Source of the DNA: Pseudanabaena sp. ABRG5-3 | GTDB lineage: Bacteria; Cyanobacteriota; Cyanobacteriia; Pseudanabaenales; Pseudanabaenaceae | Length of the DNA: 64,000 nucleotides | Assembly (NCBI RefSeq): GCF_003967015.1 | Contig: NZ_AP017560.1 | Span: forward strand, 1,426,001-1,490,000 | Reading direction: 5' to 3' | Part shown: piece after piece, positions 1 through 64,000 of the stretch | How the letters are laid out: each line of letters starts with the position of its first letter | How positions within the stretch are numbered: the stretch's first letter is position 1 | Program-made: the position numbers and the translations under genes | Notes under the pieces: generated by a model | The model's input: only the letters and a program-made list of their open reading frames with translations | Databases searched by the model: none | What the model was told of the DNA's origin: nothing

Positions 1-583
1 GTGTAACCTCGGCTCCGAGTCCACGCATGATGCCCGCAAACTCAGTCCCAATATAGCCACCCCCAATCACCGCAAATCGTTTGGGAAACTGTGGCAGCAA
101 AAACATCTCCTTAGATGTGATGGCATATTCAATACCTGCTAAATTGGGTTTAAAGGCTTCACCACCTACAGCGATTAGAATGCGTTCAGCGGTAAATTGG
201 CGATCGCCTACTGCCACCGTATGAGCTTCAACAAATTTGGCAAATCCTGAAATTAGCTCCACATTATTCTTTTCTAAGAAACTAATGTGCAATTTATTTA
301 GACGCGATACTTCTGTTTGAATAGCATTACGGAGTTTCTCCCAATCCAAAGTCCCTTCAGGAATTGTCCAGCCATAGCCTGCGGATTCATGGGGGAAATG
401 GGAAAAGTGAGACGCATAAACCATCAACTTTTTGGGGACACAACCACGAATTACACAAGTGCCACCTACTAAGTCTCCTTCCGCGATCGCTACTTTTGCG
501 CCATAGCTGGCGGCGCGTTTTGAGGCAGCCAGTCCACCGCTACCTGCCCCAATTACAAATAAGTCATAATCAAACTTGGTCAT
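1..583 (-). CDS. gor: Glutathione reductase, N-terminal part (runs off the window)
   Basis: FAD-dependent NADPH:glutathione-disulfide oxidoreductase, a cytosolic enzyme that keeps glutathione reduced. The visible 194 residues begin with an FAD-binding Rossmann motif (VIGAGSGGLAAS). The redox-active disulfide follows in the form GGTCVIRGCVPKK, the spacing and PKK ending that mark glutathione reductases rather than dihydrolipoamide dehydrogenases. A second GGGYIGTEFAG motif near residue 180 begins the NAD(P) domain. The start is the ATG at 583. The C-terminal dimerisation domain with its HxxxxxE pair lies outside the window, so mercuric reductase-like relatives cannot be formally excluded. The gene stands alone here, with a hairpin (647-681) between it and the upstream carbonic anhydrase gene. 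Confidence 0.88.
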   Translation of the reverse strand, partial: MTKFDYDLFVIGAGSGGLAASKRAASYGAKVAIAEGDLVGGTCVIRGCVPKKLMVYASHFSHFPHESAGYGWTIPEGTLDWEKLRNAIQTEVSRLNKLHISFLEKNNVELISGFAKFVEAHTVAVGDRQFTAERILIAVGGEAFKPNLAGIEYAITSKEMFLLPQFPKRFAVIGGGYIGTEFAGIMRGLGAEVT

Positions 584-646
584 ATTTTTATTTGCAAATA
601 ATCTTATAAATATTATTTATGATTGTATTCATACTAAAGGAGTTCC

Positions 647-681
647 AACATAAAGACGGCGCATTGCGCCGCCTTTATGTT
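647..681. repeat. 35-bp GC-core hairpin, possible terminator
   Basis: A near-perfect palindrome with outer arms aacataaag and the core ggcgcattgcgcc. It lies just 3' of the carbonic anhydrase gene. The same style of core (GGCGCAAAGCGCC-like) recurs in hairpins at 44833-44883 and 50546-50582. It may terminate transcription of the carbonic anhydrase gene, but no long T-run follows. Confidence 0.7.
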
Positions 682-693
682 TAAAGATGATAT

Positions 694-1488
694 TTATCGA
701 TGTAACTCAATGCTTCTACCGTTGGTCGGTTGCACTGGACGCGCATCAACTTGATAAATTTTGGCAAAAGCTTCAATCTGTTCTTCAGAAACCGCCATAG
801 GTTCTACCAAAAGATTCCATTTCACCCCTTCGCTGCATGGTGGCGTAGTTAGAGAACCCACATAACTATAGTAGGCTTTACTTCTTGGCAAGAGATTTAT
901 CGCATTAATTAGGCGATCGCTAACAGTATTTGTTTTGCCTGTTTCAGGAATATTCTGCCACACTTCCTCAATCACAGGATTAGCAAGACCTTCAGTAAGT
1001 AAAACTCCTACTACTGCAAGCTTTCCTGCATCATTGCGATGAACTAAATGCAGTTCCAAAGCAGAGGCTTTGCTATTAATTGTATGTTCGCTAGGGGTAT
1101 GGAAATGGAACTGGAGTAGAGAATACTTTTCGCCATTAATACTCACGCTGCTACCTTGTTCATAGTTGACCTGAATGGTGTGACCATTATTGACCACTAC
1201 TAAAGGAGTAGGCTTGTAATCAAAATTGATATTTGTTGGTGTACTGACAACAGGATTTTTGATATTGATAGGAGATTGAGCTTTACCAAACTCACATAGC
1301 TCAAAATCTCTATTTAGTTGTCCCCACTGAGTTGGATTTTCTGTGCCTCCATATCCCCAATGCGAACCTCCAGAGCTTGCAAATACTGGTGTAGATAGGA
1401 ACAAACATGTAATAGCTACTATGGCGATCGCCAACAGTGACAGCATATTTTTAATATTCTTGTCACGATTTGGATGGGTCTCATTCAT
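694..1488 (-). CDS. ecaA: Alpha-class carbonic anhydrase, exported
   Basis: Zinc enzyme interconverting CO2 and bicarbonate, expected in the periplasm or at the cell surface. The protein has 264 residues. An N-terminal hydrophobic segment (about 14-33) followed by PVFASS looks like a cleavable signal peptide. The alpha-CA signature is complete: the three zinc ligands are H128 and H130 in FHFHTPSEH and H147 in ELHLVH, and the substrate-pocket motif TTPPCSEG lies at 214-221. C65 and C218 match the disulfide pair of secreted alpha-CAs. In cyanobacteria the extracellular enzyme of this class is EcaA; the symbol is given on that basis. Whether it contributes to carbon concentration cannot be told from sequence. 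It is a single-gene unit. Confidence 0.93.
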   Translation of the reverse strand: MNETHPNRDKNIKNMLSLLAIAIVAITCLFLSTPVFASSGGSHWGYGGTENPTQWGQLNRDFELCEFGKAQSPINIKNPVVSTPTNINFDYKPTPLVVVNNGHTIQVNYEQGSSVSINGEKYSLLQFHFHTPSEHTINSKASALELHLVHRNDAGKLAVVGVLLTEGLANPVIEEVWQNIPETGKTNTVSDRLINAINLLPRSKAYYSYVGSLTTPPCSEGVKWNLLVEPMAVSEEQIEAFAKIYQVDARPVQPTNGRSIELHR

Positions 1489-1575
1489 GGGATTACTAGC
1501 TCTCTTGCTGAATTAGAAACAAATATTTAGCAACCACCAGCCCCGATTCATATCCCAATTAAGTCAGGAGTCAAT

Positions 1576-1635
1576 ACCTGTGGCTGCACCACAGGTTTTC
1601 TGGCTTTTATGTTTAATTGCGCCCATCTACTTAAT
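1576..1635. repeat. Partial copy (half) of a dispersed palindromic repeat
   Basis: It contains acctgtgg...ccacaggt followed by ttaattgcgcccatctactt. This resembles the right half of the full copies at 2337, 39662 and 49489. It lies in the 231-bp gap between the carbonic anhydrase and ycf51 genes, so it could be a shortened copy or a related hairpin. Confidence 0.55.
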
Positions 1636-1719
1636 TGAATTCGGCTTTATTTGGTTTGCAGTACAAGCCACTATAAAATGAACTTAGTAGTTTATTAAAT
1701 AGTTAACAATAAATAAGTT

Positions 1720-2244
1720 ATGTCGCTAACGCCCGCTTTATTCGGACAGCTTGCACAAGGAATGGGCATATTTGTCTTGGTCTGTGCTTTGATTACAGGA
1801 TTGGCTGTCGCTCGGCAGTGGAGTTGGCGCTATCGGATGGTAGGTGTAACCCTGTTTTCAGTTGTGCTAGTTGTAGGACTTTTTTCCCTCAGTTTTGAGC
1901 CAATTACCCGTTCGTCGACTGAAGGATCTGCCCCATTCAAACTTGTTTACGATCGCTTTGGTCCTCAAGCCACGATTGCAGTTGAACCCACAATTACCCC
2001 TGAACAGCTTCAATCCACGTTAACCCAAGCCAGCAACAACTTATTTTCGTCTGGACGTAATGGTCAAGGACAAGAACAACTTACAATTTATGCCCGAACC
2101 ATCGTTCATCCTAAAGAGGGATTGTCTCAACCCATATATCTTGGTCGTGTAAAGCGATCTCTCAGCCTGCGTAATGATCCCAATATTGAAATTGAAATTT
2201 TTAAGGATCAATTTGCTAAGCTTTCCCAAAACACAACATCATAA
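1720..2244 (+). CDS. ycf51: Ycf51-family protein (DUF2518)
   Basis: A 174-residue protein of the family shared by cyanobacteria and some plastid genomes, whose function is not established. Two membrane segments sit at the N-terminus (about 13-31 and 39-58). The rest is a soluble domain of about 110 residues, probably one-sided. The ATG at 1720 is the first in frame and places the first membrane segment close to the N-terminus, as usual in the family. No neighbouring gene is co-directional within operon distance; a hairpin (2294-2328) and two repeat elements follow. Identification rests on overall pattern (size, two-helix N-terminus, characteristic text of the soluble part), not on a catalytic motif. 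Confidence 0.8.
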   Translation: MSLTPALFGQLAQGMGIFVLVCALITGLAVARQWSWRYRMVGVTLFSVVLVVGLFSLSFEPITRSSTEGSAPFKLVYDRFGPQATIAVEPTITPEQLQSTLTQASNNLFSSGRNGQGQEQLTIYARTIVHPKEGLSQPIYLGRVKRSLSLRNDPNIEIEIFKDQFAKLSQNTTS

Positions 2245-2293
2245 AAGCTTCTTATGTATAGCGGTTTGTAGGTGCTGAATTAATGTCTTAACT

Positions 2294-2328
2294 TTAACTT
2301 TAGATTTTCACGCAAAATCCAAAGTTAA
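2294..2328 (+). terminator. Hairpin downstream of ycf51
   Basis: Arms 2294-2308 and 2314-2328 are complementary at 14 of 15 positions around a 5-base loop. It lies 50 bases past the stop. No strong T-run follows, so terminator function is tentative. Confidence 0.45.
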
Positions 2329-2336
2329 AAGCCCCT

Positions 2337-2440
2337 AAGTAGCTAGGCGTAATTAGAAAACATAACCAAAACCTGTGGCGTGCGCTGCGTGTGCGCCACA
2401 GGTTTTGGTTTTTTATATTTAATTGCACCCAGCTATTTAT
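2337..2440. repeat. Dispersed ~100-bp palindromic repeat, copy A
   Basis: Ends aagtagct...agctattt enclose a central hairpin aacctgtggcg...cgccacaggtt. Closely similar copies occur at 39662-39764 and 49489-49590, always between genes. This is a MITE- or REP-like element with no coding capacity. Confidence 0.8.
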
Positions 2441-2483
2441 ATGATGGACTTTTACTTATGATATCTTCCTACCCATGTAATTC

Positions 2484-2606
2484 CTAAGTAGGTTGTTGGA
2501 ATTAAATGTAGGATGAGCTAGCGATCGCGTAACCCATCATCTTTAATCAATTGATGCGTTACGTTGCACTAACGCATCCTACAAATAATTAAGCCTACCT
2601 ACTTAG
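2484..2606. repeat. MITE-like element with ~33-bp inverted ends
   Basis: The left end ctaagtaggt...tgtaggatg is matched imperfectly by the reverse complement of the right end (...catcctaca...acctacttag). The interior includes a HIP1 octamer and gcgttacgttgc. No ORF is present. It resembles the non-coding inverted-repeat elements common in cyanobacterial genomes. Confidence 0.6.
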
Positions 2607-2889
2607 AGGTATGAATGTTAGTCCCAGTATTGACTATGGTTATGATAGAGATCTTGCAGGGTAACTTAACGAATGTATTGCTATTGGGTTAATGTTAAAA
2701 CAGTCACAATATTTCTATTAAGGGTGTTCTTGTAAGACTTTTAACAAAAATCTTGTTTTTTCTTGCATTATGAAATTACTGAAAAGGTATCTTTTAAAAT
2801 AATTAAACTTATAATTATCTGCATAGTAGTTCTTAAAATAGATGTAGTTTAATTTTAGGAATTATCCATAAATAATATTTTTAGGAATT

Positions 2890-4986
2890 ATGCGAAAAGA
2901 TTTCTCTGAGTCATTGTTAGAATTATTTTCCCTTGTAGATAACCTAATTGCATCCGAACAACTAAACAGCCAACAACAAGATAATCTCCAAAATATAAAA
3001 TCTCTTGGCGAAAACTTGGGTAAATATTTTGATCATGCAGAAAGAGAAATATCTAGTCTCAAGCAAAGGATCAAACAGCTTTATCAATCTAATCAGTATA
3101 TAGATTCGCGTAATGAAAACGAAGTTGATACTTTATTAGCTTTGGTATTTGCACGGATGCGACAGTCCATAACTATTGATGAACTATTGGAGACAGTTGT
3201 TCTTGAAATTCATCAGCTATTGCACAATGACCATGTAATTGCCTATCAACTGAGTCAGCAATCCTTAGAAGAAAGTAATCTATTTATTGGATACGAATCG
3301 GTTAGTGATCCTGCGCGATCGCTGTTAGAACAGAGACTCCCAACAATCTATACTGATCCTGAATGGCTAGAAAGGTATCAAACTTCTATTAGCCAAATTG
3401 TCAATGATATTGACGCTCCTAATGTTGATCCGAAACTTAGGGAATCCCTTAGCCCCTTAGGCGTAAAATCAGTGATTGCTGTAGCGATTCCTAGTGGTAA
3501 AAAGCTGTGGGGACTTTTAGTCTTACACCAATACGATGTTGTGCGTGAATGGCAGAGTTGGGAAGTTGAACTACTGGAAAAATTAGGCACTCAACTTACT
3601 ATTTCTATCCATCAATTACAATTACTAGTCAAATCAGACTCGATCCGTGTAGAGAGGGATCAGATTATTGCGAGGTTACATTACAGTCAACTCCATGACT
3701 CATTAACAGGACTCCCCAATCGCGATTCATTTATGAGTTTGCTGGATCTTGCCTTTACAAAATTACAAACTAACTCAAATCGCAACTTTGCAGTTCTCTT
3801 CATCGATTGCGATCGCTTTCAGAGCATTAATGACAACTTTGGTATATCTATAGGCGATCAGCTACTACAAGAAATTAGTAAACGTCTGAATATATATCGC
3901 AAGATTAATGTGATTATTGCGAGGGTTGATAGTGATGAATTTGCGATTCTCGTTGAAAATTTTGATAGCCAAGAAAGTGTTATAAATTTAGCTAATCAGA
4001 TTTTAGAAAGTATTAAACAACCATTTCTGATTAATGAAAATCAAATTTTTACCTCTGTTAGTATAGGTATTGTTATTAGTGATCTTGAATATATTTATGC
4101 TAATGAGATTCTCCGAGATGCCAATATCGCGATGCACCATTCACGAAGGCTAGGTAGAGGAAAGTATGCTCTATTTAGCACGGACATGAATCAGGGGGCA
4201 AAGGTAAGGTGGCAACTAGAAAACGATTTGCGCTATGCCCTCGAACGCCAAGAGTTTCATTTGGTCTATCAACCAATAGTGTCACTACATCAACATCAGC
4301 TAACAGGATTTGAAACATTATTACGTTGGGTACATCCTTTACAAGGTCTGATATCTCCGCAAGAATTCCTAGCCATAGTAGAGGAAACAGGGGATATCAT
4401 TCAAATTGGTTATTGGGTTTTAGAAACAGCCTGTAATCAGTTACGACAATGGCAACAGGACTTCCCTAATATTCCTCAACTTACATTAGGTATTAATGTT
4501 TCAACATTACAAGTTGTGCAATCTGATTTTGTAGAACGGATTCAGGAAATTATTACTGAGAAACAGATTTTACCTAATTTAATTAAGCTGGAAATCACTG
4601 AATCAATTTTGATGGAAAATATTGAAGTTTCTTCGCAAAAATTAGAACAGCTTCGAGAAATTGGGGTGCAAGTACATATTGACGATTTTGGGACTGGTTT
4701 TTCTTCCTTTAGCTATCTTAAAAATTTACCAATTGATGTTTTAAAAATTGATCGTAGCTTTACTAATAAGGTTGCTACTGACATTAAAAGCCAAAGAATT
4801 ATTCAGTCAATTTTGCGTCTGGCGAATAGCCTTGGTATGGGGATTATCGTTGAAGGGGTCGAAACTTCTGAAGAGCTAGAGTATTTTGAAAGCTTGGGTG
4901 GTAGCAGTATTGAGGTTCAAGGTTATTTTATTTCGCATCCACTAGATACTGACAAAGCAACTCAGTGGATTCAGACAACTATTTAA
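2890..4986 (+). CDS. GAF-GGDEF-EAL protein, probably a c-di-GMP phosphodiesterase
   Basis: A 698-residue cytosolic signalling protein. The N-terminus to residue 75 is helical and coiled-coil-like. A GAF-type sensor domain spans about 95-245. A GGDEF domain follows (LTGLPNRD at 272-279), and then an EAL domain from about 435 to the end. The cyclase signature is degenerate: the GG(D/E)EF position reads DSDEF (347-351), so synthesis of c-di-GMP is unlikely and the domain may only bind GTP or be regulatory. The EAL domain keeps the metal and substrate motifs in recognisable form: FETLLRW (EAL reads ETL, a common variant), DDFGTGFSS, KIDRSF and EGVET. The expected activity is therefore c-di-GMP hydrolysis tuned by the GAF domain. 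It is a single gene followed by a strong terminator. Confidence 0.9.
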   Translation: MRKDFSESLLELFSLVDNLIASEQLNSQQQDNLQNIKSLGENLGKYFDHAEREISSLKQRIKQLYQSNQYIDSRNENEVDTLLALVFARMRQSITIDELLETVVLEIHQLLHNDHVIAYQLSQQSLEESNLFIGYESVSDPARSLLEQRLPTIYTDPEWLERYQTSISQIVNDIDAPNVDPKLRESLSPLGVKSVIAVAIPSGKKLWGLLVLHQYDVVREWQSWEVELLEKLGTQLTISIHQLQLLVKSDSIRVERDQIIARLHYSQLHDSLTGLPNRDSFMSLLDLAFTKLQTNSNRNFAVLFIDCDRFQSINDNFGISIGDQLLQEISKRLNIYRKINVIIARVDSDEFAILVENFDSQESVINLANQILESIKQPFLINENQIFTSVSIGIVISDLEYIYANEILRDANIAMHHSRRLGRGKYALFSTDMNQGAKVRWQLENDLRYALERQEFHLVYQPIVSLHQHQLTGFETLLRWVHPLQGLISPQEFLAIVEETGDIIQIGYWVLETACNQLRQWQQDFPNIPQLTLGINVSTLQVVQSDFVERIQEIITEKQILPNLIKLEITESILMENIEVSSQKLEQLREIGVQVHIDDFGTGFSSFSYLKNLPIDVLKIDRSFTNKVATDIKSQRIIQSILRLANSLGMGIIVEGVETSEELEYFESLGGSSIEVQGYFISHPLDTDKATQWIQTTI

Positions 4987-5020
4987 TATACTCCCACTGC
5001 TTTGTGGTGGGGTATTCGCC

Positions 5021-5062
5021 AACAAAAAAAGCGAGTTCACTTTGTGAACTCGCTTTTTTGTT
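5021..5062 (+). terminator. Bidirectional rho-independent terminator
   Basis: A perfect hairpin, aaaaaaagcgagttcac / gtgaactcgctttttt, with A- and T-runs on either side. It separates the GGDEF-EAL gene from tRNA-Asn and could serve both strands. Confidence 0.88.
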
Positions 5063-5065
5063 AAA

Positions 5066-5137
5066 CTCCCCAGGCGGGATTCGAACCTGCGACCGATCGG
5101 TTAACAGCCGATTGCTCTACCACTGAGCTACTGAGGA
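5066..5137 (-). tRNA. tRNA-Asn(GUU)
   Basis: Read on the minus strand, the acceptor stem TCCTCAG pairs with CTGGGGA (one G-T). The D arm is AGCTCAGTGGTAGAGC, the anticodon loop CTGTTAA gives anticodon GTT, and the T arm GCAGGTTCGAATCCCGC is standard. The CCA end is not encoded. Length is 72 nt. Confidence 0.96.
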
Positions 5138-5316
5138 ATGTAGCTGTTTTGCTGCGTCATTGACTTCAGCGTTAATAACTATAGCGTATAAGGGTGGCAA
5201 TTGTGCAACCCTTTTTCAAAAAATTTTGAAAAAAACTTTAATTTTCAGGCTATAAGTCTCAAAAATGAGTCTAGGCAAGATTTTCAGAGAATAGAAGTTT
5301 TCAAAATTTCTATTGC

Positions 5317-6252
5317 TTATGGCTTGGATTGACGACTTGCACCTAGAGAAATGACCATTGAGCCAAATACTACAGCGATCGCACCTAGATAACCTAGCCA
5401 ACTTAGCGGTGAAGGTGGTAAGAACTGGGGGACAAAATTGGGCAAGATTGCCGAGGCGGCTAAGGTGACGAGGGGTGCAAGGGTAATTACGGCGCTGACC
5501 CGTGAGGCTTCCCAATGTTCGAGCGCTGCCGCAAATGCCCCATAGGCAATCAAAGTATTAAATGCACAAAAGATCAGCGCAATCATGGGTAAGGCTGATA
5601 GTGTAAGCAGCCTATCTGGATGTGCCATTGGTGCAAATAGTGTTGCGGCGCTGAGATATAGGCATAACAACACGGAAGTTGAAGGAAGATTGAGCAAGAG
5701 TTGCTTTTGTGCAAGTCCGTAAAATGCCCAGACGATCGCACCAATGATGAGCAAAATATTGCCCCACATATAGGTGTCAAAGCTGGTAACTAGCGATCGC
5801 AATTGGTCATGGGAAAACAGCAATAATCCACAAATAAGAATCGCTACGCCGCCCCACTGTTTGTAGTTGTATTTCTCTTTAAAAATGACCAATGAAGCCA
5901 TGCCCATCATTACAGGTGCAATTTGGGTAATGACTTGAGCATTATTGGCTGAGGTTTTACCTACACCGATTAAAAATAAAATATAGTTCAGTGATAGTCC
6001 GCCAACGGCTACTAAAAACACTGGTAAGGAAACTTTCTGCAATTGTTGCCATGTTGGTAGTTGCTGTCTTATTGCTAGATATGCCCCCAGCACAACTCCT
6101 GAGACGGTAAAGCGAAACCAAGTAACTGTGAAGGGATCTAGCTCTTGGAGGACAATCTTCAGCGCGATCGCCAAAAATCCCCATAGCAAAACCGTGAGCA
6201 GTGATAGCGCTAGACCTAAACGCGATCGCCCTGAAACTTGATGTAAAAGCAT
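5317..6252 (-). CDS. DMT-superfamily transporter (EamA domains)
   Basis: An inner-membrane protein of 311 residues with the duplicated five-helix EamA architecture (about ten hydrophobic segments), as in drug/metabolite exporters such as RhaT/YdcZ relatives. Typical marks are LLWGFLAIALK at the N-terminus, NYILFLIGVGKTSANNAQV in the first repeat and the helical second repeat ending before a short basic tail. Substrate cannot be inferred. I place the start at the ATG at 6252. The more upstream ATG at 6270 lies inside the left end of the adjoining IS982 element, so those six extra codons would come from the insertion. The IS end starts only 12 bases from the chosen start, so the native promoter and ribosome site have probably been displaced. 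Confidence 0.85.
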   Translation of the reverse strand: MLLHQVSGRSRLGLALSLLTVLLWGFLAIALKIVLQELDPFTVTWFRFTVSGVVLGAYLAIRQQLPTWQQLQKVSLPVFLVAVGGLSLNYILFLIGVGKTSANNAQVITQIAPVMMGMASLVIFKEKYNYKQWGGVAILICGLLLFSHDQLRSLVTSFDTYMWGNILLIIGAIVWAFYGLAQKQLLLNLPSTSVLLCLYLSAATLFAPMAHPDRLLTLSALPMIALIFCAFNTLIAYGAFAAALEHWEASRVSAVITLAPLVTLAASAILPNFVPQFLPPSPLSWLGYLGAIAVVFGSMVISLGASRQSKP

Positions 6253-6264
6253 TGTTAGTATATA

Positions 6265-7172
6265 ACCCAAGTTGCTACCTAATAGCTATAACAAAAAAAT
6301 GCTGCTACAACGGACAAAAGCCAAGTAGCAGCAAGAAAAATGAATAATGAGATTGTAGCGATTTATTGCTTGTGTGACGACATTCTGCGAGCAATGAATC
6401 ATCGGGGCGATAGCCAGCAACAGATGAGTGATGCTGAAGTAATGACCACAGCCATAGTTGCAGTTGTGTATTTTTGCGGAAATTTCGAGAAGGCAAGAAA
6501 ACATCTGTCAGAGCCACAATACATTCCCAAAATGCTGAGTCGGAGTCGGTTCAACCGAAGATTGTATAGGGTGGAACCAATGCTATGGGTATTGTTTGAA
6601 GCTTTAGGACAAGCATGGAAACAACTGAACACCGAATCGGTTTACAGCATTGATAGTTTTCCGATACCCGTTTGTGACAATATCCGCATCCCAAGGTCAA
6701 AAATCTATGATGGAAATGAAGAGTATCGAGGCTATCAAGCCAGCAAGAAACGGTACTTTTACGGTATTAAAATTCATTTGATGGTTACGGAGTCGGGAGA
6801 ACCTGTGGAGTTTTTTCTAACTAATGGTTCATTTGCTGATGTTAGGGGCTTGCAAGTATTTCCATTTGCTTTACCTGAAAGGTCTGTAGTCTATGCAGAT
6901 AAAGCTTACAACGATTATGCCGTTGAAGATTTATTGCTTGAAGCCGAGAATATCCAACTCTCAGTTATGCGAAAAAGCAATTCAAAACGACCTGTACCTG
7001 CCTATGTTCAGTTTCTCCAGCACCATAAGCGTAAAGTAATTGAAACTACTGGCAGTTTGATATCACAATTTTTACCTAAATCGATTCATGCTGTTACTGC
7101 CAAGGGCTTTGAGCTTAAAGTCATGCTCTTTGTCCTTGCTCTTAGCGTTAATCTATGGGTCGCAACTTAGGT
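6265..7172 (+). mobile_element. IS982-family insertion sequence, apparently intact
   Basis: About 908 bp with one transposase ORF. The terminal inverted repeats begin ACCCAAGTTGC at the left and, read inward from the right, ACCTAAGTTGC; the match continues with mismatches to about 18 bp. The ACC end is typical of IS982. I could not find an unambiguous target-site duplication in the AT-rich flanks (tata left, tattta right). Confidence 0.85.
6340..7170 (+). CDS. IS982-family transposase
   Basis: A DDE transposase of 276 residues, full length for the family (about 270-310). The N-terminal part has the helical region with SDAEVMTTAIV. The first catalytic aspartate is in YSIDSFPIPVCDN and the second in VVYADKAYND. 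The C-terminal glutamate most probably lies in the segment RKVIETTGSLIS. The start is the ATG at 6340, and the stop TAG lies inside the right inverted repeat, as usual. No frameshift or internal stop is present, so the enzyme may be active. It has no expected link to the neighbouring transporter. Confidence 0.93.
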   Translation: MNNEIVAIYCLCDDILRAMNHRGDSQQQMSDAEVMTTAIVAVVYFCGNFEKARKHLSEPQYIPKMLSRSRFNRRLYRVEPMLWVLFEALGQAWKQLNTESVYSIDSFPIPVCDNIRIPRSKIYDGNEEYRGYQASKKRYFYGIKIHLMVTESGEPVEFFLTNGSFADVRGLQVFPFALPERSVVYADKAYNDYAVEDLLLEAENIQLSVMRKSNSKRPVPAYVQFLQHHKRKVIETTGSLISQFLPKSIHAVTAKGFELKVMLFVLALSVNLWVAT

Positions 7173-7185
7173 TATTTATAAAATC

Positions 7186-7212
7186 AAAGGTGAGCGCTTT
7201 ATGCTCACCTTT
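7186..7212. terminator. Hairpin terminator between IS982 and a small gene
   Basis: The hairpin aaaggtgagc / gctcaccttt is flanked by A- and T-rich sequence. It lies 19 bases beyond the 3' end of the minus-strand 87-residue gene and probably serves that gene; it may act in both directions. Confidence 0.6.
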
Positions 7213-7231
7213 AATTTTATGAGATTTGATT

Positions 7232-7495
7232 TTATGAAAACATTTCAACGCTAGAGGAGTAAATCGGCTCAACATGGATAGCGATTACCCGTTTCGGACG
7301 AACCAGCAAAATTTCATTTAATTCGGCTTTGACAGGAATCGGCATGAGATCATCTTCATTTGCCTTTGCCTTAAACTGCGAGGCATACCAAGTTTTGACT
7401 TCTTCGATGGTTGTAAATTTTGTTATGACTTCTTGCCCACCTTCTAGCTGTAAATGCACGATGTATTCATTAGGCTTTCTGGGTTCTCTCGGCAT
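7232..7495 (-). CDS. Conserved-looking small hypothetical protein
   Basis: 87 residues, soluble, no signal peptide or membrane segment. A charged start (MPREPRKPNEYIVHLQL) is followed by alternating short beta-like and helical stretches and by LLVRPKRVIAIHVEPI near the C-terminus. I do not recognise the family, though the overall character resembles small housekeeping-associated cyanobacterial proteins. The start ATG at 7495 is the only reasonable one. It is flanked by an IS982 element and by the type I restriction operon, but is on the opposite strand to both, so operon membership is excluded. Confidence 0.65.
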   Translation of the reverse strand: MPREPRKPNEYIVHLQLEGGQEVITKFTTIEEVKTWYASQFKAKANEDDLMPIPVKAELNEILLVRPKRVIAIHVEPIYSSSVEMFS

Positions 7496-7607
7496 CTCGA
7501 TCTACTCCGTCTAAATTTCGCGTAATCATGCCGAATTATATAGCAAATCATAGTAGCGGCAATTCATGAATTATCCATTGCCCTTATACCCAAGGCTTAA
7601 AGTATAT

Positions 7608-7698
7608 AGAACTTACGCAATGCTAACGAATTTATTGGTTTTCGGGTAGATGGGGCGTGGGCGAAGCCTGCGTCACATCTACCCGATGCGTAAGTTCT
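7608..7698. repeat. 91-bp inverted-repeat element
   Basis: The outer arms agaacttacgca (7608-7619) and tgcgtaagttct (7687-7698) are perfectly complementary. Inner arms gggtagatg / catctaccc frame a GC-rich centre. A stray cgtaagttct also occurs at 28948-28957. The element lies directly upstream of the first hsdM gene and may influence its transcription. Confidence 0.7.
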
Positions 7699-7818
7699 AA
7701 GTATAGAAAAATTTGGATGATTGTGGAGTAATACTAACTCACAAAAGTGTTGGTACACTTTCGGGAATTAGTATTACTCGGTAATAGACTGATAATAACT
7801 AAGGAGATAGTAGACTCG

Positions 7819-9336
7819 ATGGCACAGATGACACCTGATGATATTAATAAAATTGTTTGGAGGGCTTGTGATACCTTTCGGGGAACAATCGATCCCGCAC
7901 AGTACAAGGACTATGTACTGGTGATGCTATTTCTGAAGTATTTGACGGATCTGCGAAATGACAAGCGTGAAGAATATCGCCAAAAGTATAAGGGTGATGA
8001 AACTCGTGTAGAACGAGCGATGAGCCGAGAACGTTTTCATATTCCCGAAAAGGCTGATTTTGACTATTTATACGAGCAACGAGATAGTCAGAGAGGGAAA
8101 AAATCGATTGGGGAATTAATTGATGAAGCCTTAGCGACGATTGAGGATGCGAATAAGGAAAAGTTGGAAGGGGTATTTCGGAATATTAGTTTTAATAGTG
8201 AGTCCAATTTTGGTGAAACGAAGGAACGTAACGATCGCCTCAAGCATTTACTAGAGGATTTTAGCCAGTTGGATTTGCGTCCATCACAAACAGGCGATGG
8301 TCAAACGGGCAGCCGTGATGTGATTGGTGATGCCTATGAATATCTAATTGGTAAGTTTGCGGCGGATAGTGGCAAAAAGGGTGGTGAGTTTTATACACCG
8401 CCAGAAGTCTCGACTTTGTTAGCGCAAATTGTTGCGCCTAAGGCGGGCGATCGCATTTACGATCCTTGCTGTGGATCTGGTTCATTGCTAATTAGGGCGG
8501 CGAAGGAGATTGGCGATGGTAATGTGGCGCTATTTGGGCAGGAGATGAATGCGGGGACTTGGGCGCTCTGTCGGATGAATATGTTTTTGCATGGGTTTGA
8601 TAGTGCAGAAACCGAGCGTGGGGACACGATTCGCAATCCGAAGCGGATTAAGGATGATGCTCTCGAAAAATTTAATGTGGTTGTGGCAAATCCACCATTT
8701 TCGCTAGATAAGTGGGGAGCAGAGAAAGCCGAGCACGATCAATGGAAACGCTTCGATCGCGGAATACCGCCAAAAAGTCGGGGTGACTATGCGTTTATTT
8801 TGCATATGATCGCTTCGATGGCGGCGACGGATGGACGGGCTGGTGTGGTTGTGCCGCATGGGGTGTTATTTCGCGGTAGCTCGGAAGGTAAGATCCGTCA
8901 AAAATTAATTGAAGAAAACCTGTTAGAGGGTGTGGTGGGTTTGCCTGCTAATTTATTTTTTGGTACTGGCATTCCTGCGGCTTTGTTATTCTTTAATCAG
9001 GTGAAGAATGACGATAAGGTTTTCTTTATTGATGCGAGTCGTGATTATGAGGAAGGCAAAAATCAGAACCGTTTGCGATCGCAGGATATTGAGAAGATCG
9101 TCAAGACTTGGAAGGATCGCCAGAATGTGGCTAAGTATGCCTATTTAGCATCTGTTGACGAGATTAGGGAAAATGATTTTAATTTGAATATTCCGCTTTA
9201 TGTGGATACGTTTGAAGAAGAGGAGGAGATTGATATTGCGGCAGTGCAGCAGGAAATCGATGGATTAGAAAAGGAACTGGCGGAGGTGCGACAAAGGATG
9301 GCGGGATATCTCAAGGAATTGGGGTTAACTTCATGA
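7819..9336 (+). CDS. hsdM: Type I restriction-modification system, methyltransferase subunit (system 1)
   Basis: N6-adenine DNA methyltransferase subunit that works with HsdS for modification and with HsdS plus HsdR for restriction. From the chosen start it has 505 residues. It has the N-terminal helical HsdM domain, the SAM-binding motif I DPCCGSGSLL (from about 215) and the catalytic motif IV NPPF (about 291-294). The start is the ATG at 7819, preceded by AAGGAGA at 7801-7807. An in-frame GTG at 7747 would add 24 unrelated residues without a ribosome site. The stop overlaps the next start (ATGA). The cognate hsdS and hsdR lie 3.3 kb downstream, separated by six accessory genes in the same direction. 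HIP1 octamers within the gene suggest long residence. Confidence 0.95.
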   Translation: MAQMTPDDINKIVWRACDTFRGTIDPAQYKDYVLVMLFLKYLTDLRNDKREEYRQKYKGDETRVERAMSRERFHIPEKADFDYLYEQRDSQRGKKSIGELIDEALATIEDANKEKLEGVFRNISFNSESNFGETKERNDRLKHLLEDFSQLDLRPSQTGDGQTGSRDVIGDAYEYLIGKFAADSGKKGGEFYTPPEVSTLLAQIVAPKAGDRIYDPCCGSGSLLIRAAKEIGDGNVALFGQEMNAGTWALCRMNMFLHGFDSAETERGDTIRNPKRIKDDALEKFNVVVANPPFSLDKWGAEKAEHDQWKRFDRGIPPKSRGDYAFILHMIASMAATDGRAGVVVPHGVLFRGSSEGKIRQKLIEENLLEGVVGLPANLFFGTGIPAALLFFNQVKNDDKVFFIDASRDYEEGKNQNRLRSQDIEKIVKTWKDRQNVAKYAYLASVDEIRENDFNLNIPLYVDTFEEEEEIDIAAVQQEIDGLEKELAEVRQRMAGYLKELGLTS

Positions 9337-10133
9337 GACGAGATGTCATTTTCTATCAAATTTTCAAGAGATCGCCTCGGCTGTTTTTCGATCTTGTACC
9401 ACAATTGCCTGTTGACTCTGCTAACTATCGATTTGAGTCAGTGGAAGTTAAGGAGTCATCGTTTCGTATTGATGGAGTGTTTTTACCACCAGAGGATGCT
9501 ACGCCTAAAGTTATCTTTTTTGCAGAGGTTCAATTTCAAAGGGATGAGACAATTTATCATCGATTTTTCTCAGAGATTCTGTTGTATCTTTACCGCAATC
9601 GTTTAACTTACGATGATTGGTATGGAGTGGTATTGTTTGCATCGCGTAGTTTAGAGCCACAAGATCGGGATATGCATCGATCGCTATTGAATAGTAATCA
9701 GGTGACGCGAGTATATCTAGATGAGTTGACTGGTTTAGAAAATCAGTCTTTAGGGATACAGTTGATGATGCTAACGATCGCTTCAGAGGCAGAAACGGTC
9801 ATACAGGCAAAGCGGCTACTGGAAGAAGTTCGATTGCAAGATGTATTTGCTTTTAACAAAGAGGAGATAATAGAGGTAATTACAACTATTGTGGTTTATA
9901 AGTTTGTTAATTTAAGTCGCAAGGAGGTAGAAGCTATGTTAGATATCAAGTTAGAAGACGTGAGAGTTTTACGTGAGGCTAAGGAAGAAGGTCGTCGTGA
10001 GATGTTAGCGGTTGCTGTGCCTTTATTGTTGCAAGCTGGTCTGACAGTTGAGAAAATTGCTGAAAATCTGCATGTTAGTGAACAAGATGTACGACAAATT
10101 TCCGTTAATTCATCTAATGAACGGCTTTCATAG
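9333..10133 (+). CDS. DUF2887 / Rpn-like PD-(D/E)XK protein
   Basis: A 266-residue protein of the cyanobacteria-rich DUF2887 family, related to Rpn-type putative nucleases. The N-terminus (RRDVIFYQIFKRSPRLFFDL) is characteristic. The nuclease-fold core appears as D47 in RIDGVF and E65-V-Q67 in FFAEVQF, i.e. a D...ExQ version of the PD-(D/E)XK motif. The C-terminal third is helical with AKEEGRREM and a small helix-turn-helix-like end. Its start overlaps the hsdM stop by four bases, implying translational coupling with the restriction system. Role unknown; relatives have been annotated as transposase-like or recombination-promoting nucleases. It is a real gene by coding pattern and spacing. Confidence 0.85.
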   Translation: MRRDVIFYQIFKRSPRLFFDLVPQLPVDSANYRFESVEVKESSFRIDGVFLPPEDATPKVIFFAEVQFQRDETIYHRFFSEILLYLYRNRLTYDDWYGVVLFASRSLEPQDRDMHRSLLNSNQVTRVYLDELTGLENQSLGIQLMMLTIASEAETVIQAKRLLEEVRLQDVFAFNKEEIIEVITTIVVYKFVNLSRKEVEAMLDIKLEDVRVLREAKEEGRREMLAVAVPLLLQAGLTVEKIAENLHVSEQDVRQISVNSSNERLS

Positions 10134-10142
10134 AGGTGATTT

Positions 10143-10664
10143 ATGGCATTACTAATCAGTCCTTCGATTTATCGCCATAAAAAATGGTTAGGGCGATTGG
10201 TAAAGATTATCACAGAGGAGTTAGGGATTGAGATCGCGAGTTTAGGGTCTTGCACTTGGAGTCGTGAGGATTTGCGGAAGGGGTTAGAGCCTGATGAGTG
10301 CTATTACATCCAGAATGAGGCGGCGGTGCGTGGTAAGGAAACGATAACTTTGTCGGTCGATCCACCGCCAGATTTGGCGATCGAGGTGGACAGTACGAGC
10401 AGTTCACTGGATCGGATGGGAATTTATGCGGCGCTGGGTGTGCCTGAGGTGTGGCGTTATGACTTTAAAGTAATGACGTTTTGGGTGTTGGTGGATGGTG
10501 TGTATGTTTCCTGCGAGGCTTCGATCGCTTTGCCTTTGGTGTCAGCGATCGCGGTGCAGGGTTTACTGAGTGAGGCGGTGAGCATGGGTGAGACGAGTTG
10601 GGCAAGGAGGGTGAGGGAATTTATTGCTTCTCAGTCCCATTCTCCAAGAAGCTCAAAGAGCTAA
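10143..10664 (+). CDS. Uma2-family nuclease-like protein, N-terminally short
   Basis: A 173-residue member of the Uma2 (DUF820) family, a PD-(D/E)XK-fold group abundant in cyanobacteria, of unknown biological function. Core residues are visible in EPDECYYIQN (about 49-58) and DLAIEVD (77-83), followed by RMGIYAALGVPEVWRYD. Typical members start with a further ~40 residues (a tyrosine-rich region ending in G-x-L-E-I-M) that are missing here. A good ribosome site (gaggtga) directly precedes the ATG, so this shorter form may be expressed. The C-terminal 30 residues look unlike the family. It follows the DUF2887 gene after 9 bases in the first RM operon. Confidence 0.8.
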   Translation: MALLISPSIYRHKKWLGRLVKIITEELGIEIASLGSCTWSREDLRKGLEPDECYYIQNEAAVRGKETITLSVDPPPDLAIEVDSTSSSLDRMGIYAALGVPEVWRYDFKVMTFWVLVDGVYVSCEASIALPLVSAIAVQGLLSEAVSMGETSWARRVREFIASQSHSPRSSKS

Positions 10665-10776
10665 GAAACCATGTTGGCTATAATTGATTACAGCGCAAAG
10701 CGCCGCTTTCAAAAATATTTCTGTAATACTCAAAGCCTCAATAGGCTGTAACTTGATTAGCAAGGTAGGAAAAGAA

Positions 10777-11394
10777 ATGGTTCAAGCCGCAGCTAAAACA
10801 CAACTGGTGACTTTTGCGGAGTTTGTTGCATGGAAGCCTGATCACAGTATTTATGAATTACATGATGGAGTCATTGTTGAGATGCCGCAGCCAGTGGGAG
10901 ACCATGAGGAAATAACGAGCTTTTTGTCTGAGAAGGTCATGCTTGAATTTCTGCGTTTGGGTTTGCCATACGGGATATACAAAACTGTGCTAATTAAGCC
11001 GTCTAACTCTGATTCGGGATATTCACCAGATGTATTGGTATTAAATCGTCCTAATTTGGTAAATGAGCCTTTATGGAAGAAGTCATCGACGGTTACTCAG
11101 GGTGCTTCTATTCCTTTGGTGATCGAGGTGGTAAGCACTAATTGGCGCGTTGATTATTTGACTAAGGTGAAGGATTATGAGGAGATGGGGATTTTTGAGT
11201 ATTGGATTGTCGATTATTTGGGATTGGGCGGTAGTAGGTTTATCGGCAGTCCTAAGCAACCAACGATCTCTGTCTATGAGTTAGTTGATGGGGAATATCA
11301 AGTTTCGCTGTTTAAGGGTGATGAGCAAATTGTATCGCCTAACTTTCCAGAGCTAGTTTTGACGGCTAATCAGGTGTTTCAATCTGGTTCTTAA
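10777..11394 (+). CDS. Uma2-family nuclease-like protein
   Basis: A full-length Uma2/DUF820 protein of 205 residues. It opens with the usual FAEFVAWKPD...YELHDGVIVEM segment, then PD at 84-85 (YSPDVLVL), E117 in LVIEVVST and K130/K132, the PD-(D/E)XK-like set. I use the ATG at 10777, which has aggaaaag upstream and the normal family N-terminus; an in-frame start at 10684 would add 31 residues encoded by a hairpin-bearing spacer. It differs strongly from the Uma2 gene just upstream, so the two are not a recent tandem duplication. Possible roles (nuclease, mobile-element-derived regulator) are unproven. Confidence 0.87.
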   Translation: MVQAAAKTQLVTFAEFVAWKPDHSIYELHDGVIVEMPQPVGDHEEITSFLSEKVMLEFLRLGLPYGIYKTVLIKPSNSDSGYSPDVLVLNRPNLVNEPLWKKSSTVTQGASIPLVIEVVSTNWRVDYLTKVKDYEEMGIFEYWIVDYLGLGGSRFIGSPKQPTISVYELVDGEYQVSLFKGDEQIVSPNFPELVLTANQVFQSGS

Positions 11395-11431
11395 TTGTGT
11401 AAATATTTGAATGATTGAGTAAAACAAAGGA

Positions 11432-11890
11432 ATGACACAGGCAATTGCTCCACCAAAATCTCTATATGAGTCTGATTTCTTGTTATGGACTGAGGAGACT
11501 GTAGCTAGATTAAAGTCGAGAGATTTCGATCGCGTGGATTTAGAAAATTTAATTGAGGAGATTGAGTGTTTGGGACGTTCAGAAAAGAAGGAGATTAAAA
11601 GTCGTCTCAGAGTTTTGTTAGCACATCTACTAAAGCGGATGTATGTTGATATGCCTGAATGCTTTGATGGTTGGGAAAATACGATCGCGACACAAAGAAC
11701 TGATATTGAGTTTGTACTTGCGGACTCGCCTAGTCTAAAAGCTATTTGGGAGGAGGCTTTTGAGCTTGCTTGGCGGTTTGCCTTGATCGATGTCCGCAGA
11801 GAGTATTCAAAAAAAGGGTTTTCTTTCCCTGATACATGGCAGTTTAGCCGCGATATTGATGCGATGTTAAATGTTGATTTTTGGGAGTAA
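11432..11890 (+). CDS. DUF29-family protein
   Basis: A 152-residue helical protein of the DUF29 family, common in cyanobacteria and of unknown function. Diagnostic text is YESDFLLWTEETVARLKSRDF near the N-terminus, followed by DLENLIEEIECLGRSEK and the long helix RLRVLLAHLLKRMY. A later YSKKGFSFPDTWQF segment is also typical. The ATG at 11432 has AAAGGA upstream. Neighbours are a Uma2 gene and a toxin-antitoxin pair; DUF29 genes often sit in such accessory clusters, but a shared pathway is not established. Confidence 0.88.
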   Translation: MTQAIAPPKSLYESDFLLWTEETVARLKSRDFDRVDLENLIEEIECLGRSEKKEIKSRLRVLLAHLLKRMYVDMPECFDGWENTIATQRTDIEFVLADSPSLKAIWEEAFELAWRFALIDVRREYSKKGFSFPDTWQFSRDIDAMLNVDFWE

Positions 11891-11893
11891 CCT

Positions 11894-12133
11894 ATGCTTG
11901 CTGAAGAATTTCAAGCCACTGTTGCTAATGGCAAAATTCAAATCCCCGAATTACTAATGTCGGAGTTTGAAGGTTGCGAGGTCAGGGTAATAGTCTTAAA
12001 AACAAATAAGAAAAAGAGTTTACCGTTTGACTTACGCAAGCTTTTTCAAAATACTCAGATTCTTCCTCAAGTTCAGTCTATATCTGAGAATGAAATCATT
12101 GCCGAAATTGATAATTATCGGCAGGGCAGATGA
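11894..12133 (+). CDS. Putative antitoxin of a PIN-toxin pair
   Basis: 79 residues. The N-terminal half (FQATVANGKIQIPELLMSEF, EVRVIVL) has the beta-strand pattern of AbrB/MazE-like swapped-hairpin DNA-binding domains. The C-terminal half is flexible and charged, as expected for a toxin-binding tail. Its stop overlaps the start of the PIN gene by four bases (ATGA), the standard arrangement of antitoxin followed by toxin. The start ATG at 11894 follows gggagtaa. Its DNA-binding and neutralising roles are inferred from position and pattern only. Confidence 0.75.
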   Translation: MLAEEFQATVANGKIQIPELLMSEFEGCEVRVIVLKTNKKKSLPFDLRKLFQNTQILPQVQSISENEIIAEIDNYRQGR

Positions 12134-12537
12134 GAATTGTTATTGATACAAATGTTTTAATATCTGCCATTCTCAAGGATCGCACTCCTGAACAAGCTAT
12201 TTTATTTATTGCTAATCATGATGAATATGAATGGCTGGTTTCATCAGAAATTTTGGCAGAATATAAAGCTGTGATCGTTCGCCCTAAGTTTAAATTACCT
12301 ACAGAAATTATTGAGAAATGGTTTATGGCATTTGATCTACTAACAACCTGTATTGATGTAGATATTGAAATCGATTTTCCCAGAGATCAAAAGGATGCAA
12401 AGTTTTTAGCCTGTTCGATCGCGGGATCGGCAAATTTCTTTATTACAGGTGATAAAGACTTTACGGAAGCTCAAAAAATCTTAAACACTATCATCATTTC
12501 TGTTAACGATTTCTATCGTCTTGTGATGCGATGTTAA
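12130..12537 (+). CDS. PIN-domain toxin (putative RNase)
   Basis: A 135-residue PIN protein of the group annotated as putative toxin-antitoxin component, PIN family. The acidic metal-binding residues are visible: D6 in IDTNVL, E44 in ILAEY, D89 in QKDAKFL and D108/D110 in ITGDKDF. PIN toxins cleave RNA (tRNA, rRNA or mRNA depending on subgroup); the target here is unknown. Coupled translation with the upstream antitoxin gene supports a functional TA module. The module sits between hsdM and hsdS of a restriction system, where it could stabilise the locus or act as a back-up when restriction fails (inference). Confidence 0.88.
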   Translation: MRIVIDTNVLISAILKDRTPEQAILFIANHDEYEWLVSSEILAEYKAVIVRPKFKLPTEIIEKWFMAFDLLTTCIDVDIEIDFPRDQKDAKFLACSIAGSANFFITGDKDFTEAQKILNTIIISVNDFYRLVMRC

Positions 12538-12577
12538 GGGGGGATGGTGATAAGTTGTCCCTGCGTTGTGAGGTTTT

Positions 12578-12642
12578 GGGCAAAGCATTCCCAATTTAAA
12601 TGGATCTGAAAATTTATAGGTTGTGGGGGGAATGCTTTGCCC
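12578..12642. repeat. Inverted repeat with GGGCAAAGCATTCCC arms upstream of hsdS
   Basis: The arms 12578-12592 (gggcaaagcattccc) and 12628-12642 (gggaatgctttgccc) are perfectly complementary over 15 bp, 35 bases apart. It closes the gap between the PIN toxin gene and hsdS and ends 16 bases before the chosen hsdS start. It may be a repeat element or may form a structure in the mRNA leader. Confidence 0.85.
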
Positions 12643-12658
12643 CTACGGTTGTGTTGTA

Positions 12659-13927
12659 ATGGTTATAAAAATTGTGAAAATTAATAAACATAAAAAATCT
12701 GATGATAAGAATTTATTTCACTGGGATATTCTTTCATTAGGAGAAATATTTGACGGTGGGATAACAGGAACTAGTGTTGTTTCGGAATCTAGAATTAGAG
12801 AAAATGGTGAAGCTGGAATACTTAAAATTAGTGCAGTGTCACAGGGTAAATTTTTGCCAAATGAACACAAAGCTATTACAGAAGAAATTAGAGAAAATCT
12901 GTCTGCCTTCCCCCTAAAAGACACTGTATTAGTTAGTAGAGCAAATACTCAAGAACGAGTTGGGGAATCTGCATATATAGAAAATGACTATCCTGATCTT
13001 TTTTTGCCTGATAAGTTATGGATGTTTAAAGTAAAAGATAGTTCTAGAGATTTAACTAGATTCTATTCTTATGTTATTCAATCAGATTGGTTTCGGCAAA
13101 AGGTTTCTGATAAAGCAACAGGAACTAGTGGGAGCATGAAAAACATATCAAGAAAAAATTTCCTTGATAATCTTGTTCCTAGACCACCCTATTTCGATCA
13201 AAAAAATATTACTGAAATACTTGTCTGTGTTGACAACGCGATCGCAATAACCGAAAAGCTAATCACAGCCAAACGCCGCCTCAAACAAGGACTAATGCAA
13301 AAACTCCTCACGGGTAAAGTTAGGTTTCGAGAATTTTCTAGTCAAAATTGGGAAGCACATCTACTAGAAAATATTTGTGAATGCTTTTCAGGTGGAACTC
13401 CATCACGATCAATAAGTGCATATTTTTCTGGAGATATACCTTGGATCAAATCAGGAGAAATCAATAGAGAATTTATTGATTTTACAGAGGAGAATATCTC
13501 ACAAGAAGCGATTGAAAACTCATCAAGCAAATTAGTTAAATCTGGAACAATCCTTGTAGCTATGTATGGAGCTACTGCTGGAAAGGTTGCAATGACAAAT
13601 ATTAATGCTGCAATTAATCAAGCAATTTTAGCTATAGTTCCATCACAAGGTATTGATCCTTATTTTCTTTACTACTACTTCGTATATTTTATGAAAAAAG
13701 TAGCACGTAAAGTTCAAGGAGGTCAGCCTAACCTAAATGCTGGGATTATAAAAAGAACAACTATCTTCTTACCATCAATAGAAGAACAGCTTGCTATATC
13801 AAATCTATTAAAACTTGTAGATACTGAGATTAAATATAGCGAGAATATCAAACTGTTTTATGAGACTCAAAAACAAGGCTTAATGCAACAACTCCTAACA
13901 GGCAAAATCCGCGTCCAAACCCCATGA
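12659..13927 (+). CDS. hsdS: Type I RM specificity subunit (system 1)
   Basis: DNA-recognition subunit with two target recognition domains. From the ATG at 12659 it has 422 residues. TRD1 covers about 10-190, followed by a helical spacer ending GLMQKLLTGKVRF. TRD2 (from SGGTPSRS, with IPWIKSGEI and NLNAGIIKRT) covers about 230-400, with a second helical spacer ending GLMQQLLTGKIRV. A GTG at 12623 would add 12 codons that run through a repeat arm, so I prefer the ATG, although neither has a strong ribosome site. The TRDs are more AT-rich than the flanking hsdR, as usual for shuffled specificity domains. The stop overlaps the hsdR start (ATGA). Confidence 0.92.
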   Translation: MVIKIVKINKHKKSDDKNLFHWDILSLGEIFDGGITGTSVVSESRIRENGEAGILKISAVSQGKFLPNEHKAITEEIRENLSAFPLKDTVLVSRANTQERVGESAYIENDYPDLFLPDKLWMFKVKDSSRDLTRFYSYVIQSDWFRQKVSDKATGTSGSMKNISRKNFLDNLVPRPPYFDQKNITEILVCVDNAIAITEKLITAKRRLKQGLMQKLLTGKVRFREFSSQNWEAHLLENICECFSGGTPSRSISAYFSGDIPWIKSGEINREFIDFTEENISQEAIENSSSKLVKSGTILVAMYGATAGKVAMTNINAAINQAILAIVPSQGIDPYFLYYYFVYFMKKVARKVQGGQPNLNAGIIKRTTIFLPSIEEQLAISNLLKLVDTEIKYSENIKLFYETQKQGLMQQLLTGKIRVQTP

Positions 13928-16900
13928 CCACCATCCCCGAAATCACACCACCCTTTAGCGAAGACGACACCTCCAAAATACCTGCCTTAGCCCTACTGAT
14001 CAAACTTGGCTATCAATACCTCACACCCAGCCAAGCCAACAAACTCAGAGGCGATCGCAAATCTAGCGTCATTCTCTTTGGCATACTCGAAGAACAACTA
14101 CGGAAAATGAACCGTATTCAATTTCGGGGCGAAAATATTCCCTTTAGCGAAGGCAATATCACCGAAGCCATCCGCATATTGCGAGATATCGAAGATGATG
14201 GGCTAGTGCGGACAAACGAAAAAATATGGGAACTAATTCGACTCGGTAAGGCACTATCGCAAAACATCCAAGGCGACACCAAAAGCTTTAACCTCCACTA
14301 CATCGACTGGGCAAACCCCGAAAACAACGTTTACCACGTCACCGATGAATTTGCGATCGCCGCCAAAGTCACGACCGACACAAGGCGACCCGATATCATC
14401 CTGTTTGTAAATGGCATCCCCTTCTGTGTAATCGAATGCAAGCGATCGGGACTGATCGGCAAAGACCCCATCGAAGAAGCGATCAGCCAACAACTCCGCA
14501 ACCAAAGGGAAAGCGAAATACCAAGGCTATTTCACTATAGTCAAATCCTCATGGTACTAGCCACCAACGCCGCCAGCTATGGCGCAACAGGAACCGCCGC
14601 CAAATTTTGGGCAGTCTGGAAAGAACGCGAACTTGAGGGCTTGCAGCAAATTATCAATCAACCCCTAAGCGATCGCCAAATCACCCACCTCTTTACCCCC
14701 GATCAGTACCGCTTTAAAGGCACAACTCCCGAAAAGTCGCGGCAATGGTTTGAAATATTGCAAAAACAAGGACGGAGCATCACCGAACAAGATCAGGCGC
14801 TCTATGCCCTAGCCCGACCAGAACGCCTGCTCGAATTAGCCGATCGCTTTAGTCTCTTTGATAATGGCGATCGTAAAATTGCCCGTTACCAACAATATTT
14901 TTGTGTAAAACGAGTAATGGAACGTATCCATACCTTTGACGCAGAAGGTAAACGTAAAGGCGGCGTAGTCTGGCATACCCAAGGCAGTGGCAAATCCCTA
15001 ACTATGGTAATGCTCGCCTCAGCGATCGCCAACGACCCCAATATTAAAGATCCTCAGATTATTCTCGTCACCGATCGCGTCGATCTCGATGAACAGATTT
15101 ATCGCACCTTCGATCATTGTGGTGTGGAAGCCGTTCAAGCCAAAACAGGTAAAAACCTACGCGAACTGCTCAACGATCCCAAGGCGCGAATTATTACCAC
15201 CTTAATCAATAAATTTCAAATTACCGATCCCAATAACGTAGGTAAAGTCGAAGATGACAACCAAAATAAATTAGACAAGTTACTCGCCAGTCGCGACTAT
15301 ACCAACGACAGCCCGAATATCTTTGTACTGATCGATGAGGGACATCGTACCCAGTTCGGCACATTACATATTTCCATGCAGCGAGTATTACCCAAAGCTT
15401 GCTTGATCGCCTTTACAGGTACACCCGTTCAGAAAAAAGAACAAAGCACCGTCACCAAATTTGGCGGATTGATTGCACCCTCGTACACGATTAACGAAGC
15501 TGTAAGCGATCGCGCCGTTGTGCCACTGCTCTACGAAGGTCGATTTGTGCAACAAGAAGTAAATCGCAAACAAATCGATCTTTGGTTTCAGCGCACTACC
15601 GCAGGACTAAACGAACAGCAACGCGCCGACCTCAAGAAAAAATTCTCCACCGCCGATCAACTCAATCAGACCGAGCAGAAAATTCAGGCGATCGCATGGG
15701 ACATCAGCGAACACTTTTCTAAGACCTTTGGCAAAATCACCCCCTTTAAAGGTCAACTGGTCACCCCATCCAAAGCCGCAGCCCTGCTTTATAAAAGATT
15801 TTTAGATGAATTTGGGATGGTCACTAGCGAAGTCCTGATCTCTCCACCCGACACCCGCGAAGGGAATACCGAAGTTAGCGAACTCCGCGATGACTCCCAA
15901 CGTCCCAAGATTCAAGATTTTTGGGAAAGGATTTTAAAGGAATATCGGACAGAAGATGAATATCAAAAGAGACTAATTAATAAATTTAAAACTAACGACG
16001 AACCCGAAATTATTATTGTTGTCGATAAACTGCTAACGGGCTTTGATGCGCCACGTAATATCGTTCTCTACCTCACCCGTTCCCTCAAGGATCACGGACT
16101 ACTGCAAGCGATCGCCCGTGTCAATCGTCTCTACGATGGCAAAGATCACGGTTTCATTATCGATTATTTTGGCGTGTTGAAAAAACTAGGTAAGGCGATC
16201 GATCTCTATGGCTCAATGGAAAGCGAATTTGAGCAAGGCGATCTCGACGGTATTCTCACCGATATTTCCGAAGAATGGGGCAAATTAGAACAGCGTCACA
16301 GCAATATTTGGGAGCTATTTCAAGGTGTCGTCAATAAGTATGATGATGAGCTACTAGAGCGATCGCTTGCCGATGAAAGAAAGCGATCGGACTTTTACGA
16401 ACGCCTATCCATCTTTGCCCGAACCCTAAAAATTGCCCTTGCCAGTCTTGAATTTTATAAACAGACTCCTGAAACCAAAATCAATCGTTACAAAAACGAT
16501 CTGCAATTTTTTATTAATCTCCGCGCCTCTACCGCCCGACGCTATGCCGAAAAAATTGATTTTAAGCAATATCAAACTTCCATCCAAAAACTACTCGATA
16601 CCCATGTGGAATCAGGCGAGATCGAAACCGTAGTAGAACCCGTTAATATTTTTGATAAGGAAGCCTTTCAAGCGGAAATCGATGCGCGTAGTTCTGCGAT
16701 CGCCAAGGCTGAGTTAATTGCTAACCGCACCAAACGCGCCATCACCGAACGTTTAGAAGAAGATCCCGCCTTCTATAAACCCTTTTCACAAATGCTAGAG
16801 GACATCATCAACAATATCCGCGAACAGCGCTTTGATGATGCCGATACCATATTGCAGCAAGTCGAAGAAATTCGAGATAAAGTACGCGATCGCACTGGTG

Positions 16901-17295
16901 ATGAAGTTCCCGAAGCCCTACGTGATCGGGATGTCGCTAAGGCGTACTACGGCATTATCCAAGAAAATCTCAGGGGCATTGGCGATCTGCCAGCGCAAAA
17001 TAATCACAATAATGATGGAAAATCGGCGCGAGTCCAAGATGCAAGTCAAACCTACAAAACATCGACATCTTTAAATAATCTCAGCGTCGAAATTGCCCTC
17101 AATATTGACCAGATCATCCAAGAAAATCGCATTGTCCACTGGACTCAAAATACCGATATTCAAAACCAAATGAAAACTGCGATCGAAGATATGCTCTTTG
17201 AAATCCAAGATCGCCATAATTTTGAAATCGACTTCGACACCATCGATATCATCCTCGCTAAATGTATTGACATCGCAAGGGTACGCATCCCATGA
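13924..17295 (+). CDS. hsdR: Type I RM restriction subunit (system 1)
   Basis: ATP-dependent translocase/nuclease of 1123 residues. The N-terminal nuclease has D157 in RPDIIL and E171-C-K173. The SF2 motor carries Walker A TQGSGKS (about 352-358), a DEGH box (about 471-474, so DExH type), motif III TGTP, and motif VI-like QAIARVNRLYDG. The C-terminal 350 residues are helical, as in HsdR subunits that dock on the methyltransferase. All motifs are intact. It is flanked by coupled overlaps: ATGA with hsdS upstream and with the metallopeptidase gene downstream. The gene is rich in HIP1 octamers (e.g. near 14050, 14350, 16110), in contrast to the second hsdR. Confidence 0.95.
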   Translation: MTTIPEITPPFSEDDTSKIPALALLIKLGYQYLTPSQANKLRGDRKSSVILFGILEEQLRKMNRIQFRGENIPFSEGNITEAIRILRDIEDDGLVRTNEKIWELIRLGKALSQNIQGDTKSFNLHYIDWANPENNVYHVTDEFAIAAKVTTDTRRPDIILFVNGIPFCVIECKRSGLIGKDPIEEAISQQLRNQRESEIPRLFHYSQILMVLATNAASYGATGTAAKFWAVWKERELEGLQQIINQPLSDRQITHLFTPDQYRFKGTTPEKSRQWFEILQKQGRSITEQDQALYALARPERLLELADRFSLFDNGDRKIARYQQYFCVKRVMERIHTFDAEGKRKGGVVWHTQGSGKSLTMVMLASAIANDPNIKDPQIILVTDRVDLDEQIYRTFDHCGVEAVQAKTGKNLRELLNDPKARIITTLINKFQITDPNNVGKVEDDNQNKLDKLLASRDYTNDSPNIFVLIDEGHRTQFGTLHISMQRVLPKACLIAFTGTPVQKKEQSTVTKFGGLIAPSYTINEAVSDRAVVPLLYEGRFVQQEVNRKQIDLWFQRTTAGLNEQQRADLKKKFSTADQLNQTEQKIQAIAWDISEHFSKTFGKITPFKGQLVTPSKAAALLYKRFLDEFGMVTSEVLISPPDTREGNTEVSELRDDSQRPKIQDFWERILKEYRTEDEYQKRLINKFKTNDEPEIIIVVDKLLTGFDAPRNIVLYLTRSLKDHGLLQAIARVNRLYDGKDHGFIIDYFGVLKKLGKAIDLYGSMESEFEQGDLDGILTDISEEWGKLEQRHSNIWELFQGVVNKYDDELLERSLADERKRSDFYERLSIFARTLKIALASLEFYKQTPETKINRYKNDLQFFINLRASTARRYAEKIDFKQYQTSIQKLLDTHVESGEIETVVEPVNIFDKEAFQAEIDARSSAIAKAELIANRTKRAITERLEEDPAFYKPFSQMLEDIINNIREQRFDDADTILQQVEEIRDKVRDRTGDEVPEALRDRDVAKAYYGIIQENLRGIGDLPAQNNHNNDGKSARVQDASQTYKTSTSLNNLSVEIALNIDQIIQENRIVHWTQNTDIQNQMKTAIEDMLFEIQDRHNFEIDFDTIDIILAKCIDIARVRIP

Positions 17296-18011
17296 AACTA
17301 CCAGAGAAATATTCCCTCACGGCTAAAGGGATTCAGCTAAGCTATGAACTCTACCGCAGCGATCGCCAGACCCTAGAAATTAGCGTTCATCCCGATGGCA
17401 ATGTTGCTGTTACCGCCCCCCACGACACCAGCCTCCTGAAAATCGAAGAAAAAGTTCGTAAACGCGCGATCTGGATTGATCGCCGCATCCAAGAGTTTGA
17501 GCAACTGCCACCACCCCTAGCACCGCGCCAATGGATATCTGGAGAAACCCATAGATACTTAGGACGGCAATATCGGCTCAAAGTAGAAATTGGCGAAATC
17601 CCATCGGTAAAACTTAAAGGTGCTTTTTTTCATGTCTGCGTAAGCGATCGCACCGATACAGACTCGATTTGCCAAATGATGGAAGCATGGTATCGCCAGC
17701 GATCGCGACCATTTTTTGAGCAGCGTTTATCCCTCTGTCTGCGATCGAGCAAGCCATTTCTAGATCTCGAAAAAGTCGATATGACGATCCGCAAAATGCA
17801 AAGTCGATGGGGTAGCTGCACACCCTCAGGGCAAATTGTCCTGAACCTAGACTTAATCAAAGCCCCTACCCCTTGTATCGATTACATCATCATGCACGAG
17901 CTTTGTCACTTGCAAGTCATGAACCACAGCCCAAAATTCTGGCAACTCCTGACTAAATGTATGCCCGACTGGGAAAAAAGACAGCAAACTCTAGCCAAGC
18001 TGGAAATATAA
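17292..18011 (+). CDS. YgjP-like M48-type metallopeptidase linked to the RM operon
   Basis: A 239-residue protein of the YgjP/DUF45 zinc-peptidase family. The zinc motif HELCH lies at about 202-206, followed by MNHSPKFW with a third conserved His. An upstream RKMQSRWGSC segment is also diagnostic. The start overlaps the hsdR stop (ATGA), so it is the last cistron of the first RM operon. YgjP-family genes are frequently found next to type I systems; a role in proteolytic control of HsdR or in a separate process is not settled. An AT-rich spacer with ctatagcggttt follows. Confidence 0.9.
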   Translation: MKLPEKYSLTAKGIQLSYELYRSDRQTLEISVHPDGNVAVTAPHDTSLLKIEEKVRKRAIWIDRRIQEFEQLPPPLAPRQWISGETHRYLGRQYRLKVEIGEIPSVKLKGAFFHVCVSDRTDTDSICQMMEAWYRQRSRPFFEQRLSLCLRSSKPFLDLEKVDMTIRKMQSRWGSCTPSGQIVLNLDLIKAPTPCIDYIIMHELCHLQVMNHSPKFWQLLTKCMPDWEKRQQTLAKLEI

Positions 18012-18057
18012 CTATAGCGGTTTAAAATTATTCGTACATTAGTTAAAGGAATTTAGA

Positions 18058-19695
18058 GTGAAAATTCATAAGTGGGCGATCGCCATATTATTGTGGGGTT
18101 TCCTCTTTAGGGCTACGTCCGCTATCTATCTCAATACGGGCTTTGATGAAGCTTACTACTATCTCTATACGCAAAATCTCAACTGGAGCTATTTCGACCA
18201 TCCGCCACTGGTGGCTTTGACGACGGGAATAGGAGTTTGGCTCACAGGTGCAGTTACCCCCTTCACGATTCGGATTGGTAGCGTTTTACTGTATACAGGT
18301 ACATTAATTTTTTCCTATCTGGCTAGCAAGAAGCTATTTGGGGAACGCACAGCTACGCTGACCCTTGCCATTTTGACGACGATTCCGATTTTTCAGATTG
18401 CCTTTGGCATTCTCACTTTGCCAGACAATGCGCTGATGTTTTTCTGGTCAGCTTGTTTATATGTTGCTGCGACTGAGTTTTTTCCCTCAGGTGAAATCTA
18501 TGACCATAAGCCCTATAAACCGACCTATCGCTTAGCCATCATTGGTCTATTAGTAGGATTAGCCTTTTTGGGCAAATATCATGGTGTGCTACTTGGTGGC
18601 GGACTAGTCCTATTTTGCTTGATCAGCAGTCGCCATCGGGCAGCTTTGTTCTCAGGATGGACATTGGCAGCGATCGCCTTATTTGCGATCGCGACTTCTC
18701 CCGTTCTCTTCTGGAACTCCCAACATGAATTTGCCTCATTTCGATTTCAGAGTAAACGCGCTGTACCCTCTGAGGGATATAACTTAGAACGTCTATTAGT
18801 GACTATCTTAGTGGCTCTTGGCTATCTATTCCCTACCTTTGGAGTTCCCATTTGGTGGACAAGCTTTCGTGATTTGGGCGAATTATTACAATTTGGCAAT
18901 CGCAAACTTAAGGGAATTTCCAGTGAAGAATCAGAGGAAGAAGTACGCGCTTTGGAAATACTCCATCAAAAACGATTATTAATTCTCTGCGTATCGATGC
19001 CGATTTTCTTTGGATTCACCTTTATGGGTGGCTTTATCCAAATCCTCCCCTCATGGCATATGCCCGGATTCTTCGGTGCAACTCTGTTACTAGGCGAACG
19101 GGCTGCCTTGGTGCAGATCAAACGCCCTAAATTTATTCGCAATTGGCTCTGGGGTTCGGGTATGGTAATTTTGCCATTGTTGCTAATTGGCTTACTCCAT
19201 GTGCATTTGGGTATTGCTCAAAAAGGTGGTGATGCAGCGATCGCGGGTGGATTTTGGGAAGCCAAAGATGATCCCTCTACGCAAATGATTGACATTGAGC
19301 AGCTACGCCAAGCCTTTGTCGATTCGCCAGCACTGAAAGCGGAATTACAAAAAGCAGATTTTGTATTTAGCAATAGTTTTTTTGTGGCGGGACAAGTGGG
19401 CATGGCGATCGAGCCACTGGGCAAAAAAGTTACCTGTTTTGATGAAGACTTACGCGGCTTTGCCTATTGGAGTAAGGCTCAAGATTTTGTAGGTAAGACT
19501 TCGCTCTATATTACTTCTGAACAGTTTATGAAGGATGAGCGATTTCCAGAGCCTCTAGAGAAATACAAAGGCTACTTCCAATCCCTCGAAAAAATTGCTG
19601 ACATTCCCATCAAACGTGGTGGTCAAGCCGTCCAGATTTTTCCTGTTTATCGTGCTTCACCCATGCTCAAACCCTATCCGCGTCCCTATGGTTAA
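18058..19695 (+). CDS. GT39-family membrane glycosyltransferase
   Basis: A 545-residue integral membrane protein with about ten hydrophobic segments. It is related to ArnT/PMT-type enzymes that transfer sugars from polyprenyl-phosphate donors. The first luminal loop has the acidic motif GFDEAYYYLY and FDHPPLVAL, typical of GT39/GT83. The C-terminal 150 residues are soluble and probably periplasmic. The start is a GTG at 18058 preceded by aaaggaatt; no better ATG is near. It is tail-to-tail with a second, related GT39 gene on the other strand. Acceptor unknown (lipid, cell-wall glycan or protein). Confidence 0.87.
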   Translation: MKIHKWAIAILLWGFLFRATSAIYLNTGFDEAYYYLYTQNLNWSYFDHPPLVALTTGIGVWLTGAVTPFTIRIGSVLLYTGTLIFSYLASKKLFGERTATLTLAILTTIPIFQIAFGILTLPDNALMFFWSACLYVAATEFFPSGEIYDHKPYKPTYRLAIIGLLVGLAFLGKYHGVLLGGGLVLFCLISSRHRAALFSGWTLAAIALFAIATSPVLFWNSQHEFASFRFQSKRAVPSEGYNLERLLVTILVALGYLFPTFGVPIWWTSFRDLGELLQFGNRKLKGISSEESEEEVRALEILHQKRLLILCVSMPIFFGFTFMGGFIQILPSWHMPGFFGATLLLGERAALVQIKRPKFIRNWLWGSGMVILPLLLIGLLHVHLGIAQKGGDAAIAGGFWEAKDDPSTQMIDIEQLRQAFVDSPALKAELQKADFVFSNSFFVAGQVGMAIEPLGKKVTCFDEDLRGFAYWSKAQDFVGKTSLYITSEQFMKDERFPEPLEKYKGYFQSLEKIADIPIKRGGQAVQIFPVYRASPMLKPYPRPYG

Positions 19696-19725
19696 AAATG
19701 TGCGGTGCAAAGTGTCGCCTAATTT

Positions 19726-21192
19726 TTACGGTTGGTAGTTCTGAGCGATCGCAATTTCGTAAGTCTTCAAATACACACCAAATCTAGTAATTGCTACTTT
19801 ACTAATGGGTTTGATTTTCTCGAAATGGGCGATCGCTTCTTCAGTAAGTGGATACCATTGATCAGAAATGAAAATTGCATTTTTACCCTTTTGCTGTGTT
19901 GCATTCTGTAAATTCCAAAGCGTAAATTGACTAATGCGTCTAGACAGTGCTGTGACGTTAGGATTATTCATCTCATAGGCAAGGGCGGCGGCTGAGCGGT
20001 AATCAGAAGTAATTAGCAAGGGCTTTTCTGGCAAAGTATTCGCAATTTTTTGCACTTCTGATGCAACTTCACTCCATCCAAATAACATCCGTCCATCTTG
20101 ATCCCCGTCTTTCCCAAACAATGCACTAACTGGGAAGATACAGGAATTCCAAACAAAGAGAGCGGTAAATAATAAGCCAGCAACTTGCGCTCCATAGAAA
20201 ACTTTCAATCGATGTGACTTTATCTGCGGGCTAGATTCTAGAGCTAATGGCAGCAATGGAAATAGCAATAAGTAGGCATGAATATTCCAATAATAAAGTG
20301 CTGTAGAAACTAGCGAAATTGCGATTAGTAGAATTGTGGGAACGGCAAATGTCCACAAGGCAATATGTCTATAAACTGTTTCCTGAATTGGCAATTTTCC
20401 TTTAAAGCCTTTCCACAACAACCATGCCACAAAGGGAGAAAGCATTAATAGAGAAATCCCTACAAATCCTAAAGGCTCTAGCAAGCGCATGATTGGCAAG
20501 CCACTATCAAGGCTACGACTTGCATAAAAGCGGAATGATTGAAAATTATTACTGTAATTCCAATAGAAAATAGGGGCAAAGATAATTGCTCCTATCACCG
20601 CGCATAACCACAAACGTATATCTCTAAATAGCTTCCGTAATTGCGAATGCGTCGCGATCGCAACTAACAATCCCAAGGTCATAAAGAGGGAATTGTATTT
20701 TGTAATCAGCGCTAAGGATAAAGCGATCGCACTGCCATATAGTCGCCAACTTGAGCCTTTGCCATCAATAAGATATTCATCGAGAAACCGCAGACATAAA
20801 TAAGATCCCACCAAGGTTAGGGTAATGGCAACATGGTCATGCCATGCCAAGGACAACATGATGCTATATAAAGGAGATGCGAGAATAGCAAGAATTACCA
20901 ACCAGATATAACGCTTAGCGCGATCGCCATAGAGATATTGGAGCAGGTGGTAATAGGTATAGAAAAAGATGCCATTAGTAACGACATTTAGCGATCGCAA
21001 AGTAAATAAAGATTTGCCCAAGCAAGCAGTAATTAATCCCTGTAACCATGACTGCAACGGCGGATGATCGTAGTAGGAGAAATCTAAATGCTGTCCCCAC
21101 AGCCAGTAGTAAGCTTCATCGGGATTTGGGGGCGCGAATAGCCAGAAACCTACTCGCAACAGGATAAACGCAGCTAGGGCAACAATAGCCAT
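19726..21192 (-). CDS. GT39-family membrane glycosyltransferase
   Basis: A 488-residue multi-pass membrane protein with the same signatures as its convergent neighbour: PPNPDEAYYWLWGQ in the first loop, then YYDHPPLQSWLQG. It has a shorter soluble tail. It begins 2 bases after the end of the RibD-type reductase gene and is therefore the second cistron of that transcript. The start is the ATG at 21192. It probably transfers a sugar from a lipid-linked donor on the periplasmic face. The similarity to the gene at 18058 suggests an old duplication, but the two differ too much for a recent event. Confidence 0.87.
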   Translation of the reverse strand: MAIVALAAFILLRVGFWLFAPPNPDEAYYWLWGQHLDFSYYDHPPLQSWLQGLITACLGKSLFTLRSLNVVTNGIFFYTYYHLLQYLYGDRAKRYIWLVILAILASPLYSIMLSLAWHDHVAITLTLVGSYLCLRFLDEYLIDGKGSSWRLYGSAIALSLALITKYNSLFMTLGLLVAIATHSQLRKLFRDIRLWLCAVIGAIIFAPIFYWNYSNNFQSFRFYASRSLDSGLPIMRLLEPLGFVGISLLMLSPFVAWLLWKGFKGKLPIQETVYRHIALWTFAVPTILLIAISLVSTALYYWNIHAYLLLFPLLPLALESSPQIKSHRLKVFYGAQVAGLLFTALFVWNSCIFPVSALFGKDGDQDGRMLFGWSEVASEVQKIANTLPEKPLLITSDYRSAAALAYEMNNPNVTALSRRISQFTLWNLQNATQQKGKNAIFISDQWYPLTEEAIAHFEKIKPISKVAITRFGVYLKTYEIAIAQNYQP

Positions 21193-21194
21193 AC

Positions 21195-22013
21195 TTAACG
21201 ATCAAATTGATACCGCAAAAATAGTTCTGAATCATGATGATACAGCGATCGCAATTTGAGTTTTGGTAAATTGCCGCCGCCCATACCATAGTCTTCACCA
21301 GCGATAATTGACATGTTCTTCACACCCCCTACTATATGTGGCGATAGGGTGAGAAATATTTCATCGGCAAAGCCCTGAGATATCAGTGAGTAATTTAAAG
21401 ATGCACCACCTTCTACCAACAGTCGCTTAATGCCAAACTTCGCAAATAGCATTGATAAAGCTTGATTTAAATCTATTTTCTGATCTTTAACTGGAAATTT
21501 AAAAACTTGGGCTTTTTCGTATAGCCATGCTTCAGGTGACGCATTTTCACCTAGTAAGACAATTCGTAAATCTCTACCAGCATTCCAAAATCGATGTTCC
21601 TTAGGTAAATCACCTGAGTTACTAATTACGATGCCAAGGGGTTGCGGATTGTCAAAATGTTTTTGGCGCTCTTCTAGGAGTTCTGGAGGCAACGTGGGAA
21701 TAAAAGCATCATGGCGTAATGTGCCACCACCTGCTAAGACTGCATCTACCTGCGATCGCAACCGCTTCATCAAATTGCGATCGGGGCGCGAACCAAATCC
21801 CGTAAGTTTACCTGCATAGGTTGTGGCTTTGCCATCCACACTCGAAACCATGTTGAAGATAATATAGGGGCGTTTGAGGCGATCGCCCTTAATTTCTAAA
21901 TTTTTAGATGCATCATCCAGATGATCACAGCTAAACTCCACTCCTGCGGTGGGGAAAGCTAGTTCTTCAAAGTTATAAATGCGATCGTGGGATGAATAGA
22001 AACTGTTATACAT
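21195..22013 (-). CDS. RibD C-terminal domain reductase
   Basis: A 272-residue protein of the dihydrofolate-reductase-like RibD_C family. These are NADPH-dependent enzymes such as the pyrimidine reductase of riboflavin synthesis. Visible marks are RPYIIFNMVSSVDGK, DAVLAGGGTLRHD and LLVEGGASLNYSL (substrate and NADPH pockets). There is no N-terminal deaminase domain, so it is a stand-alone reductase, the usual state in cyanobacteria, where a separate RibD deaminase-reductase also exists. I start at the ATG at 22013, with AAGG eight bases upstream; a GTG at 22019 is possible. It shares a transcript with the GT39 gene. Confidence 0.85.
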   Translation of the reverse strand: MYNSFYSSHDRIYNFEELAFPTAGVEFSCDHLDDASKNLEIKGDRLKRPYIIFNMVSSVDGKATTYAGKLTGFGSRPDRNLMKRLRSQVDAVLAGGGTLRHDAFIPTLPPELLEERQKHFDNPQPLGIVISNSGDLPKEHRFWNAGRDLRIVLLGENASPEAWLYEKAQVFKFPVKDQKIDLNQALSMLFAKFGIKRLLVEGGASLNYSLISQGFADEIFLTLSPHIVGGVKNMSIIAGEDYGMGGGNLPKLKLRSLYHHDSELFLRYQFDR

Positions 22014-22035
22014 AAGCACCTTGTATAGCTAAAAG

Positions 22036-22092
22036 ACCCAGTGAAATGTTTGCAAGTGTAGCTTTGCGGCACTTGCAAACATTTCACTGGGT
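22036..22092. repeat. Long hairpin, 23-bp perfect arms
   Basis: The arms 22036-22058 and 22070-22092 are perfectly complementary and begin acccag. The loop is tagctttgcgg. A second short palindrome, acagcgcaaagcgctgt, follows at 22099-22115. The pair lies between the lipoprotein gene and the reductase gene. It resembles the hairpin at 44833-44883 in outer ends and in the GCTTTGCG loop. Confidence 0.85.
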
Positions 22093-22169
22093 TTTATGAC
22101 AGCGCAAAGCGCTGTAAGCAAAGATATTTGATGTCTTTATATCTTTAGTGTCTTTGCTCCTTCACAAAA

Positions 22170-22754
22170 CTATTGCTTAACTAGTTTTACAGGCTGACCA
22201 TCAGCTTGTAATTCCTTACCATCAGCAGAAAGGGTGTAGGGCTGTTCAGGAGGGGCTGTGGGTGGTTTTTCCCCATTAACAGTTTCAACCTGAGAGACAA
22301 CTTTGCCATCTTTGATCGAAATCTTGCCAGCAGTCTTAATCTCTTGAACTTCATCTTTAGTTGAAACTGCTTTTAATGTAGCTTCAAAACTACCTTCGGC
22401 TTTAATTGTCCACTTACCAGTTACGGACTTAACGCCTTCCTTCTCAGCATCAGCTAAAACTTTTGGATCTAAAACAACTTTATATTCACCTGCGACTTTA
22501 TCAAGGCTAGCGGGATTGGTACTGCCCGTGCTTGAAGCAGATTCAGTAGATTTTGGAGATGCGGAGGCACTAGGAGATGCGGAGGCACTAGGAGATGCCG
22601 AAGCAGTAGCAGTAGGTTTAGCACTTGAGGCAGGGGTCGCCGCAGTTTCAGTAGGTGCGGGCGGTTGTTGGCAAGCAGATACAACGGAAACACAGCTAAC
22701 GGCGATCGCGGCTAGGATACTTTGCTTTAGAGAATAGTTGAGTGATTTTTTCAC
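22170..22754 (-). CDS. Putative lipoprotein with Ser/Ala/Pro linker
   Basis: About 194 residues. A signal peptide ends in the lipobox VSAC, so the protein should be lipid-anchored. A 45-residue linker of repeated SASPSASASP units follows. The C-terminal domain (about 95-194) contains LDKVAGEYKVVLD and GKWTIKAEGSF; it is beta-rich and of unknown function. I prefer the GTG at 22754 as start, giving the typical VKKSLNYSLKQ signal beginning; a TTG at 22781 would add nine residues. It is divergent from ycf4. The linker resembles that of the cyclophilin lipoprotein on the other side of ycf4. Confidence 0.75.
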   Translation of the reverse strand: MKKSLNYSLKQSILAAIAVSCVSVVSACQQPPAPTETAATPASSAKPTATASASPSASASPSASASPKSTESASSTGSTNPASLDKVAGEYKVVLDPKVLADAEKEGVKSVTGKWTIKAEGSFEATLKAVSTKDEVQEIKTAGKISIKDGKVVSQVETVNGEKPPTAPPEQPYTLSADGKELQADGQPVKLVKQ

Positions 22755-22960
22755 GATTAATTGGGAATTATTAAGTAACAATAAGTGACAGTCGGGATGT
22801 CAGCCTTGAGGTGCTTGTGTATGTAGGATACTCTGCGAATTATTGCTTAGCAAATCCTTTGCATCATAGCTTAGAACCTGTCGGATATTTGGCGAGAAGC
22901 TGCAAGCCGCTATATACTGGTTTTCTAGATGTCGTAATTTTTTTAATATTTTTTCAACCG

Positions 22961-23518
22961 ATGGTAACTACAAAATCTCAATCCAATGTTCTGCGATATG
23001 ACATTGTTGGGTCACGACGCGTTAGTAACTATGGCTTTGCGGTTATTGTTGCCATAGGTGCGTTGGGATTCTTGCTAGCAGGACTATCTAGCTTCTTAAA
23101 AATTAATTTGTTGCCATTTTCCCAGCCTTTAGAAATGGATTTTGTGCCACAAGGATTGGCGCTTTCCTTTTATGGGATTGCTGGTACTTTGCTAGAAATA
23201 TATTTGCTATACGTTATTGCTGTTGATTACGGTAGCGGCTACAACGAGTTCGATCGCAATAATGGCAAGGTAACCCTGTTCCGTCGTGGGCGTAGCCAAA
23301 GCAAAAACATTGAGCTTACCTACAAGATTGCGGATGTACAGGCCGTGCGTGTAGAGATTCGCGAAGGTTTAAATCCTAAGAGAGCATTATACCTGCGGGT
23401 CAAGGGCAGAGGTGATTTGCCTCTGTCTGAGGTTGGTCAACCGATCGCCTTGAATGTCCTCGAAGATCGAGCTGCCGAGATTGCCAAGTTTTTATCAGTA
23501 CCTCTCGAAGGTTTATAA
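22961..23518 (+). CDS. ycf4: Photosystem I assembly protein Ycf4
   Basis: A 185-residue thylakoid membrane protein required for, or promoting, photosystem I assembly. Two transmembrane helices (about 22-42 and 62-85) are followed by a soluble domain with VDYGSGYNEFDR, DVQAVRV and the terminal KFLSVPLEGL, all typical of Ycf4. I place the start at the ATG at 22961; it gives the canonical length and the MVTTKSQSNVLRYDIVGSRR beginning. The longer frame from 22811 would add 50 unrelated residues. A strong terminator follows directly. Confidence 0.95.
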   Translation: MVTTKSQSNVLRYDIVGSRRVSNYGFAVIVAIGALGFLLAGLSSFLKINLLPFSQPLEMDFVPQGLALSFYGIAGTLLEIYLLYVIAVDYGSGYNEFDRNNGKVTLFRRGRSQSKNIELTYKIADVQAVRVEIREGLNPKRALYLRVKGRGDLPLSEVGQPIALNVLEDRAAEIAKFLSVPLEGL

Positions 23519-23520
23519 AT

Positions 23521-23547
23521 AAAAAAGGCTCCTCGGAGCCTTTTTTT
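23521..23547 (+). terminator. Rho-independent terminator of ycf4
   Basis: aaaaaaggctcc tc ggagccttttttt, starting 3 bases after the stop codon. Perfect stem and T-run. Confidence 0.92.
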
Positions 23548-23655
23548 GCGTCTAAAGTTAAACATCAGTTAAGCATCTCCAAGCTTGTTGATCATCTGCG
23601 GTGTGAAATGCTGCATTTGGTTTTAAATTAATACTGAAATTATTAAGGTATAAAA

Positions 23656-24417
23656 ATGTTTCGTTGGATTTTTAGTTGTTTTTTGGCAATCAGCATTCTG
23701 CTGACTAGTTGCAGTAACAGTAGCAGTGTTTCTGCAAGTGCATCACCAAGCGCTTCTGCAAGTGCTTCTGTTTCTTCGACTGCTAAGGCATCACCCACTA
23801 AAGTTGCTGATGCTTCACCTAGCGCCAGTCCCAATTCTTTAGAAGCTGCCCTTGCGAAGTATGTACAACTTAAAGGTAAGGCGACAGTAGAGCTAAAACT
23901 AAAATCAGGGACTGTCAAGATTGAGCTTGATGGTACTAATGCGCCATTGACCGCAGGTAACTTCGCAGATTTGGTTAAACGTGGTCTCTATAACGGTTTA
24001 ACCTTTCATCGCGTGGTGAAAGAACCTACTCCTTTTGTGGCTCAAGGTGGCGATCCCCTCGGCAATGGTACTGGTAATTTTGTTGATCCAGTCACATCTC
24101 AGACTCGATATATTCCCCTTGAAATTCTTCCTGAGGGAGATAAACAGCCTGTCTATGGTGAAATTTTGCCCCCCACCCAGAAACCAAAGTTGCGCCATAA
24201 CAAAGGCGCGATCGCGATGGCACGCTCTCAGTCTCCTAATTCTGCTTCCTGTCAGTTTTATATTGCCCTTGATGATATTTACTTTCTCGATGGTTCCTAC
24301 GCTGTATTTGGCTATGTGACCGATGGGATGGAGTTAGTCGAAAAAATTCAAGTTGGCGATCGCATTGAATCGATCACCATTACCCAAGGCGAAGAAAATA
24401 TCAAACAGCCTGTCTAA
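23656..24417 (+). CDS. Cyclophilin-type peptidyl-prolyl isomerase, lipoprotein
   Basis: 253 residues. A signal peptide ends in the lipobox LTSC, followed by a Ser/Ala/Pro-rich linker to about residue 60 and then a cyclophilin domain. Typical pieces are VELKLKSGTVKIELDG, AGNFADLVKRGLYNGLTFHRV, FVAQGGDP and the later GAIAMARSQ and FLDGSYAVFGYV. The arginine of the FHRV motif and the QGGDP segment form the active site of known PPIases. It should be anchored on the periplasmic or luminal side and assist protein folding. It has its own AT-rich upstream region after the ycf4 terminator. Confidence 0.92.
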   Translation: MFRWIFSCFLAISILLTSCSNSSSVSASASPSASASASVSSTAKASPTKVADASPSASPNSLEAALAKYVQLKGKATVELKLKSGTVKIELDGTNAPLTAGNFADLVKRGLYNGLTFHRVVKEPTPFVAQGGDPLGNGTGNFVDPVTSQTRYIPLEILPEGDKQPVYGEILPPTQKPKLRHNKGAIAMARSQSPNSASCQFYIALDDIYFLDGSYAVFGYVTDGMELVEKIQVGDRIESITITQGEENIKQPV

Positions 24418-24430
24418 TTCCTGTCTAATT

Positions 24431-24459
24431 AAAAAAGAGCCTACATGTAGGCTCTTTTT
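24431..24459. terminator. Bidirectional terminator between convergent genes
   Basis: aaaaaagagcctac / gtaggctcttttt lies between the cyclophilin gene and the minus-strand 131-residue gene. It can serve both. Confidence 0.9.
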
Positions 24460-24464
24460 GGTAT

Positions 24465-24860
24465 TTATCTAACTCGAATAATCCGTTTTTCGATAATGTA
24501 GCGATCTCCTTGATGATTGCTATAGTGACGCTCAAAAGAGTTGGATCGGTGAATAATTTTTGGTACAGCATAGTTCCAAGAATTTCTATAGTAGTTAGAA
24601 GATGGATATAGATTAGGAACTATGACTGAGGAATTAATATTCCGATTGTAGCGATCAAAATGATCATAATGATTGTTTTGATAAGGAACGCTAGGATATG
24701 TTGGCTGATAGATGTTAGAGCGATAGGATCGATAACTTCGATAGGAATTGTACGATGGACTTGAGCCGAATCTAATACTAATCGACACATCTGCGATCGC
24801 TGTTCCCACAAATGAACACATCACCCCAAGAGATGTAACTGCTGCTAATAATGCTTTCAT
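24465..24860 (-). CDS. Small exported Tyr/Ser/Asn-rich hypothetical protein
   Basis: 131 residues. A hydrophobic N-terminal signal (ALLAAVTSLGVMCSFVGTAIADV) suggests export. The mature part is low-complexity, rich in Tyr, Ser, Asn and Arg (SYNSYRSYRSYRSN, YDHFDRYNRN), and ends with a basic YIIEKRIIRVR. I do not recognise a family. Such proteins are often surface or envelope proteins, but no function can be assigned. It is convergent with the cyclophilin gene, and its ATG at 24860 is the first in frame. Confidence 0.7.
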   Translation of the reverse strand: MKALLAAVTSLGVMCSFVGTAIADVSISIRFGSSPSYNSYRSYRSYRSNIYQPTYPSVPYQNNHYDHFDRYNRNINSSVIVPNLYPSSNYYRNSWNYAVPKIIHRSNSFERHYSNHQGDRYIIEKRIIRVR

Positions 24861-25012
24861 AGATTTATACCTTTATGCTCTTTGTACTGAAGAACACAAC
24901 ATAGAGCCGCCTATCTCTACTTTAGCTCAATATCTTTAGCCTGTGCAGTTCTATTGCAAAGTGAAGGCACTGTTTATTAAGAGTGATATTTCAATCCTAC
25001 ATTTTAGAGAAA

Positions 25013-25561
25013 ATGAAAGCATATTTATTAGTTAGTGGATTAGTTAGTGGGCTGATCATAGCGATCGCATTGACATCCTGTTCTCCCTCAAATTTATCTC
25101 AAAGAAAGGATATCTCTACTAATCCTTTAACTCAGCTTAAAACTACAGTGATTAATCGTGCCAAGGTGGTGTCAGGGCAGCTCATTTATGTGCCGATCTA
25201 TTCGCATATTTATCACAACAATAGTCCAGATCGAGCGCTGAATCTGTCAGCTACCCTCAGTATTCGCAATACTGACCTGAATAACTCCATTGCGATCGCC
25301 TCGGTGCGTTATTACGACACAAAGGGAAAATTGGTTCGGCAATACATCAATCAACCTGTAGAACTACAACCCCTTGCCTCTACTGAGGTGTTTATTGAAA
25401 CAGATGATGTTGCTGGAGGTGCAGGCGCAAATTTTATTGTTGAATGGACTGCGGAGAAAAAGGTATATGCCCCTGTAGTTGAAGCCATCATGATTAGCAC
25501 TGCTTCTGCTCAAGGGATTTCGTTTACTAGTACGGGGCGTGTTCTCAAGCAATACGATTGA
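25013..25561 (+). CDS. DUF3124 lipoprotein
   Basis: A 182-residue protein with a signal peptide ending in the lipobox LTSC, then a DUF3124 domain (about 45-175). Characteristic segments are YVPIYSHIYH, LSATLSIRNTD and FIVEWTAEKKVYAPVVEAIM. The family is widespread in cyanobacteria and some other bacteria, and its function is not known. I choose the ATG at 25013 over the GTG at 24983 because it gives a compact lipoprotein signal with the Lys near the start. Monocistronic by spacing. Confidence 0.85.
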   Translation: MKAYLLVSGLVSGLIIAIALTSCSPSNLSQRKDISTNPLTQLKTTVINRAKVVSGQLIYVPIYSHIYHNNSPDRALNLSATLSIRNTDLNNSIAIASVRYYDTKGKLVRQYINQPVELQPLASTEVFIETDDVAGGAGANFIVEWTAEKKVYAPVVEAIMISTASAQGISFTSTGRVLKQYD

Positions 25562-25655
25562 TCGCATTTCTAAACATATTCTCGTCTTCATCAATGCTGA
25601 AACCTGACCTAAAATATACTAAGCAATCAGAGCCGAAGAGTGTATAGGTGTTGCC

Positions 25656-25892
25656 ATGATCCAATCATTAGTTACAAGCGGATTAGTCAATAGCGATCGC
25701 ATGAGCTTTGAAGAATTTGTAGAATGGTATCCCGAAGATGGCAAGCGCTATGAACTATATAGAGGAGTAGTTCGAGAAATTATGACCACAGGTACACATG
25801 AGGATGTGATCGGCTTGTTGATTGCTGACTTAAATTTTGAAATTCGCCAATGTAATTTACCCTTCTCTATTCCTAACTTATGCTCTCCATAA
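25656..25892 (+). pseudogene. Truncated Uma2-family gene
   Basis: 78 residues corresponding to the N-terminal third of a Uma2 protein: MSFEEFVEWYPEDGKRYELYRG, then IGLLIADLNFEIRQCNLPFSIP. It ends just before the region where the PD...E.K core should begin; the catalytic part is absent from the following DNA in all frames I checked. The break precedes the IS630 element by about 260 bases, so the IS itself may not have caused it. Expression of a stable product is doubtful. Confidence 0.75.
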
Positions 25893-26153
25893 TGTTTACC
25901 TAGGTGTTAATAACTTTTGCAAATTGATTAAGAATAGGAATGATAATAATAATTAAGCTACTTACTTGTTAGCCTTTTTATGGTGCATTAACGTAGACAC
26001 ACCCCTTTTGGGTGATCAAAACGCAACTCAACTGCTAACAATGGTGATTCAGAAGATTGTTGATGACTGTTAGAAAAGTTGTCAAATTCTTGGCAACTGC
26101 TGACCACAAAAGTTATGAAACGAGATGTATATTTCTTGAATGTATGTGTGCTA

Positions 26154-27183
26154 CAGCCTATTGAGGGAAAGAGTAGTACAAGATAAGATAGGATAGCAGA
26201 ACAAAAAAGAGAGTAAAAAATGGCACCTTACTCACTAGATCTTAGGCAAAAGATCGTAGCAACCTACGAAGCAGGAAATACATCGATTCGTGAAGTAGCT
26301 AAGCAATTTCAAGTCGCGACAAAAACAGTGCAAACACTGCTGAATCAATACCGAGAGACAGGAGAACTAAACCACAAACCATTAGGGAGTCAAATCAAAA
26401 GTCCGCTCGAAGCCCATCGTAGAGAAAATCCTCAAAATTGCGACAGAGCATCCAGATTGGACACTATGGCAGTACTGTGAGGAAGTAGCAGAACAAACAG
26501 GAGTATCAGTGACCACGGGCAGTATGTGCCGATTTTTCCAGAGGCATAACATCACGCTAAAAAAAAAGACCTATCGCCATGAAAAGGTAAAAAGTGAGGC
26601 AGTACAACAGCAAAGATGTGAATTGTGGGAAGCATTGCAGGGGGTAAAAGCTGAAGATCTTATTTGTATTGATGAAACGGGAGTATGGCAGGGAATGGAA
26701 CGCTCTGTGGCAAGAAGTGAGTGTGGCAAGAGAGTATTCAGTCATCGTCCCTTTTACAAAGGTCAGAAATACACAGTCATTGGGGCTATTTCGGTCGATG
26801 GTATTGTTTGCCTGAAAAAGATTCAGGGTTCAATGAAAGGGGAAGATTTTCTCACCTTTATCCAAGATGACCTAGTACCTAAATTACGTCCTGAACATAG
26901 GATAATCATGGATAACCTCAACTGCCATAAAGTTGAGGGGGTCGCAAAAGCAATTACAGAGACAGGCGCTAAGATTTTGTACTTACCCACCTATTCTCCT
27001 GATTTTAATCCAATTGAGATGATGTGGTCGGTTCTCAAATATTTTATTAGATTGCTTAGACCTCAGTCTCAAAAACTACTTCAGCATTTAATCAACGTTT
27101 TCCCTTACTTGTTAGAAAAAGATTTCTTCAAAAATTGGTTTACTAAGTGTTGTTACTGTACTACTTAATCCCTCAACGGACTG
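26154..27183 (+). mobile_element. IS630-family element with TA target duplication
   Basis: About 1030 bp. The left end cagcctattgagggaaagag and, reading inward, the right end cagtccgttgagggattaag match over roughly 27 bases with a few mismatches, both continuing into tagtaca. TA dinucleotides at 26152-26153 and 27184-27185 fit the TA target preference of IS630/Tc1 elements. Confidence 0.88.
26220..27168 (+). pseudogene. IS630 transposase, frameshifted
   Basis: The N-terminal helix-turn-helix part (MAPYSLDLRQKIVATYEAGN, VAKQFQVATKTVQTLL) is in one frame to about 26400. The remainder continues in the +1 frame, where EKILKIATEHPDWTLWQY connects to the catalytic domain with IDETGVW, IIMDNLNCH and the C-terminal YSPDFNPIEMMW (the DDE triad). 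The two halves together give a normal-length transposase. The shift near aatcaaaagtccgctc may be a disabling mutation or programmed frameshifting, which is known in some IS630 elements. The sequence alone cannot decide. Confidence 0.85.
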
Positions 27184-27186
27184 TAT

Positions 27187-28008
27187 ATGGCTATCCAAAG
27201 AAAAGAAACTTGGTATCAATCTAGATTTTCTAAGCTTATTGCCGAGTGCAATCCTGAGAGAGTGGTAACACCTCTAATTCATGGAAGCCGTTTTTATCGT
27301 GAAGTGAAGCTTCAGTACGATATGGCAGAAGGAAGCGGCGGCTTAGAAATGCCTAATGCAAGTGTTGATTTTATTGAACTTGATGCTGCTGGAAGGCTAC
27401 ATCTTTGGGAGGCAAAACTACTTCACTCATACGAACTAATTAGTGGACGTGTGATTGGACAACTAATGTTTTATGACTGGCTTTTCCGAACATATGAGAG
27501 GGAACTACTGCGCCCACATTTAGTTGACTCTGGTCTAAATCCTGATGAAATAGAAGGCTTCAATAATCCAGAAGAGGATATACGATTCTGCTCATGGAAT
27601 ATTTTAGTATGTGGTGGGGAAGGATACGAAATCGCAGCAGGGATCAACCCAGTTATGTGGAATCATCACCTTATTCCTGAAGACTATTTCACCAAAACAG
27701 CCCCAAAAGTATCCACGTTTCATCTCTATCATGATCAATCAGATGATGAAGATGGGCTTATTGTTCAAGATATTTGGCACATCTCCATTTTTAATCCCAT
27801 GCAAATGGAGCAAAATGCATTGTTGGCATATCTTCAATCTGACGAAAATTGGCTATATAATTGGGAGATTAATGAAGGTAAATTAACACTGGAACCACGC
27901 CCAGATTTTCCTAAAGATGCTCTTAGACTTACAGATGGTATGCCAGAAAAATTGTACTGGGAGTTCACTGGACGAAAACACTTACTTGTATCTGATGAAT
28001 CATCGTAA
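27187..28008 (+). CDS. Hypothetical protein with PD-(D/E)XK-like motif
   Basis: 273 residues, soluble, no signal peptide. Near the N-terminus ASVDFIELDAAGRLHLWEAKLL has the D-x(n)-ExK pattern of PD-(D/E)XK nucleases: Asp in VDF, then E-A-K. Preceding charged helices fit that fold. The rest (QLMFYDWLFRTYERE, WNILVCGGEGYEIAAGI) does not match a family I know. The ATG lies one base past the TA duplication of the IS630 element, with no ribosome site between. The insertion must therefore have removed its original upstream region, or cut off an N-terminal part, and it may now depend on transcription from the IS. Nuclease activity is an inference from one motif. Confidence 0.65.
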   Translation: MAIQRKETWYQSRFSKLIAECNPERVVTPLIHGSRFYREVKLQYDMAEGSGGLEMPNASVDFIELDAAGRLHLWEAKLLHSYELISGRVIGQLMFYDWLFRTYERELLRPHLVDSGLNPDEIEGFNNPEEDIRFCSWNILVCGGEGYEIAAGINPVMWNHHLIPEDYFTKTAPKVSTFHLYHDQSDDEDGLIVQDIWHISIFNPMQMEQNALLAYLQSDENWLYNWEINEGKLTLEPRPDFPKDALRLTDGMPEKLYWEFTGRKHLLVSDESS

Positions 28009-28226
28009 ATCAAGTATGGTTTGATAATCTAAACTTCGTAACTCTATAGGTTTCTAAAAATCCTTATCGTTATGGCTAGGGACACTTGTAAAAAGTATGA
28101 TCACCACTTTTGTAGAGTGCATTAATGAAGTGTAAAGCACTCTATTTTTGTTTTAACGGAAGCAATCTATTCGGAGAAGTTTCTGGTCAGTTATAATGCC
28201 AGATAAGGATCAAGGAATTCACAATC

Positions 28227-28502
28227 ATGGCAATCCATCAACCACGCTATAGCAAAGAAGAATTTGCCAAACGTGGCGATCTAATTTATCAAACGCAAAT
28301 TCGCCCACAAGTCGAAGCAGGTAATCATGGCAAAATAGTTGCTATTGATATTGAGACAGGAGACTTTGAGGTAGCCAATTCACCGATGTTAGCAGTTGAT
28401 CGCCTTTATGAACGAAATCCTGATGCTCAACCTTGGGTGATTCGTATAGGGCATAGAGCCGTCTTCCGTTTTGGCAGTCGCAGTCTGAGAAAGCCCGTAT
28501 GA
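28227..28502 (+). CDS. Small hypothetical protein paired with an aspartic protease-like gene
   Basis: 91 residues. The start (HQPRYSKEEFAKRGDLIYQ) and the segment GKIVAIDIETGDFEVA, then AVDRLYERNPDAQPWVIRIGH, recur in my memory as a small cyanobacterial family that precedes retropepsin-like genes. Function is unknown; by analogy with other small partner pairs a TA-like role has been suggested but not shown. The stop overlaps the start of the next gene by four bases, so the two are translationally coupled. The ATG at 28227 has aaggaattc upstream. Confidence 0.75.
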   Translation: MAIHQPRYSKEEFAKRGDLIYQTQIRPQVEAGNHGKIVAIDIETGDFEVANSPMLAVDRLYERNPDAQPWVIRIGHRAVFRFGSRSLRKPV

Positions 28503-28870
28503 TGTTCGGTTTTGTGAATAATAATTGTGAAGCCATCATCAAAGTTGCAGTAGGTCGTATCGGTTCACCCAAAATAGCTGTTGATGCCGTCATTGATACA
28601 GGATTCACCAGCTTTTTATCTTTACCGCTTTCTGTTATCACAGATCTTGGCTTGCCTTGGTACTATCGAGATATTGGCACATTAGGCGACGGAAGCGAAG
28701 TTGTTTTTGAAATATACAAAGCTTCTGTGATCTGGAATGGTCAGGAGCAAATTATTGATGTAGCAGCTTCTGATGCAGATCCGTTGGTGGGAATGGGTTT
28801 ATTGTATGGTTTCAAACTTCAGATTGAGGCAATTGAAGGTGGGCTCGTTACAATTGAAGCCTTAAATTAG
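28499..28870 (+). CDS. Clan AA aspartic protease-like (retropepsin fold) protein
   Basis: 123 residues, the size of a single-domain retropepsin-like protein. The active-site motif is VDAVIDTGFTSFLSLP (D-T-G), followed by a flap-like region and the hydrophobic-hydrophobic-G segment PLVGMGLLYGF, as expected for a subunit that dimerises to form the active site. It is coupled to the upstream 91-residue gene. Substrate unknown. Such pairs are scattered in cyanobacteria and behave like accessory genes. Confidence 0.85.
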   Translation: MMFGFVNNNCEAIIKVAVGRIGSPKIAVDAVIDTGFTSFLSLPLSVITDLGLPWYYRDIGTLGDGSEVVFEIYKASVIWNGQEQIIDVAASDADPLVGMGLLYGFKLQIEAIEGGLVTIEALN

Positions 28871-29186
28871 CTATCAGTTCCAATAACTTATTGGTGATAA
28901 GGTGCGCCGCAAAGACAAAAAATTGATGAGTGATCGCACATTCTGCTCGTAAGTTCTAAACCCTCAAAAAATCTAGCAATTGACTCATATCATCAAAAAC
29001 TAACTTAGCACCTGCGGTAATTTAGTGTCTTATGATGAGAATAGTAGTGACTATCCGTCAATAGACTACACTCCTAAATTTTATAGATTTTTTGTGCGAT
29101 CGCCCCAAAGTTGCGTAGTGCTTACAATCAATGCTGAAAGATATTAGAATAGGACAGCAATCTTTTCGGCTTGGTTAAACACTTTC
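28871..29186. other. 316-bp gap with a possible gene remnant
   Basis: There is no intact gene. The minus strand at 28956-29018 holds what looks like the last 20 codons of a HAD hydrolase gene (separate entry). A fragment of the cgtaagttct repeat (28948-28957) adjoins it. The final ~100 bases probably hold the miaB promoter. Confidence 0.6.
28956..29018 (-). pseudogene. Possible C-terminal remnant of a HAD-family hydrolase
   Basis: Twenty codons ending in TAG read TAGAKLVFDDMSQLLDFLRV, the style of the C-terminus of phosphoglycolate-phosphatase-like HAD enzymes (AGA-x-x-VFxDM...LLxFL). Nothing upstream in this frame continues the domain. It may be a leftover of a deleted gene. The call rests on a single short stretch. 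Confidence 0.35.
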
Positions 29187-30539
29187 ATGACTGCTCAGAA
29201 ATATCACATCGTCACCTTCGGCTGCCAAATGAACAAAGCCGACTCCGAACGCATGGCAGGCGTTTTGGAAGATATGGGCTATCAGTCAACCGAGGAAAGC
29301 GAAGAAGCCGACCTGATTTTGTATAACACTTGCAGCATTCGCGACAATGCCGAGCAGAAGGTTTATTCGTACTTAGGTAGACAAGCAAAGCGCAAACGCG
29401 AAAATCCTAACTTAACTCTAGTTGTTGCTGGTTGTGTCGCTCAACAGGAAGGTGAGGCACTACTGAGACGAGTACCTGAGCTTGACCTCGTGATGGGACC
29501 TCAGCATGTCAACCGTCTTGGCGATCTTTTGGAACAGGTTTTTAATGGCAATCAAGTTGCCGCTACCGAAGAAGCCTATATCGAAGAAGACATCACCACA
29601 CCTCGCCGCAATAGCTCCGTATCGGCTTGGGTCAATGTCATTTATGGCTGTAACGAAAACTGCACCTATTGCATCGTCCCCTCAGTACGTGGGCGCGAAC
29701 AATCCCGCACCCCTGAAGTGATCCGCAAGGAAATTGAGGGACTCGCAGCTCAGGGCTACAAAGAAATTACCTTGCTTGGTCAAAATATTGATGCCTATGG
29801 ACGCGACCTTCCCGCAGGTGGTATTGGTGCTGGCGTTGGTGGCAAGATTACCTTTACGGACTTACTCTATTACGTCCATGACGTGGAGGGGATCGATCGC
29901 ATTCGATATGCCACGAGTCACCCTCGCTACTTTAGCTCTCGCCTAATTAAGGCATGTGCCGAACTACCCAAGGTTTGCGAACATTTCCATATCCCCTTCC
30001 AGTCAGGCGATAACGATATCCTTAAGGCGATGGCTAGGGGCTATACCCATGAGCGTTACCGTCGCATTATCGATGATATCCGTGCGGTGATGCCCGATGC
30101 AGCAATTACTGCCGATGCGATCGTTGCGTTTCCGGGAGAAACGGAGGAGCAGTTTGAGCGCACTGTGCAACTGGTCAATGATATTGGCTTTGATCTCGTC
30201 AATACGGCTGCCTATTCGCCTCGTCCGGGAACACCTGCGGCGGTTTGGGAAAATCAGTTGAGTGAGGAGATTAAAAGCGATCGCCTCCAACGCCTCAACC
30301 ATGCCGTTAACCAAAATGCAGCTTTGCGATCGCAGCGTTATGCAGGACGGATCGAAGAAATTATGATCGAAGGCACAAACCATAAAGATCCTCATCAAGT
30401 AATGGGACGCACCCGTACCAATCGGATTGCCTTTACAGAAAACACCACAGGTAAATCATTAGCCGAATTAATAGGTCAAACTGTTTCTATAAAAATTACT
30501 GAAGTCAGACCCTTCAGTTTGACTGGTGTTATTTGCTAA
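29187..30539 (+). CDS. miaB: tRNA-2-methylthio-N6-dimethylallyladenosine synthase MiaB
   Basis: Radical-SAM methylthiotransferase that adds the ms2 group to i6A37 of tRNAs reading UNN codons. 450 residues, full length. The N-terminal MTTase domain has the three cluster-binding cysteines C13, C49 and C83. The radical SAM motif is C155-x3-C159-x2-C162 (GCNENCTYC). A TRAM domain closes the C-terminus. The start [16 protein letters not shown] separates MiaB from RimO, whose gene lies at 45954. The ATG at 29187 places the first motif at the usual position. It is monocistronic and followed by tRNA-Lys. Confidence 0.96.
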
Positions 30540-30615
30540 AGTCATGTTAGACTAGCCAAGCGCGATAAAAACGAAAGTTCAAACACAGCCGCAGGCGCTT
30601 GGTACAACTAAATAA

Positions 30616-30687
30616 GGGTCGCTAACTCAACGGTAGAGTACTCGGCTTTTAACCGATTAGTTCCGGGTTCGAATCCCGGGCGACCCA
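30616..30687 (+). tRNA. tRNA-Lys(UUU)
   Basis: The acceptor stem GGGTCGC / GCGACCC is perfect. D arm CTAACTCAACGGTAGAGT, anticodon loop CTTTTAA with anticodon TTT, and T arm CCGGGTTCGAATCCCGG. CCA not encoded. 72 nt. Confidence 0.96.
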
Positions 30688-30696
30688 TAAAATCCT

Positions 30697-30730
30697 GAAA
30701 TTAGCCAGTGCATTGCACTGGCTAATTTCT
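30697..30730 (+). terminator. Terminator downstream of tRNA-Lys
   Basis: The hairpin gaaattagccagtg / cactggctaatttct begins ten bases after the tRNA and is followed by an AT-rich tail. Confidence 0.8.
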
Positions 30731-30787
30731 TATAGCTGTCGTCTAAGCATTTGGTATTATACCTTTGGTAATAATGTGGTGTAGTTC

Positions 30788-31957
30788 ATGCATATTGCAT
30801 GGTTAGGTAAGAAATCGCCTGCTTGTGGCAACGTGACCTATAGTCGCGAAATTACAAATGCGTTACTTGATCGCGGTCATCGCGTCAGTTTTCTCCATTT
30901 TGCGCCTGAGTCGGATAGTGAAAATGCCGATCATGAGGAATTCGACGAAAATTCTCAAGAAGCGCAGGATGTAGCCTTGCCATTTCTCTACAAATCCACA
31001 ATTTACACGGTTCCATCACTACGGGCTAATAAAATTTTGGTCGATTCTTTGCGATCGCTAAAGCCCGATCTCGTTCATGCCTCCCTTGCGATATCCCCCC
31101 TCGATTTCCGCCTGCCAGAAATTTGTGCGGAGCTAGATTTACCCCTTGTGGCAACCTTTCATCAACCGTTTGATGTTAAACGGCGTAATCTTGCATCTAG
31201 CACTCAGCAACTTACTTATCAGATTTATGCGCCATCCTTGGCAGATTACAATCAAGTTATTATTTTTTCTAATATTCAAAAGGAACTCCTCAACAAATTA
31301 GGCGTTCCCAATACCAGAATTGCGATTATTCCTAATGGTGTTGATAGCGATCGCTATTCCCCTGGACCTTCAAATATCAAGGAAGAACTCAAGGCTGATG
31401 TGCTATTTCTCTATCAGGGGAGACTAGCTGCTGAAAAAAATGTAGAGGCTCTGCTTAAGGCATGGCGTAAATGCCGAATGCCTAAGGGCTGTAAATTAGC
31501 GATCGTGGGGACTGGTCCTCTTTTAGCAGGGCTCAAAGCTTTTTATGGTAATGATCCTAGTATTGTCTGGATGGGATATATTGCCGATGAACAAAGACGC
31601 ATTGAGATTTTGCGTGGTACGGATGTGTTTATTTTACCTTCGCTAGTGGAAGGTTTATCACTGTCTCTATTAGAAGCAATGTCCTGTGGTGTGGCTTGTA
31701 TTGCCACAGATGTGGGGGCTGATGGTGAAGTAGTTGAAAAGGGTGCAGGGATTATTCTTGATTCGCACAAGGTGACTTCACAACTTTGTACGCTGTTACC
31801 ACTATTTGTCGATCATCCAGAGATGGCAAAGATCATTGGTATCAAAGCAAGACAAAGGGTTTTAGATCGCTATACGTTAGTTAAAAATATTGATCGTTTA
31901 GAAGTCCTATATGAACAAACTATGAGTCAGCAGTGGGTAAGAGTTAGCGCTTTCTAA
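30788..31957 (+). CDS. Glycosyltransferase family 4 protein
   Basis: A retaining GT-B glycosyltransferase of 389 residues. The N-terminal domain begins MHIAWLGKKSPACGNVTYSREIT, the acceptor-side glycine loop. The C-terminal domain carries the donor-site features: IPNGVDSDRYSPG, LLFLYQGRLAAEKNVEALLKAW-like text (here FLYQGRLAAEKN) and the EX7E region PSLVEGLSLSLLEAMSCG. The protein is probably peripheral at the inner membrane or cytosolic. Neither donor nor acceptor can be inferred; candidates are glycolipid or exopolysaccharide synthesis. It lies alone between tRNA-Lys and a convergent gene. Confidence 0.9.
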   Translation: MHIAWLGKKSPACGNVTYSREITNALLDRGHRVSFLHFAPESDSENADHEEFDENSQEAQDVALPFLYKSTIYTVPSLRANKILVDSLRSLKPDLVHASLAISPLDFRLPEICAELDLPLVATFHQPFDVKRRNLASSTQQLTYQIYAPSLADYNQVIIFSNIQKELLNKLGVPNTRIAIIPNGVDSDRYSPGPSNIKEELKADVLFLYQGRLAAEKNVEALLKAWRKCRMPKGCKLAIVGTGPLLAGLKAFYGNDPSIVWMGYIADEQRRIEILRGTDVFILPSLVEGLSLSLLEAMSCGVACIATDVGADGEVVEKGAGIILDSHKVTSQLCTLLPLFVDHPEMAKIIGIKARQRVLDRYTLVKNIDRLEVLYEQTMSQQWVRVSAF

Positions 31958-31964
31958 TTTCTTT

Positions 31965-31997
31965 TTAGAAGAGTGACCCGAAGGGTCACTCTTCTAA
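31965..31997. terminator. Bidirectional terminator between convergent genes
   Basis: Hairpin ttagaagagtgaccc gaa gggtcactcttctaa with a T-run on the left. It separates the GT4 gene from the minus-strand 422-residue gene. Confidence 0.88.
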
Positions 31998-32003
31998 GTT
32001 ATA

Positions 32004-33272
32004 TCAATTAAACCAAACTACAAAGTCAAATAGATTGCCACCAAACGCATTGAGCATTTCATTCCATACGCGAATATCAGTTGTTGTACCTTTTTCGAGA
32101 TAGGGAGTTGCCGCAGTACCTTGAACCCATGACACTAGATCGAAAGTGCGAGGCTCAGTAAAGATTCTGGCAAAATCAATAGTTAATTTGGAATCCCGCC
32201 AGAATGGAAGATTCTTCTTACCTTCTAAAATTAAGCTAGTTTCATCAAGAGATTTGAACCAAGATTTGATCATTTCATCGGTAACACGGACATTGGGAAT
32301 GACTGAAGTTTGTTTAGGATTAGGAAGCCACTCGCGATCGCGATCGGTTTCAGCAAGAATTGATTTCCATGATTCTCGACTGAGGCGAATCACCGACTTC
32401 ATGTGATTGAGAACAGTCGTCATTCGTTGCGGTTCTACTAGCGGAAACTTAGAAAGATGAATTGCGGCAATTAAATCAAAAAATTCAAAATCATTACTAT
32501 AGTCTTCGGGAGATTTGCGGCGGCTAGTGAGTAAAAACTTATGAGGAGTATCGACATTTTGGAAGAATAGATGAGCGCAAGCGGCAAATAGCTCACGACT
32601 ATCATAGGCCCGTAAAAACTCAGCGATCGCGCCTAAAACATGGGTATAGCCTTGTAACCATAGGGCATCGCCATGATCAAAGGCAATTAAAAATTGCTGC
32701 GCGTCTTTTTCTGTAACTTCCATTCCTGTGACGGCATTAAAAACTCGCCACAGCATTTCTGTATCATCAGCTTTGCCATCACCATTAAAATCTAGGCGAA
32801 TTAAACCTAGTCTCAGGGCAAGTTTTAGATTCTGATCCTGAATCGGCTCAAGGGTACTGCGAACTGTAGACAGGTCATCAATCCATCCTTGAAATACTTG
32901 TTGTAGTGCATCATAGGTGATGGTGTCTGGTTTAGGGTTTTTGGGAATTGGCAGGCGCACAAAAGGAATTGAACTAGACAATGGACTTTGGCTCATGCCA
33001 TAACGATAGAGTGATTGCATCAATCGTTCAGTTCCACGCATTAATTGGATTACACCTAATCCAAAACGAGTTTTGTCGTCCTTGGGATTAGCTTGTAAGT
33101 ATTCACTGAGAGCTTTTTCGCCTTCCGCAAGTTTTCCAGAGGTGAGGTAAGGATCGGGCAATGGGGCGATCGCTGCGTTACTAGGTTGCAATGCGATCGT
33201 GGAGAAAATAACTAAACCCGCAACAAAAAAAGCGATCAGCGATCGCCATAGCCACTGCACTTTTTTCTCCAT
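32004..33272 (-). CDS. Exported hypothetical protein with EF-hand-like loop
   Basis: 422 residues. A basic start and a hydrophobic segment (about 9-28), then NAAIAPLPDPY, suggest a signal peptide. Residues 42-85 look like a TPR-type helical pair (LAEGEKALSEYLQANPKDD). A calcium-binding-type loop DFNGDGKADD lies at 161-170. The remainder is helical and conserved-looking, without a motif I know. It is probably periplasmic. Single gene with its own terminator. Confidence 0.8.
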   Translation of the reverse strand: MEKKVQWLWRSLIAFFVAGLVIFSTIALQPSNAAIAPLPDPYLTSGKLAEGEKALSEYLQANPKDDKTRFGLGVIQLMRGTERLMQSLYRYGMSQSPLSSSIPFVRLPIPKNPKPDTITYDALQQVFQGWIDDLSTVRSTLEPIQDQNLKLALRLGLIRLDFNGDGKADDTEMLWRVFNAVTGMEVTEKDAQQFLIAFDHGDALWLQGYTHVLGAIAEFLRAYDSRELFAACAHLFFQNVDTPHKFLLTSRRKSPEDYSNDFEFFDLIAAIHLSKFPLVEPQRMTTVLNHMKSVIRLSRESWKSILAETDRDREWLPNPKQTSVIPNVRVTDEMIKSWFKSLDETSLILEGKKNLPFWRDSKLTIDFARIFTEPRTFDLVSWVQGTAATPYLEKGTTTDIRVWNEMLNAFGGNLFDFVVWFN

Positions 33273-33457
33273 AATTCAAGCTCTTAACTACAAAAAATAA
33301 ATGACATAAGCTAAGCTTACATCATTTATTTTTTAGGTGTTGCAACTAAAAGATTTACTTTAGCCTTGACGAATTGTTAATCAGGATTAGTAATTTCTCA
33401 GTTAAAAGGTTTGCTTTGTAGTTTTTTGCTGAGGGACGCATAGGCAGATACGGAGTC

Positions 33458-33496
33458 GATTTTTAGTAGTGTGGCTTTGCTGGGCTACTAAAAATC
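33458..33496. repeat. Hairpin with 12-bp arms and GCTTTGC loop
   Basis: gatttttagtag (33458-33469) pairs with ctactaaaaatc (33485-33496) around tgtggctttgctggg. It lies downstream of the minus-strand Mo-nitro_C gene (33522), where it may act in 3' end formation. Confidence 0.7.
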
Positions 33497-33521
33497 TAAG
33501 ATCGCAGAACCCTAATTTTGA

Positions 33522-33851
33522 CTAACAGTAAGCACTGATATCTTCACCGCAGCAATCGGCTAAAAAGCAAAGGGCCCGAAATCTGAGATAGACGAATTCG
33601 TCGTATAGGGGATTAAGCTTACAAAGGGGTGGAATGCGGATCAAAGTATGACCAAAGATTTTAACTGTACGCTCAAAGGGGCATTGAGCAGGAATTAGCT
33701 TGGCAATGAGATGGGCAGTCTGTGATTTCTGAATTTCAAAGCTGTCGAGTTTCTTACGTAAAGGTTTTAGGAGATCGAAGGATGCTTGAGATTGAGAACT
33801 TCCGAGATATGGGTTTTCCCCGCCAAATCCAGTGCTATTAATACTTGACAT
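33522..33851 (-). CDS. Mo-dependent nitrogenase C-terminal domain protein
   Basis: A 109-residue protein of the family annotated as Mo-dependent nitrogenase, C-terminal. Diagnostic text is IPAQCPFERTVKIFGHTLIRIPPLCKLNP, followed by LRFRALCFLADCCGEDISAYC with several cysteines. Stand-alone copies are common in cyanobacteria, including strains that do not fix nitrogen; despite the name a nitrogenase role is not implied, and no nif genes are in the window. I start at the ATG at 33851; a TTG/GTG start would add three residues. Function unknown. Confidence 0.88.
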   Translation of the reverse strand: MSSINSTGFGGENPYLGSSQSQASFDLLKPLRKKLDSFEIQKSQTAHLIAKLIPAQCPFERTVKIFGHTLIRIPPLCKLNPLYDEFVYLRFRALCFLADCCGEDISAYC

Positions 33852-34063
33852 GTTCACCAAACGCTCTCTTTAATCAGAGTTATGTACGTTTAAAGTATTT
33901 ACGTTACTAATCTTAACATAATTACTTTAAATAGAGTGTCAAAAAGTACATTATTCATTCTTATGTATGAGATTACAGATACAACCAGAAGATAGTACTT
34001 TTTCTATACTCTTCATAGATTAAAGGATACCCACTTGTATGTATTGGTGATCGCAAAACTCCT

Positions 34064-34096
34064 AAAAAAAAGGCGTGCTTTGCACGCCCTTTTTTG
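34064..34096. terminator. Terminator of the bamA-lpxA operon
   Basis: aaaaaaaaggcgtgc ttt gcacgcccttttttg, located just past the lpxA stop. A- and T-runs on both sides make it effective in either direction. Confidence 0.92.
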
Positions 34097-34097
34097 C

Positions 34098-34916
34098 TTA
34101 AACTCGACTAGGAATAGGTCCTCGTCGATGGGACAAAGTGATCGAATCCTGTAGAAATTGGCGCAAATGCTGCACATGGGGATTATCAGCAAAGGTAACT
34201 AATTTTTCGAGAGCTTCTACTAATGTCAGATCTTGACGATAGAGCAATCGAAATGCCCCCTTTAGCAATTGCTGAGTTTCTGGATCTAGTCCAGCGCGAT
34301 CAATCCCCACTCGATTTAGGGTACGCACACGGGATGGATTGCCCTCAACCAATATATAGGGAGGTACATCACGCTCAATTCGGCTCATGCCGCCCACCAT
34401 TGACAGACGACCAATGCGGACAAACTGATGCACTCCTAGCACACCACTCAGTCTGGCATAGGACTCAATGTGAACATGCCCCGCTAAAGCTACACCATTA
34501 GCAATAATCACGCGGTCTTCGATTTCGCAGTTATGCCCGACATGGACATAAGCCATCAACAAATTACCACTACCAATACGGGTAATCTCATCGGCTTCAT
34601 TGGCGCGATTAATGGTTACATATTCACGAATCCGATTGTCATTACCGATCTGGACAAGACTATCGGCTCCTGAGTATTTCAAATCTTGAGAATCGAGACC
34701 GATCGCTGCACCTGGGTAAATTTGGTTGCGATCGCCGATTTCGGTACGCCCCTCGACAATGGCATGATGTCCAATGACAGTATGAGCGCCAATTTTCACC
34801 TGCTCACCGATGACGGCATAAGCTCCAACTTTGACGGTCGGATGGAGTTGGGCATCAGGATGCACTATGGCTGTCGGGTGAATAAATTCAGACACAGGCG
34901 CATGAGACACAGGCAT
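34098..34916 (-). CDS. lpxA: Acyl-ACP:UDP-N-acetylglucosamine O-acyltransferase LpxA
   Basis: First enzyme of lipid A synthesis; transfers a 3-hydroxyacyl chain to UDP-GlcNAc. 272 residues. The hexapeptide-repeat left-handed beta helix is evident from residue 12 (IHPTAIVHPDAQLHPTVKVG). The catalytic histidine lies in LMAYVHVGHNC. HQFVRIGRLSMVGG and the C-terminal helical region (RAGLDPETQQLLKGAFRLLY) complete the family pattern. It is the last gene of bamA-lpxC-fabZ-lpxA, with about 110 bases between it and fabZ. The ATG at 34916 is chosen; MPVSHAPVSEF precedes the helix by the usual short leader. Confidence 0.96.
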   Translation of the reverse strand: MPVSHAPVSEFIHPTAIVHPDAQLHPTVKVGAYAVIGEQVKIGAHTVIGHHAIVEGRTEIGDRNQIYPGAAIGLDSQDLKYSGADSLVQIGNDNRIREYVTINRANEADEITRIGSGNLLMAYVHVGHNCEIEDRVIIANGVALAGHVHIESYARLSGVLGVHQFVRIGRLSMVGGMSRIERDVPPYILVEGNPSRVRTLNRVGIDRAGLDPETQQLLKGAFRLLYRQDLTLVEALEKLVTFADNPHVQHLRQFLQDSITLSHRRGPIPSRV

Positions 34917-35025
34917 AAAAAGTTTGGCTCGCTTGATACTAAGATAGATCGCTTGGTTTGCGATCGCTTGGATCGCCAGATAACAAATGATAATTTTGGA
35001 GGACGCTTAGTCCACCCTATAAAAT

Positions 35026-35544
35026 CTAGAGATTAACTAATGAAAACATCAATTCACCCTCACAGGCGAGTTGACCATCAACTTCTGCACGCCCCTGCAT
35101 CTTACCAAAACGCTTACGCGCCACTAGTAATTCGGTGGTGATAGTCAAGCGATCTCCAGGCACTACGGGGCGACGAAAGCGCACTTTATCAATGCCCGCA
35201 AAGAGTGACAGTTGATCCTCCATCCCAGGTAAATGTCTCAGGACTATACCGCCTACCTGTGCCATCGCTTCCACAATTAATACCCCTGGCATGATCGGAT
35301 GATTGGGGAAATGCCCTTGAAAGAAAGGTTCATTAAAGGTGACATTTTTAATGCCTGTTGCAGATTTGTTGGGAACAAACTCAATAATGCGATCAACTAG
35401 CAGAAATGGATAACGGTGGGGTAATAATTTCTGAATATCTTCGATCATCAAAATTTGACTAGGAGCGCTATTGGCAAGATCTGCACTAGGCTCAGAGCTT
35501 TGATCGGTGCTATTTATCTTTGTGTCTTCGGTCAAGGTGGACAT
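35026..35544 (-). CDS. fabZ: 3-hydroxyacyl-ACP dehydratase FabZ
   Basis: Hot-dog-fold dehydratase of fatty-acid elongation. 172 residues with a ~28-residue non-conserved N-terminal extension. The domain starts at [20 protein letters not shown]. The catalytic His78 lies in [13 protein letters not shown] and Glu92 in VEAMAQ. Its position between lpxC and lpxA is the classical lipid A/fatty-acid arrangement, since both pathways compete for 3-hydroxyacyl-ACP. The long extension is typical of cyanobacterial FabZ, though a later start cannot be excluded. Confidence 0.95.
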
Positions 35545-35608
35545 ATTTAGGTATTAATTTGGCGGTATTTGAGGGCTAGGTGGGCAGCAGTGGCTCTATC
35601 TCTAGATT

Positions 35609-36442
35609 TCAGAGACTTGCTTTTTGGGCGATCGCTAGCGCAAATTCAGCATGAAGATTATGACTTGCTTTGTAGGCAAGAATATGCGCCCTAGGTAAAA
35701 ATCCTAGCAAGCTTATGTCACCAATGAGATCTAAAAGTTTATGACGACAGGGTTCATTGTCAAAACGTAGGGGTGGATTAATCCAGCGATCCTCATCACA
35801 AACGATCGCATTGTCTAGACTACCACCCTTGATTAGCCCTGCGGCACGAGCTTGATCGATATAGGCCGCGAGGGTAAAAGTGCGGGCAGGGGCAATTTCT
35901 GTCGCAAATTTTTTGCTAAAGTCTGTGATCGCAGGTGACCAGCTAAACCATTGTTCGCCAATTGCCTTACTTGGATAATCGACTCCATAAGTAAAGCGCA
36001 AGGTATCCGCAGGAATTGCCGTCACAAAGCTATCACCTCTAGCCACTGTAACCACTTCGTTTAAGGGAATCCAGCGATCGCCCTCTATCTGTGTTTCAAT
36101 CCCAACTTTGGCGATCGCTTCCACCCAAGGCAAAGCTGAACCATCAAGAATTGGTAACTCTGCGCCCGACATTTCAATACAGGCATTATGCACACCCATA
36201 CCAAATAAGGCGGAGAGCAAATGCTCAACGGTACGCACCCCTGTACCATTGTGCCGCAACTCAGTGGAGAGCTGTGAGGCCTTAACTACCGTTGTATCCG
36301 CAGGGATTTTGGTATCGCCATAGATGAAATAGCGCCCTGAATCTATGGGGGCAGGCTTTACAGTCACAGAAACCTGCTCACCGCTATGCAGCCCAATCCC
36401 CGACAACGAAAATGGGGTCGCGATCGTCTGTTGGTAAAGCAT
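35609..36442 (-). CDS. lpxC: UDP-3-O-acyl-N-acetylglucosamine deacetylase LpxC
   Basis: Zinc-dependent deacetylase and committed step of lipid A synthesis. 277 residues. The first zinc ligand H74 is in TVEHLLSAL, and the other ligands lie in CRHKLLDLIGD near residue 235. The C-terminal SHNLHAEFAL contains the catalytic His. The ATG at 36442 is 2 bases from the bamA stop, so the two are translationally linked. Together with bamA, fabZ and lpxA it forms an outer-membrane biogenesis operon. Confidence 0.96.
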   Translation of the reverse strand: MLYQQTIATPFSLSGIGLHSGEQVSVTVKPAPIDSGRYFIYGDTKIPADTTVVKASQLSTELRHNGTGVRTVEHLLSALFGMGVHNACIEMSGAELPILDGSALPWVEAIAKVGIETQIEGDRWIPLNEVVTVARGDSFVTAIPADTLRFTYGVDYPSKAIGEQWFSWSPAITDFSKKFATEIAPARTFTLAAYIDQARAAGLIKGGSLDNAIVCDEDRWINPPLRFDNEPCRHKLLDLIGDISLLGFLPRAHILAYKASHNLHAEFALAIAQKASL

Positions 36443-36444
36443 GG

Positions 36445-38484
36445 CTAGAATTTTTCTCCTAGACCAAAGCTAAACTGAGTGCCACCGTTAGACGATAAGC
36501 CGTAGTCCACCCGAATTGCGCCAAGGGGTGACTGTACGCGCACGCCAATGCCATAACCCGCACCACTACCTGGTTTATTTCTGGCTCCCGCAGGATTGCC
36601 TGGAACCGATGATGCTGAGCCTAAATCAGTGCCGTAGTCAAAGAATAGTACGCCACCTACGATATTGAAGACAGGGAAGCGATATTCTGCTGAGAAGATG
36701 CCAAAGCTGCGACCGCTACCGATTTTGCCTTCATCCCAGCCACGTACTGAGTTACTACCACCGAGTTGAAATGCTTCATAGGGGGGCAAAGTCCCAATGA
36801 CGGTTCCTGCTTGCAGGTTAAAAGCAAGAGCCTGTGTACCTTCAGAGAAGTTCAAAAAGTTGACGGGGATAAAGTAGCTATAGCTTGCCCTGACACGATT
36901 TAAGAAAATGGAGCCTAAACCTATCGGAATTGATTGTTCGGTTGCGATCCGAAATACGGAACCAGAAGAAGGCTTAATGGGGTTATCGCGCTGATCGCTA
37001 GCATAGGCAAATTGCAGCAATAGTAAATCATCCTGACCAGTACCACTAGAAGTCAGCGGATTGCCCAAGGAGTCAACTGTGGCGATCGCATTGTTACTAT
37101 CGGTGATGCTGACTCGTTCGTAGCGCAAACCGAGGGAAGCTGTTGTGTTGCTGCTTAAGGGGCGCGAAAAGCTGAAACCTGTACCAAGGCGGTTAATCCT
37201 AGGGGTATCATTATCTGCGCCAATGCCCACAGGACTATCAAAAACATAGCTAAATAGGCGGCGGTTAAAAAGGTTAGCTGTAAACGAGGTGCGATAGGGA
37301 TCACCCGCTAGCCAAGGATCAGTAAAGTTGAGGTCAAATAACAATTCCCGTTCGCCCACTTGGATATCCAAGCCCAGCTTTTGGTTATTACCACCAAGGT
37401 TTTGTTGCTGGAAGCTGACCGTACCAAATAGCCCTGTTGATGAACTTAAACCTGCACCCGCAGCGATCGAACCTGTATTCCGTTCCTTGACGTTTACGGT
37501 CACGATGACCTTACGTGGGTCAGTACCAGGGGCAAGTCCAATATTGAGATCCTCAAATAGTCCTAACGCAAAGACCTTTTGTAAATCCCCTTGAACTGTA
37601 TTTTTATTAAAGATTTCACCTTCTTTAATCGTCAATTCACGGGTAATGATGAAATCACGGGTATTACCTGAAACTGGCTTACCATCTTTATCTACAGTTT
37701 TGCCATCTTCGTTGATGAAGGCGACCTTGATACCTTCGATTACACCCTCTGATACGACGAGATTAATATTGCCTTCAGGGGTTGCTTTGATATCAACAAT
37801 TTGTGCCAGCACATAGCCTTTATCTTGATAATACTTTTCGAGTTCTTTGACCCCTGTTTGAATATCCTTGAGGTTAGTAACCTTGCCAATTTGTGAACCG
37901 AAAATTCGATCAATTACGCCTGCTTCTAATACCTTTGTGCCTTCAGTATTGACGGATTTGAGGACAGGATTGGGTAAGACAAAGAAGGTTACACGTACAC
38001 CGATATCTGTGTCTTCTGGCTCAGCTTGGACATTTGAGAAGAAACCTGTAGCAAATATGGCGTTGATATCGGATTGCAGTTGCGTCTTTGTAACAGTGCG
38101 ACCAGGTTTTGTGGCGATCGCATCATAAACCCTTTGCTGAAGTTCAGGAGGCAATGGCGGCTGTCCTTCTGGTGTTTTGATTGCTACTTCGCCAACTAGG
38201 ACTTGGACTTCAGCCGCAGGTGCTGGGGCAGGAGTATTGGATGGGAGCGTAAAGGTTGGTGTAGTTGGCTGAGGTGGTTGAGGTGGTGTAGCTGGCTGAG
38301 CTGGTTGAGTTGGAGTATTAGTTGGGGGCGTAGATGGGGTTGGTGTAGCGGGAGGGGGAGTTGGCTGCGGAGTCGGCGCTTGAGCAATCTCTTGCCGTGC
38401 AGGGGCAGCCTTTGCCAGCAGAGGATTGGACAGTAATGTGCTGGATGCGGCAATGGCTGTGAATACGAGCAAGTTTATACGCAT
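36445..38484 (-). CDS. bamA: Outer membrane assembly factor BamA/Omp85
   Basis: Omp85-family protein that inserts beta-barrel proteins into the outer membrane. From the ATG at 38484 it has 679 residues. A signal peptide (MRINLLVFTAIAASS...LAKAAPA) is followed by a long Pro/Thr/Gln-rich linker and then three POTRA domains (roughly 110-330), the cyanobacterial number. The C-terminal 16-strand barrel includes the lid/loop motif SVRGWDEG (the VRGY/F element) and ends in SFGLGEKF with the terminal aromatic. An in-frame start at 38538 would put 18 residues before the signal and is less likely. It is the first gene of the lpx operon. Confidence 0.94.
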   Translation of the reverse strand: MRINLLVFTAIAASSTLLSNPLLAKAAPARQEIAQAPTPQPTPPPATPTPSTPPTNTPTQPAQPATPPQPPQPTTPTFTLPSNTPAPAPAAEVQVLVGEVAIKTPEGQPPLPPELQQRVYDAIATKPGRTVTKTQLQSDINAIFATGFFSNVQAEPEDTDIGVRVTFFVLPNPVLKSVNTEGTKVLEAGVIDRIFGSQIGKVTNLKDIQTGVKELEKYYQDKGYVLAQIVDIKATPEGNINLVVSEGVIEGIKVAFINEDGKTVDKDGKPVSGNTRDFIITRELTIKEGEIFNKNTVQGDLQKVFALGLFEDLNIGLAPGTDPRKVIVTVNVKERNTGSIAAGAGLSSSTGLFGTVSFQQQNLGGNNQKLGLDIQVGERELLFDLNFTDPWLAGDPYRTSFTANLFNRRLFSYVFDSPVGIGADNDTPRINRLGTGFSFSRPLSSNTTASLGLRYERVSITDSNNAIATVDSLGNPLTSSGTGQDDLLLLQFAYASDQRDNPIKPSSGSVFRIATEQSIPIGLGSIFLNRVRASYSYFIPVNFLNFSEGTQALAFNLQAGTVIGTLPPYEAFQLGGSNSVRGWDEGKIGSGRSFGIFSAEYRFPVFNIVGGVLFFDYGTDLGSASSVPGNPAGARNKPGSGAGYGIGVRVQSPLGAIRVDYGLSSNGGTQFSFGLGEKF

Positions 38485-38657
38485 AGAGTCTTCCAAACAC
38501 CTACAGAATTTTTTTAACAGGAAACTATTGACGAGCAAATGTAAACAGAAAGTTTCTGGAGTTAGTAATAAATTACTATAACTTCCAATATCCCTATATT
38601 GCTAGAGGTAGCAATAATTGCTGATCTAGCTTTTTCTAGATGCCTTTCTATATGCCT

Positions 38658-39392
38658 TTAAATAAGTGCAGCCTGAGCTTCTAATACGCGCTTGAGGACT
38701 TCTTGATAGGCTTCAGCAACATTGCCCAGATCTTGACGGAACCGATCTTTGTCTAAAATACGGGCGGTGGGATCGGCGATCGCTTTGTCCCAGAGACGAC
38801 AGGTATCGGGGCTAATTTCGTCAGCTAGTAATAATTTGCCACTGGAATTTACCCCAATTTCCACTTTGAAATCAACGAGGATTAGGTTGCAATGGTCAAA
38901 AAATGCCTTTAGGTGCTGATTGATACTAAGGGCAAGTTGCTTGAGTTGATCAACCTGTTCAGGGGTTGCGAGATCAAGCATGGCAACATGGGCATCGGTA
39001 ATTAGCGGATCGCCAAGTTCGTCATTTTTATAAAAAAATTCGACAAGGGGTTGTTTCAGGGGCTGTCCTTGCTCTATACCGAGACGTTTGCAAATGCTAC
39101 CTGCGGCAATATTCCTTACCACCACTTCGATCGGCAAAATCTGAACAGCAGCAACCTGCATTTCGTTAGGCGAGATTTGTTTGATGAAATGAGTGGCGAT
39201 GCCTTTAGTCTCCAAATACTGAAAAATATGGGAGGCGATCGCGCAGTTTACTTCCCCTTTGTTGGCGATCGTCCCTTTTTTGAGAGCATTGAAGGCAGTT
39301 GCATCATCTTTATAGCGTGACAGCAAAATATCAGGATCATCTGTCGTAAATAGAATTTTGGCTTTGCCTTCGTAGAGCTTAGTTCCACTCAT
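38658..39392 (-). CDS. purC: Phosphoribosylaminoimidazole-succinocarboxamide synthase
   Basis: SAICAR synthetase of purine biosynthesis (ATP + CAIR + aspartate). 244 residues, the normal length. Diagnostic pieces are KLYEGKAKILF at the N-terminus, DDATAFN, VVRNIAAGSICKRLG and the metal/ATP region LILVDFKVEIG ... LLADEISPDTCRLWD. The ATG at 39392 is preferred. It is upstream of bamA on the same strand with a 170-base gap, so co-transcription is possible but not evident. Confidence 0.97.
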   Translation of the reverse strand: MSGTKLYEGKAKILFTTDDPDILLSRYKDDATAFNALKKGTIANKGEVNCAIASHIFQYLETKGIATHFIKQISPNEMQVAAVQILPIEVVVRNIAAGSICKRLGIEQGQPLKQPLVEFFYKNDELGDPLITDAHVAMLDLATPEQVDQLKQLALSINQHLKAFFDHCNLILVDFKVEIGVNSSGKLLLADEISPDTCRLWDKAIADPTARILDKDRFRQDLGNVAEAYQEVLKRVLEAQAALI

Positions 39393-39880
39393 GGATATAT
39401 TGCGATAAGTAATTGCTTAAGTATTCTATAGCAATGTGAACTACCCAGAAAGTAGCCTGATGATGTCCCACTCTTGGCACAGGACATTATCATTTCGTTG
39501 TGACAATTATGTGACGATTAATTTATAGCTTTCATCGCATAAAACCCAAGATAGAGAATGTTGCTGCAAAGCTGCCATTCTCTTCTTATGTTTAGCGAAA
39601 GCTATATTTAGGTTTCATAGGAATCTTTTTTAACAATTGTTCTTCTTACTATTTTGATGTTAAGTAGCTGGGTGCAATTAAATATAAAACCCTAAAACCT
39701 ATGGCGCATGCTGCGTGTGTGCCACAGGTTTTGGTTCTGGTTTTTAATTATGCCCAACTACTTATGTAGAATTTTTTAATTTTATATCTCTACCTTTGGC
39801 GGGCATATAAATGCTATGTGGAAGCTTGAAATCATCTGCTGTAATCACTTTAGGGATTTGACAATGGGAACAATATCTAA
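39393..39880. other. 488-bp intergenic region between divergent genes
   Basis: No gene visible. It must hold the purC promoter (left) and that of the membrane-protein gene (right). The only clear structure is copy B of the ~100-bp palindromic repeat (39662-39764). Confidence 0.75.
39662..39764. repeat. Dispersed ~100-bp palindromic repeat, copy B
   Basis: aagtagctgggtgcaatta at the left and taattatgcccaactactt at the right are inverted repeats. The centre is ctaaaacctatggcgcatgc / gtgtgccacaggttttgg. Closely similar to the copies at 2337 and 49489. Confidence 0.85.
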
Positions 39881-40504
39881 ATGCTAAATCGATTTTTGTT
39901 GGTGCTTTTGTTGACTTGCCAGCTAATATGTTTAGGCTTGCTATGGATTAGTTGTTTCCCTGGACTAATTCTCTCTTCACTCTTTATGATTTTGGCGATT
40001 GTCTATGTTTGTGCAATTCTGTTTGTAGTTTTATTGATCATAGGAATAGTTGTGATAGTCCGACTCCGTAATCGGGAAAAGTTTTTGCCTGCTCATCTTG
40101 CTCATCAAACTAAACGCGATCGCCGCAAATTATTGCTTACTTTTGCCATCACAATTGGTCTAACTGCGATTTTATTGAAAACAAATCTGCCTCAAACAGT
40201 TACTTTTGCTCTATCACGTCCTGCTTTTGAAGCGGTAATTGCCGATGCCGATAAACTCAAATCCATCTGTAATAGCAAACCCACTGAGCAACAATTAGGT
40301 TTCTATAAGGTCATAGAATGCGATCGCGATAGTCGTGGTGGTATTTACTTTAGTACTGGTCAATATGGCTTTTTGTTTGACTCTTTCTATTTTGGATTTG
40401 TTTACCAACCTAATCCCTATGGAAGTCAACATTTTGGTACTAAAGTTTATGAATATCCCATTATTGGTGATTGGCATGAATTTAAAGCTGGCAATAGTTT
40501 TTGA
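39881..40504 (+). CDS. Hypothetical membrane protein
   Basis: 207 residues. Two or three membrane segments occupy the first 60 residues, and another segment lies near 88-105 (LLLTFAITIGLTAILL). The remaining ~100 residues form a soluble, aromatic-rich domain (GIYFSTGQYGFLFDSFYFGFVYQPNPYG) that likely faces the periplasm. No family recognised. The next gene starts 30 bases downstream in the same direction, so the two may be co-transcribed. Confidence 0.72.
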   Translation: MLNRFLLVLLLTCQLICLGLLWISCFPGLILSSLFMILAIVYVCAILFVVLLIIGIVVIVRLRNREKFLPAHLAHQTKRDRRKLLLTFAITIGLTAILLKTNLPQTVTFALSRPAFEAVIADADKLKSICNSKPTEQQLGFYKVIECDRDSRGGIYFSTGQYGFLFDSFYFGFVYQPNPYGSQHFGTKVYEYPIIGDWHEFKAGNSF

Positions 40505-40534
40505 TAGTAAATTCTTCATCAAGATGGTTTAGTT

Positions 40535-41173
40535 ATGAATATAATTCTAAATTCCCTTTCAAGTTCTCTTACGCTTGCCTTGGGATTATCCTACTTTGCG
40601 ATCGCCCCTGTCGCTGCCGAAACCATTGCCCAATCGCAAATATTCGGAGTTGCGGCCCCAGCCTGTGAGTCCCAAACCCAAATCGGGCTGAATATCTGTG
40701 CTTCCCGATGGGCAAAAACTGCCAATTTCTTGCGATCGCTAATTTATGAAGAGATCTATAGTCGCCAATCCGAGACAGGTCGAAAGCAACTTAAATTAAT
40801 TGAACAAAATTGGACTGCCTATCGAGAGAGCCATTGCCAAGAATTGACCGCTCCATTTCGGAAGGGTTCGATTTATCCGCTACTCTACCTCAGTTGTCAG
40901 GCAAGAGTTACCAATGATCGTATTGCCGACTTACAGGGTACAAATAACTCGCAACTTACGCCAGATGTAACTGCTCAAAGGCTGTATACAATTTTGAAGC
41001 AGGAAAAGTTGCAGAATTCTGCTGGGCAACGCCAATGGCAAATCTATCAAGGACAGCACTGTCAGTTTGAATCATTACGGTTTAGTGAAGAATCGCAAAC
41101 TGCAAGACAATGTCGCGATCGCCTAGCCGAGAGTCGCTTAAGGGAACTAGAAGCATTGGTGCGAATTCGCTAA
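40535..41173 (+). CDS. LprI-like (DUF1311) exported protein
   Basis: 212 residues with a signal peptide (LALGLSYFAIAPVAAE) and two DUF1311/LprI-type modules, each with a Cys pair and the WxxYRxxHC pattern: WTAYRESHCQEL near 90 and WQIYQGQHCQFE near 170. Related proteins in proteobacteria and mycobacteria have been linked to lysozyme inhibition; that role is not demonstrated here. It should be periplasmic with disulfides. It follows the membrane-protein gene closely and ends at a strong terminator. Confidence 0.8.
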   Translation: MNIILNSLSSSLTLALGLSYFAIAPVAAETIAQSQIFGVAAPACESQTQIGLNICASRWAKTANFLRSLIYEEIYSRQSETGRKQLKLIEQNWTAYRESHCQELTAPFRKGSIYPLLYLSCQARVTNDRIADLQGTNNSQLTPDVTAQRLYTILKQEKLQNSAGQRQWQIYQGQHCQFESLRFSEESQTARQCRDRLAESRLRELEALVRIR

Positions 41174-41174
41174 T

Positions 41175-41207
41175 GTGGAAGCGCACCCCTTTGGGGTGCG
41201 CTTCCAC
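41175..41207. terminator. Bidirectional terminator
   Basis: gtggaagcgcacccc ttt ggggtgcgcttccac, a perfect 15-bp stem between the convergent LprI-like and DUF2809 genes. Confidence 0.9.
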
Positions 41208-41219
41208 AAAAACTATTGC

Positions 41220-41603
41220 CTAGACTTTAGGTACTCTATTTTCCCAAGCTAGGATGATTGCCGTACCAAGGACATAGGCAAGAATATCTTTCCAATCAAA
41301 GGTTGTGCCTAAAATAATCGCTAAAACCTTGTACTGTCTCCATCCTAACTTATCGATGAGATTGAGATACTGCAATCCTTCAACAAAACAGGCAAATACT
41401 AAAACCGATAGAGCCGCCACATTTGCCTTGATTTTCCAAAAGGTTCTCACAAAGCTGTAAATGAGAATAACCACTAACACATCGCCAACAAAGGGACGAA
41501 TAAATTGATCATCGAAAAAAACTGCGATCGCAACTTCTATGAGAAAGAGTAAAATCGTCAAATAGAAATACTGGCGATTGAAAGTAAGTTTATTGGTAAT
41601 CAT
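41220..41603 (-). CDS. DUF2809 membrane protein
   Basis: 127 residues with about four transmembrane segments. The family hallmarks are FIRPFVGDVLVVILIY in the first half and ACFVEGLQYLNLIDKLG with LGTTFDWKDILAYVLGT in the second. Function unknown. It starts 2 bases after the recG stop and is therefore the second cistron of a recG transcript. Confidence 0.85.
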   Translation of the reverse strand: MITNKLTFNRQYFYLTILLFLIEVAIAVFFDDQFIRPFVGDVLVVILIYSFVRTFWKIKANVAALSVLVFACFVEGLQYLNLIDKLGWRQYKVLAIILGTTFDWKDILAYVLGTAIILAWENRVPKV

Positions 41604-41605
41604 TT

Positions 41606-44062
41606 TTAGGTAAAGATTGCGCCGCCTTGTAGGCGCTGATAATGCATTTCAAATTCGGCTTTAAGGGCAGGGAAATGCTCTAAGGTGGGATCTTTTTTAA
41701 TAATGCGTTCGGCGGCTTCACGGGCAATTTGGAAAATCTCTTGACGGGCTGCCTCATCGGGCAAGCGATCCTCAATGGAGAAGCCTGCATGACCTGATTG
41801 TTCTGTCCCTTCGTCCTTGCCCTTACCGCGCATCTGGAAATCTCGTTCAGCAATAAAAAAGCCATCCTGCGATTGTTCGAGAACCTGTAAACGCTCTTGG
41901 GCGGTTTGTGATTTGGAACTGCTCAGTAAGAGGCAATAGGATTGGGATGCGCCCCGTCCGACTCTGCCCCGCAACTGGTGTAACTGCGCTAGACCGAAGC
42001 GATCAGCATGTTCGATTAACATTACGGAAGCATTAGGAATATCGACCCCAACTTCTACAACGGTTGTGGCAACTAGAATTTGGGTTTCACCTCGACGGAA
42101 TGTGCTAATCGCTTCATCCTTTTCCGTAGAAGACATTTGACCATGCAGCAAGCCAATTTGGAAGTGCGGGAAAACTACATTCTGTAAATGTTCGCGTTCC
42201 TGTGTCGCTGCCTTAATATCTTCCATTTTCTCCGACTCTTCCACTAGAGGCAGCACGATATAAACCTGCCTTCCTTGAGCGATTTCACGCTTAATCAGAT
42301 CATAGGCATCTTTACGCTGTGAAGGCTTGAGCAGCACAGTTTGAATTGGTTTACGGCCAGGAGGAAGTTCATCAATGACGCTAACTTCGATTTCGGAATT
42401 AGTGAGATAAAGAGTACGTGGAATCGGTGTCGCGGTCATGATCAACACATGGGGATCATTGCCCTTTTGCAAAAGGCGCGATCGCTGATCTCTACCAAAA
42501 CGATGCTGCTCATCAATAACCGCTAAACCCAATCGCGCAAAATTGACCCCATCTTGAATCAAAGCATGGGTTCCTATGACCAGAGGTAATTCACCCGTTT
42601 CCAATTGCCGTAAAATCTCGCGTCGCTTGGCAGTTTTTGTGGAACCCGTGAGAATTTCCACTGGCAAATTTAGCTGCATAAACCATTCCACAATCTTGCG
42701 ATAATGTTGCTCCGTGAGAACCTCCGTAGGAGCCATCAGCGCTGTCTGATAACCTGCCTCGATCGCTGTTAACAGGGCATATACCGCCACAATCGTTTTA
42801 CCTGAGCCGACATCCCCTTGTACTAAGCGGTTCATCGGTGTTTGACCTTGCAGATCGGCACGAATTTCGGTGACAACTCGCTTTTGAGCCTTGGTTAACT
42901 CAAAGGGGAGAATTTTTTCGAGCTGGGCGATCGCATTACTCTGGGGCACAAAATGAATCGCCTTTTGCTGTTGTCGTCGATAGAGGGACACAAGGCGACG
43001 ATAAAAATATTTATCAAAGGTTAGGCGAATTACGGCTTGCTCCAGCATTTCGCTCGTATCTGGGTAATGCACTTGGGCGATCGCCTCTGATAGGGGCATC
43101 ATTTGATAATCACGCAAAAAGCGATCGGGCATCGGATCGGCAATTTGGGATACTGCGGGTAAACATTGAGCAACAAGGCGACGGATGGCTTCGGGGGTAA
43201 TTCCTTCCGTAAGCGGATAGACTGGCACTACGCGCCCAACGGTTTTCGATTGAATTGTATCTTGAGTATGTTCGAGGACTTCTACCTCATAATTCTCTAG
43301 GGTCAAGCCATATTTGCTCTGTTTGACCACTCCCGAAGCTGCGATCGTGCAGCCTTGAGGATAGAGCTTTTTCTGGGTTTCTTGCCAACCGCGATTGGCA
43401 TAACGTTTACCTGTCCAGAAGCGACTTAATTTGATTTGTCCCGTATGATCACGCAGAATAATTTCCACAATTGTGAGATTGGGATTTTTGGGACTGGTAA
43501 AGCAGCCAAATTTTTTAATCGTCCCGATGACCGTAACCGTATCCCCATCCTTTAGTTCACGAATGGGAATTTGCCGCGCATAGTCAATATGATCCCGTGG
43601 ATAGTAACTCAGCACATCACGCACGGTATACAAATCAAGTAGCTTAAATCTCGCCGCCATAAATGAACCAACACCCTCGACATCTTTTAGTTCAGTTTCA
43701 GGAGTCAGTTTTTTAATGGTTTTAGGTTCCGTCGTTGCGATTGCAGCCGTTTTGGGTTTCTTCTGCTTCGGTGCTGCATTAGTTTCCGCCAGTTCGCGAC
43801 GACGCACTTCATAGAGCAGGCGGCGCGTCTCAGCGATGAGATGCTGACGGCGACCTATAGGCAAATCACCATATTGAGCATATTGATTAGCAAGGGTTTG
43901 GGCTTGTAAGCGATCGCTCATTTCCCAATCTTCGGGCAAATCCTCTTGCAAGCTCGCCTTCAAAAAATCCGCAAACAAAAATTGCTTTCCCTGCAAATTA
44001 GAAAAGCCTCTCTCTGCCTCGACACTCAAGGCTTGTTGTAAACGATTGATATCAAGTGGCAC
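41606..44062 (-). CDS. recG: ATP-dependent DNA helicase RecG
   Basis: Helicase that remodels stalled replication forks and Holliday junctions. 818 residues, with the ~100-residue N-terminal extension usual in cyanobacteria. The wedge OB domain (TVTVIGTIKKFGC) lies around 180-260. The helicase core has Walker A GDVGSGKT, a DEQH box (AVIDEQHRFG) and motif VI QLHQLRGRVGRG. All motifs are intact. The gene is followed by the DUF2809 gene. Confidence 0.97.
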   Translation of the reverse strand: MPLDINRLQQALSVEAERGFSNLQGKQFLFADFLKASLQEDLPEDWEMSDRLQAQTLANQYAQYGDLPIGRRQHLIAETRRLLYEVRRRELAETNAAPKQKKPKTAAIATTEPKTIKKLTPETELKDVEGVGSFMAARFKLLDLYTVRDVLSYYPRDHIDYARQIPIRELKDGDTVTVIGTIKKFGCFTSPKNPNLTIVEIILRDHTGQIKLSRFWTGKRYANRGWQETQKKLYPQGCTIAASGVVKQSKYGLTLENYEVEVLEHTQDTIQSKTVGRVVPVYPLTEGITPEAIRRLVAQCLPAVSQIADPMPDRFLRDYQMMPLSEAIAQVHYPDTSEMLEQAVIRLTFDKYFYRRLVSLYRRQQQKAIHFVPQSNAIAQLEKILPFELTKAQKRVVTEIRADLQGQTPMNRLVQGDVGSGKTIVAVYALLTAIEAGYQTALMAPTEVLTEQHYRKIVEWFMQLNLPVEILTGSTKTAKRREILRQLETGELPLVIGTHALIQDGVNFARLGLAVIDEQHRFGRDQRSRLLQKGNDPHVLIMTATPIPRTLYLTNSEIEVSVIDELPPGRKPIQTVLLKPSQRKDAYDLIKREIAQGRQVYIVLPLVEESEKMEDIKAATQEREHLQNVVFPHFQIGLLHGQMSSTEKDEAISTFRRGETQILVATTVVEVGVDIPNASVMLIEHADRFGLAQLHQLRGRVGRGASQSYCLLLSSSKSQTAQERLQVLEQSQDGFFIAERDFQMRGKGKDEGTEQSGHAGFSIEDRLPDEAARQEIFQIAREAAERIIKKDPTLEHFPALKAEFEMHYQRLQGGAIFT

Positions 44063-44431
44063 AAGCTAGATTTTAGGCGATGTTTTTCTGCTCATTGTCG
44101 TTAATCTTTATATTGCCATATATATTACTTTGCAATTCCATTAGCGATCACGCTAAATATTCATCCGTGCGGATTCAAAAAAATGGTTGAAGTACTTTAG
44201 CAGATAGTTCATAGACTCAATAGTAAATCTAGATTTTGGCTTTGTTTCTGGGTTTAGTACATACATATAAATTTCTGTATTGCAACGATCATCAGATTGG
44301 CAGATTCGCTTAAAACTTACGAAATGAAAATTTATGCTCTACAAATTGGCTATTTAGGTTATGATCGGTAACTGTCGCGAATTGTATTAAATTTTTAGAC
44401 TTTTACCTCTACATCACCTGATAGAACCGCA
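44063..44431. other. 369-bp gap between divergent recG and rpsN
   Basis: AT-rich sequence without repeats or ORFs that I can support. It presumably contains the recG and rpsN promoters. Confidence 0.6.
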
Positions 44432-44737
44432 ATGGCTAAGAAAAGCATGATCGAGCGCGAAAAAAAGCGCGCTAAGTTAGTTGAAAAGTATGCAGCTAAG
44501 CTCGAAGCACTCAAAGAAAAGTTTGCCAGTCCTGAACTGACACAACAACAAAAAGTTGCTGTGCATCGTGAAATTCAACAAATTCCTCGTAACGCCAACC
44601 CTACTCGTCACCGCAACCGTTGCTGGGCGACTGGTCGTCCTCGTGGCTACTACAAAGATTTTGGCGTATGCCGCAACGTATTGCGTGAAATGGCTCACCA
44701 AGGCTTGTTACCTGGTGTAGTTAAATCTAGCTGGTAA
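44432..44737 (+). CDS. rpsN: 30S ribosomal protein bS14/uS14
   Basis: 101-residue S14 of the long (zinc-independent) type: [20 protein letters not shown] at the start, then [29 protein letters not shown] and the final LPGVVKSSW. It assembles late into the 30S head. As in other cyanobacteria it stands apart from the main ribosomal operons. It is followed by its own terminator. Confidence 0.98.
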
Positions 44738-44756
44738 TTTGTTCATTAATTAACCC

Positions 44757-44792
44757 AAAAAAGATGCAGAGTAAATTGCTGCATCTTTTTTT
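44757..44792 (+). terminator. Rho-independent terminator of rpsN
   Basis: aaaaaagatgcag ... ctgcatcttttttt, starting 20 bases after the stop codon. Confidence 0.9.
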
Positions 44793-44832
44793 ATCTAAAA
44801 ATTATAGCTATAGCCAAATAAGTTAAAACATG

Positions 44833-44883
44833 AAACCCAGAAGAGAGTGGCGGCGCTTTGCGCCGCCACTCTCTTCTGGGTTT
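44833..44883. repeat. 51-bp palindrome with 23-bp perfect arms
   Basis: The arms 44833-44855 and 44861-44883 are perfectly complementary. The outer ends are aaacccag / ctgggttt and the core is ggcggcg ctttg cgccgcc. It shares outer ends and core style with the hairpin at 22036-22092. Confidence 0.92.
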
Positions 44884-45018
44884 ATATCTTTATTCCTTTA
44901 CAGGGATTGATTTAGAGAGAAATATTGGTTGAAATCCTGAACCCGAAATCACGTTTGGTTCAAATATGTTGCAAAAATCATCGACATTTCATACAGCGTT
45001 TTGCGCTGACTTGCAAAC

Positions 45019-45069
45019 CAGATAAATTTTTGAAAGCGCGGCTTCACCGCACTTTCAAAAATTTATCTG
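45019..45069. repeat. Hairpin with 18-bp perfect arms
   Basis: cagataaatttttgaaag (45019-45036) pairs with ctttcaaaaatttatctg (45052-45069). The inner gcgg cttca ccgc extends the stem. A related ctttcaaaaatatttctg string occurs in the spacer near 10707-10725. Confidence 0.88.
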
Positions 45070-45080
45070 TACTACTTTAA

Positions 45081-45148
45081 GCCATAATAATTAATACGCA
45101 AAAGAGGTAGTTCTTACACTACCTCTTTTGCGTATTAATTATTATGGC
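45081..45148. repeat. Hairpin with 30-bp perfect arms
   Basis: The arms 45081-45110 and 45119-45148 are complementary without mismatch, with loop ttcttaca. It lies 62 bases beyond the 3' end of the STAS gene. It may be a terminator or the remains of an inverted duplication. Confidence 0.92.
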
Positions 45149-45210
45149 TATCACTATAGAACCTTAAAAGAGGAGAACTTATGAAACAATCATGACTCTG
45201 TTTAGACCGT

Positions 45211-45636
45211 CTAAGCTGCTAATAGATACTCAGAGGGCTGTTTTTGAGTATTAAATTGATTCATGCAGGTATCGAAACTAGAGAAAATACCAAACACTTG
45301 ATCAATTCTAGAGATTTCAAATACAAGGCGTACAGATGGCTGTAAAGCACAGAGAACTAAGTTACTCTTGTGAGATTTCATTAGACGAAGAGATGCTAAG
45401 AGTTTTTGTAAACCAAGGCTATCGATAAATTCTACATTTTCCATATCAACAACCAAGACAGGAACCTCTTTGCTGCTCATCATTACATTAGCTGCAACCC
45501 AAGACTCAACTTTAGCTAATAGCTCAGAACCTGCAACACTATCAAACTTATCGCTTGTCAATTTAATAGTAAAAGCTTTATCGCTATTTAAACCATGATG
45601 GAAAGATAACTGGCTGATTTGAGTAATAGTATCCAT
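45211..45636 (-). CDS. STAS-domain protein (anti-sigma factor antagonist type)
   Basis: 141 residues, a single STAS domain. The phosphorylation site region reads VEFIDSLGLQKLL, with the Ser expected to be phosphorylated by a partner kinase in anti-anti-sigma switches. The surrounding VPVLVVDMENV strand and the following helix fit the fold. Here the usual DSSG is DSLG. No kinase or phosphatase gene is nearby, so the partner is unknown. I start at the ATG at 45636, preceded by aaggaagaaa; an upstream in-frame codon would add five residues. Confidence 0.87.
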   Translation of the reverse strand: MDTITQISQLSFHHGLNSDKAFTIKLTSDKFDSVAGSELLAKVESWVAANVMMSSKEVPVLVVDMENVEFIDSLGLQKLLASLRLMKSHKSNLVLCALQPSVRLVFEISRIDQVFGIFSSFDTCMNQFNTQKQPSEYLLAA

Positions 45637-45953
45637 TTTTCTTCCTTTCAATTTCTTTGAGAGAATATATAGTCCGTGTTCGATTACATTTCTTAGAGCA
45701 ACATTCGCTGTTTGATAAACACTACAAACTGTTTTCTGTTTCTTGAACCTTATTATTCACTCTTTTCTAAATTGCGAAACACCTTAGAGATATATAAAAG
45801 TTAGTAAAAGGAAATCAAAAAGTTATATAAAGGTTAGTTTTTTCATTTTTCTGGTAACTTTATAAAAACTATGTATTTAAATATACCAAAACTAAGCTGT
45901 GAGACGCATACAACGGATTTACTGCTGACAGCTTAGCTAAAAACATAGGGTGA
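45637..45953. other. 317-bp gap upstream of the STAS gene
   Basis: AT-rich leader and promoter region of the STAS gene, then the 3' flank of rimO's upstream neighbour. No ORF, repeat or clear hairpin seen. Confidence 0.55.
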
Positions 45954-47303
45954 TTAGACAATTTCGCCAAATAGGTCGTAATGATCAGCGGAGGTGATTT
46001 TGACAGAAAACATCGAGCCAAGCGTTGCCTTGCCTAGAGGATCGCTGACATAGACTACACCATCAACATCTGGTGCAAATCTTGCCGATCGCCCTATGAG
46101 TTCGCCAGTATCAGGATTTTCCTGCTCGATCAACACATCAACAGTTTTGCCAATTTCCAACTGGTTTTTCTTGAAAGAAATCTCTTGCTGGGCTGCCATG
46201 ATGCGATCGCGACGTTCTTGTTTTACTTCTTCAGGTAATTGATCAGGCAGATCGAAGGCAGGAGTTCCTTCTTCGGCAGAGAAAGTAAATACGCCCACAT
46301 GATCAAACTCATGGCGCTTCACAAATTCTAATAAATGCTCGAACTGTTCCTCAGTTTCCCCAGGGAAACCGACAATGAAAGTAGTACGGGTGACTGCGTT
46401 GGGAAGAGATGCCTTGATCTGCTCCATGATCTTGTCATTAACTCGCCCCTGCCAAGGACGATTCATCGCTCTCAATACATCAGGATGAGAATGCTGCAAA
46501 GGCAAATCTAAGTAAGGAACTACATTAGGTGTGGCTTTCATCGCATTGATCACCTTGGGAGTCAAGCCTGTGGGGTAGGCGTAGTGCATTCTCACCCAAG
46601 GTACATCCACTTGCCCAAGGGCAGTTAGTAGCTCGGCAAGCTGAGGCTGACCATAAATATCTTGACCATAATTGGTAGTGATTTGTGAGATGAGAATTAT
46701 CTCTTTTACGCCTTCAGAGGCAAGGCGATCGCATTCGGTCACAATTGATTCAATAGAGCGCGATCGCTGATCTCCACGTAAATGGGGAATGATACAAAAG
46801 GCACAGCGATAATCACAACCTTCAGCAACCCGCACATAGGCTACAGCTTCATTAGTAGTGCGATAGCGAGGGATGGTGTCATCAGCAATATAGGTAGGGA
46901 CTTGCGTAACTTCTTTAACTCGTTCGCCTTGCTCGGCACGTTCAATTACATCGACAATTTTTTGATAGTCGCCTGTACCAACGAGAGCCACCGCTTCAGG
47001 AATTTCATCGAGTAATTCCTGTTGAAAATGTTGAGCCATGCAGCCCGCAATTACAATACGTTTGCCCATTTCTGCTAGTTCTACTAAAGTTCGCACCGAT
47101 TCCCGACGGGCATCTTCGATAAAACTACAGGTATTAACAATCACATAGTCGGCTAATTCTTCGTTGCTATCTACCTGATAGCCAGCCTGCACTAGTAATC
47201 CCAGCATGTGTTCAGTATCGACACGGTTCTTTTCACAACCCAAATGGGAGAAAGCGATCGTGGGCTTGATCGTGGGTTTGACAGTAGGAACCAGATTGAC
47301 CAT
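45954..47303 (-). CDS. rimO: Ribosomal protein S12 methylthiotransferase RimO
   Basis: Radical-SAM methylthiotransferase modifying Asp89 of ribosomal protein uS12. 449 residues. MTTase-domain cysteines C23, C59 and C88; radical SAM cysteines C163-x3-C167-x2-C170 (GCDYRCAFC); C-terminal TRAM domain ([20 protein letters not shown]). The motif [15 protein letters not shown] and [11 protein letters not shown] distinguish RimO from MiaB, whose gene is at 29187. Single gene. Confidence 0.96.
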
Positions 47304-47397
47304 ATTTGTAATGACTTTTAATGAGGCAGTTTGCCGTAATGCACAATATTCCAGACATCCTAGCTTAACAAAACTTTAGGCGATGCGATCGCTGTAA

Positions 47398-48885
47398 TTA
47401 AAATTCTGGTTCTTCGGCATTGTTTTTAGGATTACTCTTGTTGATTCGCTCAGCACAACTTTTAGAGGTTATTTGGACTAATTTAGCGGTAGGTCCTAAA
47501 GTAGCATCCTGATAAAGGCGATCGTATTCTCTCTGGTAATGTGCAGCTACAGTTGGATTTTGAATGGCAATCAAAGCCTCATCATTGACATGGTTAGCAG
47601 CACTAGTCCAGTTATGGGAACCCGTCAAAATCAAACTGCGATCAAGAATAGCGAACTTATGATGGAGAGTATCTCCAGACGGTAAATTAGGAATACCAAC
47701 GGTTTTGAGCGCTTGTTTCCATGCACTACTTTTGCCTGTTTTGCAGTCTTGAGTAGACTGTAAGCTCCACATATCAAGGGTAGATGAATAATCGCGATAG
47801 GCAAATTGTGGAGCAACTAAAGTACGAATTTGGACATTATCCCGTTGACGTTCCTCAAGAATTGTGGAAATAAAAGGATCGGAATACACAAATAACGCCA
47901 TATCCACAGTTTGTTTAGTTCCTGCGATCGCCGTAGAAATCAGTCCACTGCTAGTTTGCTCCCTTGAAGTATCTTCAGGATCTGGGGAAAATTTAATACG
48001 GATTTGCGCTCCACCCACAATCAAATACTCAATTCTGCGAGAGGGCTTTTTTGAACCAAATAGGCTATCAGGTTTACCATTAGGTCCATCCCCCCACATG
48101 ATATTAAATTCCTTTTGGAAATGCTTTGCGAACTCTTTACTTTCTACACGCAATAGGTTATTGGCATTTCCTCTTGTCTCTGGCTTAGTAAAGTCACCAT
48201 GAATATCGCTCATTGTGAAATTGGCCGAGCCAAATATAACTACCTGATCATCAATCACTATAAATTTATGGTGCATTAATCCACTGCCCTTGGAGCCATC
48301 GGCAGTATCATCAATCCAAGGAATATTTGCTAGTTTAATTAACCTCAAGCCATCACGACTATCTAGCTCATCTTCGCTTAAGCGACCATCTTTGTTGATA
48401 TCAGCAAATTTTTGAAATTCTTGGTAACGATCGCGATCGCGGGCATTCATCTTGGCAACTTGTTCTGGTGTAAATTCGCTCCATGCGCGACTGTAATTAT
48501 TCTCAAGAATAAGCTTGACATTTACACCGCGTAATTTAGCGTCAACGATCGCTTTAGCGATATTCGGTAAACGGAGTTCTTGGACGGCAATATTTAAAGT
48601 AGCCTTTGCTTTGTTGATGTTATCAACGATGATTCTTTCAAGATTGTCACCGAGCCGTTCAATGTTGCGGTAGGGATCGGTGTATCGAGAGGCCTGATTT
48701 TGATTAAAAAATACTTGGATACTAGAGTTCTGTGGCAAGGTAGGCACTATGCCAGACTGAGACTGACAAGCATTTGCGGTGAGCGTAGTCAGTACAATTA
48801 CAGTACAAAACAGAATGCCATAAACTATCTGGCGATATCGCGATCGCAGTTGATAATGTAGGCGGGAGTAGGCTGAAAACCCCAT
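47398..48885 (-). CDS. Phospholipase D-like protein with EF-hand loop, exported
   Basis: 495 residues with two HKD motifs: H205-x-K207-x4-D212 (MHHKFIVIDD) and LHHKFAILD near residue 413, each followed by a GS.N(F/W)T segment. These form one PLD-type active site (phospholipase, nuclease or transphosphatidylase). The first half carries a calcium-type loop DINKDGRLSEDE at 162-173, inserted between the first strand region and HKD1. A hydrophobic start and ANAC at residue 40 suggest export and perhaps lipidation. Substrate is open. Confidence 0.87.
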   Translation of the reverse strand: MGFSAYSRLHYQLRSRYRQIVYGILFCTVIVLTTLTANACQSQSGIVPTLPQNSSIQVFFNQNQASRYTDPYRNIERLGDNLERIIVDNINKAKATLNIAVQELRLPNIAKAIVDAKLRGVNVKLILENNYSRAWSEFTPEQVAKMNARDRDRYQEFQKFADINKDGRLSEDELDSRDGLRLIKLANIPWIDDTADGSKGSGLMHHKFIVIDDQVVIFGSANFTMSDIHGDFTKPETRGNANNLLRVESKEFAKHFQKEFNIMWGDGPNGKPDSLFGSKKPSRRIEYLIVGGAQIRIKFSPDPEDTSREQTSSGLISTAIAGTKQTVDMALFVYSDPFISTILEERQRDNVQIRTLVAPQFAYRDYSSTLDMWSLQSTQDCKTGKSSAWKQALKTVGIPNLPSGDTLHHKFAILDRSLILTGSHNWTSAANHVNDEALIAIQNPTVAAHYQREYDRLYQDATLGPTAKLVQITSKSCAERINKSNPKNNAEEPEF

Positions 48886-49027
48886 ACATGCAAGACTTCA
48901 AATTTTGCAACTCTAGTCTACAGCCTTACCAATTAAATCTAAGTCACTATTCACTAATTTATTTGCTAAAAATTTATTTGCTAAATACTTATCCCAAATA
49001 TTGCACCTAAGTATTGCACTTGAAGAT

Positions 49028-49216
49028 TTAGCAAACTTGTTGGACTCTACCTTGATCAATTGCCTGCATCAGATATTCCAATGCTTCATAATCAGGATCA
49101 GTAATATAGCCCTGTTGCGAAAGTTCTTGATTAATCAGGTTTTCGAGTTCAGGTGTAAGCCGCTTGACAAGGAGAGCGCGGTTAACAAGATTTCTAATGG
49201 TACTTTTGTTATTCAT
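49028..49216 (-). CDS. Small hypothetical protein
   Basis: 62 residues, mostly helical, no membrane segment: MNNKSTIRNLVNRALLVKRL, then ELENLINQELSQQGYITDPDYEALEYLMQAIDQG. The composition and the YITDPDYEALEYL phrase look like a conserved small cyanobacterial protein, but I cannot name it. The ATG at 49216 is the only start. It stands alone, with a hairpin-bearing gap upstream. Confidence 0.6.
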   Translation of the reverse strand: MNNKSTIRNLVNRALLVKRLTPELENLINQELSQQGYITDPDYEALEYLMQAIDQGRVQQVC

Positions 49217-49369
49217 GGCTTTAAAAGGGGTACTAGACGTAAGATTTCTACATTAATTAGCTTGCTCTAAAATCTCAAATATAGATGTGACTCGCATCTC
49301 TGCCTCTATGTGATTGCTATCAGGAAGTTAATAGCTTCATATCTCTGTACTTCTGTGATCTTCGTCACA

Positions 49370-49411
49370 AAAAAGAGAGCAAGTACCTCACAAGGTCTTT
49401 ACTCTCTTTTT
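49370..49411. terminator. Terminator-like hairpin
   Basis: aaaaagagag / ctctcttttt with additional inner pairing (aagtacct / aggtctt) and a T-run. No gene ends close by on the plus strand, so its client is unclear. Confidence 0.55.
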
Positions 49412-49488
49412 GAAATTAAATGGGGTGTTTTTGTTCCCCTAATTACTCAATAGCTCTATAAATTTCGCTCAGGACATAAAAAATGTGT

Positions 49489-49590
49489 AAGTAGCTGGAC
49501 GCAATTAAATATAAAACCCCAAAAGCTGTGGCGCACGCTGCGCGTGCGCCACAGCTTTTGGTTCTATTTTTTAATTATGCCTAGCTAATT
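49489..49590. repeat. Dispersed ~100-bp palindromic repeat, copy C
   Basis: aagtagctggacgcaatta ... taattatgcctagctaatta with centre aaaagctgtggcgcacgc / gcgtgcgccacagctttt. In this copy the central stem has changed on both sides (gctgtgg / ccacagc, against cctgtgg / ccacagg in copy A), so pairing is preserved. Confidence 0.85.
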
Positions 49591-49635
49591 AGTGTGAAGC
49601 GTCATCATTCTTTTTTGAATTTTTAAACAGACTCT

Positions 49636-49818
49636 CTAAGCAAACTCTCTAGGCATAAATTTTTTACTCCAGCGCATATCTAGATCAAACTCTACTTCCT
49701 TCAGAGAGGGAGATTTTGGCAATTGACTGGATACTTTGCGGTTGCCTATGGCTTGTCTGAGTTGAAGTTGAGGATCTACAGGCAACTGCCTCAGAAACGA
49801 TGAAGATATAAAATTCAT
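49636..49818 (-). CDS. Small hypothetical protein (uncertain)
   Basis: 60 residues from the ATG at 49818: MNFISSSFLRQLPVDPQLQLRQ, then a polar stretch and the basic end MRWSKKFMPREFA. No domain or membrane segment. The upstream start at 49854 adds 12 hydrophobic residues. Coding status is uncertain; it is the only ORF in this interval. Confidence 0.4.
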   Translation of the reverse strand: MNFISSSFLRQLPVDPQLQLRQAIGNRKVSSQLPKSPSLKEVEFDLDMRWSKKFMPREFA

Positions 49819-49927
49819 GATTGGCTGCTTTGAAATCGATAACAGCAAAATCAATCTGTAGTCTTTACTACATTATTTGATGATGTAGGCATATCATAAC
49901 ACAGCGATTTTTTCAATCAAATTTCCA

Positions 49928-50290
49928 TCAGCTAATTTCAGCGATGCTAATTGCTTGTTCAAATCGCAATAATTCTAGGGAGCGATCGCCATAGATCGAT
50001 TCAATATGTTCTTCGCAACAGGCGATCGCAAATTCATCAAGGTCTTCTGGTTGCACCCCAAACATATCGTAAAAAGTATCGGCTTCCACGCGACAGAAGC
50101 GCGGACGGGTTGCGTAAATTGAGCATTTACGATTAAGGCGATCGAAGTTAATACACCAGCCATCAATACCAACCATACTCAAATATTGTTGTAATTCTTC
50201 GGGGGTGAGGTAATCAGCGAGATCAGGGCGATCGCTAGGATCAAGATTACAACAAGCACCACAACCGCTAATACATTGCCAAGTTGCCAT
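49928..50290 (-). CDS. YkgJ-family cysteine-cluster protein
   Basis: 120 residues. The N-terminus ATWQCISGCGACCNLDP has the CxxxCxxCC cluster of the YkgJ/CxxCxxCC family, with further cysteines in DGWCINFD, RKCSIYATRPRFCR and ACCEE. The pattern suggests Zn or Fe-S binding; function is unknown. I start at the ATG at 50290 so that the cluster lies at residue 6, as in relatives. An upstream in-frame codon would add 13 residues. Confidence 0.87.
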   Translation of the reverse strand: MATWQCISGCGACCNLDPSDRPDLADYLTPEELQQYLSMVGIDGWCINFDRLNRKCSIYATRPRFCRVEADTFYDMFGVQPEDLDEFAIACCEEHIESIYGDRSLELLRFEQAISIAEIS

Positions 50291-50378
50291 TTTGTATTTT
50301 TTATTTGTCTGACTCAATATATCAATCATGTAGCATCGTAATAACTAACGTCAGTTCGGGTTAAGCTGGCAAATTTTA

Positions 50379-50464
50379 AAAGCCCAAAAGTAAAAGCCTT
50401 GCTATGCAAGGCTTTTACTTTTGGGCTTTGAGAGAGGGTTTGCATAGCAAACTTTCTCTCAAAG
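50379..50464. repeat. Two overlapping long hairpins
   Basis: The first has arms 50379-50402 and 50406-50429, 24 bp perfectly complementary, with loop tat. The second reuses ctttgagaga (from 50426) and pairs it with tctctcaaag ending at 50464. The two are mutually exclusive at their junction. They lie upstream of the YkgJ gene start. Confidence 0.88.
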
Positions 50465-50528
50465 CCCGTTTCAAATTATCCTGAACTCGCCTTAACTAAA
50501 ACGGCGATTTGCACTGCCATAGCTATAC

Positions 50529-50597
50529 AAAGTAATCACGAAATCTGTAGAAAAGACGGCGCAAAGCGCCGCCTTTTCTACAAAAAGTAATCACGAA
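50529..50597. repeat. Hairpin flanked by a 14-bp direct repeat, at the end of a hydrolase gene
   Basis: aaagtaatcacgaa occurs at 50529-50542 and again at 50584-50597. Between them lies a 37-bp palindrome (50546-50582) with core gacggcgcaaagcgccgcc. The right copy is the coding end of the hydrolase gene; its stop codon (50578-50580) lies in the palindrome. The left copy would encode an alternative end (RDYFV-stop). Confidence 0.9.
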
Positions 50598-51459
50598 TTA
50601 ATTTATTGACAACTTCTGGACACTCATCGTGGGGGCAATGTCCTGCATTGATGTAATGCTCAGTTAGAGATGGATAAAACTCACGGAATTTTGCACCCCT
50701 CACACGGGAATTCATCCAAGGATCGCCTTCGCCCCAAATAACTAACAAGGGACAGGTCATTGCTGTTAATAGCTGATCGACTTTTTTGCCTTGGGGGGTA
50801 GTAAAAACAGAGGCAAATACCTGTGCTGCCCCTTCATCGCAGGAGGGGCGATAAATTTCCTCGACTAGTTGATCAGTTACAGCCGATTGATCTAAATATA
50901 CTTTTTGCAAAGTGCTACGAATTCGCGATTTTTGGCGCACAAAAGCAAATAGCAATCGATTTGCCCAAGGTTGCCGCAAAATGCCTTGTAAAGTTTGACC
51001 AATTGCTTTTTGAATGGGGTTGACTTTTTTGGAACCCAGAGGATTAGTATCAGTGAAAGGTCCTGCACTATTGAGCAATACAATTCCCGCAACGGATTGG
51101 GGATAGTCAGCCGCCACACATAAAGATGAGTAACCACCAAGAGAATTGCCTGCAATTATCGTCGGACGTTGAATTTTAGTATTGATAAAATCATGAAGCT
51201 GATCACGCCAAAGATCGCCGCTATATTGCCATGCAGGTTTTTGCGATCGCCCAAAACCCAACAGATCGATCGCATATACTTCAAAATCTTGACTCAGTTC
51301 TGCAATATTCTTACGCCAATGATCAGTCGATGCCCCAAAGCCATGTACTAACAGCAGTGGTGGACGTTGCAGGTTATCCCCAGCTTTGACAAAATAAATT
51401 TTTTGATCGCGCCAAAGCCAATATTCACCAGCGATCGGAGCAGTACTTATTGAAACCAT
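50578..51459 (-). CDS. Alpha/beta-fold hydrolase
   Basis: 293 residues with the alpha/beta hydrolase core: oxyanion HGFGAS near 39-44, nucleophile elbow GNSLGG with Ser106, acid in VIWGEGDPW, and His in NAGHCPHDE. The closest familiar relatives are chloroplast/cyanobacterial lid-containing esterase-like proteins; substrate unknown. The last codons and the stop are supplied by a palindromic insertion: the gene ends RDYFL-stop, whereas the duplicated pre-insertion sequence downstream would give RDYFV-stop. The change is therefore minimal and the enzyme should be intact. Confidence 0.9.
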   Translation of the reverse strand: MVSISTAPIAGEYWLWRDQKIYFVKAGDNLQRPPLLLVHGFGASTDHWRKNIAELSQDFEVYAIDLLGFGRSQKPAWQYSGDLWRDQLHDFINTKIQRPTIIAGNSLGGYSSLCVAADYPQSVAGIVLLNSAGPFTDTNPLGSKKVNPIQKAIGQTLQGILRQPWANRLLFAFVRQKSRIRSTLQKVYLDQSAVTDQLVEEIYRPSCDEGAAQVFASVFTTPQGKKVDQLLTAMTCPLLVIWGEGDPWMNSRVRGAKFREFYPSLTEHYINAGHCPHDECPEVVNKLIRDYFL

Positions 51460-51549
51460 ACCTATATTTACATCTACAATTGTTACATATCTTTACACAT
51501 ATCCTAGCCTTACCGTAGGATTATGGTGGCGATCCTCAAGCATTAACCT

Positions 51550-52509
51550 ATGAACCTTGGCAAGCGCAATCGTTTCTCCGCTAACAAAATTACTGTGCAG
51601 TTGTTGCGTGAGGGCATCATCGAATCGATTCATTCTTGCCAAGCTGCGGTAGTTGATACACGAGGGAGAGTGCTATCAGCCGCAGGTGATCCTCAAACTA
51701 CAACCTTTGCCCGCTCTTGCCTTAAACCCATTCAAGCTTTGCCTGTCTCAATTTCGGGCGCACAGGAGCGCTTTAACCTCTCCGAAAGAGATTTAGCGAT
51801 TATTTGTGGCTCCCATCAAGGGACGATCGCCCAAGCAAGGCAAGTTTTTAGCATTCTCTGGCGTTGTGATGTTGAGCCAAGTGCTTTGCAATGTCCAATT
51901 CCCGACTGTCAAAAAAGCAACCTGCAACATAACTGTTCTGGCAAACATGCAGGGATGATCGCCGTTTGCAAGCAACAGGGGTGGCAAATTTCTTCCTATA
52001 TGGATCGCAATCATCCTGTACAACAACTGGCTCTAAATACAATGGCAGATTTGCTCCATATGCCTGCGGCGGAGTTTATCTGCGCCCATGATGATTGTGG
52101 TGTACCGACTTATCTCTTAGAAATTGGTCAGTTGGCTCATCTCTATGCGTTACTATCGGCTCATGATCAGTTACACCTAGAGCGCATCACTCGCGCTATG
52201 ACTCGCCATCCTGATATGGTTGCAGGGGATGGTCAGTTTGACACAGAACTCATGCGCTTGACCAATGGGGAAATTGTTAGCAAGTCAGGGGCGGAAGGAG
52301 TTCAATGTATTGGACGCATTGGCGAAGGTTTAGGTTTAGCAATTAAGGTAATGGATGGTTCTAAACGCGCCAAAACTGCGGTTTCGATCCATCTACTCAA
52401 ACAGTTAGGCTGGATCAGTCCTACCGTTGCCCAAAAGCTAGAAGAATCTTTTCTCTTTATTGGTAAATATAGCCGTTTAGAAGCAGTTGGCGAGTTATCA
52501 CTTGCATAA
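51550..52509 (+). CDS. L-asparaginase II family (R. etli type)
   Basis: 319 residues of the asparaginase_II family (PF06089-type), unrelated to the E. coli enzymes. Diagnostic text: TFARSCLKPIQALP, IICGSHQG, QHNCSGKHAGM and CAHDDCGVPTYLL with the conserved Cys, Lys and Ser residues of the zinc-containing R. etli-type site. MVAGDGQFDTELM and KSGAEGVQCIG follow. It hydrolyses asparagine to aspartate and ammonia in the cytosol. The ATG at 51550 is the first in frame. A strong terminator follows. Confidence 0.9.
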   Translation: MNLGKRNRFSANKITVQLLREGIIESIHSCQAAVVDTRGRVLSAAGDPQTTTFARSCLKPIQALPVSISGAQERFNLSERDLAIICGSHQGTIAQARQVFSILWRCDVEPSALQCPIPDCQKSNLQHNCSGKHAGMIAVCKQQGWQISSYMDRNHPVQQLALNTMADLLHMPAAEFICAHDDCGVPTYLLEIGQLAHLYALLSAHDQLHLERITRAMTRHPDMVAGDGQFDTELMRLTNGEIVSKSGAEGVQCIGRIGEGLGLAIKVMDGSKRAKTAVSIHLLKQLGWISPTVAQKLEESFLFIGKYSRLEAVGELSLA

Positions 52510-52551
52510 ACGAAGAAGCTTGAGATTTAAAAACCTCAAGCTTCTTCGTTT
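52508..52551. terminator. Bidirectional terminator
   Basis: aaacgaagaagcttgag ... ctcaagcttcttcgttt, a perfect 17-bp stem between the asparaginase gene and tRNA-Val (opposite strand). Confidence 0.92.
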
Positions 52552-52567
52552 ATGTTGTAGAAAGTTA

Positions 52568-52640
52568 TGGGCGCTGAGGGACTCGAACCCCCGACATTCT
52601 CGGTGTAAACGAGACGCTCTACCAACTGAGCTAAGCGCCC
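52568..52640 (-). tRNA. tRNA-Val(UAC)
   Basis: Minus strand: acceptor GGGCGCT / AGCGCCC, D arm AGCTCAGTTGGTAGAGC, anticodon loop TTTACAC with anticodon TAC, T arm GGGGGTTCGAGTCCCTC. 73 nt, CCA not encoded. A recombinase gene begins 258 bases from its 5' end. Confidence 0.96.
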
Positions 52641-52897
52641 TTTTTTGAGGCTATTTTTTTGACCTCAATTAATATAACAGATAGGGTTAGCTTTTTACTA
52701 GCATTTTGAAAAATAATTTTTTAATTGTTGCTGAAAGCCTTATATAACGAGGTTTTCTAGGTTTTTAAAAAGTTATAAAGAACGTAGAGCTAGTTTTCTG
52801 ATCTCAGTTATTATTCACATTGCCTTACACGGTTACAAAAATTTTCACAATCCAAAACCAACCCAAAAACTAACTATTGGTACGGAATTGGTACAGA

Positions 52898-54043
52898 ATG
52901 AAAACGCCAAAAGGCAGTGTAGCCATAGAAGAAAATGATAATCGTCTACGTTTAAGATGGTCTTGTGAGTCAAAAAGATACTGTCTGTCTCTAGGATTGC
53001 CCTATACAGATATAAATTTGAAAGTAGCAGAGCAAAAGGCTAGACAGATTGAGCTAGATATTTTATCTGGCAACTTTGACCCTACTCTAAACAAATACAG
53101 GATCAAGCAAGTAGCTGTCATTGCAAGTCCTGAAGTTATAAAACCCAGTCAAGAACTCTTGCTTCCTATATGGGATAAGTGGGTTAATAGCTTGTGTTTA
53201 CCAACTAGAACGCTTTGTTCCCACTACGCTAGAATTAGGCGCTACATTGAAAAAGCCGCTCCTTTGGCTACTGATGCTTCTTGGTATGAAGAAATCGTGA
53301 GTCTATCCCCTCGGATCTGGAATGACTCTTTAAGCTATTTGGTATCTTGTCTAAATTGGGCGATTTCTGAAAAGCTTGTATCTGACAATGCTTTTTCAAA
53401 GTTGAAGCGTAGAAAAGTATTAAAGAATCAGGTTAAACCTTTTAATCATGATGAGGTAAGGGCAATTGTTAACGCTTTTCGCAGTAATAAGTTTTGCCCA
53501 AAGTCATCAGCTTACAAACATAGTTTTTATGCTGATTACATTGAGTTTTTGTTTTTGACTGGTGTTAGACCTTCTGAAGCTATTGGGCTTCAGCGTCAAC
53601 ACGTAGACTTTATCCGTAATGAGATTGTCATTTGTTCAGTCTTAGCTAGAGGCGATCAAGGACAAACTGCGAGTAAACATCGTGTCCGCAAAGAAACAAA
53701 AACAGGATCTATTCGTTTTCTGACAATGACAGCTAGGTTAACTGAAATGCTGGAGATTAGATGTCGCAATCTTAATCCTGATGATTTGGTTTTTACTTCT
53801 CCAAATGGCAATGCAATTGATGATAATAACTTTACAAATAGACAATGGAAGGTCGTTTTAGCAGGACTAAACATTGAATACCGCAAGGTCTATACAACTA
53901 GACACACACTCGCATCAATGGCTTTAGAAGCTAATATGCCTATTACTTCTGTAGCCTATCTTTTGGGACATTCAGACACAACAATGATTATGCAAACGTA
54001 TGGACACGTTATAAATAGACCGTCTTTACCTGACTTTAGTTAA
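52898..54043 (+). CDS. Tyrosine recombinase / phage-type integrase
   Basis: Site-specific recombinase of 381 residues. The N-terminal arm-binding part (SKRYCLSLGLPYTDINLKVAEQKA) is of the DUF3596 type often seen in phage integrases. A core-binding SAM-like domain follows (about 85-180). The catalytic domain has Arg224 in LTGVRPSEA, Arg335 in YTTRHTLAS (Tyr replacing the first His, a frequent variant), LLGHSDTT, and the nucleophile Tyr368 in QTYGHV. I use the ATG at 52898; a TTG 21 bases upstream is less likely. Its position beside tRNA-Val suggests this tRNA is or was the attachment site. It opens the mobile element. Confidence 0.93.
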   Translation: MKTPKGSVAIEENDNRLRLRWSCESKRYCLSLGLPYTDINLKVAEQKARQIELDILSGNFDPTLNKYRIKQVAVIASPEVIKPSQELLLPIWDKWVNSLCLPTRTLCSHYARIRRYIEKAAPLATDASWYEEIVSLSPRIWNDSLSYLVSCLNWAISEKLVSDNAFSKLKRRKVLKNQVKPFNHDEVRAIVNAFRSNKFCPKSSAYKHSFYADYIEFLFLTGVRPSEAIGLQRQHVDFIRNEIVICSVLARGDQGQTASKHRVRKETKTGSIRFLTMTARLTEMLEIRCRNLNPDDLVFTSPNGNAIDDNNFTNRQWKVVLAGLNIEYRKVYTTRHTLASMALEANMPITSVAYLLGHSDTTMIMQTYGHVINRPSLPDFS

Positions 54044-54183
54044 ATCATTGCCAGCAAGACTCACTAGGTTTAATTCTGGTGAGTCTGTTATTTTATCGAT
54101 CACAAAGAAATTTACCGATCGCACTAAAAAACACAGTATAAAACCTTTCTCTCTTCTACGGTCTTACTTTTCTAAGTTGATTC

Positions 54184-54192
54184 TGTTATACT
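54184..54192 (+). promoter_or_regulatory. Extended -10 promoter for a predicted small RNA
   Basis: TGTTATACT matches the extended -10 (TGnTATAnT) at all but one position. Transcription would start near 54198, exactly at the first base of the closing stem of the predicted RNA. No good -35 box is present, as is tolerated with an extended -10. Confidence 0.5.
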
Positions 54193-54197
54193 GATTT

Positions 54198-54512
54198 CCG
54201 AAAGAGGGCAAGGCAAAGAGCAAAGCCCAACGGGTAAAAGTACAACCCTTAATACCGACCTGTTAAAAAGTTACAGGTGGCTGTCCTACAGCAAGTGGTA
54301 AGTAGTTCTTTCGGATCTCACGGTTGTTTATACACAACCATTCAAAGCTAAAGTAGCTGCGAACTAAGAGATCATTACAAAGTTTTTAGTATCAACTGCA
54401 ACATTTGAACATAGAAAAAATAGGAAAGATAAGTACAAAGTCTTCCTACAAAATCTATAACTATCAGAATAATAATCTAGAGGAACTATGCAATTACTGC
54501 GTAGTTTTTTGT
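54198..54512 (+). ncRNA. Predicted structured small RNA of the integrative element
   Basis: An 8-bp perfect closing stem, ccgaaaga (54198-54205) with tctttcgg (54307-54314), encloses four small hairpins. These are gggc/gccc (54206-54228), gggt/accc (54232-54248), acctgt/acaggt (54258-54278) and gctgt/acagc (54280-54292). A fifth, ggttgt/acaacc, lies at 54322-54339. A terminator (8-bp stem plus T-run) ends at 54512, and an extended -10 sits just upstream. No ORF covers the region. It matches no RNA class I can name. It may be shorter (to about 54340). Possible roles: replication or excision control of the element, or an antisense regulator. Confidence 0.5.
54484..54512 (+). terminator. Terminator-like hairpin ending the predicted RNA
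   Basis: aactatgc (54484-54491) pairs with gcgtagtt (54499-54506), one G-T, 7-base loop, followed by a T-run to 54512. It lies 11 bases before the stop codon of the convergent RHH gene. Confidence 0.65.
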
Positions 54513-54522
54513 TTTTTAGCTT

Positions 54523-54696
54523 CTAGTTTGCACTTATTTCTATGAGTTTCTTAGTGAGTATATCTCTAGCTATAGCAGCTTTTGGAACTAAAGTTTTACT
54601 TGCTAGATGTTCAAGTTTTTCTGTAAACTCTTCATCCAAATAAACACTAAGTAATTTTGCATTTCGTAATACTGATTTTCTGCCTTTTGCCATCAT
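54523..54696 (-). CDS. Small ribbon-helix-helix-like DNA-binding protein
   Basis: 57 residues: a basic start (MAKGRKSVLRNAK), the short strand LLSVYLDEEF, then two helices (TEKLEHLASK and KAAIARDILTKKLIE). This is the layout of CopG/Arc-type RHH repressors. The start is at 54696 or the adjacent ATG at 54693; aaagggtg lies upstream. Divergent from the helicase operon and convergent with the predicted RNA, it is well placed to repress the element's replication genes (inference from position). Confidence 0.75.
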   Translation of the reverse strand: MMAKGRKSVLRNAKLLSVYLDEEFTEKLEHLASKTLVPKAAIARDILTKKLIEISAN

Positions 54697-54859
54697 TAAA
54701 CACCCTTTTTCTTTTATATTTTTATTATATCATTTTATCATTAAGATATGTTAAAATATATATAGAAAGGCAAAAGAAAATCTTTTATTTAGTTGCTAAA
54801 AACTCCTTAAACTTACTGACTAATGAGTTTTGAAGAAAGCAATAAACCAACCAGTTAGC

Positions 54860-54991
54860 ATGATTTCATATGTCCAAAATCTCGTAACTAATGCAATTGT
54901 TAGCTCATGGATTCTTGTTTTACATATGCTGAAATGCTTGCTTAAAAACACTAAAGACTATCTCCAACTAATAAAGGAAACCATAAAATGA
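54860..54991 (+). CDS. 43-residue ORF coupled to the helicase gene
   Basis: MISYVQNLVTNAIVSSWILV...LQLIKETIK, 43 residues, with a hydrophobic stretch in the middle. Its TGA overlaps the ATG of the next gene by four bases (ATGA), suggesting translational coupling. An in-frame TTG at 54830 could extend it by ten residues. There is no strong ribosome site, so coding status is uncertain. No family recognised. Confidence 0.42.
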   Translation: MISYVQNLVTNAIVSSWILVLHMLKCLLKNTKDYLQLIKETIK

Positions 54992-56238
54992 CCGATACAG
55001 CACACAAATTAACCCCAAACCAAAAAACTATGAAAACTAAAACTACTCAAGCCAAAAGATCTACTAAATCTAACCCTACTAATATTATATCATTCTCCAA
55101 TAAAGCCAATAAAAATAAGGATAAAAAGACTCATCTTGACTTTAGTACATTACATGAAGTGCTACATGAACACTATTCTAAAAGGTTGAGTCTTGATGTC
55201 TGTAGCTCAAAGATTAGACTGGATGGTAAACTACTAGATTTTGCTGATATAAGATATAAAATTGAAACAGAGAGAAATATAATCGGGTCAAAAGACGATC
55301 TATTTAATCTAGTCTATAAAATTGCTAAAGTAAATCCTTACAATCCTATTGCTGAATACCTTGATACTGCTTACGAGAAATACTCTGAACAAGCTTGTGA
55401 GGATGTACTGGTCAAATTAGCTAAAAACATTCTCGGTCTTCAAAGCGATATTGAGGTTATGTATGTTGTTAAGTTCTTTGTTAGTGCTGTAGCAAGAGCA
55501 AAAGAAGCAGGTTGTAAGGTTGATACTGCTTTAGTTCTACAAGGTGGACAAGGTATAGGTAAGACCACTTTCTTTCAAGCTCTAGGCGGTGACTTCTTCT
55601 ATACCTTGTCACATAGCACTAGGGATAACCAAGCTCTTAAAGAACAGTACAAGTATTGGCTCATTGAGTGGGGTGAATTTGGAGCGAAGCTTACCACTAA
55701 CAAGATTGAAAGTCTCAAAAATGAAATGAGTAAAACAAAGGATGAAATTAAACATCTGTATGTCAATGAAAGTGAAACAAGATTGCGACATTTTGTATTT
55801 GTAGGGACTACCAACCAAGAACAGTTTCTTATAGATCCGACAGGTAACAGACGATTTTGGGTTGTTAAAGTAGACAAGAAAATAAATACTGACTATGTTA
55901 GAGAAAACCGTGATCTGATTTGGGCTTCAGCTATGAAACTTTATCAAGAGGGTTATCTTTGGTATCTAACAGATGAAGAGCAAGCTTTAAGCAATCAAAT
56001 CAACTCTAACTATGCAATTGATGATGTATGGGAGCCTCAAGTCGTAGGTTGGGCAGAAGCTCAAACTCAACCCTTTACTATCGCTGATGTGCTTACCAAA
56101 GCTCTTGGAATGCCTACAAGCAGACATAATAGAAGCCATGAATTGCGTGTCTCAAGGATTTTACAAGATGCTAGTTACAATAGAAAGCGTATTACTCCCA
56201 CTGGCATGAAAAGAGGCAACTACTGGCTGAAGATGTAG
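54988..56238 (+). CDS. VapE-family P-loop protein (SF3-like helicase/replication protein)
   Basis: 416 residues. The N-terminal 60 residues are Lys/Thr/Asn-rich and disordered. The VapE domain begins near 110, with Walker A GGQGIGKTTF at about 185-194, an acidic WLIEWGEF region (Walker B-like) and the sensor/arginine-finger segment FVGTTNQEQFLIDPTGNRRFW. Such proteins (virulence-associated E, phage/satellite replication ATPases) unwind DNA at phage and satellite origins. A good ribosome site (aaaggaaa) precedes the ATG. Together with the integrase and the RHH protein it forms the core of a satellite-like integrative element. Confidence 0.85.
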   Translation: MTDTAHKLTPNQKTMKTKTTQAKRSTKSNPTNIISFSNKANKNKDKKTHLDFSTLHEVLHEHYSKRLSLDVCSSKIRLDGKLLDFADIRYKIETERNIIGSKDDLFNLVYKIAKVNPYNPIAEYLDTAYEKYSEQACEDVLVKLAKNILGLQSDIEVMYVVKFFVSAVARAKEAGCKVDTALVLQGGQGIGKTTFFQALGGDFFYTLSHSTRDNQALKEQYKYWLIEWGEFGAKLTTNKIESLKNEMSKTKDEIKHLYVNESETRLRHFVFVGTTNQEQFLIDPTGNRRFWVVKVDKKINTDYVRENRDLIWASAMKLYQEGYLWYLTDEEQALSNQINSNYAIDDVWEPQVVGWAEAQTQPFTIADVLTKALGMPTSRHNRSHELRVSRILQDASYNRKRITPTGMKRGNYWLKM

Positions 56239-56652
56239 TCATGTAGTCACACTTGTTGTCAACTCAAAGCCATACACGGTAACGAGTTGACTGCTTTGCC
56301 CACTTTGACTATATCTTTTTCTATAAAAGGAAAGTAATAATAAAAATAGAAGTAGCGGAAAGAAGAAGCTAAAAGAGTAAAAAACATCTAGTCAATGTGG
56401 TCAGAAGCAAGCAAAGCTATGCACAGAAAGGATTAGAGCTGACTATATGTCTGTCCACATCTTTTATATTTGACCATATATTTTCAAAACTTAATTTTAT
56501 AGTGTCATATAGCAGGAATGAACAGAGATAGCTGTTTTTAACCCCTGTAGCCTCTTAGACATCCAAAACCTAAGAACGTAAGCAAACAGTCTTGCAAGTC
56601 TTAAAATGCGAAGAAACATAGAAAGAAAATGAGGGTTGATATCCCCTATTTT
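56239..56652. other. 414-bp gap between convergent VapE and hsdR genes
   Basis: It holds an 8-bp inverted repeat (gtcaactc ... gagttgac, about 56263-56294) and the hairpin that terminates hsdR. No ORF of note and no match to the tRNA-Val sequence. Confidence 0.6.
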
Positions 56653-56654
56653 CT
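56624..56654 (-). terminator. Hairpin terminator at the end of the second RM operon
   Basis: agaaaatgaggg / cccctattttct with one mismatch, overlapping the hsdR stop codon. A-rich on the left, so it reads as a stem plus T-run on the minus strand. Confidence 0.65.
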
Positions 56655-59600
56655 ATTCTCCTGATCCTGAATAAGACTCATAAATATGCTGATAAACCTC
56701 TTGACATTTTTGATCGTAAATTTCTACTGTGTAACGTCTAGGAAGCTTATCTAGAATATCTTTGATAGTTATCTCGACTTCTGCTTTACTTTGTTGACGT
56801 TTGCGCCAATCTAGGACTAACTTGCTTTGTTTGAGCGTTTCTAATAATTCTTTAGCGACATCTTTAACATCTTGCCTTTCTTGATTAGTTAGCTCAAGCT
56901 CAGGCTTTGTTAGTAAATCAAAAACAACTAACTCTTCATCAGTTAGATTTTCTGCTAAATTCCTTTTTTCTTCTATGGTCAGTTCCTCATGGAATTTCAG
57001 CAATTCTCTAAAAAATATTTCTTGATTGCGAGAGCCTGAGTTATATTCATCAATCATTTTCTGAAACTTTTCTAGATAGTTGATCCGAGTTCTGTTAACT
57101 TGCACCATCTGTTGAAGATTTTGACTGATATTGCCTTTAAGCTTTTCTATAGCTGTTTGTTTGTATCCAGAATTAAATTTTGCTTTTAGGGCTTCAATAT
57201 CAAGCTTAAAGTCAATGTTTGTAATGTCAACTATCGGATTTTGACCACGAATAATAAACTTACCAGCAGTAATAGAGTCATCTAGTAGTTCATCGATTTC
57301 TTCTAGTACCTCAGATATATCCGTCTCTTCGATTTCTTGACGGATTTTATCAGCTAACCTCTCTAGCAAAAATCTAGTGTTAGCAAATTCATTTGCGGCT
57401 GTATCTGGCAAAACTGCTTTGTATAAGCTATTAACAGTGTTAACTAAAGAAAAGTAGTTTCGCTTCGATGCTTCATCTGCTAAAGCGTTTACGGCTTCAT
57501 CCCATAGTTTTGTTCTGCTAAATGGGTCTTGAGTTGTGTCTAGCTTGATGAGGTCAATATTTTTAGACTTACAAAATTCTAATGCTTCACCTATAGCAAC
57601 CCTAAGCTGATCTACTAGGGCTGATTTGTCCTTTACTGGTGTATCACCATCATCGATACCACCACCAGCGCTAGAGCCATAAATAGCTAGGGCATTTTGC
57701 AAGTCTCGAAATACTCCAATGTAATCGACTATCAAGCCGTTGACTTTGCCCTCATAGACTCGATTAGCTCTAGCGATGGTCTGCATAAGCGTATGGTTAC
57801 GCATTGGCTTATCAAGATAGATAGTGGAGCAGTTAGGCACATCAAAGCCTGTAATCCACATCGCACAGACAAAAACTATCCTCAGTGGATTGTTAGCATC
57901 TTTAAATTTTTCTTCTAAGGTTGGAGATTCATTAACTACTCGTTTTCTGTGAGGTGAGATGTCCAAGCCCTTTTTCTGAAATGCTTCTACTTCATTTTGA
58001 GATTGTGATATGACTACAGCCATATCGGTTTCTTCTATGTATTTAATTTGCTTGGATAATCTCTTAATCTCAAATTCGCTGATGTTTGGTTGAGCTAATT
58101 GGGTTTTGATGTTGTCTAGATATACTTGCCAGTGATGTTTTACTTTGTCGTACATCTTTACGGCTGTAAAGCGGTCTATGGCGATAAACATCGCTTTACC
58201 TTGATAGCCTCTACCTAAGAAGTGGGTTACTAGGTCAGATGCGATTTTTTCTAAGCGATCATCCCTCACAATTAGCTGATATTGCCTCGTACATTGACGC
58301 TCTAGCTTTTTCTCTGCCTCATCATCGAGCATTGCCGCTTCAACAATTTGCTCCATATCACCGTTAAGGTCTTCATTGGTTAACTGTAATTCGGGTATGC
58401 GATTTTCATAGAACAAAGGAACGGTTGCACCATCTTCTACAGATTGCTTAAAGTTGTAGATACTGACGTAATCGCCAAATACTTCTTTTGTTTTCTCTTC
58501 ACCAGAAATTAACGGTGTACCTGTAAAGCCTATAAATGCAGCGTTAGGGAGGGCATTACGCATATTTAGGGCAAATGTATCGTATTGACTTCTATGGGCT
58601 TCATCAGCCATGACAATGATGTTTGATCGGTCTGACAGTTTTGGGTAAGTAGTTCCTTTGTCCATTCTAAATTTCTGAATCAGCGTAAAGATGTAGCGAT
58701 GATCTTCTTGCAGTAGTTGTTTGAGATGTTCGGCACTGTCGGCTCTGACATTGGTTTCAGGCTCGGTAACTGCTCCTGAGTAAGCAAAGTTTTTATAGAT
58801 TTGCGAGTCTAAATCATCTCTGTCTGTGATGACAATAAATGTCCAGTTCCCTAATAGCTTGCGTAGGATTTTCTGAGCAAAGAAAACCATTGAGTAGCTC
58901 TTCCCTGAGCCTTGAGTATGCCAAAAAATGCCTAGCTTGCCTTGATTGTGACTAACTTGGCTTACGGCTTCGATCGCATTATTAACGCCTAGAAATTGAT
59001 GATTTTTAGCAATGATTTTTGAGGTTGTACCACCTGAATTATTAAAAATGGCAAAGTTTTCGATATAGTCGAGTAGTTTGTATGGGTCACAAGTGCCTCT
59101 AATCATGGTGTCTAGCGAGATCACCCCTTCTTCACCTTCACTATTGATCTTTTTCCATTCGCTAAAGTGGGAATACTCAGCCGTAAGACTACTGATTTTG
59201 CTCTTGCTGCCATTGGATAGAATAATTAAGGCGTTATACCAAAAAAGCTGTGGTATTGATTCTTTATAGTCTTTAAGGTTGTTTCTATAGGCATTTACTA
59301 GCCTTTGATGGTGTGCTTTGAGTTCTATAAACACCAACGGAATGCCATTAACAAAACCGATTAAGTCAGCCCTTCTAGTGTAAGTTTCACCTGTAATCCA
59401 AAATTGAGAAGCTAGAAAAAAATCGTTATTTGATGCGTTATTCCAGTCAATGATTTTGACTGTTTCCCTATTTTCAGCGTTATTTTCATCTCTAAAGCGA
59501 ACCTTTACCCCAGATTTTAATAGTTGATAAATTTCTTGATTGGCATTAACTAGACTTAGAGAGTTACGGCTATTTGTTATTTCTTCTATGGCAAGCTGTA

Positions 59601-59817
59601 AAGCTTCTTCAGGTAAATTTGGATTTAATCGCTGTAGTGATGGCAACAACTTAGGAACTAAGACAACCTCATCTTTGCTCTTTCTGCCTAGAGTGCTATT
59701 AATAGATCCTACAACCTCATGAAAGCAATTTGCAGTAGTCCAGCCTAATTGCTCAAATACTAGCATTGCTGCATTTTCTAGGGCTTCTTCTGAGTCAGGA
59801 TGAGGTGCTTTAGTCAT
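56653..59817 (-). CDS. hsdR: Type I RM restriction subunit (system 2)
   Basis: 1054 residues. Nuclease core: D151 in RRADLIGF and E165-L-K167 in VFIELKAHH. Motor: Walker A TQGSGKS (301-307), DEAH box (405-408), TGTPL, and QTIARANRVYEG as motif VI. The C-terminal helical part is charged and coiled-coil-like (ILDKLPRRYTVEIYDQKC). It resembles HsdR of the group with DEAH and a long C-terminal region, and differs from the 1123-residue HsdR of system 1 (DEGH), so the two systems are not duplicates. It is the last gene of the operon, 11 bases after the membrane-protein gene. Confidence 0.95.
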   Translation of the reverse strand: MTKAPHPDSEEALENAAMLVFEQLGWTTANCFHEVVGSINSTLGRKSKDEVVLVPKLLPSLQRLNPNLPEEALQLAIEEITNSRNSLSLVNANQEIYQLLKSGVKVRFRDENNAENRETVKIIDWNNASNNDFFLASQFWITGETYTRRADLIGFVNGIPLVFIELKAHHQRLVNAYRNNLKDYKESIPQLFWYNALIILSNGSKSKISSLTAEYSHFSEWKKINSEGEEGVISLDTMIRGTCDPYKLLDYIENFAIFNNSGGTTSKIIAKNHQFLGVNNAIEAVSQVSHNQGKLGIFWHTQGSGKSYSMVFFAQKILRKLLGNWTFIVITDRDDLDSQIYKNFAYSGAVTEPETNVRADSAEHLKQLLQEDHRYIFTLIQKFRMDKGTTYPKLSDRSNIIVMADEAHRSQYDTFALNMRNALPNAAFIGFTGTPLISGEEKTKEVFGDYVSIYNFKQSVEDGATVPLFYENRIPELQLTNEDLNGDMEQIVEAAMLDDEAEKKLERQCTRQYQLIVRDDRLEKIASDLVTHFLGRGYQGKAMFIAIDRFTAVKMYDKVKHHWQVYLDNIKTQLAQPNISEFEIKRLSKQIKYIEETDMAVVISQSQNEVEAFQKKGLDISPHRKRVVNESPTLEEKFKDANNPLRIVFVCAMWITGFDVPNCSTIYLDKPMRNHTLMQTIARANRVYEGKVNGLIVDYIGVFRDLQNALAIYGSSAGGGIDDGDTPVKDKSALVDQLRVAIGEALEFCKSKNIDLIKLDTTQDPFSRTKLWDEAVNALADEASKRNYFSLVNTVNSLYKAVLPDTAANEFANTRFLLERLADKIRQEIEETDISEVLEEIDELLDDSITAGKFIIRGQNPIVDITNIDFKLDIEALKAKFNSGYKQTAIEKLKGNISQNLQQMVQVNRTRINYLEKFQKMIDEYNSGSRNQEIFFRELLKFHEELTIEEKRNLAENLTDEELVVFDLLTKPELELTNQERQDVKDVAKELLETLKQSKLVLDWRKRQQSKAEVEITIKDILDKLPRRYTVEIYDQKCQEVYQHIYESYSGSGE

Positions 59818-59828
59818 GATAATAATTA

Positions 59829-60638
59829 TTATTTTAAATGAGACATTCTTTTGCTGAACGGTAATTCTTCAGAAAGCATTCTTGCTTTGATGGAAGCGTC
59901 TGATTTCATTGATTTTTCAAGGAACCTTGACAGGCTAATAATGCTATCTAAAATTTCATCTAGTCTTTGTTCATTTCTGCCTTTACCTGTTTCTATGCAG
60001 AAATTAAGAAGCCCATTAAGCCAAACTCCTTTTTCTTTGTTTCTGATTAGTTCACAAAATTCTCGATAAGCCATGACTCTATTTGATTCTGATATATGGA
60101 TGTCATTGCCAATGCTGTATTGGGTTACATAATAAATTCCATATTCTCTGGCAAAGGCTCGGTTAACTCTAAACATTAGTTGCCAAAGGGTTGTATCGTT
60201 GCCTTTTGCTAGTTTGAGGTAGGCGAGGTCTTCTCTAACTTTTCTGATTTGATAAAATAAGCAAGCGATGAGATAGCAGGTAGAAATTAAATAGCAACCG
60301 TTGCCAATAAACCAATCAGGATTTTGATTGGCTATTTCTTCGTTTTTTATTTCCATAAAAATAGATTCTTCTGCTTTTCTTTTTTCTAGTCTTGTTTTTA
60401 TTTCATAAATGCGGTTATAGGTTTCTTCTAATGCTAGTCTTAGTGGGTTTAGGTATTTAAGCCGATTCTGTGCGTCTGTTTCTTGTTGTTTAAAAAATAG
60501 ATTGACAAGGTTTGTTGTTGCGGCGGCGATGAAACCTGAAACAGCACCAACTAAGACTGTAATTAGCTGTCCATTTATGTTTATATCGTTATCTTGGTTA
60601 ATAGCTGCAAAGATTTCAATCATTTGTGTTTGGTGCAT
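59829..60638 (-). CDS. Membrane-anchored helical protein within RM operon 2
   Basis: 269 residues, not recognised. A single transmembrane helix lies near the N-terminus (about 23-47, ITVLVGAVSGFIAAATTNLVNLFF). A long charged coiled-coil follows (KYLNPLRLALEETYNRIYEIKTRLEKRKAEES), and then an alpha-helical domain (NGCYLISTCYLIACLFYQIRKVREDLAYLKLA; FRVNRAFAREYGIYYVTQY). The layout resembles small membrane-tethered helical proteins with a cytosolic domain. It lies 31 bases after hsdS and 11 before hsdR, all on one strand, so it is co-expressed with the restriction system. It has no nuclease or NTPase motif. It may be an anchor, a control protein or an independent defence effector. Confidence 0.8.
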   Translation of the reverse strand: MHQTQMIEIFAAINQDNDININGQLITVLVGAVSGFIAAATTNLVNLFFKQQETDAQNRLKYLNPLRLALEETYNRIYEIKTRLEKRKAEESIFMEIKNEEIANQNPDWFIGNGCYLISTCYLIACLFYQIRKVREDLAYLKLAKGNDTTLWQLMFRVNRAFAREYGIYYVTQYSIGNDIHISESNRVMAYREFCELIRNKEKGVWLNGLLNFCIETGKGRNEQRLDEILDSIISLSRFLEKSMKSDASIKARMLSEELPFSKRMSHLK

Positions 60639-60669
60639 ATTGGCTATTCTCAGTTATAAATTTATATAG

Positions 60670-61932
60670 CTATGCTGCTATTTCTAAGGTTTCAATATCA
60701 AGGTTTTCTACGTCAATTTCGCCTGAGATTAGTTTAGGTAATAGTAAGTCACGGGTTTTGCGGAGATTGATGTTTTTGTTTTGAAGATTTTGCTTCTGTT
60801 GCAGCATTTCAACAACAATATTATGATATTTATCTAATAAGAATTTGTCAGGTATTACAATATCAGCATTTTTGAAGTCACTAGAGTTAACGGCTGGATA
60901 AGCTGAACCAGTTGCATTATTAGTTAAATAATCTACAAAGCTATCTGTAGTTAAAGCCTTATATAGATATGTATACGGTGCTTTTCTAGCAGTAATTACC
61001 GCAAAACCAGTTGATACTATTAAATTGTCTGACGGATTCAAAATGAGGCTATATGATTTTCGATTAGGTCTTACAGTTGCCCATATAATATCGCCATGTT
61101 TTACGATACGTCTTGCTCGACTTGGAGCATTAGCAAAATCAATTGTTTCAACTTTATCTATTTGTCCAGTTGAAACGGAAGATATATCAATATAGTTGAT
61201 TTCATCAGGAGCATTAGTAGCTTTTAAACTCAAACTATTAATTGATGCAATATCTCCTAACTTCTTAATCTTCCACCCTTCAGGAATTAACCCCAACTCA
61301 GACTCAACCATTTTGACATTTTCATGATCAGGAAAGCGGAAATTAACAAACCACTCACGATAGAGCATCTGTGCCATTTCTTCTAATATCTTAATGCGTC
61401 TAGTGTTGTTTTCGATTAGGTCGTCATAAACTGAAAGAATAGAAGCAATTTTGCGTTGGGTTGGTAATTCATGAACTTCTAATTCAATATTTTCAAAACT
61501 GCTTTTATTGACATTTTCTCGACCAGAACTAGAACCTGCATTTAGTTGTTTTAAAGTAGGAAGATATGTTCTTACTAAGTAATAAGTGTAAATCGGGTCA
61601 TATTGAGAAATATCAACTGCAATACTGTTCAACTGCTGATTAGTAAAACAAATTTGACTTGTAAGACACATTTTTTTTCCAATTGTGCCAATACAAACAA
61701 CACAGATTGAATTTTTGGGTAATGCTTTTATTTTTTGATACTTATAACCTTCATCTGATAGCGTCATCTCGGTTTTGAAAACATATCTTTGGTCTTCAGA
61801 AATATCAGATGGTTTAATGAAAAGATACTTTCCACCAAAATAATCTTGGTTAGCAGTTGGTGGTGTTGTGCCTGTAATGACCTTTCCTAAGTCTTTTATT
61901 TTAATTGTTTGTGTCAGTAATATTTTTTTCAT
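60670..61932 (-). CDS. hsdS: Type I RM specificity subunit (system 2)
   Basis: 420 residues, two TRDs. TRD1 begins KIKDLGKVITGTTPPTANQDYFGG, with IKPSDI and SSSGRENVNKSSFENIEL; its helical spacer is LPTQRKIASILSVYDDLIENNTRRIKILEEM. TRD2 begins WKIKKLGDIASINS and ends before LLDKYHNIVVEMLQQKQNLQ, then LLPKLISGEIDV. It confers a bipartite recognition sequence that cannot be read from the protein. It starts 2 bases after the hsdM stop. No TRD resemblance to the HsdS of system 1 beyond general motifs. Confidence 0.93.
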   Translation of the reverse strand: MKKILLTQTIKIKDLGKVITGTTPPTANQDYFGGKYLFIKPSDISEDQRYVFKTEMTLSDEGYKYQKIKALPKNSICVVCIGTIGKKMCLTSQICFTNQQLNSIAVDISQYDPIYTYYLVRTYLPTLKQLNAGSSSGRENVNKSSFENIELEVHELPTQRKIASILSVYDDLIENNTRRIKILEEMAQMLYREWFVNFRFPDHENVKMVESELGLIPEGWKIKKLGDIASINSLSLKATNAPDEINYIDISSVSTGQIDKVETIDFANAPSRARRIVKHGDIIWATVRPNRKSYSLILNPSDNLIVSTGFAVITARKAPYTYLYKALTTDSFVDYLTNNATGSAYPAVNSSDFKNADIVIPDKFLLDKYHNIVVEMLQQKQNLQNKNINLRKTRDLLLPKLISGEIDVENLDIETLEIAA

Positions 61933-61934
61933 AT

Positions 61935-63494
61935 TTAAATACTCTCTAACAATAAACTTACATTCTCAGAAATTCTGCTTTCTAACTCTCTAGCCTCACT
62001 ATTCAAAACCTCTAACTCCTCATTTAACTCTTCCAACCTCTCAGAAAAAACAAAATCATCAACCTCTCTTTCTGCTACTCCCACATATCTACCAGCATTC
62101 AAACTCCATCCCTGAGCCTCAATCTCATCAATTGTTGCAACCTTACACAAACCAGCAATATCAACATAAGCATTATCTGGAAACATCTCATCTAGAAAAA
62201 CCTGACTACCATTAATAGTCTCAACCGCATCACCCCGATATAACCTAACAATATTTGCTAAATGCTCGATTTGGTCTGCTTCAAACTCTCGATGAGCGCG
62301 ATCAACCTGTTTATAAACTTGCCTAGCATCAATAAATAAAACCTTATTCTTGCGGATAGTGCCAACTTTCCCCTTATCCAAAAACCACAATGTACAAGGC
62401 AAAGTCACCGTATAGAAAAAATTAGAGCCAACAGCAACCATGACATCAACAGCACCAGATTGAATTAGCTTCTTGCGAATCTCTAGCTCAGACCCTCTAG
62501 CATCACTAGCCGAATTTGCCATAACAAACCCAGCCCGACCTTTAGGACTCAACGCACTATAAAAATAATGAATCCATAGGTAGTTAGCATTGTCAGCTTT
62601 TGGCAGTCCAAACGCCTTAAATCTTGGGTCACTCTCGATTCTATCTTTATCGACTTTACCCACATTAAAAGGCGGATTAGCCATCACAAAGTCAAACTTA
62701 CCAACGCTCTCATGAATATCATCGTAATAGCTATTACCCTCCTTGATATCACCAGACAGACCATGTACTGCTAAGTTCATGTGACAAAGCCGCACAGTCT
62801 CATCTACCTTCTCTTGACCGTAGATACTGATTTCTGCATTAGGTTTCTTCTTATGCCTTTCGACAAAAAAAGCGCTTTGCACAAACATACCGCCCGAACC
62901 ACAGGCAGGGTCAAAAATTCGACCATGAAAAGGTTCGATGATTTCCACAATTAGCTTTACTACTGAGATAGGCGTAAAGAACTCTCCCCCTTTTTGCCCC
63001 TCACTCATGGCAAACTTACCTAAGAAATATTCATAGATTTTGCCAAAAGCATCACCCTCTAAGTCAGTCCCCATATCAATGCTGCTAAACTTTTTCAGAA
63101 GCTCCACTAGCAAATGATTTTCTAGCTGATTGTATGTTTTCGGTAAGACATTATTTAGAGCAGGATTATCAAGCTCAATCGCTCTCATTGCCTCATTAAT
63201 GGCTTTACCTATATCTTCACCTTCAGGCAAAGCTAACAATCTCGAAAACCTTGCTGCATCAGGTAAGTACATCACCCCCTTAGCTTGATAGTCAGCCTTA
63301 GTAATAGCCCTTCTACCGCTACCCTTACTTTTTAACTCTTCTTCTACCTTAGAAAACTTCCAGTCAGCATACCTTAAAAAAATAAGCCCTAAGACTGGTA
63401 CGGAATATTCTGATGACTTGAGCTTAGAGTTTGCTCTGAGTTCATCTGCTGCATCCCATAAACGTTTTTCTAAATCAGTTGTGTTAGCTGCCAT
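61935..63494 (-). CDS. hsdM: Type I RM methyltransferase subunit (system 2)
   Basis: 519 residues. N-terminal helical domain ([35 protein letters not shown]), [12 protein letters not shown] motif DPACGSGG (195-202) and catalytic NPPF (273-276). The C-terminal 60 residues form a coiled coil ([24 protein letters not shown]) that contacts HsdS. First gene of the operon; its start ATG is at 63494 and its promoter should lie in 63495-63700. Belongs to the same broad family as the hsdM of system 1, but to a different subgroup. Confidence 0.95.
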
Positions 63495-64000
63495 TTGGGG
63501 CGATCAAGCTCGAATACATTTACCTACTCTTTGTTAGAAGAGTTTTTGTATTATGCCACGTCCAAACCAGCTATTTATCACCTATAACTGAGAATATCTA
63601 TAGAATTGATTGATTTTAACTAATTCTGACAAACTCACATCTAAACAGCCGAATCTTAAATTGGATCAGCTTAATTTGTATCCTAATAACCCAACTCTAG
63701 CTTTGCTCCGTATAATTAGCTCATCATAGAAATACGATCTCCCTTTGTTTTACAAGGAAATATAGGTCTGAGTATAAATACTTAGACAGTGCTAGAAGCA
63801 TCACTTTATTTCTATGGCTGTCTTGTTGTCTTATCGCGAGTCTAGCTTTACTAGTCTGATATTTGCGACAGTCAATATCTTAGGATTGTTATATTCGTAT
63901 TTCCTATATTTTGCCAAAAATCTATAAGAAATAGCTATATAAATAGCCATTAAAAAATCCCTGACTAGCAATCATTTCTCTTTACTTAACACCTGAAATG
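63495..64000. other. 506-bp right flank of RM system 2
   Basis: AT-rich leader of hsdM with no gene I can support. A 37-codon ORF (63814-63927, plus) exists but lacks support. No fragment of tRNA-Val was seen, so the end of the element lies outside the window. Confidence 0.5.

Follow-up and report, generated by a model that had tools for sequence, protein, structure and literature searches.

The window, that is, the whole stretch of DNA analyzed, comprises 64,000 nt of Pseudanabaena sp. ABRG5-3 (NZ_AP017560.1, positions 1,426,001 to 1,490,000, forward strand). It contains an island at a tRNA-Val gene with an integrase, an RNA, an RHH gene, a VapE-domain protein, a type I restriction system and one 269-aa ORF. 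G-numbers designate the genome or phage records compared, G000 being the genome of the window, and L-numbers designate loci. The features of the island are the following (window coordinates).

52568-52640, minus strand: tRNA-Val (TAC), the integration target (ARAGORN)
52596-52684: left attachment repeat; the right copy, L061:91-178, corresponds to window 64091-64178, just past the window end
52877-54043, plus strand: tyrosine integrase (Arm-DNA-bind_2 and Phage_integrase; Pfam)
54057-54086, plus strand: terminator-like hairpin 3' of the integrase (terminator scan)
54145-54168, plus strand: copy of a phage motif, conserved 5' of the RNA in three islands (motif scan)
54184-54192, plus strand: extended -10, TGTTATACT (sequence; fixed positions conserved)
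54198-54314, plus strand: RNA domain 1, an 8-bp closing stem, hairpins P2 and P3 and a three-way branch P4/P4a/P4b (folding, covariation)
54315-54373, plus strand: RNA domain 2, a stem ATCTC/GAGAT closing two hairpins, where the part shared with the phage ends (alignment)
54374-54479, plus strand: third segment, islands only (blastn)
54480-54510, plus strand: intrinsic terminator of the RNA, a stem followed by a T run (terminator scan)
54526-54696, minus strand: convergent gene for a 57-aa RHH (CopG-like) protein, a weak assignment from the RHH_1 match of a homologue
54988-56238, plus strand: VapE-domain replication protein (PF05272, E 7.5e-61)
56653-59817, minus strand: type I restriction subunit HsdR, cargo (Pfam/PADLOC)
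60670-61932, minus strand: HsdS, cargo (Pfam/PADLOC)
61935-63494, minus strand: HsdM, cargo (Pfam/PADLOC)

The direct repeats that flank the island share 96.6% identity over 89 bp, and on this basis the carrier of the RNA is an integrative element, as had been proposed in a sequence-only reading of this DNA. The location of the RNA between an integrase and a VapE-type gene, also claimed there, agrees with the Pfam assignments. The convergent RHH gene of that reading does exist as a small convergent gene, but its assignment is weak: the product has no Pfam match at E 0.001, and its homologue at L005 matches RHH_1 with an E-value of 0.0023, below the curated cut-off. Six ORFs of the island exceed 100 aa, i.e. 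those of the integrase, VapE, HsdR, HsdS and HsdM and the 269-aa ORF, which had no match in Pfam or PADLOC. As in satellites, the island combines an integrase, attachment repeats and a replication gene, and no structural genes were found in it by Pfam and PADLOC. Related islands with flanking repeats are present in G002, G005, G010 and G020, with measured sizes of about 6.7-11.6 kb, and a hairpin similar to that located 3' of the integrase occurs in G005 and G021, the terminator scan listing none at the G002 locus. The replication gene varies among the islands, being of the VapE-domain type in the window and in G002 and encoding in G005 an 893-aa protein with no Pfam match at E 0.01. Because the RNA is kept while the adjoining replication gene differs, it has no fixed link to VapE.

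The sequence-only reading had placed a promoter directly in front of the RNA. The extended -10 is present, the fixed bases of TGnTAnnnT are retained in three islands, and the +1 expected from the usual spacing (~54199) agrees with the start of the closing stem; a -35 hexamer is absent, however, and the sigma-70 scan did not list a promoter at 54184-54192. The predicted promoter is therefore based on the extended -10 and is the weakest part of the observation. The terminator claimed for the end of the unit was confirmed, and the region 53900-55100 contains two terminator-like sites versus 0.5 expected. The proposed multibranched fold with four hairpins was also recovered: the closing stem, formed by CCGAAAGA (54198-54205) pairing with TCTTTCGG (54307-54314), encloses three branches with four terminal hairpins, and the minimum free energy of 54198-54316, -38.7 kcal/mol, corresponds to a z-score of -4.17 and was not reached by any of 200 shuffled sequences. 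The z-score was -3.20 for 54198-54314 and -4.41 for the whole 318-nt unit (0 of 100 shuffles as low). Domain 2, which follows the closing stem, contains two more hairpins.

When Rfam 15 (4227 families) was searched at the gathering threshold, no family was found over the RNA of the window or over the phage copy described below, in agreement with the earlier statement that the RNA matches no known class; a permissive search gave sau-13 (E 0.49) and a microRNA model (E 3.1), both far under their cut-offs. None of the titles and abstract openings surveyed in the literature, in which subscription papers are thinly represented, describes the RNA, and a term search of the main text of PMC9837993 returned neither "non-coding" nor "noncoding".

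A blastn search detected the RNA in G000, G002 and G005, i.e. in 3 of 97 genomes, and the G002 and G005 homologues hold the same position in their islands as the RNA of the window. With a covariance model built from these three copies (R1), strong matches were obtained in 3 of 26 genomes of the genus (at E 1, 9 of the 26 had a match, which was weak in six), in 3 of 388 genomes of the class, and, at E 0.01, in 5 of 38 genomes of the order, two of which were rejected as weak. Homologues beside integrases thus exist in G002 and G005, and with the window's own copy these make up the strong matches in the genus. Among the weak R1 matches, those in G008, G017, G019 and G020 (23-28 bits) are homologous to each other and protein-coding in appearance, and three equal-scoring copies of an element in G000 (18.2 bits, one inspected) are repeat-like; all were judged by eye to be chance matches. 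The G022 match (20.2 bits) was also judged to be due to chance, and that of G003 (L056:1501-1600, 22.8 bits) is similar to the P4 branch but lies inside an intergenic terminator-like hairpin and is probably due to chance as well. As these weak chance matches show, the R1 E-values are optimistic. The islands of G010, G004 and G020, whose integrases are 80-83% identical, gave no R1 match. The G021 island (integrase 91% identical) had none at the place of the RNA, where the fold z-score was -1.87, and it was not counted; a promoter-like site and hairpins are located there (approximately L032:2305-2470), and this stretch is possibly a divergent analogue of the RNA.

The RNA was not found by blastn in the plasmid and phage collections. 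A pattern scan of IMG/VR returned four contigs, one of which, IMGVR_UViG_3300034073_002480 (G388), matches R1 from end to end with 118.7 bits. The other three were discarded (no R1 match in L069 and L070, 8.7 bits in L072), as were the other 28 contigs obtained with a looser pattern, which reached at best 17.0 bits, and L116, to which R1 gave no match. Three further patterns revealed no other carrier in IMG/VR, an integrase scan of the same collection found no relative, and the seven contigs matching the promoter-side box had no model match and turned out to be homologous stretches of one locus.

G388 is a 138.7-kb tailed-phage record with terminase, tape-measure and DNA polymerase genes. It is distantly related to Pam2 and PA-SR01, which are Pseudanabaena phages according to their records: 30 of its 142 mechanically called ORFs of at least 100 aa match either of them (1e-5), and when its terminase was compared with 1712 matching phage records, Pam2 was listed first and PA-SR01 sixth, each with 31% identity. 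Pam2 and PA-SR01 lack the RNA (best R1 score 13.5 bits), and therefore this phage group does not need it. Compared with that of G002, the phage copy shows 95% identity in the first 139 nt and 97% in the final 35 nt; the similarity starts at the first base of the closing stem and stops with domain 2, the flanks being different. The module so delimited, with a length of 176 nt (window) or 213 nt (phage), is the sole long sequence found in common between phage and islands. Downstream of it no common sequence was detected; the third segment and the terminator, 85% identical in G002 and 78% in G005, gave nothing against the phage by blastn at E 0.05. The phage module is preceded by a promoter-like TTGCTA-17-TATATT (L080:10566-10538) whose +1 adjoins the stem, although such sites are barely enriched in this phage stretch (26 found versus 19.5 expected, sd 4.7). 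It is followed on the same strand by ORFs of 35, 134 and 232 aa, with no terminator-like site on this strand before the 232-aa gene, the next one being at L080:8687-8666.

At the protein level, no homologue of the integrase or of VapE was found in G388, no protein was shared between its ORFs of at least 100 aa and the three islands, and the integrase, VapE and RHH sequences shared none with 1660 shorter phage frames. A search with the phage helicase gave, besides itself, only short weak matches, and the 814-aa and 232-aa phage proteins had no match in the phage collection. The RNA is located at 125.4 kb and the terminase gene at 3.7-5.4 kb of the record, about 17 kb apart if the genome is circular; the first and last 40 bases of the record differ. 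Genes for a Thg1 (tRNA-His guanylyltransferase, L080:3985-4671) and a tRNA nucleotidyltransferase (L080:2639-3532) lie 6-8 kb from the RNA, and no tRNA was detected in the four stretches of G388 scanned.

When 20 kb of G388 were searched against the 26 genomes of the genus, matches were obtained in five of them: the RNA itself in G000 and G002, a gene homologue in G018, and short matches in G015 and G012. The latter two matches lie in CRISPR spacers and measure 41 nt with 88% identity in G012 (array L129:2836-3197) and 38 nt with 87% identity in G015 (array L130:2008-3293). The G018 match is a DNA homologue (71-76%) of the 232-aa gene that is divided between two contig ends, and no match to the phage terminase was found in G018. 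With another 20 kb of the phage, a single match (71% over 323 bases, in G004) and no spacer match were obtained in the 26 genomes, in which a 547-aa protein of the structural region of the phage also lacked any match. Taken together, these results indicate that the RNA is in all probability shared with a Pseudanabaena phage. The presence of a close copy in a phage linked to the host genus lends indirect support to the proposal that the RNA could act against a competing phage.

The conservation of the structure was analyzed on a four-copy alignment (window, G002, G005 and phage), which was fitted to R1 and hence leans to the structure. Standard pairs account for 97.7% of its 131 pair cells, 5 of 33 pairs show double changes, and covariation scores 0.258 versus 0.151 in shuffled alignments, none of these three values being reached in 500 shuffles; a weak control, the number of further pair types (12 versus 9.5), was reached in 23 of 500. 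Slid registers were 34-44% paired, far below the true register. In a MAFFT alignment of three copies, 7 of 33 pairs had changed on both sides, and four pairs were broken or gapped in G005. Compensatory changes in the closing stem, required by the sequence-only reading, do occur; G005 has there another 8-bp sequence, TAGAGAAA/TTTCTCTA. The z-scores of domain 1 in the four copies were -3.2, -3.3, -4.4 and -3.3, and those of domain 2 were -3.15 (window), -2.35 (G002), -1.62 (phage) and -2.97 (G005); the hand-chosen helices of domain 2 are fully paired in all four, the first hairpin with differing sequences. The stems vary, and the junctions and loops are mostly constant across copies, the unpaired parts being among the most conserved. 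These compensatory changes across homologues, observed in four sequences of which three belong to one genus, argue that the RNA is structured, and we consider the two-domain module at 54198-54373 almost certainly a real structured RNA.

Domain 1 folds on its opposite strand as well (z from -1.64 to -3.58), so folding energy alone cannot pick the strand. The G-U cells do pick it: 11 of 128 paired cells in the four-copy alignment are G-U and would become A-C mismatches on the other strand. The plus strand is thus very likely the working strand of the module.

A second link between phage and islands is an interspersed motif. TCTTCTACGG occurs 26 times in G388 versus 0.18 expected from trinucleotides, and CTTCTAYGG is present in 57 exact copies, 28 and 29 on the two strands, in both coding and non-coding DNA. 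The interspersed motif of G388, TCTCTTCTAYGGT, was noted in loci L080, L083, L112-L115, L081 and L082; Pam2 and PA-SR01 iterate another motif, GGCAGAAAAG / CTTTTCTGCC, in 14 and 9 copies. A first pattern for a phage promoter class (22 in G388 versus 4.0 expected) proved to be this interspersed motif and was discarded as a promoter. With a weight matrix derived from the 57 sites and a site cut-off of 11 bits, 117 sites were scored in G388, the training genome, one each in Pam2 and PA-SR01, and two in 112 kb of non-island host DNA, both of 11.1 bits. The window island has five sites, with scores of 16.5 to 23.8, one of them 5' of the RNA, one in the integrase gene and three in hsdR, and coding coincidence may lie behind some of them. 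Flanks included, the other islands have two (G002), three (G005), four (G021), none (G010 and G004) and one (G020, 11.3 bits). The non-coding site 5' of the RNA has the top score in G002 and G005 and the second in the window; no exact motif site was listed within 1 kb of the phage's RNA. The 12-mer TTCTTCTAYGGT was found 87 times in the 26 genomes, four of these in the islands of G000, G002, G005 and G021, versus 65 for the reversed control, and hence it is not abundant in the host genomes as a whole.

In this comparison one module stands where a transcript is predicted to begin in two settings, the satellite-like tRNA islands and a large tailed phage associated with the genus, which suggests that island and virus may interact through the RNA, and we read it as a putative new structured RNA of phages and satellites. 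As a binding surface it fits better than as an antisense RNA, because the constant junctions and loops stand beside varying stems. These constant parts, the location at the predicted start of transcription and the absence of antisense targets downstream in the islands favor an RNA that probably works by protein binding. The module would bind a protein, either phage-encoded or the host RNA polymerase, through its near-constant loops and junctions. The phage copy would form the 5' leader of a small operon, that of the 35-, 134- and 232-aa ORFs, and the island copies a free-standing RNA of ~310 nt ended by its own terminator. In an infected cell the island RNA might act in trans as a decoy or a cue, competing for or sensing a factor needed by the phage RNA, so that the phage operon would be damped or the island switched on. 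Since phage and islands share RNA and motif and no common protein was found, our first choice is that the RNA competes for or senses a factor of the phage or the host, and a decoy or cue in trans remains a tentative reading. tRNA-integrated satellites such as P4-like elements and PICI combine an integrase at a tRNA gene, a small regulator, a replication protein and defence cargo between flanking repeats. The Pseudanabaena islands share this layout, their candidate helper being tied to them by RNA, motif and host only. It is somewhat doubtful that they are satellites or antagonists of PA-SR01-like phages whose copy of a phage RNA recruits or sequesters the same factor and in which TCTTCTAYGG, iterated across the phage genome, would lead the phage machinery to treat the DNA of the island like that of the phage. 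The evidence that connects the phage with the islands is genomic (RNA, motif and host) and circumstantial.

Close behind the decoy or cue ranks a cis-acting leader, in which the RNA would control its own transcript: the terminator at 54480-54510 would stop it early, and a ligand, a protein or a modified RNA polymerase, as modeled on HK022 put, would let transcription pass this terminator, cross the RHH antisense region and enter vapE. In the phage the same module would lead into an operon. We consider this model fairly unlikely. In each of the three islands and in the phage the module is followed by a gene on its strand (vapE, the 893-aa protein and the phage ORFs), a terminator separates the RNA from the replication gene in all three islands, the phage is free of same-strand terminator-like sites up to the 232-aa gene, and the module starts at the predicted +1; however, a convergent RHH gene intervenes between terminator and vapE, and no sequence common to phage and islands was detected downstream of the module. 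The P4 CI and P1 C4 immunity RNAs likewise precede the genes of an operon, in a satellite and in a phage, but the RNA analyzed here has no Rfam match and no complementarity above that of shuffles downstream in the islands. An antisense regulator of this kind, or like SviR of PLE, whose loops would pair with island, phage or host mRNA leaders, is unlikely. Leader-complementary RNAs are known in P1, P7, N15, P4 and phiR73, according to PMC7567579, and downstream of the phage copy lies a 14-nt match to it (2 G-U) that none of 50 mononucleotide shuffles equaled; nevertheless, complementarity downstream in the islands was no better than in shuffles in three of three cases (0.58, 0.32 and 0.72 of 50), and conservation is high in the unpaired parts. 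In Vibrio, PLE satellites have an abundant ncRNA with homology to leaders (PMC7567579), and SviR is reported to bind phage transcripts (PMC12987554). The SviR/IIR transcript of PLE in Vibrio cholerae resembles the island RNA in being a satellite ncRNA, and an action of SviR on the expression of the phage has been proposed (PMC7567579, PMC12987554); it differs in that it is located between inverted repeats and shows antisense homology to leaders, whereas the Pseudanabaena RNA is carried by the phage itself and its islands gave no antisense target downstream.

It is quite unlikely that the module is a phage structural RNA, ornate like GOLLD and ROOL or used in packaging, that the islands acquired for their own propagation. 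Its intricate fold and its occurrence in a tailed phage at 6-8 kb from the Thg1 and tRNA nucleotidyltransferase genes would agree with such a role, but it matches no Rfam family, is missing from Pam2 and PA-SR01, and is far from the terminase gene on the record. GOLLD and ROOL are also structured phage ncRNAs of unsettled role, and they are much longer than the module, which at 176/213 nt matches no family model. That the structure is a folded single-stranded DNA signal, a replication or recombination site, is highly improbable: the interval between integrase and replication genes of a mobile element, the conserved structure and the folding of the opposite strand of domain 1 (z -1.6 to -3.6) are as expected for such a site, but the module begins at a predicted transcript start in both contexts, a terminator ends the island copies, the G-U pairs favor the transcribed strand, and the module persists in a phage record that yielded no homologue of the integrase or of VapE.

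Whichever way the candidate RNA works, its presence in a phage and in islands of its likely host would offer a handle on satellite-phage recognition, the exchanged unit being delimited by comparison, supported by covariation and outside Rfam, in a genus with isolated phages. A 277-aa protein for whose G002 copy Pfam and PADLOC gave no match is encoded near the islands of G002 (L004:857-1690) and G021 (L032:6838-7671) and in G018 (L128:8047-8880), the three sequences being very alike by eye, and the G018 copy adjoins the homologue of the 232-aa phage gene.
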